From NCBI RefSeq assembly GCF_026151205.1, contig NC_087072.1, positions 14,050,169 through 14,114,168 on the forward strand: a DNA stretch of 64,000 nt, in the 5' to 3' direction. This DNA is from Bolinopsis microptera (taxonomy: Eukaryota; Ctenophora; Tentaculata; Lobata; Bolinopsidae). The first letter of the stretch is position 1. The number at the start of each line of letters is the position of its first letter. This document shows positions 1 to 64,000 of the stretch, in pieces. Under the pieces are notes generated by a model that was given only the letters and a program-made list of their open reading frames with translations, did no database searches and was not told the origin of the DNA. A program made the position numbers and the translations under genes.

Positions 1-100
1 AGGGCTCTGGTTAGAGCAAGTAAACCTACAAGACTCGTCGACGTTCTTGCTTGACGAAACAAATAGTTTACGAGTATCACCCGTTAAGGCCCTGCAGTGA
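1..100 (-). repeat. Structured short repeat, family A (copy 1)
   Basis: On the minus strand this reads AACGGGTGATACTCGTAAA, an ATTTGTTT stretch, GTCGACGAGTC, then a TAGGTTT block. The same ordered blocks recur at 465-592, 14556-14648 and 14836-14947. Inner parts differ between copies but short self-complementary blocks are kept. This copy is the most divergent and may run off the left edge. Function unknown. Confidence 0.6.
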
Positions 101-120
101 CGTGCATTTCGCCGATTTAA

Positions 121-208
121 CTTGTATCACGTTGTGACACCCACGGTCGTTCTCACGATACAGGAGGAGCCGCGCACTCGTGCGCGGCGGGTCATACAAC
201 GTATGACA
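121..208 (+). repeat. Structured short repeat, family C (copy 1)
   Basis: TGTATCACGTTG, a CCCACGGT block, CGATACAGG, a GC-rich hairpin GCCGCGCAC/GTGCGCGGC, then CGGGTCATAC and a GTCATAC/GTATGAC stem. The same order occurs reverse-complemented at 15083-15195, and a fragment (ATACAACGTATGACAAG) near 41688. It lies between two A copies here, as it lies next to an A copy in the second cluster. Confidence 0.6.
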
Positions 209-464
209 AAATTTAACGAAGTGTGGTTGCGAGAATGGAGAAGCATTATTTTATATTGGATGCGCGGCCCAGTAGTGCATTGCGCTACAAGAAAATGTAT
301 ATCATTTTGGTAAAAGACACGCGCTATATACAATATATTTCCACCAAAAGTTGCACTAACCAAAGCCCTCTCGCTTGCAGTAGCGCGCGACCGCCGAAGG
401 CGCGCTTGTGAAACAAGCGCGTCACGCAGTACGCGTATACACATGGCTATGTGAAACCAAAAGT

Positions 465-592
465 ATTAACGGGTGATACTTGTAAAATATTTGTTTCAAA
501 TATTAAGACCGTCGCCGCGCGTCGACGAGTCCAACTCGGCGCGCGTTTTGGTAGGTTCGGTTATAAACCTACAACCAAAAGCACATGGCGCC
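465..592 (+). repeat. Structured short repeat, family A (copy 2)
   Basis: AACGGGTGATACTTGTAAAA, ATTTGTTTC, a GC-rich hairpin (CGCGCGTCGACGAG / CTCGGCGCGCG around a CCAA loop), then GGTAGGTT and AACCTACAA, which can pair as a terminal hairpin. Same block order as the copies near 14.6 and 14.9 kb. Around it, 209-464 and 593-990 hold no recognisable gene. Confidence 0.65.
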
Positions 593-989
593 AAAATCTG
601 ACAAATTGTAAAACTCCCAGGAAACCGTACTGTTAGGGGCCTAACTTCGGAAGTAAAAGAGATAGAAACGTCCGGTTTTCAACAAAATGTCCGTCTCGTA
701 AAACTAAAGTAGGCTCCCCAGGAGCCAAATTCAAAACAATGTAGATTTTGAATTATCGCGAAAAGTTTGATTTTGGGCTAAATAAAAGATCGCAGCTTTT
801 AAACTTTGTGAAGTAATGTCGTTGTCATGACTCCATATTGTAATTCACGCGAGCGAGCGAGCGATCATGCAGTGAACGTTACGTCACGCGCGCTGACACA
901 CGTGCCATCGAAAAACAACCACCTCTAGTACCACGGCCAGCCGGTAAGCTTTTCTGGGCTGAAATTAACGTTTTTAATGTTCAAATATG

Positions 990-1072
990 TTTTTACCTGG
1001 GGACCTCAGGCTAATATGTTCATAAACCGAATAGAGATTAGGCAGAATGACAGGCTGAGCGCGGGGCCGGGG
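990..1072 (+). repeat. Structured short repeat, family B (copy 1)
   Basis: Starts with the near-palindrome CCTGGGGACCTCAGG, continues with CTAATATGTTCATAAAC and ends with GAATGACAGGCTGAGCGC. Copies lie at 9650-9737 and 14753-14833 (+) and 54638-54737 (-). The terminal GAATGACAGGCTGAGCGC segment is the best conserved part. No ORF. Confidence 0.65.
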
Positions 1073-2740
1073 GCCATGAGTACGAGTAAATATGCATATG
1101 TTTAAAATTTGTAGCGCAATGCGTTAGTGTTACTGTGCCACGCCGCATGGCACACTCAATGAGGCTTCTCACATGACAGCGAAATGCGCTTCTGTGCCGC
1201 GCCGAGCTGCGATGAATTGACATCGTCAATTAAGTTAATATTGAATATGTATGATTGTACATTGTACATGACTTAAGACTTTGAAATAAATATTTATATA
1301 TAGTCTAGGTCTTTATACTTTATCATTTATAAATTTATAAATGTATACTGATTTCTGAAATGTAAGGTCCAGTTAAAATAATACATAAATCTAAAAACGA
1401 TAATCACTAGAAATGATTAATGTGCGATATAATAACAACAAATTTGACTTCGACTGTCAACCAAAAATATCGATTTAAGTTCTATAATTATTTGACTGTA
1501 ATTTACTGTAATTTGAATTACCTTGAAATGATAAATATGCTTGATGTTTAACCGAAAATTGATCGATTGACGATGCCAATTTTTTTCCAATCCATTAGCG
1601 CATCGTGCAACAAATAAAACCAAAAGCAAACTCATATCATAGCAAACTCATATTAAGTCAATCGCAATTTCAAGCTTGAAGTTGCAAATCAAAACTTTTA
1701 TTCACCAGGTTCTGAGGTTCCAGCAAAAACTTAAATGTCGTTAAATCACTGTTAAATTGGCATCGTTAATTGTTTTGTCACTTTCATATAAAATGTAAAT
1801 TGTAAAAGTAGAACGTCACATTTTTAACTTAAACGTTAGTGGTGTCAGGAAGAAGGACCAGTTCTCGGACTTCTCAAGAATGATTTTCGCTAATGCTATC
1901 AACTAATCAACTATTTACGTCATACAGCATTCCCTGAAATCGAATATGTGATATGATTGAAATTTAAGAGATATGTTCAATGCATTAATAATTGTGAATT
2001 GACACAATTTTCCATCATCCATGCAAATCAAATTCAATTTAAAATAGGTTAAATAGTAAATTGTTTAATACTTATTATAATTTATAGTACTAATAATTTT
2101 GCTATTTGAAATAAAAATCTAGCTGTTATGTATCAAACTGAAACATACCTTTCTGAACGCTTCCTGTTCAATTGTCTGTTTCCAGTCATGTCATCATGAG
2201 TCAAGCATCTCAAAAGCACAATGTTGACGTTTTCTTAACCGCAAAAGTTGTAATATTTAGTGTTAACGCGACGGGTGCTGACTGCTGTCACTTAATTGTT
2301 CTAATATCAAAAGTAACTGAAACAAAAAAGGCTGGCACAGTGGCGCCATTGGTTAATAATAAATGTTATGAACAATTTAAAAATCTGCACATTTTATATT
2401 CTTATATTTGATCCTTCGAACAGCTGTTGAGCAATGAAACGCAAACATAATCTTAGCAAAATGAATATATTTCTTTTATCTTCAGCATTTAATCAGTCAC
2501 ATGATCTGAGAATATCAATGGTTAGTTTGAAAATGTCAAAAATTCTCATCAAAAATGTAGTAAAGTCTCAAAAAATTAATTTAGCATCTCGTAAAAATGG
2601 AATAGTTTAAAATCGGAACAAAATTAATCGCATATACTATAATAATGTGGAGTCTGCAGTAGTTCATTAAATCAAAAAGACGCAATTCAAAAATTGATAG
2701 ACTGCATATATAAACAAAAAATGGACGATTTAAAAATAAA
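1073..2740. other. AT-rich intergenic DNA, nothing recognised
   Basis: AT-rich sequence with only short chance ORFs of under 80 codons, none with a recognisable domain or splice context. If the FAMeT/Sushi-like gene at 5381-7476 continues 3', its remaining exons could lie here or beyond the left edge, but I found no convincing phase-1 exon. Confidence 0.4.
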
Positions 2741-2760
2741 ATTCGGGACACCATGAAAAA

Positions 2761-5080
2761 TTAGCTTCCAGAAACGGAATTCACATTGTTCAGGCCAAAC
2801 GGATAAAGTGTCTTCAATTTGTTAATATAAAACTGTTCTGACTTTCTAATATTATCTGGGGATGTAGAACACAAAATATCAAAATGGAAACTTTCATTGA
2901 AAACAGATCTTTCCCTCAAATTATGAACTGAAAAAAGATGTGCCCCTAAAACATTCTCGTCATCAAAATCTCTGTGGCTCTCAACATTCCCCTTACTACT
3001 CGCCTCTAAAATCTCATAATATTTACTGCGATGACCATTCACACGTTGGCTGAGGCTGGTGACTGTTTTTCCCACGTATACGTTATTAACAGTACAAAGT
3101 TTGCATGTCGCGCCGTACACAATGTTGCGTGTCTTACAGTTACCACCTTGAGTTCTGACTGAGTGTCCATTATTGGAGACCATGGAATTGCCACTAACAA
3201 GGTGACAAGTTTGGCAGGGTCTGCCTTTCTTCTTCTCACCAGGTTTGGTGCATGGGTCAGTTGTTCTTGACTCTGAACCTAAGGCAAGCTTCTTTCTCTT
3301 GAATAAAGTGTCCTTTAAGTTAGGGGCTCGCCTGGTCACCACTTGGAGTTTAGGGATCCTCTCAGGGTTCTCACTGCTCCAAGTACGGCTATTTGAGATG
3401 ATGTTACTGGCCTCTTTAGCCTTTTCCTTGGTTTCCTCATAGCCCGCACCGAATGTAACAATCCATGGTGTGAAAGAAGGGGGACCCTGATCCTTTGCCT
3501 TGTACTGTAAAGTTCTTGGTATCGATCTGACATCACTGATGACCTCTCTCACCATATCAGTAGGATATGAAGACCGTTCAAAAAACAACTGAAGCTCTGC
3601 CAATCTCTCATCCAGCAAGACGTCATCATTGATTATCCTTCTGTATCGAAGTGCCTGTGAGAAGACTATACTCCGGAAGGTATGTCGTGGATGGAAACTT
3701 GAGAATTCTAGATACCTGTTGGCGTCAGTAGGTTTCCTAAACAGATCTGTTGTGAGTCTCCCTCCAACAAACTTGTACTGAATGTCCAGGAACTGAGTGA
3801 ACTCCGTGATTGGTTTCACTTCGTATGTAATATCTAAGCCATAGTTATCAACCATCTTACTGCGTAATGACCCTACCCATTCTTCAAAACCAATCATAGA
3901 ACCTCTCCACATACCTTGGCCCGAAATATCATCCACAAACCGATCAAGGTTCTTGAGCTCCTCTGGTCTAACAACCGGGTCGTAAACCAGACTCTTTAGG
4001 ACAAAGAATAAAGCAATGTTACCGCAATCCACTGAATTGATACCTCCAGTGGGTACACCGTTAACGACCTCATACCAGTTGTCTGCATTCTTCAAGACTG
4101 CCGAATCAAAACTAAGCTGTATCAGTCCCTTCAGCCAAGTCCTGAACTCCTCAGACCAATCTGGTCTACACGACTCCATAGCATCATCTAAGGCTGACAT
4201 CACCAAGCTATGTTGCAGAGAATCGTATAGAGAAACAATATCAATACTGAAGCTGATCCAAGTATCGACTACTTGTCCGGAAGCTGCCAATTCCTCGAGT
4301 TTTATGAGAGCTGCAGTTGAATCTTTAACAAGATCTATACAGTAATCCCTGGCAAGAGGTCCCAACCACTTCCAAACAACAAACTTATCTGATCTTGCAG
4401 TTACTCCTCTAGAGAGATCAGTCACGAATCGACTGGGTGGAATCTTTTTCTCTCTAATTTCAGTCTCAGTCAGCTTGTGAATTTTCAGTAATGGGTAACC
4501 ATACGGAATATCGGGCTTGACTAGATCTGAAGTGCTCTGTGAAAGAGTGTCCCGATCAGACTTCTGAATCAAACCAACCACACACTTAGACTGTTCACCA
4601 CTTACATACTTCCGCTCCAAACCAGATGACCACAGCTCTAACAACCTCCCTCTCAAAGATCCAGTAGGATCAGTTTGCAAAGGTCTGTATCTCAAAGGGT
4701 CCTCAACTTTGGCAGAAGTGATATCCTTGATTATCTGAGGGGTGACAATGATTATCGCACCGCCCTTATCAGCCGATGTTATGGCCATCCTTGACAGCCT
4801 TCTTCAACCACATATACCCTTCACTCTCATAGCGGTTCATATTAGATTCAAGTTTTCTGGGCTTGAAGTTGTCTACAAAATTGACAATGTTGTCTTTTGC
4901 AGACTTGATGGCCGGGTCTTCAAAAGAAGTACAAGGAGCTGTTACTGGTTTCTTCAGTAGCTCCATAGGAACTTCGTTATCCCGTGCTGAGTTCTTAAAA
5001 ACAGCTTTCCATGCTTGTTTGTTGGCAGCATTGTACCCATCTACTTTGAACTGCATCTCATCAAAATCCGGCCAGGGCAC
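2761..5080 (-). mobile_element. Penelope-like retroelement (RT + GIY-YIG), degenerate
   Basis: Two overlapping minus-strand frames (5080-4769 and 4788-2761) together make one Penelope-like polyprotein. The reverse transcriptase shows the ADKGGA block at its start, a GVPTGGI block, FVDDI as the polymerase aspartates, and the RKPTDANRYLEFSSFHPRH block typical of PLEs. The C-terminus has a Cys-x2-Cys linker and a GIY-YIG endonuclease (NIVYGATCKLC then VYVGKT and a downstream R-x3-HR). A single frameshift near 4785 separates the N-terminal part from the RT. I found no long terminal repeats or hammerhead core in the flanks. Confidence 0.9.
2761..5080 (-). pseudogene. PLE polyprotein, one frameshift
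   Basis: The large frame is 675 codons and ends at a TAA at 2761-2763. The upstream frame gives about 100 residues ending WLKKAVKDG just before its stop, and the downstream frame resumes with ITSADKGGA. Sequence across the junction is continuous apart from frame, so this is an indel, not a missing exon. RT and endonuclease catalytic motifs look intact, suggesting recent decay or a sequencing indel. The product would copy its RNA by target-primed reverse transcription in the nucleus. It lies just 3' of the last visible exon of the FAMeT/Sushi-like gene, so it may sit in an intron or 3' flank of that gene. Confidence 0.8.
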
Positions 5081-5380
5081 ATTTTATAACTTGAAAATTC
5101 AAATGCGCAAAAACTATTCGAAATTGAAATAGCTCAATTTATTTACTTTTTATATTAATGATTAACAAATAAATTGCCGGAGCTGAAAATTCGATCCAAG
5201 TTGATAGCTTAACTTATCTTTAGTTTGTGTGCATTAAAATAATTTGATTCATGATAACAGCATTTAGTGTTGTACATAGTTATTTGCAGCCAGGTTCTAC
5301 TGTTCCCTAAAACAAGTATGAAACTGGCTACAATTATAGAATGATGTAATTGTAGGTGTAAAGTCATGAAAATACCTTAC

Positions 5381-6621
5381 CTGGCAGTGGTAACTTGCAT
5401 TTGGGCATACTTCCTGAATATGAGTAAGAGGTTCCATAATTACAGATAACTTCGATGCTTCCTAATCCATTGTTGAAAGTTGCGGGTTTGATACATGTCA
5501 CAGTCAACCGGGTGTCCATGGTGACAAGTGGTTGAGGAGAAACTTTTGTAAAAGACCATGATGAAGGCACTCCATCGCAACCTCCTGTGAAGATGTTTAG
5601 TCATGTGTGGGATATTGGTTTAATTTTTGTCATAGATCTTTATTCTCTCAATAGTAATGGGGTAATGTTAATGGGACTACCATGCAGTACCACCACCATA
5701 CTTGTTTCCCATTTTTCATCATTCCACAAATTTCGTAAATTTATTTTATATTTGCTATGGTAATTTTATCATCATTTAAAGAGCACATTAAGATTCTAAA
5801 CCATATATTTTTATTCACCCATCCGATATTGAGCCGAGGCATTGAATGTGAACTTCAATTTTGCCACGTCCTGGCTCCAATAGCTTTTCCAGTCGGGATA
5901 ATCGCAAGTTGAGTCAGACATCAGGATGTTGATCATTTCGTGATTGTTGAAGGAAGCTACTAGCCTCGGGGAGTTTCCAGATCTTTTTGTTAATGTTATC
6001 ATCCAAACACCGTTTTTACCACTCGCACCACTGTAGCTTCCTCTACCAGGTATTCCGAGATCATTGCACCGAGCAATGTAGTACTGCTTCGGACCAAGGT
6101 GTATCTCCAGCCTTCCTACCTCCCTGTCCTGAACATATTATATAGATACAAGATTATATGTGATGTAGTACTATCAATTATCATACATGACTATGATTCA
6201 TAGTCATACCACATACTATATAGATAGGAAAACATTTACGACTAAAAGTCAGTTACCTCGGATGTGTATAACCAGATGTCAAATCTATTTTCTGAGTTTG
6301 TCCGTACCTCCAATGGAACGCCCTCAAGGTCGAAGTTGAACAGTGATCCCCGGTCTATATTATTCCAGCCTAAAATAGATATTATGGAGAATAAAAGCAG
6401 TGATTTATTTACACTCCTTAGACTTTACACTCCTTAGACTTTACAAAAATTGGTGAGGTTAACTGGCTGTATATATTAAGACGTATTATATGGAAGAACA
6501 GAAAGTTGGCCATGTATTTCATACTGTCCTTACAGAGTTGTAGACAATCGATAGTTACTGTGACTATTGACAGCGACAATTATTATGTATAATAATCTCT
6601 GATGACTCTAAGATTGACCAG

Positions 6622-6661
<40 letters not shown>

Positions 6662-7476
6662 CTCTAAGAGGAAAGAGTCATCAGAGACTATGATACTAAG
6701 TAAGATAAGAGAAATCTGAGGAGAGGAAGTTTAACACAAAGATCACATGTGTTTTGATGATCGTTATAAACTGATAAACATGTCTTAAACTTGGAGTGGA
6801 AGAGCATTAACTGTGGAGGGTTGGGAGGGATGGAACACGGAGATGTGGAAATAAAACAAAGAATGATACAGGGTGGCCCAGAAGTAAGCGCCCACACGAA
6901 ACCCTTTAATAACTCCAAACTCACGTAATTCGTGTCAGAATTGTACATTATATTTTTCAGAGATTATTGTCATAAAATGAAAACGTTGGTTGGTTAGTTA
7001 TAGAACCCGTCCTTAATCTCGTACACTCAGAATTGAGTTGGATAATTTTCCGATACGATATTACCATCCGTATTTTATTACGGGTGGTATCAAAAGTTTC
7101 TAGACACATTTGATTTGATAATTGAAAAGCTTTCCTCAAATTTCAAGTTGATTGTTTAACATTTAACCGAGTAAATTTTAAAATCTGGCGGATCCGTGAT
7201 CTCGTCACTCAATCATTGATCTCATCAGGAGCTGGAGCTAGCGTATTTCAAACACCAGAAAATTCTAGCGAACTTTAATTCAGGGATAAGATAAGCAGGA
7301 TAATGAACAATGAACATGGTTGATTTTAGATTACAAGTAAAATATTTGTATCGCTTAATTTGCGAGCAGTTGTTGGCTGAACTGCCAACAACAAATAAGT
7401 CTTTACCTTCACCAACAGCAGGTCCTACAAGGAACAACGTCAGGATCATCAGGATGTCCTTGGAGCGAATGTTCAT
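5381..7476 (-). CDS. Secreted FAMeT-like/Sushi-like modular protein (3' end not found)
   Basis: Four minus-strand exons join in frame: 7407-7476, 6257-6369, 5819-6128 and 5381-5584, with GT/AG at every junction and phases 1, 0, 1, 1. Exon 1 encodes MNIRSKDILMILTLFLVGPA, a signal peptide. Exons 2-3 give about 140 residues starting GWNNIDRGSLFNFDLEGVPL, with LEVRT, YYIARCND and VWMITL strands. This resembles the farnesoic-acid-methyltransferase-like (FAMeT) lectin-like fold, but the match is by eye only. Exon 4 is a symmetric 1-1 module of 68 codons with four cysteines (GGCDG, VTCIK, VICNY, PKCKL) spaced like a Sushi/CCP domain. The exon ends with a proper donor (GTAAGG), so more exons are expected, but the Penelope element begins about 300 bp downstream. 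Probably an extracellular adhesion or recognition protein; role inferred from modules. Confidence 0.65.
6629..6655. repeat. (GA)n microsatellite
   Basis: Uninterrupted GA dinucleotides followed by AAGAGA. It sits in the first intron of the modular secreted gene. Confidence 0.9.
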
Positions 7477-7641
7477 ATTCCTTCTGGACGTCAGTTTCTG
7501 ACTCTTCTGCTTCAGATTGATGAATGGGTCACAGTGTTTCGTCGGCCGAATCATTAAATATAATTATATTTGCGCTGCCCGAGATATATTTCAGTTGATA
7601 AGTTAATAATATAATCGCCATTATAATAATTCCTTGAACTA

Positions 7642-7760
7642 CAGTAAAACCTTGCTCTAACGTGCATCGAGGAAGAAAATAATTTATACCATAATCCATA
7701 TTAATATTATACAATACAACTGCGTTGTAACGAGGACCGCGTGATAACGAGGTACCACTG
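7642..7760. mobile_element. pogo/Tigger-like MITE
   Basis: Begins TA-CAGTAAAACCTTGCTCTAAC and ends GTGATAACGAGGTACCACTG-TA. These degenerate terminal inverted repeats have the pattern of pogo/Tigger elements, which target TA. About 119 bp with no coding capacity. It lies upstream of exon 1 of the modular secreted gene. Confidence 0.6.
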
Positions 7761-7764
7761 TATA

Positions 7765-10340
7765 ATATACAGTGTATATCACGTAAAATTTACAAGGTGT
7801 GGGACGATATGAGAGCTATATAATAGGGAGTAAATCCTGTATCACCACTGTCAGGAGAGATGCAAATGTAAAGCGATTTGAAGAGGACATGAGAGAGCAA
7901 ACTGGGCCCACTATCACTATTAGCATTATAATGTAGGGCTCCTCTATACTTAGCCTCACCTTCTTTGGAAGATTAAGCGTCACTGTCAGCCATGAATTGC
8001 ATGCACGAGTTTCAGGGATTGACCACTAGCAACGCCTTATTGTATCCACGTGCTGTTATAGGGAATCTCTCTGCAGAACAATAAGAACGTTACGTAGCTC
8101 TCAGAGTTCAATCACTTAATCGATATAAATGTATTGCTCTCACAGCAAGCTGATTTTCTCGACAGATGGCGAACATTGTGCGAAAAGCAGGAAATGTGAA
8201 TTGTGATGGTTGAATACAAATGTTTATCTGAACTTGCAACAGTTCAATTATATGAACCTAGTGTAGACGGTATTTTCCTTCTTATTGCAAAATAAATGTG
8301 AGGGTTGTCGTGTAATCCTCTTGAGTGTAAAGTGATTTAGCACGCTCGGGCTAACAATACAACTTTAAGCCCTGACTATCACCAGGGTATAATCTTCACT
8401 ATTTTACAGAACACTCATGTGCGTGTAACATAACTCTCAAAAAGTTTTAAAAAGGACAACAATATTTTAAATTACACATTATAATTATAATTGAACCAAT
8501 AAAACAAGTGAGCTCAAGCTATTATAGGTGAGCAGATAAAATTTTCTATTTTTATTATGATTTGCTACTGTAACTGTCACATGGGCTCTCGACAGTAAGC
8601 GTAACAGTATCATCAACAACTTTCAGTTTAAAGGACAATAGAATCACGTTTTGTACGTTTACACTCAGGAATCAAGGAAGTGCCTTACAGTTACAAATAC
8701 ATTTGCTTATGTATTGGTCTACATGGTATTGGTAGAGGTCCGTTGCATCATGCTCAATGCTGTACCGAAAAATACTACTACTACTACTACTAGGGAATGA
8801 ATAATGACAAAATTGGCCCAGAACTTTTTCCAGCGAGGCAGTATATGACCGTTTTTATGGCAGTACTCTAGAAAAAAAGCCATTTGCACAATGTGCAAAT
8901 GGCTTTTTGTGCAATGCACATGCTACAAAGGTTGATCGTGTTGTAATTTGTATAAACTGTTCAATTTGCACCTGGTTTATCTACTCTTTATTTGTGTGAC
9001 ACGTAAAACTCCACCTTACAATGGTCGCAAGGTTCACTGATCACTCACAGTCACTGTGGTCTTACCAGTTCTCTCAAAAGCTCTGAGTTTCAGTTGTGCT
9101 TATATTATTATTACTTTCGTATGTTAATTTTTTAGAGATGAGGAACACCTTACATAAAAATTACATGCAACGAGTTTATGGACTTGAACTCGAGAGTCCA
9201 TAAACTCGTGTTTTTCTCGTTTAGTTTTCACAGAACCGATAAAAAGTCGGTTTATGCACTCTGCTTGAGCTCCATTCTTATTGATCTTGTAGACACCGGT
9301 AAGTAGCGTAGTTCTATTATATATAGAAATTAGAAATTAGAAATAAGAAAGATCATTACAAAATTACATGTGTCAGATCCCAATCAGTTAAATGAAAGTT
9401 ATTCAACCAAACAAAAAAACATAATATCGTAGATAAATAAATAAATGGTTATATATGAGATTATATATGTTTGTTTGTTTGTTTATGAGATTATATATAT
9501 ATATGTATATGAGATACAAATCGAAACAGCGCTTGAGACCCAATTCTCGAGAAATAGAATAAGAAAGAATAAAGGGGGAATCAGAGCCAGACTGGATTAC
9601 GAAATTTTACTGGGTTTAACTTTTAGAGCATCCTAAAAGCTAGGGATCTGTTTACCTGGGGACCCCAGGCTATTATATTTATGTTCACAATACTAATAGA
9701 GATTCGGCGGAATGACAGGCTGAGCGCTGCCCAGTAAGCTAGGGATCGGTCTGCCTTTTTCAACATATTTTATCGATATGGCTATGAGTATGAAGTATGA
9801 ACGGGATGGAAATTCTCTGTTTCATTTCATATCATTTCAACGTCAGTTGGAGTGGGATTGATGATATTACAAACATATTAGATTTTCCAGCCAATCCATT
9901 AAATTCATGAGTCATTCATCATTCACAATTCAGGGCCAAACCAGTGACCGCGTGTCATTTGTAATATCTTCGAGCATGCATTATAATGTAACTTAATTAA
10001 AATGTCACTCCGGAGCCACTCTATAAGGCTGTGAATCTTGCATCTAGTCTATGGTCTCATCAGTGTGTAATGTTCATCATAGAGACGATTAAACTCGATC
10101 TCAGAAAATAATGGTCGGATCTGACTCAATTTACAGCGCCGAGTGCCTCTTGGTGATATTCTGAGTTATACCAAGTTTGAAGGTCCCACCTTAATTAGTC
10201 TGGGTTTAATGAGCAAATAAGTCCCTAATAACTTAATTACTATCGAGAGACCTCTCTAGCGATCCCTCCCTTTCTTTATATGATCAATATGCCGCTAATG
10301 TGGTCCCGCGTTACCAAGAGATCACGCGCGCAGTCACGTG
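7765..10340. other. Intergenic, small palindromes only
   Basis: No gene recognised. Contains a perfect 16-bp-arm hairpin at 8874-8908 (arm AAAAAGCCATTTGCAC, 3-base loop), a 15-bp-arm palindrome at about 9170-9209 (ACGAGTTTATGGACT), an ACT triplet run near 8775, and family B copy 2. These look like fold-back element remnants. Confidence 0.5.
9650..9737 (+). repeat. Structured short repeat, family B (copy 2)
   Basis: TTACCTGGGGACCCCAGGCT, with a perfect GGGGACCCC palindrome, then ATGTTCACAATACTAATAG, then GGCGGAATGACAGGCTGAGC and GCCCAGTAA. This is the same block order as at 14753-14833. It stands alone, with no A or C copy next to it. Confidence 0.65.
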
Positions 10341-10349
10341 ACCCGACCT

Positions 10350-10433
10350 ACACTTTTCTTAACCAATGAGAGCGCGTTAAATCGGCAGATGACACTTTTC
10401 TTAACCAATGAGAGCGCGTGAAACCGGCAGATG
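10350..10433 (+). promoter_or_regulatory. Duplicated CCAAT-box promoter block of alpha-tubulin
   Basis: Two adjacent 42-bp copies, 10350-10391 and 10392-10433, each containing CTTAACCAATGAGAGCGCGT. The CCAAT boxes lie about 160-205 bp upstream of the alpha-tubulin ATG. CCAAT boxes bind NF-Y in animal promoters generally. An E-box (CACGTG) lies just upstream at about 10335. Role inferred from position. Confidence 0.6.
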
Positions 10434-10564
10434 ACTATCATGCTGGCAAGTTGCCAGCGCAAGGCTTTAAGGACTGAGAATGTACATCCTTTCTCATTGC
10501 AAAATTATTGTCTCAGTGGTTCGTCGTTACTCTTACTGAGTCTTAGTTTTTATTCAGCCTAAAT

Positions 10565-14157
<3,593 letters not shown>

Positions 14158-14555
14158 ACTCTTTTAAACGTTAAAACATTGACAAAAGGAGGAGGAACAC
14201 TAGAAGTTTATAGAACTTTTACAGCTGCCCGCTTACTTGCCCAATACTTACAAACATACATTTTTTGGTTTGAAAGTTTTGTAATGACTCTTTGTGCTAT
14301 GATTTTTTCAAAACTTTAAAGCTTAGAAATCACGACTTTGTTTCTTTTCTTGGATTATTATCAAGGCAGATGTACTGCTCGATGCATATTATGCAATATA
14401 TCAACGCTCACACAAAATCGCTGGCCAAAATTGAAAATTCTCCTAAAAATATTCCGAAAGGGCTCAGAGGGTGTTCACGAAACTTCATTCGAAGTGTTTT
14501 TGGACGTTGATCCATACTTCATAACAGGGTTTGACTAATAATTAAGTTTAACGCG

Positions 14556-14648
14556 AACGTTAACGGGTGATACTCGTAAAATATCTGTTCCAGGACCGTC
14601 GCGAAGAGTCCAACTCGGCGCGCGTCCTGGTAGGTTGTAAACCTACAA
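14556..14648 (+). repeat. Structured short repeat, family A (copy 3)
   Basis: AACGGGTGATACTCGTAAAA, ATCTGTTCCAGGACC, GAGTCCAACTCGG, then CGCGTCCTGG and the hairpin GTAGGTT-GTAA-ACCTAC. CCAGGAC pairs with GTCCTGG around an inner GAGT/ACTC hairpin, so the copy folds as three consecutive stem-loops. It starts about 400 bp after the tubulin stop. Confidence 0.7.
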
Positions 14649-14752
14649 GCAATAACATTATGATTAACGTCAAGTCAAATCGATTAATTCGCCACAAAAT
14701 ATATTTGACCCATATTATCCCTTGGCCTCAGTTTCAATTTTATCTTTAACGG

Positions 14753-14833
14753 TTACCTGGGGACCTCAGGCTATCATGTTCATTAACAATAACATAGAGA
14801 TTCGGCGGAATGACAGGCTGAGCGCGGCCCAGT
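14753..14833 (+). repeat. Structured short repeat, family B (copy 3)
   Basis: TTACCTGGGGACCTCAGGCT, then ATGTT/AACAT arms, then GGCGGAATGACAGGCTGAGC and GCGGCCCAGTAAC. It sits between two A copies in the same orientation, so A-B-A forms a small composite unit. Confidence 0.7.
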
Positions 14834-14835
14834 AA

Positions 14836-14947
14836 CTTTAACGGGTGATACTCGTAAAATATTTGTTCCATATAATTATATTATGACCGTCGACGAGTCC
14901 AATACAACTCGCGGCGTGCGTCCTGGTAGGTTATAAACCTACAATGT
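14836..14947 (+). repeat. Structured short repeat, family A (copy 4)
   Basis: Starts directly after B copy 3 with AACGGGTGATACTCGTAAAA, then ATTTGTTCC, GACCGTCGACGAGTCC, GCGTCCTGG and the hairpin GTAGGTT-ATA-AACCTAC. An AT-rich insertion distinguishes it from copy 3. Confidence 0.7.
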
Positions 14948-15082
14948 TATTTCTACAAAGGATTTTATCAGCTCTTATTATGAATTAAAACACGCTACAT
15001 TTTTCAAAAAATCGTCAATTTTTACCATGTAATGCACAAATCCCACTTATTTATAAACAATAAAAAAACTTGTCATTGAGTT

Positions 15083-15195
15083 GTCAAACGTTGTATGCAG
15101 TATGACCCGCCGCGCACGAAGTGCGCGGCTCCCCCTGTATCGTCAGGACAATACCACCATAGTGAAACAACCGTGGGGGTCGCAACGTGATACAA
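15083..15195 (-). repeat. Structured short repeat, family C (copy 2)
   Basis: Reverse complement of the 121-208 copy, with an extra 15-20 bases in the middle. The GCCGCGCAC/GTGCGCGGC hairpin and TGTATCACGTTG are conserved. It ends about 35 bp before the large palindrome at 15226. Confidence 0.65.
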
Positions 15196-15225
15196 TAAAA
15201 AACGTAGTATGTAAATAATTAATTA

Positions 15226-15318
15226 TTAATTTTTTCGAGTGAAAAGTGTGACCGGAAAAAAGTGCAAATTATAATTTGCACTTTTTTCCGGTCACACTTT
15301 TCACTCGAAAAATTAATG
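15226..15318. repeat. Near-perfect 93-bp palindrome
   Basis: Arms of about 44 bp, differing by one T in a T-run, meet at AAATT-AT-AATTT. The arm includes TCGAGTGAAAAGTGTGACCG. This is a fold-back sequence with no coding content, a likely MITE or cruciform-forming site. Confidence 0.85.
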
Positions 15319-15573
15319 GTATTTAACTTCAAGGACCTCTTTACTTAGGGAAAATTGATCGTGCGTGGTTTAACTTTAACCGCGGAAAAATTTTTGTAGT
15401 TATATATTTGTTAAAATTAAAATTGGTCATTAGAACCACACGGGCACCGTCTCGGTTTACAATAACCGATATAAATATTACTTTACACCAAATACACGCT
15501 TTTACCTCCTTAATAGCGCGTGAGAACTTTTCAGAATTCAAAAATAATTGCAGTTTCTCCCGCATAGCAAACT

Positions 15574-16042
15574 GAAACACTAATTATAGTCTTGTAGCAG
15601 TATTCACTAAACAGTTGACACTAATTATGGTCTTGTAACAGTATTCACTAAACAGTTAACACTAATTATGGATTGTAACAGTATTAACTAAACAGTTAAC
15701 ACTAATTATGGTCTTGTAACAGTATTCACTAAACATTTAACACTAATTATGGTGTTGTACCAGTATTCACTAAACAGTTAACACTAATTATGGTCTTGTA
15801 ACAGTATTAACTAAACAGTTAACACTAATTATGGATTGTAACAGTATTCACTAAACAGTTAACACTAATTATGGTATTGTAACAGTATTCACTAAACAGT
15901 TAACACTAATTATGGTCTTGTAACAGTATTCACTAATTAGTTAACACTAATTATGGTCTTGTAACAGTATTCACTAAACAGTTTACATTAATTATGGTCT
16001 TGTAACAGTATTCACTGAACAGTTAACACTAATTATGGTCTT
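15574..16042. repeat. 42-bp minisatellite, about 11 copies
   Basis: Unit built on CACTAATTATGGTCTTGTAA then CAGTATTCACTAAACAGTTAA. Copies differ by a few substitutions and small indels. One detached partial unit follows at about 16080-16108 after unrelated sequence. Confidence 0.9.
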
Positions 16043-16569
16043 AAACTGTGTATTATTCGCCTCTCCAAACAAATCTAAAGTTAATTATGGTCTTGTAACA
16101 GTATTCACCTCAGTCAGTAATCAGTACACAAACATTAAGAGTCAAATAAGTCCACAGCACATTTGGTCAACTTTGTTCATTTAGACATAATTTAGACTTC
16201 GTAGATGATAAAAATTTAGTCATCTTCCACTGTAAGTGTATACACTCATTTGTATAGGTAAATAATTTATGTCTAAAATAAAAGCAGTAACCAGAAAAAA
16301 CGCGTTTATAATTCGTTATAACTTTAGATAATATAATATGATACACTAAGACAATAAATAATATAACATACTTTTCCAACCCATCATTTGATAGGTAAAC
16401 AATCATTAATTTTAAATGGGAAATTTAACTTATGCTAGAACTATCATGCTTTAAAAGCCCATAAAAATGGTTTTTTAACGAAAATTAAATTCAATGAAAC
16501 AATAAGTTTTCTCTCCAATCATTGCATTCTAACACAGTTTCATGCAGATCCAATGAGACGAGAAGTTTT

Positions 16570-18483
16570 TCACTGTCTAGTCTTGAACGCAAGTAGAAGG
16601 CTGGCCATAACAGTGATGACAACTCCGATTGTAAAATTGCAAGCCATATTGGGCCACCACAGGTCACCCGGGTTAATCCCCATTTCAAGTAAAATAGTTG
16701 TGCCATTATATGGACATTCTTCATCACCACAGTCCAGTGTTAGATCTTTGAATTCATTGATCATCATCGCGTGATATCCATATCTTAACCAGGACAGGTA
16801 TTTGATGGGAATGAGGTAAACAGTTTCTTTCACGTGTTTTAACAGGCCCATCACGATCATAAAGGGAAGAACTATACTCGCTGAAATGGCTTTTGCAGAT
16901 GTTGGATCTTCTGCTGCCACTCCTATGAACCAACCTATGCCAGAAGACGTAAAACATGAGACCAGTAAAGAAACAAAAGCAGTAGAGAAAGCTCCTGCAC
17001 TTATCACCAAGCCAGACATAAAGTAGAAAGTGACCAAAGCAAGGAGCACAAAGGGAACGAGTGCTAGGAGCTCAAGTAACACGACCGATATAAAGTATGG
17101 TAAAATCGTGTACAACCCATTTTGGTACTCCCTTTTGATAATGTTAACTTCAAGTGCAATTCTTAGAGCTGAGAAGTTCATTGATGACGCAGTAAAGGAC
17201 ATCACACACATAAAGAATAGACCACTTTTGTTAGTACGAACTGAGGAGATGTCATTGTCCGTCCCAAAGTAGATGAAACCTAAAATGAACGATATGATGA
17301 TACAAACTGTAAAGCGTGCTCGGGTTATCCGAGGATTCCTGAGCCCTTCTGTGTGACTACGCCGAAAGGTTTCTGAAAGTTGATCCCAGAACTTTGCTTT
17401 CAGTTTTGTTTCTATATAGCTGTTGTTGATATTCTTGAAAGCTTTTGAAGTTGATTTAATGTCAGTGTTAACTTTCGTATGGAATGTTGATCTCTCGTAA
17501 GATTGGACAATTTCGGCACATCTTTCTTTACAGTTGACCTCGTCGTCAGATTTTATAGCAAGAGTGTAGATGAAGTGATCGGCTGGACAGTGGTACGGAG
17601 GACATGAGTATCCGGCTTTTTCAAAGTGTGTCAGCGCATCAGTGTGACTGCCAAAAAATGCTATTTTACCTTCCGATAACAGACAAACTTTATCAAATAA
17701 GTCGTAAAGAACAGATGCAGGCTGATGGATAGTGCATAATATTGTGCAGCCAGATTCAGCCAGATCTTTCATTATTTTGATTACGCTTTCTGCCATGAAA
17801 CTGTCTAGTCCACTACTCACCTCATCTAAGAATAAAAGTGAAGCCCCAAAAATAAGTTGAGTTGCCACAGCTAACCTTTTTTTCTCTCCTCCTGAAATAC
17901 CCGGCCGGTCAACGTCTCCAACAAAACTGTTCTTTATTTTGCTCAACCCAACCTTTTGAAGAGCTTCAAGTGCCATAAGCTCTTTTTCTTTCCTTGGTAT
18001 AAGTGGATCCAGCTTTAAGCTTGCATAAAAGAATATAACTTCACATACTGTCATTGAAGCGACGAAGGTATCGTCTTGTCCTACATATCCTGACATATCT
18101 TTGATCTTATCTTGTGTGATGGTTAAGCCATTGAATTTAACATCACCACTGACTTCTAGCTTCCTGGATAACCTGCTCGCCAGTGCCTTCAAAAGCGTGG
18201 TTTTCCCAGATCCACTGGCTCCGAGTATTGCTACAAAGTCACCAGGGCGAGCAACTCCAGATACTTCGTTTAGTAAGATATTTGGGATTAGGTCAGACTT
18301 TTTGTTTCGCATACAACTGAACCCTACAGATAGAGGGGAGAAAACTGACAAGTTTTTCCAGGTTAGATGAATTTCGGAGGGGTTAGATAGATGAATTTCA
18401 GAAGAATGGGATCTATTCTTGCTCTTGTCAGGTGATGAAATTCCTTCGGTTTGATCTAACTTTAAACTCTCTTCTGAAACCAT
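16570..18483 (-). CDS. ABCG-family half-transporter, copy 1
   Basis: A 637-codon frame in one coding exon. I place the start at the ATG at 18483 because a good acceptor (TTTTTGCAG) lies 18 bp upstream, which implies a 5'-UTR intron; the earlier in-frame ATG lies on its intron side. Domain order is NBD then TMD, the reverse layout of ABCG half-transporters. Walker A is GASGSGKTT (about residues 88-96), the signature is ISGGEKKRL (about 196), and Walker B is LLFLDE (about 216), followed by VSSGLDS instead of the usual PTSGLDS. The C-terminal ABC2-type membrane domain starts near residue 390 with about six segments and ends with a Cys-containing loop (LDCGDEECPY) before the last helix. It should dimerise to export lipids, pigments or xenobiotics; substrate unknown. 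A tandem paralogue follows at 19063-20955. Confidence 0.95.
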   Translation of the reverse strand: MVSEESLKLDQTEGISSPDKSKNRSHSSEIHLSNPSEIHLTWKNLSVFSPLSVGFSCMRNKKSDLIPNILLNEVSGVARPGDFVAILGASGSGKTTLLKALASRLSRKLEVSGDVKFNGLTITQDKIKDMSGYVGQDDTFVASMTVCEVIFFYASLKLDPLIPRKEKELMALEALQKVGLSKIKNSFVGDVDRPGISGGEKKRLAVATQLIFGASLLFLDEVSSGLDSFMAESVIKIMKDLAESGCTILCTIHQPASVLYDLFDKVCLLSEGKIAFFGSHTDALTHFEKAGYSCPPYHCPADHFIYTLAIKSDDEVNCKERCAEIVQSYERSTFHTKVNTDIKSTSKAFKNINNSYIETKLKAKFWDQLSETFRRSHTEGLRNPRITRARFTVCIIISFILGFIYFGTDNDISSVRTNKSGLFFMCVMSFTASSMNFSALRIALEVNIIKREYQNGLYTILPYFISVVLLELLALVPFVLLALVTFYFMSGLVISAGAFSTAFVSLLVSCFTSSGIGWFIGVAAEDPTSAKAISASIVLPFMIVMGLLKHVKETVYLIPIKYLSWLRYGYHAMMINEFKDLTLDCGDEECPYNGTTILLEMGINPGDLWWPNMACNFTIGVVITVMASLLLAFKTRQ

Positions 18484-19062
18484 ATCGACAATATACTTTC
18501 CTGCAAAAAGTGTTATAAGGAAATAGTTTGCCGATAATATCACTTAAAACTGTCTAAGTTACAGATTGAGATAAATGAAAAGCAATGAAGGAAGTTAATT
18601 GATACTATTAAAAATAAGACGTGATTATCAGCGAATGTAGTGTAGAATTCTTAAATGCTGTTGAGCCAATAAGATCAGTAAAGTTTTCAGGAATTTCTGG
18701 AGAAAAATAGTAATCAATAATTTGTGTTAAATCGTTTTACAATAATAAATGTATTGTTAATTTTATGTCACCGAAAAAAGGGTTCAGCACATCAAAACTG
18801 TATTTTAAGAGATTTTTTGTTTACTCAAAGCCAAATAAAATTTATATGGATCCATGGTTTGAAATTAGACTGTTTTAAATAGAATGTTGATAACTTTATG
18901 ATCATGCATGGATAGCTGGACGGGATTTTAGCGAATCTTTCAGCCATTCTTCATCAGGGACAAAAGGATTTCGCGGTAATTTTGGCCAAATAATGGGAAA
19001 AAACGCGATCCCGTACATGCCGCGATTTCCTTTTGTCCCTGTTCTTCATTGACCATAGTTTG

Positions 19063-20955
19063 TTACCGAGCAATTTTGTAAGGAAGAAGTAAACAGGTTA
19101 ACAGATTGCATCCAAGTCCAACAACAAAATTGCAAACCATATTGGGCCACCACACTTCATTTGGGTTAATCCCCATTTCAAGTAAAATAGTTGTGCCATT
19201 ATATGGACATTCTTCATCACCACAGTCCAGTGTTAGATCTCTAAATTCATTGACCATCAAGGTGTGATATCCATATCTTATCCAGGACAGGTATTTAAAA
19301 ACAAAGAGGTGAACACCAACCCCGTCATCATCCTTCAGAAAGCCTCCAAGGTAAATAAATGGTGCAGTGAATGCTGCAGGAATTGCACCGGCTACCTTAG
19401 GATTTTCGGCCGCAACTCCGATCAACCAACCTATTCCATTAGATGCCCAGATTATGGCGATCAAACAAGCATAGGCGGTGAAAAATGCCTGTAGATCCGA
19501 TCTTAAACCTACTATGAAGTAGAAGATAGCTAGTTCAACGAGAAGAGACGGAATGACGAACAGGTACTCACAGAACACAACCGAAAGGAAATAAGACAGG
19601 GTTGAGTATAGTCCATTTTTATATTCTCTCCTGATGACGGGGAATTCCAATGGGATTTTGAGTGCAGAGCAACCAATGGACCTTACTGCATAGACCAACA
19701 CTAAAATGAAAATAACGCCACCTTTATCCACCTTGATCGTATCAATGTTATTGCTTGTGTTAAAGTAGAAAAATCCCAAGAAAACGATAGCAAGAATATC
19801 CGAAATTATTCGTCCCCGGGCATATTTGGGATTCCTTTTCATCTCTCTTACACTTCTGCAGAAGTTCTCCGAAAACTGACCCCATGTTGTAGCTTTATGT
19901 GTGGTAGTTACATCTTTGTTGTTAATATTGTTGGGATACTTTGAAATTGACTCAATGTCAGTGATGACTGTTTTGTAAAATGTCGATATCTTGTAAAATT
20001 GTACGATGTCGGCACATCTTTCTCTACATTTGACCTCGTCGTCAGATTTTATAGCAAGAGTGTAGATGAAGTGATCGGCTGGACAGTGGTACGGAGGACA
20101 TGAGTATCCGGCTTTTTCAAAGTGTGTCAGAGCATCAGTGTGACTGCCAAAAAATGCTATTTTACCTTCCGATAACAGACAAACTTTATCAAATAAGTCG
20201 TAAAGAACAGATGCAGGCTGATGGATAGTGCATAATATTGTGCAGCCAGATTCAGCCAGATCTTTCATTATTTTGATTACGCTTTCTGCCATGAAACTGT
20301 CTAGTCCACTAGTCACCTCATCTAAGAATAAAAGTGAAGCTCCAAAAATAAGTTGAGTTGCCACTGCTAACCTTTTTTTCTCTCCTCCTGAAATACCTGG
20401 CCGGTCAACGTCTCCAACAAAACTGTTCTTTATTTTGCTCAACCCAACCTTTTGAAGAGCTTCAAGTGCCATAAGCTCTTTTTCTTTCCTTGGTATACGG
20501 GGATCCAGCTTTAAGCTTGCATAAAAGAATATAACTTCACATACTGTCATTGAAGCGACGAAGGTATCGTCTTGTCCTACATATCCTGACATATCTTTGA
20601 TCTTATCTTGTGTGATGGTTAAGCCATTGAATTTAACATCACCACTGACTTCTAGCTTCCTGGATAACCTGCTCGCCAGTGCCTTCAAAAGCGTGGTTTT
20701 CCCAGATCCACTGGCTCCGAGTATTGCTTCAAAGTCACCAGGTCGAGCAACTCCAGATACTTCGTTTATTATCATAGCATTTGGGATTAGGTTTGATTTT
20801 TTGCCAGTGTTATATCTGTTGGAGACTGTCAAATTCTCCCACGTTAGATTAACTTGATAAGGATAGGACCTCTTTTCATCTTTTTCAGTTGATTGATAGT
20901 ATCTTGTTTCATCGTTAATGAGATGCTTCTTTTCTGATGTGATGTCAAGTTTCAT
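19063..20955 (-). CDS. ABCG-family half-transporter, copy 2
   Basis: A 630-codon single coding exon. The start is taken at the ATG at 20955, just inside the acceptor TTTTGCAG|GTA, again implying a 5'-UTR intron. Walker A GASGSGKTT, ISGGEKKRL and LLFLDEVTSGLDS are all intact. Before Walker A it reads GDFEAILG where copy 1 has GDFVAILG, so an acidic residue sits in a normally hydrophobic strand. The ATPase half is nearly identical to copy 1 even at silent sites, the N-terminus and the middle of the membrane domain are clearly divergent, and the last 50 or so codons are again similar. This fits tandem duplication followed by gene conversion. It lies 580 bp upstream of copy 1 in the same orientation. 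Confidence 0.95.
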   Translation of the reverse strand: MKLDITSEKKHLINDETRYYQSTEKDEKRSYPYQVNLTWENLTVSNRYNTGKKSNLIPNAMIINEVSGVARPGDFEAILGASGSGKTTLLKALASRLSRKLEVSGDVKFNGLTITQDKIKDMSGYVGQDDTFVASMTVCEVIFFYASLKLDPRIPRKEKELMALEALQKVGLSKIKNSFVGDVDRPGISGGEKKRLAVATQLIFGASLLFLDEVTSGLDSFMAESVIKIMKDLAESGCTILCTIHQPASVLYDLFDKVCLLSEGKIAFFGSHTDALTHFEKAGYSCPPYHCPADHFIYTLAIKSDDEVKCRERCADIVQFYKISTFYKTVITDIESISKYPNNINNKDVTTTHKATTWGQFSENFCRSVREMKRNPKYARGRIISDILAIVFLGFFYFNTSNNIDTIKVDKGGVIFILVLVYAVRSIGCSALKIPLEFPVIRREYKNGLYSTLSYFLSVVFCEYLFVIPSLLVELAIFYFIVGLRSDLQAFFTAYACLIAIIWASNGIGWLIGVAAENPKVAGAIPAAFTAPFIYLGGFLKDDDGVGVHLFVFKYLSWIRYGYHTLMVNEFRDLTLDCGDEECPYNGTTILLEMGINPNEVWWPNMVCNFVVGLGCNLLTCLLLPYKIAR

Positions 20956-20959
20956 TACC

Positions 20960-22350
20960 TGCAAAATTCTTCGTTAAAACTTATAGAGATCTTGATGTAA
21001 TGAGTGACAAGGATCATTAAAAAAATTATTGTACGCAAGGATCAAGAAAATGTCATTGGGACAAAGAATGAAACCAATACCAGGCAAAATTAAAAACGGG
21101 ACTATGCCGGATCAGGAATATTCACTAAAAATTGATTTCTGTAAAGATGTCATATTTTTAATGTTGATAGCATTAATATTTAACTGAATTCTACAACGAC
21201 AACTTAAAAATAGGTTCCCCTCTGTTTATATTATGAATATTATGAATATACTATGTAAAGTTCCCGAGAATCGATTTTTACCGATTGAAAGACAATATTA
21301 TATAGAAATAATATTTTATTTGATGTATAATAATACCATTAAACCTTTATTTACAACTATCAGTAACTTTTTACAAAATGAAGTTTAGACAAGCGGATAA
21401 AAGGTTATTCAAAAAGTACATCCTAACAAGACTTCTGTATAAAAGAACCGAAAATCCCTCAAAGAGATTTAAACCCTGCATGAAATCAATTCTTGACTGA
21501 TCTTTGAATCTTTGTTATGATCGTGGCCGATGTCCAAATCTATGACTTTGGTGCAAGTGCAGGTAACAGAGATATTGACGACAAGTTTGTGTTGCACATA
21601 AATAGATAAACATCACATCTACTCCGACTCAATGATTATGTGCAACATATTACGTGAAATGTAATTCTATTCTATTAAATTGAACCGCTTTTAGGGTTCC
21701 ATTTAACAAAAGACTTTACTTTGGAGGTTAGAATAATAGAATAGACAGTAAAAATATTTACATCAAACAACACGCAATGATGTGAACTCTCGGTTGAAAT
21801 TGTTGCAACAACATTTTCAACTCTAAAAAACTCACTCAAATCCTGCGTACCGAATAGAATATTATATCCACACGTTTTCGTAGATATTTCATCAAAATAA
21901 AAAGACTAATTCAAAATATATCTCTCCATATGCTGGGTGTAACGAAAATTGTGTTCGTGATTGAAGTTCGCCAGATATCACACCTGACAAATTTCGGTAC
22001 GTGTCGAATTAGAGTCCAGGTAGTGTACTCTAGTTCGACAATTAGTTTCTGCTTGTGATCCAACGGTTATTGCCGGGTCCTCATCATAGGATAACAGGGT
22101 TGAATGGCAGATAAAACAATTTTGTGACATTTATAGCTATAGCAACCAGCAGTTAGAAATTCCAGGACCTTTCAGTATAGTTTTAATTCTCCTGTTTGCC
22201 ACTCGGTTCTGGTCTAGCTAACAGGAAAATAGATTGATATCCGACTGTTTCCGATTCAGCTCTATACCACTAGTCGGTTACTAGTGATCGTTTGTGATAA
22301 TATAAAGTGTGGTATGTGGTAGATATTTATATAGAGTACTGAATCAGTAT
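20960..22350. other. Intergenic, dispersed repeat fragments
   Basis: No gene. About 21990-22045 shares GTCCAGGTAGTG and GTGTCGAA-type blocks with 24465-24520. About 22170-22280 resembles, in reverse orientation, the repeats at 52590-52720 and 54320-54420 (CTCCTGTTTGCC ... ACAGGAAAATA ... ATATCCGAC). Confidence 0.5.
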
Positions 22351-22356
22351 GATTCA

Positions 22357-22685
22357 ATTTGACCAAAACCCATAATCATGGGTAGAGTGTACCGCTGCCA
22401 GTGTCTCTCTTTTCCAAACAAAAGGAAATGATATTAATTTGAGGAACAGTCCGCTAATGCAAATTGATACCGAGAATGAAATCGGTCGCTCGCTTTTTCA
22501 AATCAATAAGCTTTATTACAATTCGTAAGCCGTGATCGAATGGAAAAAGCGAGCGACCGATTTCATTCTCGGTATCAATTTGCATTAGCGGACTGTTCCT
22601 CAAATTAATATCATTTCCTTTTGTTTGGAAAAGAGAGACACTGGCAGCGGTACACTCTACCCATGATTATGGGTTTTGGTCAAAT
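22357..22685. repeat. Perfect 143-bp inverted repeat with 43-bp loop
   Basis: Left arm 22357-22499 and right arm 22543-22685 are reverse complements as far as I can check. The outer end reads ATTTGACCAAAACCCATAAT. Related end sequence (CTACCCAATTTTGGGTTTTGG) occurs at about 54830-54860 and a reverse form at 52895-52935, so it belongs to a dispersed family. Perfect arms imply recent formation or correction. Confidence 0.9.
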
Positions 22686-22689
22686 ATCA

Positions 22690-24200
22690 TCTCTTTTTGA
22701 TTATAATGTCAGGATAATTTACACAGCTAGTCGAAACTTCATTAACAAGGAGGTAATTTCGACGATTTCGAAATTCTGCCTTTGAAAACGTTTCCTTGTG
22801 TTTAGTTAGGTATTTCTGTCGATAACCGACTGAATATGGCACTTTTTACTCATTCAAGTTGGCATTAAATTCATATATAATGCCATTTAAATATCGTGGA
22901 AAGCAGAATATATTCGAAATCACGAATGAGCAAATTTCTCACCTTTCGCACGTGCAAACTTTGAGCGGACGTCGCGTGCGCATACAATATTGAATCACCG
23001 TAAATTTTTGCATAGTGGTATTTAATATATAGTTTGATAAGCATGCAAAGTTTCAGAAGATTTCAAAAAGAACTTGGATCACAGCGGGACTCCAAAGTTG
23101 ATAAAAATCGTGAAAATCAAAATTTTTAGCGATTTTAGCGATTTTAAATGAATTTGGGCGTGTCCCCACGTGTGCAACTTTTCGATTTTTAACTTTAAAA
23201 CTAGCCTATAACACAATTTACACCTTTAAGAAGCAAAATTGAGCTCCACAACCCAAGGGATGGCCCAACACCAGAGAATACTAATTCACAACTTTTGTGT
23301 TTTTATAAAATTATTCTTCAAAAAAGCACTAACTTCAATAGCAAATATCTTTATGAAGGAGCAAGGTAGGAAACTATTCCGGTAGATTTTCGGAATGCTT
23401 GAACAATTATCTAAGATGAAAATGTCCTCAGATTTTGAATAAAATTACTCCTTAATAGTGTAAAATCGATTTAAAAAGTTGTTACTTTGTCAAAAGTCAA
23501 GTTTTAAAAACACTTAACTTGATGACGTCATCAAGTGATGATGATGACGTTAAATTATTTTTCAATACAATGTAAACTAAAGCTTAAACAATTATCTTTA
23601 AAACCTGTGGTTCGAAATGACTGTATCGTTTATACTTTTGAATCTACGGACACTTAAATGTAGGCTACAATTGACTGCAAAAAGCGTCTATACATACATA
23701 TATATCTTCACGACAATCTGTTGTAAAACAGGGGTTCCAGAAAACCCACTTCCCGATACTCCTGAAACATGACATTTTTTTTACAGTCGATTTGGACAAG
23801 GTCTAGACGCCCTGCAAAGTTTCAGATCTCTAACTCAATTTTAACATGGTTTTTAAGGCACCTGAATATGGCGATTTTGGGTTTTTTACCTAATTTCGTA
23901 TAACATGCTGGCGCGTATTTTGCGCAAATTTCTTAAAAACCTCCATACAACTATTTCTTATTCCTGTCATCTTCAACATTGAATTAGAATGTTTTGAACT
24001 TAAATGTACCTGCTGAACTACTTTCGATGAGTCTTAATGCCTGGAAAACAATAAAGGGGATATAATCGTATAGGGGGTAAATAGTGTTGTGAATATAAGG
24101 GCGACGGTAATGCTTGCCAGCATTGTGATACGCTATATTATGCTGTTTAACTATGACGTGTGAATGTAATCTCTATAATCCACATCTATGAACATTTAAC
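22690..24200. other. Intergenic, nothing recognised
   Basis: AT-rich, no ORF of note. A CRE-type palindrome TGATGACGTCATCA lies at about 23521-23534. The remainder looks like old repeat-derived sequence. Confidence 0.35.
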
Positions 24201-24205
24201 TGATA

Positions 24206-24284
24206 CTCCGTTTTATAGATCTAGATTGTAGAATGTAGATCAGTACGGTACTGATCTATAATCTATGTCTATAAAACGGAGTAT
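24206..24284. repeat. Imperfect 79-bp inverted repeat
   Basis: Arms begin TACTCCGTTTTATAGA and meet at GTAC. The arm end TACTCYGTTTTATAGATCTA also occurs in the SINE-like repeats at about 52496 and 54230, so these are related. Confidence 0.75.
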
Positions 24285-24540
24285 AACTATAAGTTACCAC
24301 GATAGTCTTTTATCCGCGAAGTCTACAATTCTGCTGACTAACAATTGAGTCTGAGGTCAATGAACAGCATGAGACAAGTGGAAAACAAACAAACGAATAT
24401 ATTTCACGCTCGTAAAGGATCGTTGCTTAAGATGGGAGATTTCAAAACTCTAGTTCGAAGTTCTTTTGTCGAAGTGCGTGTCGATCTTGAGTCCAGGTAG
24501 TGCTCTTTAGTCCGACGGAGTTGAACCTTAGGGTTTGTCG

Positions 24541-24868
24541 AACTACAGTACGTGTCAAACTATAGAGTGCGTGTCGAACTATAGTCATAGAATGTATGTC
24601 GAACTATAGAGTGCGTGTCGAACTATAGAGTGCGTGTCGAACTATAGAGTGCGTGTCGAACTATAGAGTGCGTGTCGAACTAGAGTGCGTGTCGAACTAT
24701 ATAGTGCGTGTCGAACTATAGAGTGCGTGACGAACTATAGAGTGCGTGTCAAACTATAGAGTGCGTGTCAAACTATAGTCATAGAATGTGTGTCGAACTA
24801 TAGAGTGCGTGTCGAACTATAGAGTGCGTGTCGAACTAGAGTGCGTGTCGAACTATAGAGTGCGTGTA
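24541..24868. repeat. 19-bp satellite
   Basis: Unit GTGCGTGTCGAACTATAGA repeated about 16 times with two interruptions (CATAGAATGT). Degenerate units extend left to about 24465. Confidence 0.9.
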
Positions 24869-24869
24869 C

Positions 24870-26100
24870 CAAGGTATTTGGTAATTTGCCAATATGAGGG
24901 CAGGATTATAGAACAAGGGAATAATTATAAATCCTCCCGTTATAATACCAGGAGCTTGTCTTAAAATCTCATATAATTTCCCGCGCTGCAAGACATCATT
25001 TCTTTCGTTACTTCACATACCATGCACTGTTTTAGTCATGTAATAAGCGCCATGAGTTGGCACAGATGTATTACTATCCTTGCTAATCCTCAAATTGCGC
25101 ATTTTCCTTTAAATCTGAGGACCAAATATCACGTTCTTTATAAGTATTTGGAACCAATCACATCCACAGCCTTCCGAATATGTATGTACGGACTTCACAA
25201 GCTCACAATGACCAGGGTAGCAAAAATCTTTGAAAAATGTTCGATACGTACCTCTGATGACAGAGCTCCCGTCTGCAATTCGAGATCGCATTACAAGGGG
25301 GAAGCATAGAGTTCAAAATCGTATATCGAGAGGTAGGTACTATACTACAAGGTACGGACTTCAGTAAAGTAAACCGAAAAAAATTTGTTAGGCTCACAAT
25401 GATCAGGATAGCATAAACCGTGGAGAACAATTGGTGTCCAGGAATCCACTTTCACAAACATTTTTTAACCCAGTCGTCTGCTGACGTAACATTGCCAAAA
25501 ACGCCCCTAAAACTTGACACTAGACATAAAATTGACCACTAGACACCCCAATCAATGCATCGAAAACTTCAAATATTCACAAGACAATTACTCACCCCAC
25601 TCGAGGAATTGTGCGAGGAGATGAACAAAGGCAAAGATAAGAAAATAAATAAAATGTGTAATGTGTACAACAGCTCATGAGGGTAAAGCAAATTTTTCTA
25701 CGATTATAGTGATGAGGAGTGTTTGCTTTATACTCAAACGATGAGCCCGCAGTCCCCACAAAAGATGCTAGCTTTGTTATCAAAAAACGTGATGGGATCA
25801 CGTGATGTTACCTCATTGTAAACAGGGTTTATTTGTTTGATTAACTAATAATGCTATGTATATGAGTACAGATTCGAAGTGGAACATCGAGTTCCGTTTT
25901 GGCGAGGTCTGGCGAGCTGGGAGGAACTTTCGAGATCTCGTCTGGAAGGGCTGATCTTAAAGCAAGCTCTGCTCAGTATTTATTCTTTATAGCTAATCTA
26001 ACTAGCCTAACAGGCTAGTTTAAGTTAACAAATATATGACATCTAACTTTGCTTTTCGCCGCATAGTTTGGCATGTTGCAGCCACGCGATTTTTGGCCTA
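24870..26100. other. Intergenic, nothing recognised
   Basis: Short ORFs of under 100 codons without domains. Short direct duplications (GCTCACAATGACCAGG near 25200 and GCTCACAATGATCAGG near 25393) show some repeat history. No gene supported. Confidence 0.35.
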
Positions 26101-26104
26101 AATA

Positions 26105-26476
26105 ATGGATGATGATTAATCATTCTACACTCGACTGTCACGTGAATTTTTCAACCCGTTCTCTAGCTGGTCCTGAACGACTATTCGAAACCCTAACCCT
26201 TTAATCTGATCCCAACCCTAACCCTAACCCAATCCTTAACAAATGCATATGCTGTTAAACTTTAACCCTAACGAGAAATTAGACTAACTTCCTTATAGTT
26301 GTACGGTCATATCACGTGATCGAGACAGTTTTTCGCCAATATCTCGTCAGGGGAGCATTTTAACCCTATGGCTATGTCATGGGACCGGGGTGATTCGGAA
26401 TCAGCGTCCGAAAATACATCGATTGAAGTTGGTTTCAACTGTCGGGGGCCCTTTTAGAACAATCTCGAATATCGAC
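26105..26476. repeat. 372-bp dispersed core with telomere-like CCCTAA
   Basis: Matches, in reverse orientation, the unique centre of the large TTAA-flanked element at about 42405-42775. Shared blocks include GGATGATGATTAATCA, CACTCGACTGTCACGTGA, CTCGTCAGGGGAGCATTTTA and TTTTAGAACAATCTCGAA. It contains runs of CCCTAA at about 26195-26235, the animal telomere motif on the C-strand. Here the homology stops abruptly at ATCGACTG, where the GGGAGA tract begins. Confidence 0.8.
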
Positions 26477-26477
26477 T

Positions 26478-28138
26478 GGGAGAGGGAGAGGGAGAGGGAG
26501 AGGGAGAGGGAGAGGGAGAGGGAGAGGGAGAGGGAGAGGGAGAGGGAGAGGGAGAGGGAGAGGGAGAGGGAGAGGGAGAGGGAGAGGGAGAGGGAGAGGG
26601 AGAGGGAGAGGGAGAGGGAGAGGGAGAGGGAGAGGGAGAGGGAGAGGGAGAGGGAGAGGGAGAGGGAGAGGGAGAGGGAGAGGGAGAGGGAGAGGGAGAG
26701 GGAGAGGGAGAGGGAGAGGGAGAGGGAGAGGGAGAGGGAGAGGGAGAGGGAGAGGGAGAGGGAGAGGGAGAGGGAGAGGGAGAGGGAGAGGGAGAGGGAG
26801 AGGGAGAGGGAGAGGGAGAGGGAGAGGGAGAGGGAGAGGGAGAGGGAGAGGGAGAGGGAGAGGGAGAGGGAGAGGGAGAGGGAGAGGGAGAGGGAGAGGG
26901 AGAGGGAGAGGGAGAGGGAGAGGGAGAGGGAGAGGGAGAGGGAGAGGGAGAGGGAGAGGGAGAGGGAGAGGGAGAGGGAGAGGGAGAGGGAGAGGGAGAG
27001 GGAGAGGGAGAGGGAGAGGGAGAGGGAGAGGGAGAGGGAGAGGGAGAGGGAGAGGGAGAGGGAGAGGGAGAGGGAGAGGGAGAGGGAGAGGGAGAGGGAG
27101 AGGGAGAGGGAGAGGGAGAGGGAGAGGGAGAGGAGAGGGAGAGGGAGAGGGAGAGGGAGAGGGAGAGGGAGAGGGAGAGGGAGAGGGAGAGGGAGAGGGA
27201 GAGGGAGAGGGAGAGGGAGAGGGAGAGGGAGAGGAGAGGGAGAGGGAGAGGGAGAGGGAGAGGGAGAGGGAGAGGGAGAGGGAGAGGGAGAGGGAGAGGG
27301 AGAGGGAGAGGGAGAGGGAGAGGGAGAGGGAGAGGAGAGGGAGAGGGAGAGGGAGAGGGAGAGGGAGAGGGAGAGGGAGAGGGAGAGGGAGAGGGAGAGG
27401 GAGAGGGAGAGGGAGAGGGAGAGGGAGAGGGAGAGGGAGAGGGAGAGGGAGAGGGAGAGGGAGAGGGAGAGGGAGAGGGAGAGGGAGAGGGAGAGGGAGA
27501 GGGAGAGGGAGAGGGAGAGGGAGAGGGAGAGGGAGAGGGAGAGGGAGAGGGAGAGGGAGAGGGAGAGGGAGAGGGAGAGGGAGAGGGAGAGGGAGAGGGA
27601 GAGGGAGAGGGAGAGGGAGAGGGAGAGGGAGAGGGAGAGGGAGAGGGAGAGGGAGAGGGAGAGGGAGAGGGAGAGGGAGAGGGAGAGGGAGAGGGAGAGG
27701 GAGAGGGAGAGGGAGAGGGAGAGGGAGAGGGAGAGGGAGAGGGAGAGGGAGAGGGAGAGGGAGAGGGAGAGGGAGAGGGAGAGGGAGAGGGAGAGGGAGA
27801 GGGAGAGGGAGAGGGAGAGGGAGAGGGAGAGGGAGAGGGAGAGGAGAGGGAGAGGGAGAGGGAGAGGGAGAGGGAGAGGGAGAGGGAGAGGGAGAGGGAG
27901 AGGGAGAGGGAGAGGGAGAGGGAGAGGGAGAGGGAGAGGGAGAGGGAGAGGGAGAGGGAGAGGGAGAGGGAGAGGGAGAGGGAGAGGGAGAGGGAGAGGG
28001 AGAGGGAGAGGGAGAGGGAGAGGGAGAGGGAGAGGGAGAGGGAGAGGGAGAGGGAGAGGGAGAGGGAGAGGGAGAGGGAGAGGGAGAGGGAGAGGGAGAG
28101 GGAGAGGGAGAGGGAGAGGGAGAGGGAGAGGGAGAGGG
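26478..28138 (+). repeat. (GGGAGA)n tract, 1.66 kb, about 277 units
   Basis: An almost perfect hexamer array. Four units have lost one G (GGAGA), at about 27131, 27231, 27331 and 27841. The plus strand is pure purine, with GGG every six bases throughout. The long Arg/Glu, Gly/Arg or Ser/Pro frames across it are artefacts of the repeat. Confidence 0.98.
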
Positions 28139-28933
28139 GCAAATCGTCAAACGTTTGGACAATTTCTAATCTTTTTTTGACAATTGTTATTTATTTATGA
28201 TTTATATAGCTATACTAGCCTGCATTCTTCGAATAATTTTGGGAGATTTTGGAGAACACAAAAGAATAGTCTTATGCACTTATTTCTATGTCGATTTTCA
28301 AAATGAATCACAGGCTGCGCATTGAGGACAGTAGTGAAACATTGCTTATTGTCTCAACTTGATTTATATGAGAAATAATATTATTTGAAGATTTTTGACA
28401 CAAAAACATTCTCTTACATAATTCTTTGCCGATTTTGGAGAACAAAAGATAACATTCTCCATTAAATATTTCTTTGTCAATTTCAAAATGAATCACAATA
28501 TGCAATACGCGCAGCTTGATAACAATGCCTATTGTTTCAGTTTGATTTGAAATCTTTATCGATGCCCCCTGTTGATCAACAGGTATTGTCCTTGTCCCTG
28601 GATCTGTGTTTTAATCCGTCTTTTCTTAAAATTTTCCATTTGTGTCACTTAGACTCACCTATTAAATGTTAATCGACACCACTGGTCCTAGTTAAATTTA
28701 GCCATGGCACGACTACTCAAACGTAACAGTTAAATAGGTGTGACATACTATTATATTCTTATAATTATATCATATGAATTGATTGCACTGCTAATAAATA
28801 AAATACTTTGTTTTACTAAAATACTTTGTTTTACTGTTCGAATTATAATATTTTGTTGCGTGGCGTTATTAGAGAATATTGGGCATTCGTTTTTTTGCAA
28901 GTCACAGTTTGACCACCCTCTTGCATAGTTTCT
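28139..28933. other. 5' flank of the GPCR gene
   Basis: AT-rich sequence between the GGGAGA tract and the receptor start codon. A short duplication (AAAATACTTTGTTTTACT twice near 28800-28835) is present. No clear TATA or initiator could be assigned. Confidence 0.35.
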
Positions 28934-31900
28934 ATGAATATGATTTCCGGGAGCAGTATTTTGATAGTTATATTAGTCGTGGTTTCCTATTTTGATGCCC
29001 TTCTCGGCTCCAATCACCCACAAGAACCTCTTTCTAAAAACAAAATAGTTATATCTACTGGACTGTATAAACCGGACGCTCTACACTCGCTGTTGGACAA
29101 CGAAGAAGATATCCTCTGCTCGAGTGATGCTTTCAATCATTTCATCCATGTCCAATGGAATGACACCTCATACACATACAATGTATCTTATTATTTTGAC
29201 CAATTGAGGAACAGAGACAAATTACTTCGATCCATTAACAACTATACTTGCCCCATGGCAATGAATGTTGGCAATAATGTATATAAGGCTATAAACATTT
29301 ATGATTTATATCTAGAGAGAGAGAGAGATTTATATTTAACATTGGACAAGACAAATTGGAAGTGTTTGATCCCCGGGAGATATGTCTGTGATGGATTCTC
29401 TAGTTGCCTAACTGACGAGTGTATGTGCGGAAGAAATACTACTAAGCAGTCAAAAACCCAGACTCAGGTCTTCTACTGTGCTCAACAGCCTGGATGTATC
29501 ACATTTCCACAGGTAACAAAATACTAGTAGTGTTGATTAATGATAAGGGGTCGTTCACATGTTACGTAATTACTCTCTTACTCAATTTTTAACCACCCTC
29601 CGTAATCATTTTGACACATATCTATTGTGTCAAAATTACACTAGCGTAATCATTTGGAAACCCCCCTCGGCTGATTACGTAATACACTTATTATTTGAGA
29701 TCTGAGATTATGTAGGCCCTCTAGACTCGACTACCATAACGATAAAGTTTTATATGTTTTAGGAGTATCGGGAAAGATGTCTTTAAACAACTAGCAAGCA
29801 CACACGCAAAATATTCGTTCACCAAAATTCTCTGATATAGTCTGGTCAGTTATGGATATTTACCTGCATTTCATAGTAGAGGGCTGAACATTTTTTTGGG
29901 GGCTCTCAAACGTCTTTAGAACCGAAAAAAATTCAGAGCCCTAAAATTCAGATTGGGAAAATCGCCAATTTGGCCACATTTGAGAGAAATATATATAATG
30001 TCATTCCTAACATGTTAGGGGTCTAGATTTATGTTTTTTTGCACGACGAATCGATTGGCAAGGCTGAAACACTTATTTTTTGCAAAAAACTGAATAAATA
30101 GTATTTATGCGCCAAATTTTTCAGTCGCGATTGATAAAAATTGTTCAAAATCGATTTCCTGATATGTTAGGTGTCTAAACCCATGCATTTTGCACGACGA
30201 GTTGATTGGGAAGAAAATTCAAGCCCTAAAACACTTCTTTTTAGTGGAAAATGAAGAAATCGTCTTTTATTTGGACCAATTTTGAAATCAGAATTGGTCC
30301 AAAAATGTTAAAAATTGAATATCTGGACATATCAGGGGAAAAGTGAAAATCCGTTGGATTTGAAGGGTAGTAAGGATTTAGCAACAGAACATGGTAGTTA
30401 GGACCCCTACGAATATAATTAGACTTGTCGCCAATGTTGTTTCTCACGGCAACACCACTTTTTACCACTTTTTACCACCTTCTTACCACCTTTCTGGTTT
30501 GCCAAATATCTTTAGTTGTGAACGTCGTAGAAGGTTGGAAATTAATCGAGGATGTTCATCTCATCAAGGAGAAAAACATTTGTTTAAAAAATGTTTACGT
30601 TGGACAATCAGCCAATTGGATAATTACCAATTAGCTAATTACCAAAAAAATTGATAATTTATAATTAGACCAAGTTCCACTTTTTTCCACTCTTGCAATT
30701 AGCCCAGTATTATAGGGAGGTACAGGAAGCAAGTGTAAATATACCTTACAACATCCACTGTGGCTTTTTTGTATTGTGAATGCGCATGCCGCTTCGTTTG
30801 CTATGCAAGATACCTCAAATCACTCCCATATTATGACATAATATATATTTGTCTCAAATTGCGCCTGGACATTTTGGTACCAAAAATGGGCGTAGCCAAA
30901 TGGGCGATTTTCCCAGTCTGAGTTTAAGGGCTCCGAATTTTTTCGGTTCTTAAGACGTTCGAGAGCCCCCAAAAAATGTTCAGCCCTCTACTATGAAATG
31001 CATGAAATGATCTGATTTTATCCATAACTGACCAGACTAATAGTCATATCCCTGTATGTTTTAAGACTATACTTACCAAAACAGGTTTGCAATGACGTCA
31101 TGGACTGCTTGGACGGGAGTGACGAGTGTCTCTGTCAAAACCATGTGCACATAAAACTTAAAAATCAAACGATAGACTGTATCTCACAAAGAAAATATTG
31201 CGAACTTCTCCCAAACACAACTATCTACCAAATACATCCCCAAGTCAGTTGTAGTGCTTACAACTTCAGTGATGATGATTTCAATCCAATCGAGCTATGT
31301 ATGAGAGAACATTTTGAAATACTGTATAAGCTATCGGGCGTCCAGTTAATCGATTTCTGTGAAAATAATTGCAGCAGCTTCTTTAAACAAGACCACTGGC
31401 CTATGTTTTGCAAACTGTTGAGCCTGAATGTACATTCGTTCCCAGAACTGACTTGTAAAGGTCTAGGTTCGCGTGGAGGGGGTTATCGTAGGCCTGGCAT
31501 GGAATCAATTTGTGATGGTAAAGTAGACTGTGTAAATGGGGCAGATGAAGAAGGATGCCCGGGCAGATTCTACTGCTACAACCATTCGGAGAATGTGTCT
31601 AACCATAGCAACAGGACGATACAGTGGGTCCCAGCGCATAAGAAATGCGACAAAGTGAAAGATTGCCCAAACAGCATGGATGAGTGTAATCTTGACTGCC
31701 ACCTGGATAACATAGCTTCTCCAAAATCCCTTATAAAATCTAATGCTCTGTCCGGTCTAAATGTCATCTTTGGATTAGCAGTTTTGATACTGAATGCAAT
31801 GAACGGACATAAAGCCATGAAAAACAGTCCCTCTAATTTGAGTGCGAAAACTGATCGACTTCTGTGCATACAAATATTTGTATATGACTTTATTATGGGA

Positions 31901-32887
31901 ATCTATCTCTGCTTCATCGTGGTAGCATCTATCGTTCTCCGATATCAAGGAGACTATTGTGTACTCTCTGACTGGTGGAGGTCGAGTGTTTACTGCGATA
32001 TTTTGGGGGTGATTTTTTCTTTTTCAACTCACGGATATCTCTTGATAGTTTCTCTGATGAGTATTATAAGGAGTATCCAGTGCACTGTGTCATTTATCAG
32101 GATTCCTTACAAAGCCATTATTTCACTTTCCTGCATTATTTTCATACTTAACTTGATTCATGCAATGACTCCTGCAGTAAAGCTCCCCCAAATTGAGCAC
32201 ATCTTCAAATCGGACATCTTTTTGGTCAACATTGCTGATAATCCGCTATTGAGCTCCTTTGATGAACAGCACATAGCAGATGTGTATCATACATTCATTT
32301 CAAACCAGACTACTGAGTACATTACAACGATGCTGGATGAATTAAAACGAATAACAAGCATTCCTGAAATCTTCGACTTTACAGTAATTGGATATTATGG
32401 AACCACATCGATTTGCATACAAAACATATTCCAAGAGCAGGAATCTTACCGAGCTTATAAAATTGGGTATTGTACTGTAATATCCGTACTGCTAGCTGTA
32501 GTTTCTGTATCGTATATTGTTATAGTGGTGAAGCATAACAAGTCAGCTGCAATCGTACAGAACAACCAGGGAGATCAAAACAGAGACCTTCTCATAAAAG
32601 TTTGCTTGATGATTGGATCTCAACTGGTAAGCTGGGTGTCCCTAATGATAACCGCTGACTATTTCTCTGGCGGCCGTAGTTCTGCACCAGAATATGTATT
32701 CGAAGTTTTCGCCCTGTTTGTGATGCCCATCAACAGTTTGCTTAACCCAATATTTTACAGTGGTATGTATAAAATTGCATTGTCATTTGTCAAGCAAAAA
32801 GGTTTAACTATTATCAGTGCTATTAACAAAATAACCAATCCACCTGACCAACCAGAAGAGACTGAAATGGCCGATGATCCCCTTTAA
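28934..32887 (+). CDS. LDLa-repeat rhodopsin-like GPCR, two exons
   Basis: Exons 28934-29512 and 31085-32887 join in phase 0 to 793 codons. The N-terminus has a signal peptide (MNMISGSSILIVILVVVSYF). The ectodomain of about 400 residues is Cys- and N-glycosylation-rich and carries LDL-receptor class A modules. One is interrupted by the intron and ends VCNDVMDCLDGSDEC; others end SICDGKVDCVNGADEEGC and KKCDKVKDCPNSMDEC. A seven-helix domain runs from about residue 415 to 760 and ends in NSLLNPIFY, the class A NPxxY motif. The DRY position reads IIRSI, so the acidic residue is missing. The layout recalls LDLa receptors of the GRL101/RXFP type, but no leucine-rich repeats are visible. Ligand unknown. 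A TIR element and a hairpin MITE sit in the intron. Confidence 0.9.
29546..29690. mobile_element. Short hairpin MITE (GGGGTCGTTCACAT family)
   Basis: Starts AAGGGGTCGTTCACATGTTACGTAA and ends CTGATTACGTAATACACTTAT. A central TTTTGACACA...TGTGTCAAAA hairpin separates the arms. Same family as 37155-37325 and 53611-53990. Lies in the GPCR intron. Confidence 0.65.
29838..31039. mobile_element. 1.2-kb non-autonomous TIR element in GPCR intron
   Basis: Begins TAGTCTGGTCAGTTATGGATA and ends with the reverse complement (TCCATAACTGACCAGACTA). The inverted homology continues inward for roughly 120 bp, with short indels, through GAGGGCTGAACATTTTTT and the GGGGGCTCTCAAACGT/ACGTTCGAGAGCCCCC blocks. No transposase ORF. 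Inner parts hold degenerate direct repeats containing TTTGCACGACGA (about 30035 and 30190). It makes up most of the GPCR intron. Confidence 0.8.
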
Positions 32888-34470
32888 GTTTAACAGAATA
32901 TAAGCTAAAAGTAATGTTTCTGATTATACACTATACAGTAATAATTTTGCCAGAAATTGTAATCTTCGTATTATCATTATGTTTTTTCATCATGTTGCTG
33001 ACATTTTTGTTCGCTGAGCTGTTAGATTACCTTTTTCCTGTCTCCGTCAAACATCTCATCAGTGTTGACCATGTATCACCTTCAAAGCAATGATAGAACT
33101 TATCTTATGAATATGATAGAACTATACTTATCCAGAACCAATGAAATGTTCTCGCTTTATGTTTGGTTTGATTCTTTAGCGCATTTAAATTAAACAAAAA
33201 GATGAAATAAATTAGTCCGGCCATTTTCAGTTTTGGAATATGATAAAACTGTTGCAAAAGGGATATTTATATACATATATACATATGATGCTTTATATTC
33301 AGCTATTTTTATATTTAGCTATTTTAAGTGTTAAGTTTTGTCAGTCAGTTGTTTTATTTGTCCATGAGCCGATAAAGCCGCGAAGAGTCCTGAAAAATAA
33401 ATAAATAATCTAATCATCATGATATTAAAACTCTTTCGTTTGGCAGATCATCTCTTGTTCAGGACCAGCAATTGCCGAGATAACACTGGTTTTTAAGGGG
33501 GGGGGGGGGGGGGGCCAATGGATATTTTTTGTGAAACTTGATTTCGAGATAGCAGACTGACAAACTAAGACCAGTTACCGAACCTTTGAGGGGGTCCCGG
33601 ACCCCAACCGCCAAACGGTGCCCGCGGGGCAACCACGCCCATATTTGGTCCAAATTAGGCCCAATTTAGCCAAATACCCTGAACATGCCCCTTCTACTTG
33701 TAGCTAGTGGTGTCCTAAATTCGTATATGAAATTTCATCAAGATTGGACAAAAAATGACTGAGTTATGAGCCAAAAACCATATGCCCATATTTGGGCATA
33801 CGCACCAAATTTGGTAGATTTCGTCCCATAAATTGGTAAAATATCAATATTTTTGAATGAAACTTACTTTTTATGAAACGTAAGCCTAAATTACATATTC
33901 TCTGTAAGTTATACTTATAGCTTTATATCTGTTTAAATGTGGATACTAAGGCGAAAAGACCACAAAAAATGAACTAAATTGTCCGTATCTTGGTTCGCGA
34001 TATTCGCGGATTTGATCTCATTAAAATTATAACAACTCAATCAGTTTTCAAAATTTTTGCATGAAATTTTCGGAATCGACTCGAAATTGCATTTCGACCT
34101 TATTTTGAAAACGGATTTTTGATTTAGGCCTCAAAAAAAATTTGGAGGCCAAATTTTTAAGAATTTATAAGAAAAGTCCAATCATAGTAATAGTTGATTG
34201 TGTGTCCTTCTAAGGCATGGTTTCATTTGACCTCAAATATTAATAAACTTTTTGAGCAATTTTGAACATTATGAAATTGAAAATTTAAATAGTACAAAAA
34301 ATTAATGTAACATAAAATGTGTAGATAAAAAGCGGCAATTCGGTAAACTGTTGATCAACACTTATTTATTAAGGCACGGTTAATTGATAATAATGTTAAT
34401 GATGATCTTTAATTTTTCACGCGGTGTAATACTTATAGTTATACATTTGTTGATATATTTCTAATCAAGA
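32888..34470. other. GPCR 3' flank and unrecognised AT-rich DNA
   Basis: Contains a G-homopolymer at about 33498-33514 followed by a GGGTCCCGGACCCC palindrome at about 33592. The poly-G beside a short inverted sequence resembles the poly-C MITE at 53.6 kb. No gene seen. Confidence 0.4.
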
Positions 34471-34473
34471 TAT

Positions 34474-34725
34474 TCAACTGGTATGATCATGAAAAACAGA
34501 GTTTTTTGAGTTTTTGGAATCCACGGACACATTTTCTTTAAATGTTTGAGTTTGCACTTCGGCTGTTCTCTTTTTCGAGTCACATGATGAACAGTTATCT
34601 TTCTTCGGTTTTGGACTTCCCCTGGTGTCAGTTGAAAATGAAGAATTGGTCATATTAAAGAAGTGAATAGGATTATACATAATAATATTGATTGTATTGC
34701 CCGATGATCCTTGAGTCATAGCCAT
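34474..34725 (-). CDS. Small hypothetical protein with RHIM-like segment
   Basis: An 83-codon frame, rich in Ser, Asn and Lys, with a short Cys-x2-Cys (NCSSCDS). Its N-terminus holds NTINIIMYNPIHFFNM, which loosely fits the RHIM amyloid pattern (hydrophobic-Q-hydrophobic-G-x-x-N-x-hydrophobic) with Q to N and G to I. It may be an independent one-exon gene or a 3' exon of the gene at 34869-35549, but no acceptor gives the phase needed to join that gene. In-frame stops lie just upstream of the ATG. Treat as tentative. Confidence 0.35.
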   Translation of the reverse strand: MAMTQGSSGNTINIIMYNPIHFFNMTNSSFSTDTRGSPKPKKDNCSSCDSKKRTAEVQTQTFKENVSVDSKNSKNSVFHDHTS

Positions 34726-34868
34726 GAATTATGAAGAATTACATCGACCTCACAGGAAAAAAGGCAACTATATCTACAAGCATTATGCAAACAAATAGGG
34801 AACTTCACTTAAATGATGACGTCAGTTAAATTTTTAAAGGCAAGCCCAATGCACGTCGTCCATCTCAC

Positions 34869-35549
34869 CTGTTAGCAAAGCTCCAGCATGTTGGACTGTC
34901 TGGAGATGAAAGAGAGGAAGCAGGATCAGAAGCAGAAGCTCTGAATTCAGATTGCTCCAGTTCCTCTTTTAGAGACGCTGGTCTCTTTATACTTCCACTA
35001 GAGCCACGACTACCTGTACAATGTACATGGAATGTTGGGAATGTCTTAAAACTCGTCCGGTAAGTTGGAGCAACTTCCGGCTAAAAAGGTAAATTTAAAA
35101 TTGTGGTAGCTTACAAAATTGTAAAGAAATACTGTAAGACTATAATATAACGAAGCGAGTAAGTAAATACAAGGCGCATGTAGAGTACGGCATATTGTTT
35201 AAAAATAACCGAAATAAAGAGTTTTAGAACTGAATATGAATAAAGATAAAATGGGGAATCCGAGGGACGCAGTACCTGATCCTGTTCCAGAAGGACCGGA
35301 AGAAGGACCACCACTATGAACTGCCCGTTTAGCCTCAGCAGACTGCTTCTTCCTCTCGAAATACCGGTCAGTAGCTGTTCCTTCTTCTTCTTTTTCTTCT
35401 TCTTCTTCTTCTTCTTCCTGGCAGGCTCGGTTCTCTACCTCCCCGCTCGTGTGTCGTGTTGAGGAGCTCTGGGAAACTGTGGAAATGGTTTATGAGTTAA
35501 ACATTAACAATCTAGAGTTCCCAACTGCACTAACCACCTTGCGAGACAT
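34869..35549 (-). CDS. Acidic/Ser-rich low-complexity protein, 3-exon model
   Basis: Exons 35538-35549 (MSRK), 35276-35468 and 34869-35013 join in frame with GT/AG borders. The product starts MSRKSSSTRHTSGEVENRAC, then has a run of about ten Glu with one Lys, then TATDRYFERKKQSAEAKRAV, a Gly/Ser linker and SIKRPASLKEELEQSEFRAS, ending CWSFANR. The last exon ends in phase 2 at a good donor (GTGAGA); read without splicing it stops at once (NR then TGA). I do not recognise the family. It looks like a disordered cytoplasmic or nuclear protein. The poly-Glu tract comes from a CTT/GAA microsatellite (35386-35418). Confidence 0.5.
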
Positions 35550-36020
35550 TGCCTGGCCTGGCGCACCCTGGCAATATCACAGAAGGTGATATTCATTACG
35601 TCAATTCATACGATGATCGAGCACTTCAGTCGTTGCGACAGAAGATGGTCAGGCAGAAATATTGCCGGAAATCACCATATTCAGGTAAACCGTAAAATAA
35701 TACGTGGAGAAATTTGTCTTGATTACTTAATTGGAACCTCTTGTCGAGGTCCACCGACGACGTTAATTTAAATTATAATAAGATAACCGACTAGAAGTAG
35801 AAGGTGAAATATCCTGTCGTATATCGTCAAATTAAAAGAAGTTCATATTACTATTAGAACTGATGTTTTACGTTGGGTCTTTCTTTGATATTAACTCAAG
35901 GGCGAATAATCTGGTATCCCCTTTTTTAAATTATCGGGCGACTAATTTAGTAGAGATTTTTTTTTCAAGAGACCATCCTTGATTATATTTATAATGCAGA
36001 ACAATCTGAGAGCAATAACC
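35550..36020. other. Intergenic
   Basis: Upstream flank of the Ser-rich gene. No recognisable element before the TIR element that begins at about 36023. Confidence 0.35.
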
Positions 36021-36022
36021 TT

Positions 36023-36869
36023 TATATCGGACACAATTGTCACGGACATAACTTCCACGCTGAAGACCTGAGCGTGAATAATTATGTCCGTGAAAATAAT
36101 GACTGTGGCATTTATAAGGTCCGTGAATAATAAAGTCCGGTAATTATTATATTTCCATTAATTTTAGTGTGTGTGTGTGACTGTGTGTGTGATCCCTACA
36201 TATGCGTAGATATGATTATGTGTCACTGTGTGTAGCCGATTACTATCTTACTATATATAAAGCGAGACGATATATATATATAGTCAAGGCGTTGTTTTAC
36301 TGATAGTTGTGGCTAACTAATAATATATATATATATATTTATTTATCCGCACCATTTTACTGACACCACGGCATCAACTTTAACACGGGTTTCCGCAAAA
36401 ACCGTACAAGATATAAAACTGAAACTTTTTTAACTGATTCAAATGCTTTAATGGCCTTCAAATCAGCATGAAAAAATCGAAAATCGGCCAAGGAATAAGA
36501 ATTTTAGTACCCAAAATTTGGACCCCCAAGTGGTGTCAAAAACGCGAATTAAATAGGTAATAATTATTTTTACTGGGAGACTTTAGGGTAGGAAACTGAT
36601 CCGGCCACCATAGAGCCTTGAGTCGTGACACCAGTCTTAAAGGTTTGACGGGTTCCTGCTAGTATTAGCTTATTAGTATACTAGGACAAATATAATCACT
36701 CCTCAGTCACATTCTAGAGTTCAAAAAAAGAGTAAAACACTTATTAAAAAATCACCAAAAATTTTTACAATTTTTTGGAAATATTTTGGCGATCATAAGC
36801 GTGAATAATTATGTCCGTGAAAAATTTGGTCCGTGAAAAATTTGGTCCGTGAACAATTATGTCCGATAA
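36023..36869. mobile_element. 0.85-kb TIR element (TTATCGGACA family)
   Basis: Left end TATCGGACACAATTGTCACG; right end, reversed, TATCGGACATAATTGTTCAC. Subterminal GTGAATAATTATGTCCGTGAA blocks repeat at both ends (36072-36095 and 36800-36860). No ORF, so it is non-autonomous. TG and TA microsatellites lie inside (36170-36340). Confidence 0.7.
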
Positions 36870-36957
36870 GGTAAGTAGGTTTGGGTATAAAAATATAGAT
36901 GATTTTTTCTGAGGATGAAAATGTTTTTACCCAAAAAAACAAGACCGACAGTGTTGA

Positions 36958-38631
36958 TCAAAGTTCCCTGGTAGTCATGTAGGCGACTGTTCTGTGATCA
37001 CCAACGAACTCCTTGTTGATGTAGATGTAGGGGTAATGGGTTTGGTTTGTGGAGTCTTTCAGGTACTCGTCTATCTTGCCGTCCCCAAAAATATACTCCT
37101 TTAGAAGAATAATTGTCATTCGAACTTGGCAGGAGAATTTGTCGATAAGGAATTGTTAATGTTCACATATAACGTTATTCAGATTTTTCCATTTCCCCTC
37201 CGTAATGCGTAAGTAACTTTACAGTTAGACATAGCTTTTATGTATAAATTACATTAGCGTAAGCTTTTTCAAACCCCCTTCCCCATATACACTGGTTTAC
37301 GCAATATTTGAACGATCCCTTATAATGCTAAGGTTGAAAGTGAAATTTGGAGGATTGCAATTTGTTCCAATAATCATTATACTCATTTGAATATTGACGT
37401 GTTGAGCAAAAACCATTTAAGCCATCTTGGTGAGATGACGCTCTTATTTCCAAGTTTTGACGTTTAACTTTAAGTTTAGTCGTCATTATAATTAGGTTAT
37501 ATTTTATTCTAATATCTCCGTCTAGCCATGATTGACAAGGTTTATATCTTATTAAATAATGAACAAGGTACTTTGTTAAGTGGTTTGTACAAAGGCCTAA
37601 CCTTGTAACACTTTTTGCGTCACTGAGGCACATATTTGCGGCAGTTTATGCAACACTTTCGGAACAAAATTAGAATTTGCGCCATCAATGTATGCACTAT
37701 GCAGCAACTTAAGCTTAACTTGTACACGGTGCACGGCACCCATTGATAAACGAAAAGAAAATCTTTTAAGTTACTTGAGTCAAGTGCCGCAAATTAGTGC
37801 CTGAAGTGCCTCAAATTGGTGTCTCAAGTGCCGCAAATTGGTGTCCCAAGTGCCTCAAGTGCCGCAAATTGGTGCCTCAAGTGCCGCAAATTGGTGCCTC
37901 AAGTGCCTCAAGTGCCGCAAATTGGTGCCTCAAGTGCCGCAAATTGGTGCCTCAAGTGCCACAAAAGGGTAACTAGGTCGTGTCCAGTAAACAATAAAAA
38001 ATAAATAAACTTAAAATTACAGAGTCAAACTAGCTAATGACAATGTAAAACACGAAAATATTTGTATACCTTGCTACTTTTCTGATATACATTATACAAC
38101 CTACAGACTGAACGAAATCCATGAAAAGCGAAATCGGACTACCATGTACATTACACATACATATATAGTATTAAAATGGTCAAGTTTTGTCCTCTACTGT
38201 AAACGTGACATATAATATTGAACCTGGTTCAGATTGATGGTTTTTACGATGTCATGCTCCAGCCCGGCCGTCTTTAAGGTGGTCAGAGCTCGAGCAGTTG
38301 AGTCGTGGTCCTCCGAGGGAGCGATTACCAAAACCTTGTGCTCTCCTTCCAACCATTCAGCGATCTGAATAACAAGGAAGTTGCAGTCATTTTGGTGAAA
38401 GCTTTCATAACATAAATAAATTGGATGAGCTACTTTATTTTGGTCACAAAAGTTAACAATACAGCCATAGAGTCACGATGTAACTATTTTGTTTATCTCA
38501 ATCTGTAAAGCTGAAAATTCCCAAAGTACACCAGGGCCCAGGCATTCAATTTACAATATCCGAATTTTATCTGAAAAGTGAATTTTTCCTACCTTATTCT
38601 CCGGATCCCCAATGAACAGAAATGAACGCAT
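36958..38631 (-). CDS. Glutaredoxin-like protein lacking active-site cysteines
   Basis: Three exons, 38593-38631, 38224-38364 and 36958-37098, all phase 0, give 106 residues. Exon 1 starts MRSFLFIGDPENK. Exon 2 has a beta strand VLVIAPSEDHDSTARALTTL, matching the glutaredoxin strand-active site-helix region but with SEDHDS where CPYC/CGFS would be. It continues KTAGLEHDIVKTINLN. Exon 3 has the cis-Pro region HYPYIYINKEFVGDHRTVAY, the counterpart of the VPQIFINGxxIGG glutathione-binding segment. The length fits a single glutaredoxin domain with no signal peptide. With no cysteine in the whole protein it cannot do thiol chemistry, so a binding or scaffold role is likely. The donor after exon 2 (GTTCAA) is weak; the other sites are good. 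Confidence 0.7.
37155..37325. mobile_element. Degenerate hairpin MITE in glutaredoxin-like intron 2
   Basis: GTTCACATATAACGTTATTC at the left and CGCAATATTTGAACGATCCC at the right, with an inner CCTCCGTAATGCG and ACATTAGCGTAAGC. Same plan as the copy at 29546-29690. Confidence 0.5.
37795..37968. repeat. Minisatellite based on GCCTCAAGTGCCGCAAATTG
   Basis: About eight irregular copies of the units CAAGTGCCGCAAATTGGTGC and CTCAAGTGC. It lies in intron 2 of the glutaredoxin-like gene. Confidence 0.85.
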
Positions 38632-41600
38632 CTTTAAAAGCGCATACAAGATATGATACTTATAAAAAAGTATCACACAGTATAATTATAAAATAACGTG
38701 GTTAGCGCTAGTGAATTTCATATCATTTGCCAAGACAGTGTTGCACATGTAGTTGTGTACACTCAGCAAGATAAAAACTGAGAATTTTATACCCAACCTT
38801 TAGAGCTACTGTTCATGGAAAAGAGACTATTATACATATAAAATCTAATTTTGAAACTAAATTTAGAGGCTAAGTTTGCAGGACCTTTATGCTTTAAATA
38901 AAGCAAGATTTGCTCCAAGTATATCACAATAATATGCAGGACAACTGCAGTTGGGAGTTCAAGTGCAGTATTGCGACAACACTACATTTTGGAACTCACC
39001 AAGAACTAATACAGATCAAAATATAGCAATCCGACTATCGCTAATTCGGTATCCTCCTCCGAAAGCAGCGCCCAACTGAATTTATGATTTAGAGAGGTGA
39101 GCACCAGCCATCATTAAATCAACCACGTGGGCGAAACAGTGTGAGCTGAATAGCCACTCCCACGAGGTTGACACAGGTATGACATATGCCGACGCAAAAT
39201 AATGTGGAATGAAGGAGTACTGTATTTTATTATATTATTTTTTGATTATTTCGGGCAAATGAAGAAGACGGAGACACACGGAATTAGTGAAACTTTTCTA
39301 TTGTCATCAAAATATGCTTGACTCGCAATAATTTTAACTTAACTTTCTAGAATAGAATATGTTCATTTAAAATAATTCACTCATTATACAATTACATTGC
39401 ATCATCCGCTCCCCCAGCTATAGGAAAGGCTTAATTGTACCTGCCTCAAGCAGGACTTGACGTTGTTGCTCATGTCCACTCTTGTCGAGCACAATTTGGG
39501 ACATCAATTTTTACGAAGATGAAAATAAACTCTTTTTACTTTTAGAAGGTTTACTCACTGTTTTACCGCAAATTTCCGTTTTTGGACCTCACAATTTTAC
39601 TGCAAATTTGAATCCTTTTGCTAGTAGCGACTCCGCAAAATAGCTTTCATGTTTCGTGTGGTCCACGACGTCCTGTCCCCAATACCTCGTGCCCTATGAC
39701 TCCTATCTTAGCCATAACCCTAACCTTCACCACAACCCTAACGGTAAAGCTAACCCTATCCTTGAGCGGTATTCCTTGACGTAACCCTATAGTGGAGCTA
39801 AAGACTCCAATACAATGTGGTACGGTGTTTAATTTAGGTTGGACGACGGTTTCAGTTTCGCAACAAGTAACGTTCTGTAACGTATCCGTGTTGTATGCGT
39901 GGTCGCACGTGAGCTCGATCAAACTGGTTCTAGGAAGATTTAATGTGTTTTAAAGGTCGATATCAGGTATTCACTTCGATTGTTCGGTTAAACTTCAACG
40001 TTTTGACAATCGCATGCTTTATAAATCAAATGAAAAATACCTCTTTTTTTCACTTTCAGGGGATGTTCCTAGAAACTAATCATATTGAGTAACGATCAAG
40101 TCCGATTCTATTTTATATGCTATAGTTTGTCTCTCAGAAATTTAATCGTGACATTGATGAAAGTGCCCGAAAGACAGTTCGATCTGTCCCACCAATGCTG
40201 AATAAACCAATGCTGAATACTCATTCAATAGTCGACCATTGCGCTTTCTTTTAATTATTTAACCACTGGCTTGTTAGTCACTAAAAGCAATCTAATCAAA
40301 AACGGAGAGAGTAAAACCAAACTAATATCGATAGCTGATTGGTGGCAGGTAAAAGCAATTAAGACATTTCACTCACGCAGAGCCAATCGCGTTACATCAG
40401 CAGATATTCTGCCTAGTTTTTCGAATCGTGTCTGTGAAGGCTATACATATATAAATCTTGAAGTTTTAAATTTTAAAAGAATGAACAGCTAAAGTTTTTT
40501 TTCCTAAGATGCAATAATTTGCATACTATTTTAGCTCCAGGTTTTGTTCAAATCGTATTTTTAAGGTTCCTGCATCATTATCTTAAATATAGTTTGAATT
40601 TTCAATGTTAATTTTCTTACTTCCATAATATCTGAGCTACTTCGAATTCGGTTATAGCTGTCATGGTAAAAACTAAATTTAATTGTGTTTTTGATCCTGA
40701 AATGTTCCTCCTCTTTAAAAAGCCATTATATTTATAATTATAGATCCTCTCATTATCGATTTTCTTTTCGGCTCATATATGTGGTTAACTATTAGTATTA
40801 CTATTGCAATAGAGTGATTGAGAGGAATATATTAACATCGATAGAAAATTAAATGGAATTCATTCTAACGTCAAATTGGCCGACATTTTGCTTGCAATTT
40901 CAGGACCTTTAATATAATTCTTATAACTCTCCAAAACGCCAGCTCCCAGTTCCCTTAAGCATTAATTAGAAAATTAAAAGGTAGAAGTGCAATATATGAA
41001 GTGGAGGAAGGGCGGAAGCCGAAGGTTTCAATGCTTGGTTAATACTGCCAGGAGATTTAATGGATGATGTCTACAAGGAGGATTCAGTAACAAGATTCGT
41101 TGGAGAAAATTCTCATTTTCATTTAGTTTAAAGAACTTAAGTCAAGCATATAAATTCATATATGTAACATTTAATCGTTTAACCTCGTCTGGACGACGTG
41201 CAAGAGAGTATAAATTCATTTGCAGATTCAGTTGGAGATTGCAGGCATTTGTAATAGTAACTTCTCATAGGTTTAAGGTGTTAACAATGCCACCTTAAAA
41301 TTGCTCATTAATCTTGGATGGATCGCCCCATATAGACTACTACTACTTTTACTAGAGGAGTAAAGGCACAACAGGTACAACAGCAACACATAATCCAAAG
41401 AAGAGCTCCAATGTACTTATGAAATACACATCATGTTATACTTATTGGGTCATGTTATCCCCTAACTATATAGTGATAACTCACTACCTATTTAGACTAG
41501 TCCCTGCAGTGGGCGTTAAGTGCGGGCGTTAAAACTCTGCTTACTTTTTATTAGAGACAATGATTGAGGTCTCTGTTGTTAAAGTATGAGAAAGACTGGC

Positions 41601-41790
41601 CTCTACAGGAAAGACTTTTAGATTGATTCTATTGTAATTTTAGACTTTTAGCAGATACGGACAAGCCGAAGTGTTGTATCATACAACGTATGACAAGATA
41701 CGTGCAAGCCGAAGTGATCTCAATTGCTGCGTTGCGAATTGTTTAAATTGCTAAACATTGTTCAACATGAATAAGGAATGGAATAGGACG
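38632..41790. other. 3.1 kb without a recognised gene
   Basis: AT-rich. A possible 5'-UTR exon of the glutaredoxin-like gene ends GCTTGAGGCAG|GTACAA on the minus strand near 39442. Scattered CCCTAAC motifs at 39715-39760 resemble degenerate telomeric repeats. At 41688-41704 lies a family C fragment. Nothing else supported. Confidence 0.4.
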
Positions 41791-41794
41791 TTAA

Positions 41795-43375
41795 TAGGTT
41801 CTTTTGCGATAGTCAAAACGCGACAACTAGCGCTGGATGGCGACAACTAGCGCTATCCAGCGCTAGTTGTCGCCATCCAGCGCTAGTTGTCGCTATCCAG
41901 CGCTGGATAACGCTGGCCAGCGCAAAATATATATGTTCGATAATTGTCGCTATCCAGCGCTAGTTGTCGCCATCCAGCGCTAGTTGTCGCCATCCAGCGC
42001 TAGTTGTCGCTATCCAGCGCTAGTTGTCGCTGGCTATGCGACACTGTCGCACGCGATAGTTTGCGATGGCCAGCGCAACTGGCCATCGCAGAAAACAGTT
42101 CGATAACTAGCGCTGGATAGCGACAACTAGCGCTGGATAGCGACAACTAGCGCTGGCCATCGATATCCAGCGCAAAATTTTCGCGCTATTACTCGTCAGC
42201 TAGCGCTGGCCAGCGCTAGCCAGCGCTAACCAGCGCTAGCCAGCGCTAACCAGCGCTAGCCAGCGCTAACCAGCGCTAACCAGCGCTAGCCAGCGCTAGC
42301 CAGCGCTAACCAGCGCTAGCCAGCGCTGGCCAGCGCTAGCTGACGAGTAATATCGCAACTATATTGCGCTGGCTGACGAGTAATACTAATATCGAGCGTG
42401 CTAAATCACTCTACAGTCGATCTTCGAGATTGTTCTAAAAGGCCCCCGATGGTTGTAACCAACTTCAATCGATGCAATGTATTTTCGGACGCTAATTCCG
42501 AATCAACCCCCATGACATAGCGTTAAAATGCTCTCCTGACGAGATATTGGCGAAAAACTGTATCGATCACGTGATATGACCGTATAAGGAAGTTAGTCTA
42601 ATTTTTCGTTAGGGTTAGGGTTTCAGCATATGTTTTTGTTAAGGATTGAGTTAGGGTTAGGGTTGGGATCAGATTAGAGGGATAGGGTTTCGAAAAGTCG
42701 TTCAGAACCAGCTAGAGTCAGAGAATGGGTTAAAAAAGTCACGTGACAGTCGAGTGTACAAAGTGATTAATCATCATCCGAGTAATATACATTGCGCTGG
42801 CTAGCGCTGGCTAGCGCTGGTTAGCGCTGGTTAGCGCTGGCTAGCGCTGGCTAGCGCTGGCTAGCGCTGGTTAGCGCTGGTTAGCGCTGGCTAGCGCTGG
42901 TTAGCGCTGGATAGCGCTGGTTAGCGCTGGCTAGCGCTGGTTAGCGCTGGCCAGCGCTAGCTGACGAGTAATAGCGCGAAAATTTTGCGCTGGATATCGA
43001 TGGCCAGCTCTGGCCAGCGCTAGTTGTCGCTATCCAGCGCTAGTTGTCGCTATCCAGCGCTAGTTGTCGAACTGTTTTCTGCGATGGCCAGTTGCGCTGG
43101 CCATCGCAAACTATCACGTGCGACAGTGTCGCATAGCCAGCGACAACTAGCGCTGGATAGCGACAACTAGCGCTGGATGGCGACAACTAGCGCTGGATGG
43201 CGACAACTAGCGCTGGATAGCGACAATTATCGAACATATATATTTTGCGCTGGCCAGTGTTATCCAGCGCTGGATAGCGACAACTAGCGCTGGATGGCGA
43301 CAACTAGCGCTGGATAGCGGTAGTTGTCGCCATCCAGCGCTAGTTGTCGCGTTTTGACTATCGCAAAAGAACCCG
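41795..43375. mobile_element. TTAA-flanked 1.58-kb element with giant inverted-repeat arms
   Basis: Flanked by TTAA at 41791-41794 and 43376-43379, the target duplication of piggyBac-type elements. Both ends read inward GGTTCTTTTGCGATAGTCAA then AACGCGACAACTAGCGCTGG. Arms of about 580-600 bp (41795-42395 and 42790-43375) are near-perfect inverted copies built of subrepeats: about 20-mers CCAGCGCTAGTTGTCGCTAT and 10-mers CCAGCGCTAG. The 390-bp centre is unique, carries TTAGGG runs, and recurs at 26105-26476. There is no transposase ORF, so it depends on an element elsewhere, if mobile. Confidence 0.85.
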
Positions 43376-43409
43376 TTAATATGTAATTCACATTCAGTTT
43401 GTTATAGCT

Positions 43410-44351
43410 ATGTTCGGAAGTAGAAGAAGTGTAATGCTGCTAACTCTTGTCGTATTCTTAACCATGACAGGTAGATGCAGATGTAGTCTCACTTTTTACT
43501 ATAAAGCTATAACAACTTACTTTAAATTAAATAATAATTCAGAATTGTATTATTTGGTAAGTTGACATTTCATTTGTTTGATTAAAGTTGTCAGTAACTA
43601 ACTTAGGTTTTTCAGGCTGTTCACGGTCATGGGCAGCTATTCCTGCGGGTCCTCTGTGGTCCGGAAGTATGGAAGACATCAGATCGGAACAGCAGGAGAA
43701 AGTTCTCCGAGGCAACGAGGGTAAGTTATACTACAAGTTACTAATACTATAGTTACACTACTAGTTACCAACGATGGTAAGTTATAACAGTCGAAATAAC
43801 GAGGGTAAGTTATATCTATAACAGTCGCCAGGATGTCACATCACAACGAGGGTAAGTTATGACAGTCGAAATGCCAGGATGTCACATCATAGGTTTCTGG
43901 AAATATAACAATATGATGATTAATATATTTATTTCTTTTCAGATCACAAATGTACTTTTGGAAGGATTTACGTTTCAAGCATTGGAAGATGGTTCGTGTA
44001 ATAACATTGTTTGCCGATTTTTAGATCAAACATAGATGTTTAAGCGACGAATATTTGATTTAAGGGAGGTAATATTTCTGACCTTAGCACTTTAGATTAT
44101 ACTGTTATTAATATGTTGAACATTTGAATACTCAAAAAAACCGATTTAATCTGCGTAAAAATAATCTAAAAACTCTTCAGTATCAGAGAGCGCCGACGAA
44201 ACGGGTAACCCCACTGACCCTCTCATCGGTAGTTCCTCACCTTGTTAAGGAGCCGTCGGACTCTTGCTTGGACTATGTCGATAATTGCATTGCACAAGAT
44301 AGACCATTCTTTGAAAATAGTTGTTATGCTGATGCTGAGCTGTTTGTTTGA
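43410..44351 (+). CDS. Small secreted cysteine-containing protein
   Basis: Exons 43410-43470, 43616-43720, 43943-43995 and 44181-44351 join in phases 1, 1, 0 to 129 residues. The last intron uses a weak donor (TTC|GTGTAA). If it is not spliced, the frame stops at 43999-44001 and the product is 74 residues. The N-terminus MFGSRRSVMLLTLVVFLTMT is a good signal peptide. The mature part is charged and has few cysteines; the last exon has a CxDxxxxC pair and a third Cys ten residues on, like the first half of a ShK-type Cys domain, but too few cysteines for a complete one. Function unknown: a secreted peptide precursor or defence protein is possible. The start codon lies only about 30 bp from the TTAA element. 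Confidence 0.5.
43712..43885. repeat. Repeated splice-donor cassette
   Basis: The exon 2/intron 2 junction AACGAGGGTAAGTTAT is repeated within the intron at about 43770 (AACGATGGTAAGTTAT), 43798 and 43844. The last two copies also share ACAGTCG and GCCAGGATGTCACATCA. Confidence 0.75.
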
Positions 44352-45287
44352 TTATTCAAAAGTTTGTTTCAGATCTTAGAATCTTATTTTGTTCTTTAAA
44401 TATGTGTTCAAATGTCGGAAATAAATTAGGAGCAAGTATGTATTGTGATACATACTTTGAAAGTTACAGAAAATATTATTAAAAAAGCACAAAAAGATTT
44501 CAAAATGAAAATGCAACTAAATGTACACTGAATAAAATTTCCTAGTAACTCTAAGAATTGTATAAAACTGTTCAGAACTTAAACCACTACACTAATCTAT
44601 GGGGGGTGATCTGATAAATTATGTTTTATATAAAGCGTTATATATAGTTATACCAAATTTGTGCGCCAAAACTTCTATTCGCCAAAACTTCTATTCGCCA
44701 AAACTTCTATTCGCCAAAACTTCTATTGATCTATTCGCCAAAACTTCTATTCTGGCTTAATTAATTTGAGTACCAAAAATTTGGGCAGGAAATTCAATTA
44801 AGTTTGGGCGACGAAAAATTTAGCCATGCATATTTTAGAGACGAGGTAATTAAAATTTTGCTTTCTAATTAATCATAAATTATCATGCTGAAAGCAAGGA
44901 GATAGACAGTACTTGGTACTGGTAGCTTATCTTATTTATATACTAGAAAGCCCGTGGTAACAGGGACGAAGCTAGTAGTATTCTTTAAACTTTTGAAAGA
45001 AAGTCTTTTCAAAAAATATCCATCCCAACCGAAGATACAACTGATTTAAATATAAAACACTTTAAACACAACGGAATTACCACAAAACCGATCAAAATGA
45101 CGTTAAAACGATCTTTGCACGTGCATGTGTGCATTAAAACACCGTTGCTATGGAACGTTTTGGTTGTTACCTAAATTCCTATTTTTCGTTTGTTTTGCAC
45201 GTGGGCGGTCGTACATACATACATTCTACAAAAACAATTCTCTGAATTATATTTATATATACTGATATAGTGTCGAAGGCAGTCAAA
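44352..45287. other. Intergenic with an 18-bp repeat
   Basis: CGCCAAAACTTCTATT repeats five times at 44664-44752. Otherwise AT-rich with no gene. Confidence 0.5.
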
Positions 45288-45371
45288 CAACATCCACTGG
45301 TCATCATCGTAAGCTGACTTAGCGGATCCAAGACAGATAATCGCATCTAGTTCAGTAGTGTTTTCTAAAGT
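45288..45371 (-). pseudogene. 84-bp duplicated fragment of the glutamine amidotransferase exon
   Basis: Identical as far as I can check to 61987-62070 in the same orientation, from CAACATCCACTGGTCATCAT to TTTTCTAAAGT. The flanks are unrelated. It encodes about 28 residues around ELDAIICLGSAKSAYDDDQW. No intron boundary is involved, so it is a simple segmental copy, not a processed gene. Confidence 0.85.
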
Positions 45372-45589
45372 TGGAAAATTAGATTTACTGAACTTTTTTG
45401 TGATTTTACTATCCCAAAACGTAAACTATTCAAATGTTTGTAGCGCGATGCACTACTGCCAGCTGATCGACGAGATGCCCCGTTGGGCCTTGTTCCACGT
45501 TTCGTATATATATCATGCAATTTGATCACTTTTGGCGAAAAAACTATTTTCCAACTCTCGAAAAAAACAACTTGAAAAGTGTTCGAATT

Positions 45590-45950
45590 TTTTCTAATAA
45601 TGATCAGGGTACCATGAAACGAAGAGAAAAGTGTTTTCCAGGGAAAAAGTCAAAAGGGGGGGGGGGGGGGGGGGGGGTCAGGCCATGATTACGTAATTTT
45701 GCTGTCAGGAGGGAGGGGAGCTGGGGCTAGTTACTAAAAACTTCAATATCTATTTTCATTGGCTCAAAGTGATCGAAATTGCATAAAACGAGGCCGAGAA
45801 AAGTAGTTTTTAGAAAAAAGGACTCGATCGGGTATCCGGCTTCCCAGTAAATAGTTGGGAAGGTGCTTGGCCGGATATCATAACAATGATTTCTGGATTT
45901 GTTCACACCAAGCTCTAGCATCGCTATTTGTTGACCATCGGCCTTCACTG
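45590..45950. mobile_element. Poly-G MITE copy, inverted relative of 53.6-kb MITE
   Basis: AAAGTGTTTTCCAGGGAAAA, then a run of about 24 G, then GATTACGTAATTTTG. Further on, GGAAGGTGCTTGGCCGGATA and CATAACAATGATTTCTG match the reverse complement of the interior of 53611-53990. Outer ends are degraded here. Confidence 0.6.
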
Positions 45951-46389
45951 AAGGTAATTTAAACGGAATTAAACGGAATTAAACGGAATTAAATTAAACG
46001 GAATTAAACGGAATTAAACGTAAAGTTGTCGGAGATGGCACTAACACCATCGTCTCGACTATACATGAATGAATAACATATCTAGAGTAAGTAAAATTCG
46101 AGATTCAAGAATCATGAAAATTTCAAACAAAATCACTTAAAATTTAACTCCCGTACAAACAACCGAAATAGAAATAATTGCTGAAATAATAATTTAACAT
46201 AAGAGGAAGTGGTAAAAGGCAACTTCAATGGTCACTAAACTGCGATATTAGTATTCGAGTCCACAAAAGACACATTCATACTCAAACAGTCCTCCCACTC
46301 ACAGTCACAACGTACTGGAAACAGTAATCACTAGTGTTCCATGCTCGTACAACAGATCGTGAAATCTGCATAATGATGGTTGATCTGTA

Positions 46390-49299
46390 TTATGTCTGTT
46401 GAGTTGGTAGTCCTGATGGGGTGACAGGCAGTATTGGCGTCTTTTTCGGGTTCCTGATGCGGTGACAGTTGCAAAGGAATTTGCCCAGTTCTTGCACATG
46501 GGCAGAATTCATGATAGCTCCGTATTCCTTGAGCAGCAAAAGACTCTTAAGGTTTTCCGACAGTGAGAGTCTCGCTGAGTGGTACATTGGACATTCAGTG
46601 AGGCAGTGTTCTTCATTTTCAATGATTGTTCCTTCGAAAAAGGGGAGATATTCTAAGCCTTGAACGTTATCCTTGTTGCAGCAGAATCTGCAGGCTCTCG
46701 TCCACGTTCCAGTTTCTTTTGTGTATCTCCCTCTCTCAATAAGAAGGTCATGGCTACTGGAGCGGATTTTTGCTATGTGCATGCGACATTGACTATTCTT
46801 TAGATTGAGATACTGCTCCTCTCCGAATACCTGTTTGATAGTGCAGTAAAATTGCATTTTCTTTTGGGATGCTAAATCTGTTCTCCAATCTTTTACAAAG
46901 TGATCAACCAAATTTCCATGTGCAGTTGAGGTCGTTCCTTCTGCTCTGTGTTGGTCGGATCGAGCGAATTTGGCCGCTTTGGATACAGACTGAGCGATCG
47001 AGTTCCAGGTCTTATACCAAGAGAGGTTTAGATTCTTCTGCTCTTGGAATGTCTGATGTACAAGAAAGTTGACGCTGCTCACGTCGGGTGATGTCTGAGA
47101 CAATCTGTCGAAGTATCTCAGGCATTGTGGTAGTACCGACAGGGCCCATGGTAACCTGCCCGTATCTCCGTAACAGAAGTTGTTGTTAGCTTTCTTGTGT
47201 AAGCCGAGCACCCATTTCAGCATTTTCAGGTGTGTTGTCTCAAGGGCGTCCTTTGTTGCAGCTCTAGCAAGGTTCTGTCTTGAACCATCAGCGCAAGCCA
47301 TCTCCTTTGCCATTTTTGTACACGGTAGCCATATCTGACAGGCATACGTAGCGACTGGTTTAACGAGGCTGTCTATAAGCTTGAGCATGGTTTTTGTTGT
47401 TAATGCTCGAGTGTCGACCATGCGTCTGATCGAGAAAAATGCTCTTAGTGCTTTTTTCCTCAGTTCGTTCATGGCACCTTTAAGTGAACCGTTGAGACTG
47501 AATTGAATGCCTAGATAGCAGTAAGATTTGGCCGATGATATGTCCAGGTTCCCTAGTTTGAACCCGTAGGAGCACTTCAGCAAACGAGAGCTCGAGTTGA
47601 ATACCATGATTTTGGTTTTGTCGATGTTAATTGACAGTTCCCATTTACTTGCAAATTCCTGCAGGCAATCAAGTTGTTTCTGCAGGCTTTTGGCGTCGAG
47701 TGCCAAAAGTATCAGGTCGTCTGCCCACAGAAGATGGTTGACCGGGAAGCCGTTCAGTTCTGGAATTGACAAGTCCTCAAGAGCTGCTAGTCTAATGGAG
47801 AGGTCATAAATGTATACCTTGAAGAGCTCCGGCGACATTGGATGCCCCTGTTCGGTACCAATGGTGACATCGATGGTGTCCGACAGCTTCTTGCTCAGTT
47901 TGATACGGGTAACTGAGTTGCTGTACATGTTCTGGAGGCAAGAGAAGAAGCTTCCTCCGATACCAAGTCTACTGAGTTTGTACATGAGAGCCTCCCTGCA
48001 GACTGTGTCGAACGCCTTACGATAGTCCACGAAGCAAGCGAATATTTTCTTCTTCAGCTTCTTTGTATACTTCTCAATGATCGTTGTAAGGGTCAGGATA
48101 TGGTCAGAGCACTGGGCACCAGCTCTGAATCCGAGTTGGTGAGGGAAGTCGGGACAGACGACTTTACGGAATTCGATCAGCCTATCAAGGAGGAGGGATG
48201 CGAAGAGTTTTCCAAGGCAACTTCCGACTGTGATTGCTCTATAGTTATCGGGGTTCTGCTTGTCCCCCTTTTTGTGTAGGGGGGTAGTTATTGAGCAGTT
48301 CCAGGGGTAGATTCCTTGCGTTAGGCAACCATTGAATAGTTTCAGAAGGACTTTTTGGAGACCGAGTTTGGAGCTCTTGAGCATCTCGTTGGAGATAAGA
48401 TCACATGAAACGCTTTTGTTATTCTGGAGCTTATTGGTGACTTTCTCCAGTTCTTGGATAGTAAACTCTGTGTTGAGTTTTTCAAGTTCGACTGATGGCT
48501 CGAGGTGGTACTCGGTTCCCTGTTCACCAGCTTCGTTGGTCGAAGTGTTCGTTTGTAGTCCACCGTGCGAGGGGTCCTTGCACTTCTGATTGTATAGGTC
48601 GTTGAAGAACTTGTGAAATGCGATCAGGTCATATATGCCGAATGTATCGGGGTCCTTGCAAGCGGACGAGAGGTCTTTTAAAGCAGCCCAGTTGATGTTG
48701 TTGCTGAGGTTGATTTTCTCGTTAAGTTTGTATAGGTAAGCTCCCTTTCTAGCTCGTGTTTGTGCCCTGTATTCTTTCTTACGGAGGTAAAATCTTGCTC
48801 GGTTGGATTCCACGAGCATAGGATCGATGTGGGTGTTATTCTTGGCTCTTTCGTCTCTACAGACTAATCGTTTAGCATGCCTACAACTCCAATCAAACCA
48901 TTTGTTTTTGTTAGTACTGGGCTTTCCACTTTTCTGGGTGGTAACTTGACTTGCCAGGTTAGTAAAGGTGGCAATCACAATTTCATTGAAACTGCGAATG
49001 TCGTCAGGGGAGGAAATATCAGTTTGAAGAAGAGAATCAACTTTTTCTTTGAATTGAGCGGTGTTCTGGGCTGACTTGAATTTTTCTGTGGTACCAAGTC
49101 CAGAGCAGGCATCTTTGGTCCACTTGAATGGCTTCGGGATCGATGCGAATTTGAGCTCCATTTCGTTCGAGATGTCGCCAGCCATCACAATGTTCCTTAT
49201 GTTAGTGGTTAAAGTGGTGGATATTGGTCTGTGGTCAGAATAAGGGGTGAGGTCACCAACTTTGAAGAACCTTGCCCGATGAAGGAGGCTGTGGGACAC
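46390..49299 (-). CDS. LINE ORF2, reverse transcriptase part
   Basis: About 970 codons. It opens with the end of the endonuclease (VSHSLLHRARFF, then the catalytic SDHRPI). The RT has ITTPLHKKGDKQNPDNYRAI, FVDYRKAFDTV (motif A), GTEQGHPMSPELF (motif B) and HLLWADDLILLA (motif C, with W in place of Y/F before ADD). A C-terminal Cys/His knuckle (CRFCC ... EEHCLTEC) completes it. No true start codon belongs here: the frame is the continuation of the endonuclease frame after a frameshift near 49310. Confidence 0.9.
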   Translation of the reverse strand: MSHSLLHRARFFKVGDLTPYSDHRPISTTLTTNIRNIVMAGDISNEMELKFASIPKPFKWTKDACSGLGTTEKFKSAQNTAQFKEKVDSLLQTDISSPDDIRSFNEIVIATFTNLASQVTTQKSGKPSTNKNKWFDWSCRHAKRLVCRDERAKNNTHIDPMLVESNRARFYLRKKEYRAQTRARKGAYLYKLNEKINLSNNINWAALKDLSSACKDPDTFGIYDLIAFHKFFNDLYNQKCKDPSHGGLQTNTSTNEAGEQGTEYHLEPSVELEKLNTEFTIQELEKVTNKLQNNKSVSCDLISNEMLKSSKLGLQKVLLKLFNGCLTQGIYPWNCSITTPLHKKGDKQNPDNYRAITVGSCLGKLFASLLLDRLIEFRKVVCPDFPHQLGFRAGAQCSDHILTLTTIIEKYTKKLKKKIFACFVDYRKAFDTVCREALMYKLSRLGIGGSFFSCLQNMYSNSVTRIKLSKKLSDTIDVTIGTEQGHPMSPELFKVYIYDLSIRLAALEDLSIPELNGFPVNHLLWADDLILLALDAKSLQKQLDCLQEFASKWELSINIDKTKIMVFNSSSRLLKCSYGFKLGNLDISSAKSYCYLGIQFSLNGSLKGAMNELRKKALRAFFSIRRMVDTRALTTKTMLKLIDSLVKPVATYACQIWLPCTKMAKEMACADGSRQNLARAATKDALETTHLKMLKWVLGLHKKANNNFCYGDTGRLPWALSVLPQCLRYFDRLSQTSPDVSSVNFLVHQTFQEQKNLNLSWYKTWNSIAQSVSKAAKFARSDQHRAEGTTSTAHGNLVDHFVKDWRTDLASQKKMQFYCTIKQVFGEEQYLNLKNSQCRMHIAKIRSSSHDLLIERGRYTKETGTWTRACRFCCNKDNVQGLEYLPFFEGTIIENEEHCLTECPMYHSARLSLSENLKSLLLLKEYGAIMNSAHVQELGKFLCNCHRIRNPKKTPILPVTPSGLPTQQT

Positions 49300-49319
49300 G
49301 AAAATGTAGTCGACCGTAC

Positions 49320-50062
49320 TTACTCATTTCTTTGAATGCAAGTTGGACTGCCAAATATGTCCCCAATTGTCCTTCCGTTTAGGATTATCATTCCAGTTGT
49401 CTGGAGTAGCTCAATGAAGGGTTTGCCGTTGGAGTTGAGAATCCGATCTTGGTTGTTTCTCGAGGCTACCTCAGTAGGAGATATAGAATGCTGGGGAGGA
49501 TCGAGTTCAACTTGAAGGTCCCTAGACTCGCATGGTATAAGGAAGTCGTTCAATGTGCCGGTCCGCGCGTTCATGTCACCAAGTATGGCAGCATCTTCGG
49601 AGTCGGGGATATTTGATAGACACTCTTCTAAGTGCTCACAAGTGGTTGTATATTGTTCTATTTTGGAACGCATTCGTTTCTTGTATGAGCCATGAGCTGG
49701 CGAGTCGTACACATTGATAAGATTCAGATCTTTGTCAAGGTTGAAGTATTTGGCTTTAAGCTTTACGATGAGTATGTCGTCGCATTGGAAAAATGAACTC
49801 TGACTACTCCTGCAGCCAAGTGCTTCCGGATCGCTGTGCACACGCCACCTGAGTTGCTATCCGATCTGTTGGCGTTGAAGCATTTGAATTCCCGCATAGA
49901 AACCTGTCCTTTAGTTTCTTGTAGGCAGACGATATCGTGGCCAGCTATGAGCTTCTGGACCTCGTCAATTTCGAATTTGACACCCTCAAATTTGTCACGC
50001 TGGTGGTTGATGTTCCAGCTCATGAGTTTGAGTGAGTGTCTCATCTTAGGGGGGCTATTCAT
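49320..50062 (-). pseudogene. LINE ORF2, apurinic-type endonuclease, frameshifted
   Basis: Starts at the ATG at 50062 overlapping the ORF1 stop. The first frame has LMSWNINH and the catalytic Glu in IVCLQETK. It shifts near 49800 into the second frame, which has INVYDSPAHG and ILGDMNARTG, then stops at 49320 and resumes in the ORF2 RT frame. Two indels separate three frames, all otherwise conserved. Confidence 0.85.
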
Positions 50063-51590
50063 CTCTAAACCTGTTCGTGCTGCGTCTGGATCTGTCCTTT
50101 GGTTGGTAGCTTACTCGAGGTAAGCGTATTGTTTTCCTCATTCCTTCACGGAGGCGCACCCACAGCATTTTTTGACCTCGTTCTCTCAGCTTGAACCCTT
50201 CGTTACTTGTGTAAAAGTTTTGGTCACCGATGCTGTCATTTTGGAAGGTAAAGATCCTATCTTTTGCAACCGGCTTGTGTTTGTGGAGCCAGCTCACATA
50301 GTCTTCAACATCTTTGTTGACGATGCTGATTCTCTCATTGAGGGCTTTATCGTTGCTCGATGGAATCAGTCCTGAGAAGCATATTTGGGCTTTGGTTGTG
50401 TTCATCAGGTGCTCGGAGAACTCCTCAACGATACTCACGAGACCAGATTTCTTTTTGAGAAGGTCATTTATCCCCGTGTGAACATATATGCATTCGGGCT
50501 TGAGTCGTTTGATGGTGTTGTTCAATAGCTTTGTTTTTTTAGTCGTATCCTCATAGCTGTCAAACTTGAGGCAGTGTACATTGAATTGACTATTGAACAG
50601 TTTAGGGTTGAAGTGATCAAAGTTACTATCGTGGATCAGAAGAACAGTGTGCTGTCTGTAACTTTCCCTTATTCGCCTGGAAGATTTGTTTCTACTCTCC
50701 TTGGCTTCACGACTCGGTTGATTAGGTTGTGCCTCGGATGCGGTGGTCTCTGAATGTTTTGACTCACTGCGGTTGTCCTGTCTGGTTGCTGGTACAGGTA
50801 CATTCTCTTTGTGGTTTTTGCTGTTCTTCTTGTTCGATGTAGTGAACGTCTCGGAGCCTCCATTCTCAACGATCTTGGACCACAGGATACCCTGTTCGCT
50901 TTCCCTGTTCGTATCATCGACAGAGGCCGGTGTGTCACGCCGGGCGGGCTTGTGGTTCGCCGGAGGCTGTGGTGAACTGGTGAGGGCCTGCGTCAGACTC
51001 TCATGGTTTACTTCAAGTGCCTCGATTCGGGTCCTATTTGAGGAACTTACAGTTTCAAATGACTGAAAGGCTAGATTGAGCTCACCCTTTAGCTCTTCAG
51101 CTGTGGCTTGTGACTGGTTCTTAGCAGTGTTTGCCACACTCTTGACTGCTTTCTTCAGATTGTCTTGGCCTAGCTCAAGTGTTTCGAACTGCCTTCTATT
51201 AGCGATATTCGTTGCTTCCAACTTGTTGAAGCAGTTAGCAAGCTCAGCTCTTAAGTCTGGAGAGGACTGAGTCCTCGTGTTGGCCACTAGGTTCAGAGTA
51301 TTGTTCTGTTCATCTACTGCCTCTCTAAGTAGGTTGAGGTCAGCTCTTAGTTGGTTCACTTTGTCTTCAATCGGACTGAGCTTTTTCGCGACTAAGACTT
51401 CCAGCTTTTTGTCTGAGGCAGTAGGTGACGAGATGATCAGGTCAGAGATTGCCTTTTGTTGCAGTATCTCTTCTTTAAGCGTAATAATACTGTCTTGTAG
51501 CACTGACACCGCCGCCTTTAACTCAGAGCATTGACTGCATTTGGTACTTATTAGGTGACCCTTGAGGGGCATATCGCCCGCAGTTTCCAT
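50055..51590 (-). CDS. LINE ORF1, coiled coil plus SGNH-esterase-like domain
   Basis: 511 codons, intact. The N-terminus has a CSQCSELKAAVSVLQ segment followed by long heptad-like coiled coil (about residues 20-210). A charged Ser/Asn-rich linker follows. The C-terminal third resembles the SGNH hydrolase of CR1 ORF1 proteins: LLIHDSNFDHFN (block I, GDS replaced by HDS) and YVHTGINDLL (block III, GxND). It probably trimerises and binds the element RNA; the esterase role is uncertain. Confidence 0.85.
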   Translation of the reverse strand: METAGDMPLKGHLISTKCSQCSELKAAVSVLQDSIITLKEEILQQKAISDLIISSPTASDKKLEVLVAKKLSPIEDKVNQLRADLNLLREAVDEQNNTLNLVANTRTQSSPDLRAELANCFNKLEATNIANRRQFETLELGQDNLKKAVKSVANTAKNQSQATAEELKGELNLAFQSFETVSSSNRTRIEALEVNHESLTQALTSSPQPPANHKPARRDTPASVDDTNRESEQGILWSKIVENGGSETFTTSNKKNSKNHKENVPVPATRQDNRSESKHSETTASEAQPNQPSREAKESRNKSSRRIRESYRQHTVLLIHDSNFDHFNPKLFNSQFNVHCLKFDSYEDTTKKTKLLNNTIKRLKPECIYVHTGINDLLKKKSGLVSIVEEFSEHLMNTTKAQICFSGLIPSSNDKALNERISIVNKDVEDYVSWLHKHKPVAKDRIFTFQNDSIGDQNFYTSNEGFKLRERGQKMLWVRLREGMRKTIRLPRVSYQPKDRSRRSTNRFRDE

Positions 51591-52018
51591 GTCGTCGTTA
51601 ATTTCAGTGGTTGGCCCGTTAGCGGATAATAGGCTCCCGGTATGTTTTTAGAGAGTGGAGGCCGACCGTCAGCTTGGGATGCAGTGCCAAGTGGGAAACA
51701 ACATCGACTCCCCCTTCCACATGGGCCATGTTGGTTTTGGCAGATACTGTGGTAATAAGATATGAAGTGAATGAGTGAAATAAAGTGAGTGAAAAGGGTG
51801 TAAGAGAGGAAGAGCTTGTAAGGTAATTTAGGAAAGGAAGGAAGCAGGGCATATACTACAAAAAACAGCTAGTAGTACTGCAAGATAGTAATAATAACCA
51901 TTGATAATTAAATAACAAAGACAGCAATATAAATGGAGTGGACATTTTGCCCTAATCGGCCAAGATCGACACAATAGAACTTTTGTGACCTATTTTGACT
52001 CCTCATGTAAGTGAAAGT

Positions 52019-52402
52019 TTAAGAAGTTTGATATACCCCTGCCAGATCGGCAGACGGCATGTCCCCTGCCTGAAATCTTTTGCTAATGTACCATTTGGCA
52101 ACAATATTGAAATAATTTACAATTTGTGAAGTGTGATTACAAACTATAAAATTAATTTCATTGGGGTATTTGTAATTTCTATCGATTTTCCTTTTGAGAA
52201 AGTCTTCAAGTATTGTGATGAAGCTATTTGTGTGAATACAATGGAGATGAATATGAGGAATTGTTTCTAAGTATGTGTTACACAGGCTACACATGGGAGT
52301 ATCTGTAACAATTTTCATCTTGTGTCTCATGTATCTACACGTTGTGACCCTCATTAAAAGTTTGTAGAGACAATTGATCTTTATAATGTATAAGTTAGTC
52401 AT
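52019..52402 (-). pseudogene. LINE reverse-transcriptase C-terminal remnant
   Basis: 127 codons with LYKLLMRVTTCRYMRH and the Cys-x2-Cys/His-x3-His-x-x-Cys knuckle (MCSLCNTYLETIPHIHLHC) of RT zinc-binding tails. No RT core precedes it, so it is a 5'-truncated LINE of a family different from the one at 46-52 kb. Its 3' flank joins the repeat at 52372-52790. Confidence 0.65.
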
Positions 52403-52720
52403 TAGTGTTTAGCTGCCCTCAGAATCCATTGTAAGTTAGCTCAATCGGTAAATATACGGAGAAACAAGAAGTCTTCGTGGCGCCCCGGTAACTCGTACTC
52501 TGTTTTATAGATCTATAGTGTTAAAGTGTTGAGTAAGCTATAGCACGAGTTATAAAATCACATACGACTAGGAACTGAGAACTGAGTACCGGTCTAGGGA
52601 TTTTGCTGCTGGACCGGAAACGGTCGGATATTAATTTATTTTCCTGTTTGCCAGACCGGAACAGAGTTGAAAACAGGAGAATTAATGTTTTTTTTGACAT
52701 TTTAAAAATTTCCGACCGCT
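52372..52720. repeat. SINE-like duplicate, copy 1
   Basis: Closely matches 54113-54425. Shared blocks include GTGTTTAGCTGCCCTCAGAA, AAGTTAGCTCAATCGG (a tRNA D-arm/A-box look-alike) and GCCCCGG...CTCGTACTCTG. No convincing B box was found. Inner part holds CCTGTTTGCCAGACCGGAAC with inverted partners. Confidence 0.6.
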
Positions 52721-52839
52721 GGTTGCTAGATGTCAGAAAATTAAAAAATCACCCTGTGATCCTTTACGAAACTTTTAGGAAATCTACGTTTGACCCATAC
52801 CTATACTCTCTGTTGTGCAATTCTGACACGAATTACGTG

Positions 52840-53610
52840 ATTTATTAAAGGGTTGCGTGTGGGCAGTTACTTTAAGGCCACCATTGACCCTGTATATTTT
52901 AAACCAAACCCCAAAATTGAGTAGAGTGGACCTTCGCTACGGTAGAAGCTGTTTAAAAAAAGACCACCATTCAGATTTCAGCTGCTACAGATTTGGCGAC
53001 CTAGCAAATAATTAGAGACAAAAGTATAATGTACAAAACACCAGAATCCGCTCTGAAGTACAAAGGCCTTATCAGTCACGTGTAGGAACCGACTGGTCTG
53101 GTTTTGGCTGCCGGACTGGAAATGGCCGGCCACATGATATCAATCTAATATCGGGTTTGCCCGATTTTTTTGGACCGAAACTGGGTGTATATTATAACTA
53201 TAACTATCGAACAATTTATTTCTGGTTATTGACTAACAATAGATGTGGATACTGGCGGGGAGGTGATAATTGTTTGTTCACATTAATAGTGAGTACATGT
53301 TCAGGAGGCTGAGGAGGTGATAATTGTTTGTTTACATTTTAGGACGAGTACATGTTCAGGACGCTGAAGAGACGCTTGTAACGCCTTCTTGTTACCTCCC
53401 TTTGAGGGCCCCGAATTATTTTCTGAACGCAAGCTCAAAAATAACCGAGAAATTGACCTTCTTATTAACTCATTTTGATGAGTCGGGTTCTTCAATCTGA
53501 ACTTCAGACCAGAAAAATATGTCTCCCGATATTTGATTTACCGCGCAAAAAGAAGTTGCAATGTGTGTCAATTATACAGTGAGTATCCCCGATCTCAAGC
53601 GATGATCATT
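52840..53610. other. Intergenic repeat-derived sequence
   Basis: Holds a fragment related to the 22.4-kb inverted repeat (AAACCCCAAAATTGAGTAGA near 52905), a degenerate GACTGGTCTGG...GGACTGGAAA repeat at 53085-53165, and a local direct duplication (GGAGGTGATAATTGTTTGTT, near 53259 and 53311). Confidence 0.45.
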
Positions 53611-53662
53611 TAGGGGTCGTTCACATATTACGTAATCAATACTTTAGCAATTTTTACCCCCG

Positions 53663-53696
<34 letters not shown>

Positions 53697-53990
53697 TTTG
53701 ACCTTTTCCCTGGAAAACACTTTTATCTACGCTGATCATTATGAGTGCCAGAAATCATTGTTATGATATCCGGCCAAGCACCTTCCCAGCTATTTACTGG
53801 CAAGCCGGATACCTGATCGATTCCTAAATTTTATCACTATCAGAGTGAAATTGAGTGGAATTTTAATTAAAATATTGTCAAATTGTTACAATAATGTTAC
53901 CCGACACCCGTAATCATTTGGGAGCCTTCCCCCCCCCCCCCCCCCCCCCCCCCCCCTCGGCTGATTACGTAATATGTGAACGACCACTTA
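53611..53990. mobile_element. Poly-C hairpin MITE
   Basis: Ends are TTAGGGGTCGTTCACATATT and, reversed, TAAGTGGTCGTTCACATATT, both followed by ACGTAATC. Two C-homopolymer runs of about 37 and 26 lie next to the two arms. The interior (TATCCGGCCAAGCACCTTCC) recurs reversed at 45840-45895. Confidence 0.85.
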
Positions 53991-54112
53991 TATTATTACG
54001 AACTTAGTATATTCCTTCGTTTGTTTCCACTATCTCATGTTGTTCAACTTTGTGTAAATTTACTTGGAAACCCACAGCTATTCGTTTGAATGTAATATTA
54101 ATGAGAGCTGGT

Positions 54113-54425
54113 CGAGACAATTGATCTCTATAAGTTAGTGTTTAGCTGCCCTCAGAATCCATTGTAAGTTAGCTCAATCGGAAAATATGCGGAGAAACAA
54201 AAAGTCTTCATGACGCCCCGGCAGCTCGTACTCTGTTTTATAGATCTATCATATTTATAGTGTTAAAGTGTTGAATACGCTATAGCACAAGTTATAAAAT
54301 CACATACGACTAGGAACTGACTACCGGTCTAGGGATTTGGCTGCTGGACTGGAAACGGTCGGATATTAATTTATTTTCCTGTTTGCCAGAATGGAACAGA
54401 GTGGAAAACAGGAGAATTATTATTT
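54113..54425. repeat. SINE-like duplicate, copy 2
   Basis: Second copy of the 52372-52720 repeat, with small deletions. A palindrome of CTCATGCCTTTGGACC around CCTGTGATCA follows at about 54482-54524, and GATCTCGAGACATGATGTCAGGTCTCGAGATC at about 54561-54592. Confidence 0.6.
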
Positions 54426-54637
54426 TTTGGACATTTTAAAAATTTGTATCTTAACAGTTTTGAAATTTCCGAGATCGTGCACCTCATGCCTTTGGACCCT
54501 GTGATCATAGGTCCAAAGGCATGAGTAAGAACACGGCATATTACCTTTTTAACCAGTATAAGATCTCGAGACATGATGTCAGGTCTCGAGATCTGACTTT
54601 GAAATTGACAATTGAAGACCCATATTCATATATATTG

Positions 54638-54737
54638 TTACCTGAGTACCCTTACTAGGCGGCGCTCAGCTTGTCATTCCGCCGCATCTTCAACCTGTTT
54701 ATGAACGTTATAGCATGGGGTCCCCATACCAGGTAAA
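54638..54737 (-). repeat. Structured short repeat, family B (copy 4)
   Basis: Minus strand reads TTTTACCTGGTATGGGGACC, CATGCTATAACGTTCATAAA, then GCGGCGGAATGACAAGCTGA and GCGCCGCCTAGTAAG. The best-conserved block differs at one base from the other copies. Confidence 0.6.
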
Positions 54738-54937
54738 AGTACCAAGTCACAAGTGCCCAAATCAAATTTTCAAAAAATACAATTTTTCAAGAAATTTTTG
54801 AATTTCCGGTTGATATCGGGTGACGGTCCATTCTACCCAATTTTGGGTTTTGGTTAAAATAAATTGAACCAATTAGTTCGAAATCAAAAAATGAATACAA
54901 ACGTACTCACACGTTATTCTGGATTTGACCCCGCTAT

Positions 54938-55200
54938 CTATGTCCGTATGTCTGTATGCCCGTATTTCCGTATGTCCGTATGTCCGTATGTCCGTATGTC
55001 CGTATGTACGTATGTCCGTATGAACGTATGTCCGTATGTCAGTATGTCAGTATGTCCGTATGTCCGTATGTCCGTATGCCCGTATGTCCGTATGTCCGCA
55101 TGTCCGTATGTCCGCATGTCCGTATGTCCGTATGTCCGTATGTCCGTATGTCCGTATGTCCGTATGTCCGTATGTCCGTATGTCCGTATGTCCGTATGTG
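54938..55200. repeat. 8-bp satellite (TATGTCCG)n
   Basis: About 32 units of TATGTCCG with scattered variants (TATGTACG, TATGCCCG, CATGTCCG). It lies upstream of the TSP1/lectin gene. Open frames across it encode only a repeat of MSVCPYVR and are not genes. Confidence 0.95.
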
Positions 55201-55380
55201 ATGGCTTCAGCGTGGCTCAAACCCACAATCTTATGTCCGTATATGATCTTACGATTATACAAGTTCAATGCCACGCCTTTCCATGTGGACTCAAACTCCA
55301 TTCCCCAAACTGCACAAACATATTCATAACTTTAATTCCTTTTCTCAATTGGTCAGTTTTCAGTAATTTTCGTTTTTCAG

Positions 55381-58300
55381 ATGAAGCACTCAGTTCTCGT
55401 TCTAACTGCCGTTACCCTGACCCTCATTTTGAGGTGTCATGCACAGATAGACTGCAACTCGGGTCCGACTAACAAGAGAAACATAAGAGCTTACTCGGAC
55501 AAATGTCTTGCCAACGGTGCGTCCAACCGAAAAAAAAAGAAAGAATGACAGCCCAATGAATTTTGGCCCAGTATTTTTTTTACCCGGTACTTGATAACAA
55601 AATCAGATCAGGATATATACAGTATCATACAACCGAGTGTTTTAAACATACTTTAATAGAAAACACAACTGATCATAAACATAAGCAATGCATGGGGGTT
55701 AGTCAACTCATTGTCCTTTATCAAAAATATATCACAGAGACAGCAGCTACTGATTCAATATTGCATTACCAATTTTATGTACAGGTTTCCCGACGAAAAT
55801 TGCCGGATGTGTAACCATAGGATCTAATACTTTGTCCGGAGTTCGGGCGAAGACGTGCAGGAAACTACATCAACGGCTTAACGCCTGTGCCCTCAATTGT
55901 TTAAAAGCAGGTAATATATTTGACTTTAGAGTCTAGGTACCTAGCAGTTTTGGAACTTGATTGAGAAGCGATTCGACTACTTAAACTAAATCATTTTTTA
56001 TTATGTAACTGATGAACGCATTTTTCAACTTAGTTGATGGAGGATTCAGTGCCTTTGGAGAATGGTCAGAGTGCTCAGCTGATTGTGGAGAAGGACAACA
56101 GACCAGGGAAAGAAGCTGTAATAACCCAGCCCCAGCTAATGGTGGTGCTGATTGTAAGGGAAGTTTGACAGAAGCACAAAATTGCAACTCCGGTTCTTGT
56201 TCAGGTTCGTTAAGTAACCTATTGGCTATTAATATTATATTTCTATACTTCAGTATGAAGAAAAAACATAACCACTAAAAATTAAATTAACTTTTACCAA
56301 AGTCCAGGAAGTATTAGCGCAAAATAAAATCTGTTATATTTGATATATAACACAGTTTTTCAACTTAGTTGATGGAGGATTGAGTGCGTTTGGAGAATGG
56401 TCAGAGTGCTCAGCTGATTGTGGAGAAGGACAACAGACCAGGGAAAGAAGCTGTAATAACCCAGCCCCAGCTAATGGTGGTGCTGATTGTGAGGGAAGTT
56501 TGACAGAAGCGCAAAATTGCAACTCCGGTCCTTGTCCAGGTTCGTTAAGTAACCTATTGGCTATTATATTTCTATACTTCAGCATAAAGAAAAAACATTA
56601 CCACTAAGAATTAAATTAACTTTTACCAAAGTTCAGAAAGTATTAGTGCAAAATAAAATCTGTTATAACTTATATCTGATATAACACAGTTTTTCAACTT
56701 AGTTGATGGAGGATTGAGTGCGTTTGGAGAATGGTCAGAGTGCTCAGCTGATTGTGGAGAAGGACAACAGACCAGGGAAAGAAGCTGTAATAACCCAGCC
56801 CCAGCTAATGGTGGTGCTGATTGTGAGGGAAGTTTGACAGAAGCGCAAAATTGCAACTCCGGTCCTTGTCCAGGTTCGTTAAGTAACCTATTGGCTATTA
56901 TATTTCTATACTTCAGCATAAAGAAAAAATATTACCACTAAGAATTAAATTAACTTTTACCAAAGTTCAGAAAGTATTAGTGCAAAATAAAATCTGTTAT
57001 AACTTATATCTGATATAACACAGTTTTTCAACTTAGTTGATGGAGGATTGAGTGCGTTTGGAGAATGGTCAGAGTGCTCAGCTGATTGTGGAGAAGGACA
57101 ACAGACCAGGGAAAGAAGCTGTAATAACCCAGCCCCAGCTAATGGTGGTGCTGATTGTGAGGGAAGTTTGACAGAAGCGCAAAATTGCAACTCCGGTCCT
57201 TGTCCAGGTTTGTTAAGTAACCTATTATATTTCGATACTTCAGTATAAAGAAAAAACATAACCACTAAAAATTAAATTAACTTTTACCAAAGTCCAGGAA
57301 GTATTAGCGCAAAATAAAATCTATTATATTTGATATATAACACAGTTTAAACTTAGTTGATGGAGGATTCAGTGCGTTTGGAGAATGGTCAGAGTGCTCA
57401 ACTTATTGTGAAGATCAAGGACAACAGACCAGGGAAAGAAGCTGTAATAACCCAGCCCCAGCTAATGATGGTGCTGATTGTGAGGGAAGTTTGACAGAAG
57501 CGCAAAATTGCAATTCCGGTCCTTGTCCAGGTTCGCTAAGTAGCCTATTACATCTAAATAATGTAATATACGTTGGATAAGCAGTATTTATTTTAATCGA
57601 AAATATCATTAATAGAACTATCTTCTTTTACAGAGCTTTCAGTTTACCCCTCCATCGTGCTTTCGTGAGTAAATTTTGTATACCTCTCCACATCCATTAA
57701 AGCATTAAGTACTTTCAACTACAGAGGTCAAGAACATCGCAAGCAAAGGAATGGCAAAACAGACTGATACCATGGGTAGCGGTTACGCTGAATTAGCTAT
57801 TGATGGCGATAATAATGGCAACTATGGGTAAGAAACTTACTTAAAATAATTTGATTACATTATAGTTTCTGGGAGGAAAGGAGTAAACAAAATTTATAAA
57901 ATTCTAAAATTTTGCAGCAAAAACGTTTCTATTCCTGTGAAGAAAATTTAAATATTGGTTAATTGGTACTTATTATTTTCAGCAATTCTGTAACTCACAC
58001 TGAAGCAGCTGGTAGTAACGCCTGGTGGTCGCTGACATACCCTCGCTCAATGTTTATCAAGGAAATCCAAATCTTTGGACGAACAGATTGTTGCTCGGAA
58101 CGAATTGATGGTGCCTCTGTCTTAATTGATGGCAAGGAAGTAGGAACATTAAACCACAATGATGGAGCCCCTATGGTTGTGCCGGTTAAGAAAGTTGGCT
58201 CCGAGATAATGATCAGAAATATAGAAGGTGGAGCCCAGCTTTCTCTTGCTGAAGTTCTGGTTTGTTCATTCAAATATTATTATTATTACATCCTCCGGGT

Positions 58301-60340
58301 GATTATTCTCCAATTTTGATAACATGTTTGGGGACTGGTTTATAAGCCAGTCAATGTTTACGAATATAATAACTTTATTACATAATCATAAATGTATATC
58401 ATAAATAGATTAAATCTGAAACAGAAATTTGCACGCAATTAATAAATTTAAGAAAAGAACATGAAAAGAACAGTTTATTGATAAAACAAAATATGGAGCA
58501 CTTTGTGCTTCCAACAGCCTTTCAGACTCGCGCTTAGTTTGTTTGGGTGTTGGGACTAATTTAGGATATCGTAGATATTGCTATGCCATTAGTTTGGATA
58601 TGTAGTGTTGTGATTGTTAAAATCAATTACAGTTTGTGCTGATAGGAGAATAGTGATAGTGGGGAATGTGGCACTAGTGTAAATGTGAACCTGGAATTTA
58701 CTTTTAGGATGTGTGCGGCTTATCCATTAATATTGTTGCCGCTAATCTGTGCTCAGTTTGTTCTGTTACATGTTTCCGTTACCATTTCTCCGGTTGATAA
58801 GATGGTTTCATATCACTATTATCTACATATCTAACGACTTAGATTCCTTAAACCACTGCATCAGGCAAATCTCGTCACATATTTAAAAAAATAAAAATGA
58901 GGGATGTTTAGGACATTATATTATATTATATGGCAGTAACATCATAATTCAAAACATGTTAATATTTGCACGATCGTATCTCAATTTCAACAAAGTGAAA
59001 ATATATTAAATTCGTCACAGACAAATATAACTCTATTTGCTCCATATACCTTATGATCTACCGTCTACTTAGAAATCATTTTATTTTAAACAATAAAATG
59101 AATATTAAATCCAGTGACTTAGTGACTACCCTAATTTCGTCTTCGATAGCCAATAACCTATTTTCAAGATATATGTGACAGCACATAATGCCCTTGGGCA
59201 CGATGGTTTACTTGAGTCTAAATATTATACTGAATAGTTTGCATCTAAACAACATCAAATATGTAATAGAGTATTAATCTCCTAGGTGATGGGGGCTAAA
59301 ATAAAAAGTGATCCTTGCACGACGGGGTACTGCGACAATATCGCATCAGAAGGATTAGCAACGCAGATAGACACTGATCACAATGGAGAAGCTTCCCGGG
59401 CCATTGATGGCAATACTTCCAACAGATGGGGATCGTAAGGAACTTTAATTTCATTGTTTGTTTCAAAAATCAGATAATCCTGAGATTTTTGTGGAAAAAT
59501 AAAAACTTTTTGAAAGATCTGGAGATCTAATTTTTTGCAACAACAGTTTGCCACACAACAATAAAATTGATGATTGTTATTTTTAGGAATTCGATTACCC
59601 ACACTAAAACGGAAGGAACAAATGCCTGGTGGAGATTGACATTCCCAGATAACGTGTACATGGAACAAATCAAGGTGCGTTCAGTGTTTAAAATGTTTAA
59701 TAATCACGTAGATAAGATCAGATCATGATCAAGGGAAACTAACATTTTTAGTGAAAAGTAGCAGTTCAATGTTTTGAGTTAACTGACTACATCAAATTCA
59801 TGTTCTTAAATTATAAGCTATAAAGTAGTATTGACAGTATTAAAAAAACAAGGTATATGGACGTGAAGACTGTTGTGCTGATAGGCTCGATAACGCCACT
59901 GTGTATGTCGATGGTGAACTTGTTGGGACTGTGAACTCTAAAATAGGATTCCCCAATTTGATCAACATCGCCGTAAGCGGACAAGTGATAGAAATAAGGC
60001 CAGCAGACCGCCAGCCTTTATGTCTCGCTGAAGTTGAGGTGGGTCCTTAATAAAGCTTATTCCCTTATTTGTAGAAGTAGAACCTCCCCAAAAACATAAT
60101 CCGGAATCCCTCACTATTAACATTAAACTAGCTGCATTGTGTGTAATTAATAAGTTAGTACGCATATACTAATAAGTTAGTACGCAGAATATTGTGATGT
60201 ATTATATTGATTTGTTCATAACACAGCATAATATCATGACAATTTCTGATTTATTACTTTATTATGTTTTGGATCGTTTGAAAAACTCAAGTTTAAATAA
60301 CTACTTCAATTTGCAGGTCATCGGCAGTTTGATGCAGTAG
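55381..60340 (+). CDS. Secreted protein: six-Cys N-domain, five TSP1, two F-type lectin domains
   Basis: Fourteen coding exons join in frame to 655 residues: 55381-55516, 55785-55910, 56034-56204, 56369-56539, 56703-56873, 57037-57207, 57357-57530, 57634-57656, 57727-57827, 57983-58259, 59286-59434, 59587-59674, 59853-60038, 60317-60340. Exon 1 follows an acceptor, so a 5'-UTR exon exists; it encodes signal peptide MKHSVLVLTAVTLTLILRC. Exons 1-2 form an unrecognised six-cysteine region. Exons 3-7 are phase-1 TSP1 repeats (FGEWSECSADCGEGQQTRER), with WxxC but no Thr/Ser before the second Cys, so O-fucosylation is unlikely. The tail has two F-type lectin/FTP-like domains with the fucose-binding R-x-D-C-C-x-x-R motif (GRTDCCSER, GREDCCADR). 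Probably an extracellular glycan-binding defence or matrix protein. The border of the small exon 57634-57656 is the least certain. Confidence 0.85.
56205..57530 (+). repeat. Recent tandem amplification of a TSP1 exon unit
   Basis: Exons at 56369, 56703 and 57037 start exactly 334 bp apart, and their 171-bp coding parts look identical. The introns differ by only a few bases. The first (56034) and fifth (57357) copies are more diverged, the fifth with one extra codon and an altered CSTYCEDQG. Confidence 0.9.
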
Positions 60341-61130
60341 AGTTAAAAGGAGCTGACGCTGATATACGAAACATTCTAATGAAAAGAATCATATCAGTTA
60401 TATTTAATAATTTGATAGCCTGTTGCAGCAATTGGAATGATTTTTTTTAAAACTTCGTTGTTTTCACCTTATGTGATATTTTAACATGGTCTTTAGGGTT
60501 TCAAACGTTTACTTTTAGACATTAAAATAGACCTTGCAATTAATTCGCTGTTTTAATTTTCAACAATCACGCTGTTAGTGTAAGTGTTGCTGCAAAAAGA
60601 ATAAACATTCAACTTGATTGACGATGTCAACAGTCAACCCATCGAGATCGTTGCTCAAAACACGATCCTTCAAAATACGTACTTTCTCTCTTTATACTCA
60701 GCGCTAAAGTCATCTGCCGTTCACTACAACGACACAAATTGACGCTCTGGGAGCTGGGATTCTCTGTCCTTTGACAGGAGTGTTTCATCACGAACAACCA
60801 CAAACCAGATAGATAAAACAATATTTTAATGATAAACTATTATATAATAACGTATATGTATATTGTATAACGTATAATAATGATGACACGGAATATGAGT
60901 ATGACATAATATGTACTAAATGTTTCTTGTCTAAAATTAAATGTTTAAGAAAATTTAAGTGAGTTCAATTTTAATAAGGAAATAAGGTATTGTCAGGAAT
61001 TCAGTCAACCTCCAACTCAAAGTCCAAGTGCCACGCGAGGATATGGACACAGTTGAAAGTTTCTTCACCGTTTCTCATTTCATCCAGACTGGGACAAAAT
61101 AGGTGAAGTGACACTGACATGGTGAGTATC

Positions 61131-61161
<31 letters not shown>

Positions 61162-61453
61162 ACAATTTTTTGTTTGTCACATAAGCAGCAAATAGGTATT
61201 TTTCTTCTTTCTTTTTCTAACAGTTAACTGACTGTTAGAAAGCTATTAGCCGGTTAGACTTAGAGGGCTGTTAGGTATTTTTAGAGGGCTGTATAGAGAA
61301 TAGAGATGTACAATAAGTAAAATTTCATAATTACTTCAAGAATTGAATAAAACTGTTGAAAACATAAGCCAATATTTTATAAAAGATAATGATAATCCGA
61401 TAGATAAAGTCCACAATAATAATATATAATTATAAAGCTAATAATAATATAAT
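60341..61453. other. 3' flank of lectin gene; CA microsatellite
   Basis: A polyadenylation signal AATAAA lies at about 60600. A (CA)n run lies at 61131-61155. A GTTAACTGACTGTTAGAAAG small repeat follows. No gene. Confidence 0.5.
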
Positions 61454-63275
61454 TTAAATTGAACCTCGACTAATTTTCTGCCCATTCATGAAAGCCCTAA
61501 TAATATCCAAACACTTGTAAGTATCCAAATGTGCCATCTCGGCCTCAACTTTGTCCTTATCAGCTGGATCAACAGCCCCCGGCCCCTGCCTGATATGGCG
61601 GGCCATATGTTGGTCATCATTAGCTCGGGAGTAAGGTCAGGGTGACACTGCATGGTCAGGATATTTCCCCGCACCAAGACCACCTCATTCAGGCACCTCT
61701 CTGAAGAGCCTAGCAGTCGTGCTCCCTCGCCCAACGTCACTACCTCATCACCATGACTCTGCAACATCTTCAAACTTGTCCCGTCTTCCAGTAACATTGA
61801 TATCGCTGAGTCTCCCAAATCCTCCGGTATGGAGATCTTTATCCCGTCCGCTCCGAAGATAAAACCTTGATCCACGTTCTTTGTAACCGTACCACCAAAC
61901 GCTTTGTTGATCAACTGATGGCCAAAACAAGAGCCAAAAAGTTTGAGTTTTGTGTTGGCTATAGATCTGAAAAACTCGCAAAGTTCCAACATCCACTGGT
62001 CATCATCGTAAGCTGACTTAGCGGATCCAAGACAGATAATCGCATCTAGTTCAGTAGTGTTTTCTAAAGTAGGAATATCACCGTCAATGGGACGAAAATA
62101 TCTTAACTCTCCGTCCCCCTCACGATGAAAACATCTGAAAATAGTTGTTTGAATGTTCGTACTAAAAATGAATATGGGAGCGTTCACATATATGACGTCA
62201 GCAGCCGAGAGGGTTTGGAAATGCTGACAAAGGGGGGAGGGGGTTGCTGACGTCAAATCAACAAAAATACCTGAATTTTGGCAAAAATTGTTGTTTCAAA
62301 CTATTTTATTAATCTTTCTTCTCTCACTTCGTCACAAACTATCATCAAAATCTATTTTATTAACGATAAGACTTCGCTAATCTATGCTAATAATCCCAAT
62401 AAATGTGTGGGTGAGTAGGTGGGTACTGGTATGTGTGTGTCCCCCCTCAGCAGCTGTCATCGCATCAGAAATCCGAAAAAGACACCAACATCGTCCTCCA
62501 CTTGATCTAACACATCCGGTAATGATTCCGAGTCACTGTCTTAAGGACATTCTAACTACCCCAGTGTCCCTTAAATGAGTGTTCGAACTGTTTTCATTCG
62601 GAGTTACAGTTGCATAATTTACGCCCGTCTTTGAGTTTGTGTGTAATCTTTCTTGATAGTGTATTTTTGACTTTTGGAGTAACTTTGTGAATTTTATGAA
62701 CCTCTCCTGCATAATTTATTACCTTATCGGTGCATTACCCACTTTAATCCGGTTAAATTACTATATTTGATCTTGTTTCCTTTTCGTACAGATTGTAGTG
62801 AAGTTAATTTTTTTACGTGTTTTGGGTCTTATTTATGATTTTTTTATAATTATGTTATTTATTTCATTGATGTATTGTCACGACGGGTTCGTTAGTGTTC
62901 CCTCTGACTATTTAAGTTTAATTCCAGTTTAATTCCAGTGTGTACTGTGTACGTGTGTATTAATTTCCGAGCGGATTATTCTTAATCAAGAAAACGGTAA
63001 GAGTTATGGGACTAGTTTTTTCGGTAAAGTTTTGACTAAACTCTGACGAAGCCAGTAAGCAATTTTTTTAAATCGGCTGTTGGTAAGTCATGGTTTAATT
63101 AATGGTTTTGTACCCCAAATGTAATACTAATATGTGAACGACCCCTTACTTTAAAATCCAACAAGAAATGTGAGAAGGAAAACCGACAGAAGAATGACAC
63201 TTACCCTTTGGATATCTGAACAAAGAAAGGCTCCCATTTAGGTGAATTGCTGCATATTATAATCCCAGTTCTCAT
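61454..63275 (-). CDS. Class I glutamine amidotransferase-like protein, one frameshift
   Basis: Exon 1 (63205-63275) starts MRTGIIICSNSPKWEPFFVQ and ends in phase 2. Exon 2 (62134 to about 61454) continues CFHREGDGELRYFRPIDGDI. The nucleophile is in KLFGSCFGHQLI (GxCxGxQ), and the catalytic His is in MQCHPDLTPE, where the usual HPE reads HPD. Near 61607 the frame breaks: the open frame continues to 61486 with unrelated residues, while the next frame gives MARHIRQGPGAVDPADKDKV and a normal end (LDIIRAFMNGQKI) at 61454. A one-base loss explains it. The family hydrolyses gamma-glutamyl amides; the substrate here is unknown. An 84-bp copy lies at 45288-45371. Confidence 0.75.
62172..62258. repeat. 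Short inverted repeat TGACGTCAGCA in amidotransferase intron
   Basis: TGACGTCAGCAGCC at 62193 and GGTTGCTGACGTCA at 62242 face each other around a G-rich centre (GGGGGGAGGGGG). It resembles the plan of the poly-G MITEs but with a different arm sequence. Confidence 0.5.
62260..63200. other. Intron of the amidotransferase gene
   Basis: AT-rich. Near 63125 a half arm TAATATGTGAACGACCCCTTA of the GGGGTCGTTCACAT MITE family is left. No other feature. Confidence 0.45.
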
Positions 63276-64000
63276 TCCTCCGACAATTGATTTGGAAGTC
63301 CACTTCGGTACTACGTCCACCTACTCAAAAACTGGCGTTTTAATGGCTTTATTAAACTTCGCTAAAAATAGGAGAGAAGATCAAGTTCAGTAGAATATGA
63401 GAGATTTCCTCTAGAGTTGTTTAAATTCAAATTTAGTTTTATGGAATAAGTATAAGGGATTTTATCAATCAGGGAAAACAACAAATAACAAAATTGTTTA
63501 TTATTGGTAAAAGAAAAATTGGATTTTTTGCTGTACAGGTCTATATATATAATATAAATTTCAACTTAATCGAAGCCAATAGTGATATCACGATAAGTTA
63601 AGTTAACTTTAAGCAACTAAGTATTTACTCGAGCTCAAATCACAACTTTAAAGTTTCCATGACGCCTGCATGCACGTATCGTTTGCTAACGCCGAGTGAT
63701 GATACTACTATTATTATCTCGAATATGGGGAGGGATATAACAGTGCCATAGTGTACGTAAAGTGGGGAAAAAGCCCCCACAAATTATCAAGTAGAATAAC
63801 TGAAACATCGCTGAATCTCCCGTTTGGTTTCTGCAGCTGTCTCATACTAATACTAATACTAATAGGACATGTTTGCTCCATAAAAACGCTTCATTCAGTC
63901 TACCCGCGATCGATTTCACATAGACATTTCAGATAGAGCTGTTGCTGTGATTTATCATTAATGACAGCAGGCTAGCCTTGCATTATGCACTGAGCTTGAG
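63276..64000. other. 5' flank of the amidotransferase gene
   Basis: An acceptor (TTTTTGAGTAG) at about 63330 shows the first coding exon extends upstream, so a further 5' exon lies to the right or outside the window. An ACTAAT run lies at about 63845-63862. Nothing else recognised. Confidence 0.4.

Follow-up and report, generated by a model that had tools for sequence, protein, structure and literature searches.

A non-autonomous foldback transposon family with AGCGCT-array arms in the ctenophore Bolinopsis microptera, most likely of the Merlin superfamily

We asked what kind of mobile element lies in a 64,000-nucleotide stretch of the Bolinopsis microptera genome (the window), and which transposase could have moved it. 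A first-pass annotation of this DNA had described a TTAA-flanked unit with matching ends, long inverted arms, a unique centre and no transposase, and had linked it to piggyBac. We found a non-autonomous foldback DNA transposon with long self-complementary arms, of which the genome carries hundreds of copies, this element among them. Judged from its sequence, the family is most likely a member of the Merlin superfamily.

The window element occupies positions 41797-43373 (1577 bp; Table 1). Its ends do match, both reading GGTTCTTTTGCGATAGTC inward, or GGTTCTTTTGCGATAGTCAAAACGCGACAACTAGCGCT in longer form, and the octamer CGTTAATA abuts each of them as a direct repeat. With the limits set by these flanking octamers, both ends are GGTTCTTTTGCG, and GG are the first bases of the tips. 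TTAA is indeed present at both sides (41791-41794 and 43376-43379), but it lies inside the octamer, separated from the element by 2 bp, TA at the left end and CG at the right, and is not the target site. The longest open frame is 54 codons, in agreement with the reported lack of a transposase.

Table 1. Parts of the AGCGCT element and its flanking duplications, in window coordinates
Feature	Position	Strand	Basis
Left target-site duplication, CGTTAATA, holding the TTAA of the first-pass annotation	41789..41796	no strand	read from sequence
Left arm: tip GGTTCTTTTGCGATAGTCAAAACGCGACAAC, then AGCGCT at 10-/20-bp spacing, 26 sites	41797..42384	+	as sliced for site count
Inner left array: 14 AGCGCT, spacing exactly 10 bp	42193..42345	+	site spacing
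Left side of nested centre, ACTAATAT, one base off the right side AGTAATAT	42385..42392	no strand	junction comparison
Nested repeat CGAGCG...CATCCG with TTAGGG-like stretches	42393..42780	+	genome search; also armless in L073
Right side of nested centre, AGTAATAT	42781..42788	no strand	junction comparison
Right arm, inverted match of left arm, 27 AGCGCT sites	42789..43373	-	as sliced for site count
Inner right array: 16 AGCGCT, spacing exactly 10 bp	42790..42975	-	site spacing
Right target-site duplication, CGTTAATA	43374..43381	no strand	read from sequence

The two long inverted arms built of AGCGCT palindromes were also borne out. The two arms agree in 94.8% of 563 aligned columns, and 382 nt of them pair without a gap at 97% complementarity. 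The element holds 53 AGCGCT sites, most of them in the arms and mostly 10 or 20 bp from their neighbours; outside it, the window has 4. The first-pass annotation had suggested that such arms would give a long double-stranded RNA if transcribed; for a single RNA strand of the element, a hairpin over its full length is predicted, nucleotide 1 pairing with nucleotide 1577, at -1300.6 kcal/mol. In 28 copies, mean arm identity was 94.4% within the same copy and 94.2% between different copies; arms are thus no more similar within a copy than between copies, which gives no hint that a copy homogenises its arms.

The search for further copies by their end sequence, proposed with the original description, was productive. 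The 20-base end was found, with up to 2 mismatches, at 441 places in the 264.65-Mb genome, compared with 1 place for the reversed control pattern. The first 100 exact ends listed, which lie on C1-C4 and on C5 up to 7.85 Mb, fell into 42 close pairs and 16 single ends. We analysed 41 of the pairs (the window copy and loci L009-L048), leaving out C5:91056/92660, and took 10 kb beside each single end (L049-L064). An exact 8-bp direct repeat flanks 34 of the 41 pairs, where 0.8 would be expected from chance partners, and no pair is flanked by an exact repeat of 4-7 or 9-12 bp. The seven other pairs have octamers with one mismatch (L029, L048), two mismatches (L043) or unlike flanks (L027, L038, L041, L046). 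Pairing single ends with imperfect partners gave exact octamers in 3 of 10 cases (L051, L056, L058). The majority sequence over 60 nt was matched fully by 63 of 82 ends, its first 20 nt matching by selection. TTAA occurs within only 2 of the 34 exact octamers, which argues against TTAA as the duplicated target. The family is real and apparently recent, and the guess that it is non-autonomous holds, as the copies read, from 95 bp to 6.6 kb, revealed no transposase. The end pattern gave no exact match in viral contigs.

Among insertions whose flanks could be compared, relatives crossing the empty junction were found. For 36 insertions, the two flanks were joined and searched for relatives among the loci at hand; L047 (matching L001) and L011 (many repeats) were left out, and a match between L010 and L004, which are the same place, was not counted. 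Two insertions have clean empty-site relatives, L033 in L053 (221/245 identical) and L042 in L059 (191/215 identical, with a left side of 26 bp). A third, L056, has relatives with gaps at an AT-rich junction, in window positions 23600-23780 (170/198) and in L051 (159/196). A genome search for an empty site with the flanks of L053 returned its own two flanks only. The window segment 23600-23780 is itself a repeat, whose relative at C4:2675245 (L056) holds the AGCGCT-family insertion.

The copies differ widely in size. The 41 pairs range from 95 to 6,649 bp, with 19 of them at 1,459-1,723 bp and three at 120 bp. The 120-bp copies are flanked by exact octamers in L030 and L037 and by an octamer with one mismatch in L029, suggesting that long arms are not strictly needed, unless these copies shrank after insertion. 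At the other extreme, long copies show arm growth: in L009 (4.9 kb), two inverted repeats of about 1.84 kb, 92% identical, enclose a spacer of 273 bp, and L090, from the interior of a 3.8-kb pair on C9, resembles a satellite, with a density of 82 AGCGCT sites in 2 kb. The giant copies L009 (C1:20543236-20548524) and L012 (C4:8569385-8576433) both have kilobase-scale inverted arms and share a common interior. Open frames in L010 are of low complexity only. A 6.2-kb copy, L011, carries a 468-codon frame with a GIY-YIG domain (L011:2059-3462; E 6.3e-7), which we take to be probably a nested Penelope-like retroelement.

The 390-bp centre had been called unique; it proved to be a nested repeat that occurs elsewhere. 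From 2,347 first-look candidates in the genome, 40 were scored and gave 42 matches, 40 of them nearly full length. L073 (10-390) has this sequence free of AGCGCT arms and flanked by CTTTAAAG octamers, where a shift of the boundary would permit 9 bp. The centre is a repeat of about 390 bp in high copy, with octamer duplications, nested in AGCGCT elements. Its flanking octamers match exactly in L021 (ACTAATAT) and L025 (AGTAATAT), and are one base apart in the window and in most other copies. It is present in 21 of the 41 copies, with a junction that is nearly constant among the copies compared, and arms lacking the insertion were seen in L009, L011, L012, L023, L024 and L028. The simplest reading is that the centre landed once in an ancestral copy and was then multiplied with it.

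Exact ends and duplications imply that the GG tips are the substrate of some cut-and-paste enzyme. Merlin elements are marked by 5'-GG tips, duplications of 8 or 9 bp and tips of 24-462 bp, according to PMC8101967. We searched the genome with the Merlin transposase profile PF12762 (DDE_Tnp_IS1595) and found matches at 58 places. Five frames from L065 and L067-L070, 240-337 codons long, scored 49.6-68 bits (cut-off 27). Sequence around 16 of the 58 places was covered by 25 loci (L065-L089): six places as 3-kb pieces (L065-L070), eight by their two flanks (L071-L086), one by a single flank (L089) and one complete element by its two ends (L087/L088).

These Merlin elements have a layout similar to that of the AGCGCT family. 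The complete element, C5:5797946-5799490 (1545 bp, one stop in frame), has the tips GGCAGTCTACAAG and GGCAGTCTCCAAG, CCATGG arrays at both ends and a clean 8-bp duplication, CAATGTAG, the sole clean Merlin duplication. A second family (L077/L078) combines GG tips, GGCAGTATCGAGATAG, with CCGCGG arrays; its flanking octamer CAATCGTG lies inside an 11-bp minisatellite, so that a gain of 8 bp and a loss of 3 bp are indistinguishable. This element (C1:11557000-11559634) sits mid-way in the minisatellite, whose unit is GACAATCGTGT. In a third family the tip GGCAACT, placed where flanks diverge, is followed by TAAGACAACAT arrays (L069, L076, L081), and in a fourth the GG tip GGTAACTC, placed in the same way, by CACCTCGGGCA arrays (L067 and L086, and shorter in L085). 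Further arrays stand beside Merlin frames in L068 (CCGGTTAAGAA) and L070 (CCGGCTAGTAG), while no arrays were seen in the Merlin flanks L083/L084. Across L065-L086 (C1-C13) there are at least seven array motifs: CCATGG, CCGCGG, CACCTCGGGCA, TAAGACAACAT, CCGGTTAAGAA, CCGGCTAGTAG and GACGTTGCATA. A GGTTCTTTTG stretch inside L070 and L080 was not accepted as a shared end, since a match of ten bases may arise by chance.

The TAAGACAACAT family, with 49 end places in the genome, has the same spread of sizes as the AGCGCT family, here with transposase-bearing members. Seven of its pairs, of 2.5-4.1 kb, enclose PF12762 places (C4 and C11, two each; C6, C10 and C12, one each), and pairs of 103 bp (C7), 932 and 1391 bp (C13) and 1971 bp (C6) enclose no listed PF12762 place. 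L065, L072, L074 and L079 contain a second open frame, related among these loci; one such frame had a weak helix-turn-helix resemblance, to HTH_28 (E 0.005) and CCDC106 (E 7e-5), both below the cut-offs, and another matched no family.

The AGCGCT family shares GG tips and 8-bp duplications (exact in 34 of 41 pairs) with Merlin elements, published ones included, and, with those of this genome, arrays of a short motif directly inside the tips. It differs from them in its motif, in arms far longer than the tip, and in that the copies read lack a transposase and the ends are not tied to one. A tblastn search with Merlin proteins gave no match in L009-L064 or the window, no Merlin match was seen in L090, and the motif AGCGCT was absent from the 25 Merlin loci, which cover 16 of the 58 places. 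Among 147 listed AGCGCT-family ends (the first 100 and 47 more, the latter only ends not preceded by C, up to within C9), the nearest Merlin place lies at a distance of 7.7 kb and is part of another family. Because no Merlin transposase was found between AGCGCT ends, membership in the superfamily is something we infer, from the GG tips, the duplication length of 8 bp and the shared layout of tip plus array. At a fixed offset, the tip of the CCGCGG family shares 13 of 24 positions with the AGCGCT tip, a value reached by 0.6% of shuffles; the other three Merlin tips (10, 9 and 8 of 24) do not stand out. Octamer preference does not single out Merlin, as it is shallow in the AGCGCT family and the one clean Merlin octamer is unremarkable, scoring no higher than 27% of window octamers. 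A search for a KDZ (KDZ / Zisupton) transposase gave no match in this genome, nor in any of 14 control genomes. Taking these results together, we consider it reasonably probable that these non-autonomous foldback elements with their nested centre were moved by a Merlin-type transposase, with the arrays serving as landing sites.

The family might instead be a non-autonomous hAT element, with a hAT transposase making the 8-bp duplications and binding the subterminal repeats, yet we regard this as unlikely. Tips of hAT elements usually begin with CA or TA. Those of the AGCGCT family begin with GG, and their layout agrees with Merlin elements in the same genome. The duplication length would suit either origin, as 8 bp is usual for hAT elements (PMC12730594), and the arrays recall the subterminal repeats described as important for the hAT-derived Kat1 (PMC4763223).

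An origin from Mutator-like (MULE) elements, as proposed for the Drosophila virilis foldback element Tetris, seems to us very improbable. According to PMC4079207, Tetris is likewise non-autonomous, with a variable middle and long tandem-repeat arms that grow into satellite-like arrays, as in L090; unlike the AGCGCT family, it has 220-bp repeats and duplications of 8-10 bp, and its authors placed it in Mutator. Such variation in duplication length was not found here: the duplications are strictly 8 bp, and 9- or 10-bp repeats flank none of the 41 pairs. A P-superfamily foldback element comparable to Galileo of Drosophila could also be imagined, though we give it equally little credence. P elements proper make 8-bp duplications. 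Galileo resembles the AGCGCT family in its long arms (about 0.3-1.2 kb) with internal repeats, in proposed additional transposase-binding sites and in non-autonomous copies of variable arm length, but it makes 7-bp duplications, seen exactly in 0 of our 41 pairs, and in one subfamily its repeats are about 210 bp rather than 10 bp (PMC3688188 and PMC3573991).

The proposed piggyBac identity has a negligible probability and was rejected: the window copy does have TTAA close to each end, but the duplications are 8 bp (34 exact octamers), TTAA falls inside them and 2 bp off the ends in the window and is missing from 32 of the 34, and comparison with piggyBac termini set GGTT tips against the CC[C/T]T motif given in PMC2872659. 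Coral CMITEs, the piggyBac-type MITEs of that source, similarly lack a transposase and have inverted ends, and one product of nested insertion is described for them; they differ in having TTAA duplications and CC[C/T]T tips. Thus, TTAA beside a single copy is no evidence of piggyBac.

If the Merlin reading is correct, a Merlin-type transposase acting in trans would recognise the GGTTCTTTTGCGATAGTC tip and move the AGCGCT element. Two helical turns of DNA hold about one or two of the palindromic sites, and the arms may offer many landing sites to the transposase or to a helix-turn-helix-like partner protein, a candidate for which is the second frame encoded by some Merlin elements here. The arrays could raise specificity and help to pair both ends. 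Binding might be cooperative, by analogy with Galileo, where cooperative binding was proposed for the extra THAP sites in the arms (PMC3688188). Expansion and contraction of arrays through recombination would account for copy sizes of 95 bp to 6.6 kb and for the 1.8-kb inverted arms of one copy, while the centre, an unrelated repeat, would have landed once in a master copy and been copied along.

A broader proposal, which we hold tentatively and find somewhat doubtful, is that Merlin ends in this genome are of two parts, a short GG tip and a long, family-specific array of short and often palindromic sites, read by a fast-changing DNA-binding system, either the transposase N-terminus or an accessory helix-turn-helix-like protein. 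Families would then switch their array 'address', and arrays parted from a transposase would expand into a foldback, satellite-like family such as AGCGCT. We found no foldback Merlin element and no AGCGCT family in the literature covered, which comprised open-access papers without Repbase. Should the assignment hold, the foldback design, with long arms of repeat arrays, would extend to the Merlin superfamily, and several Merlin families with their own array motif each would offer a natural series for studying arrays as address labels of a transposase.

At C6:15354568-15818579, seven PF12762 places lie within 0.46 Mb, three of them with identical scores and 228-codon frames; they form a local cluster, which may be tandem or domesticated. 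Near the element in the window are a reverse transcriptase frame (46390-49299, minus strand), a tubulin fragment (10775-11692, plus strand) and two ABC2-type transporter frames (16570-20964, minus strand).
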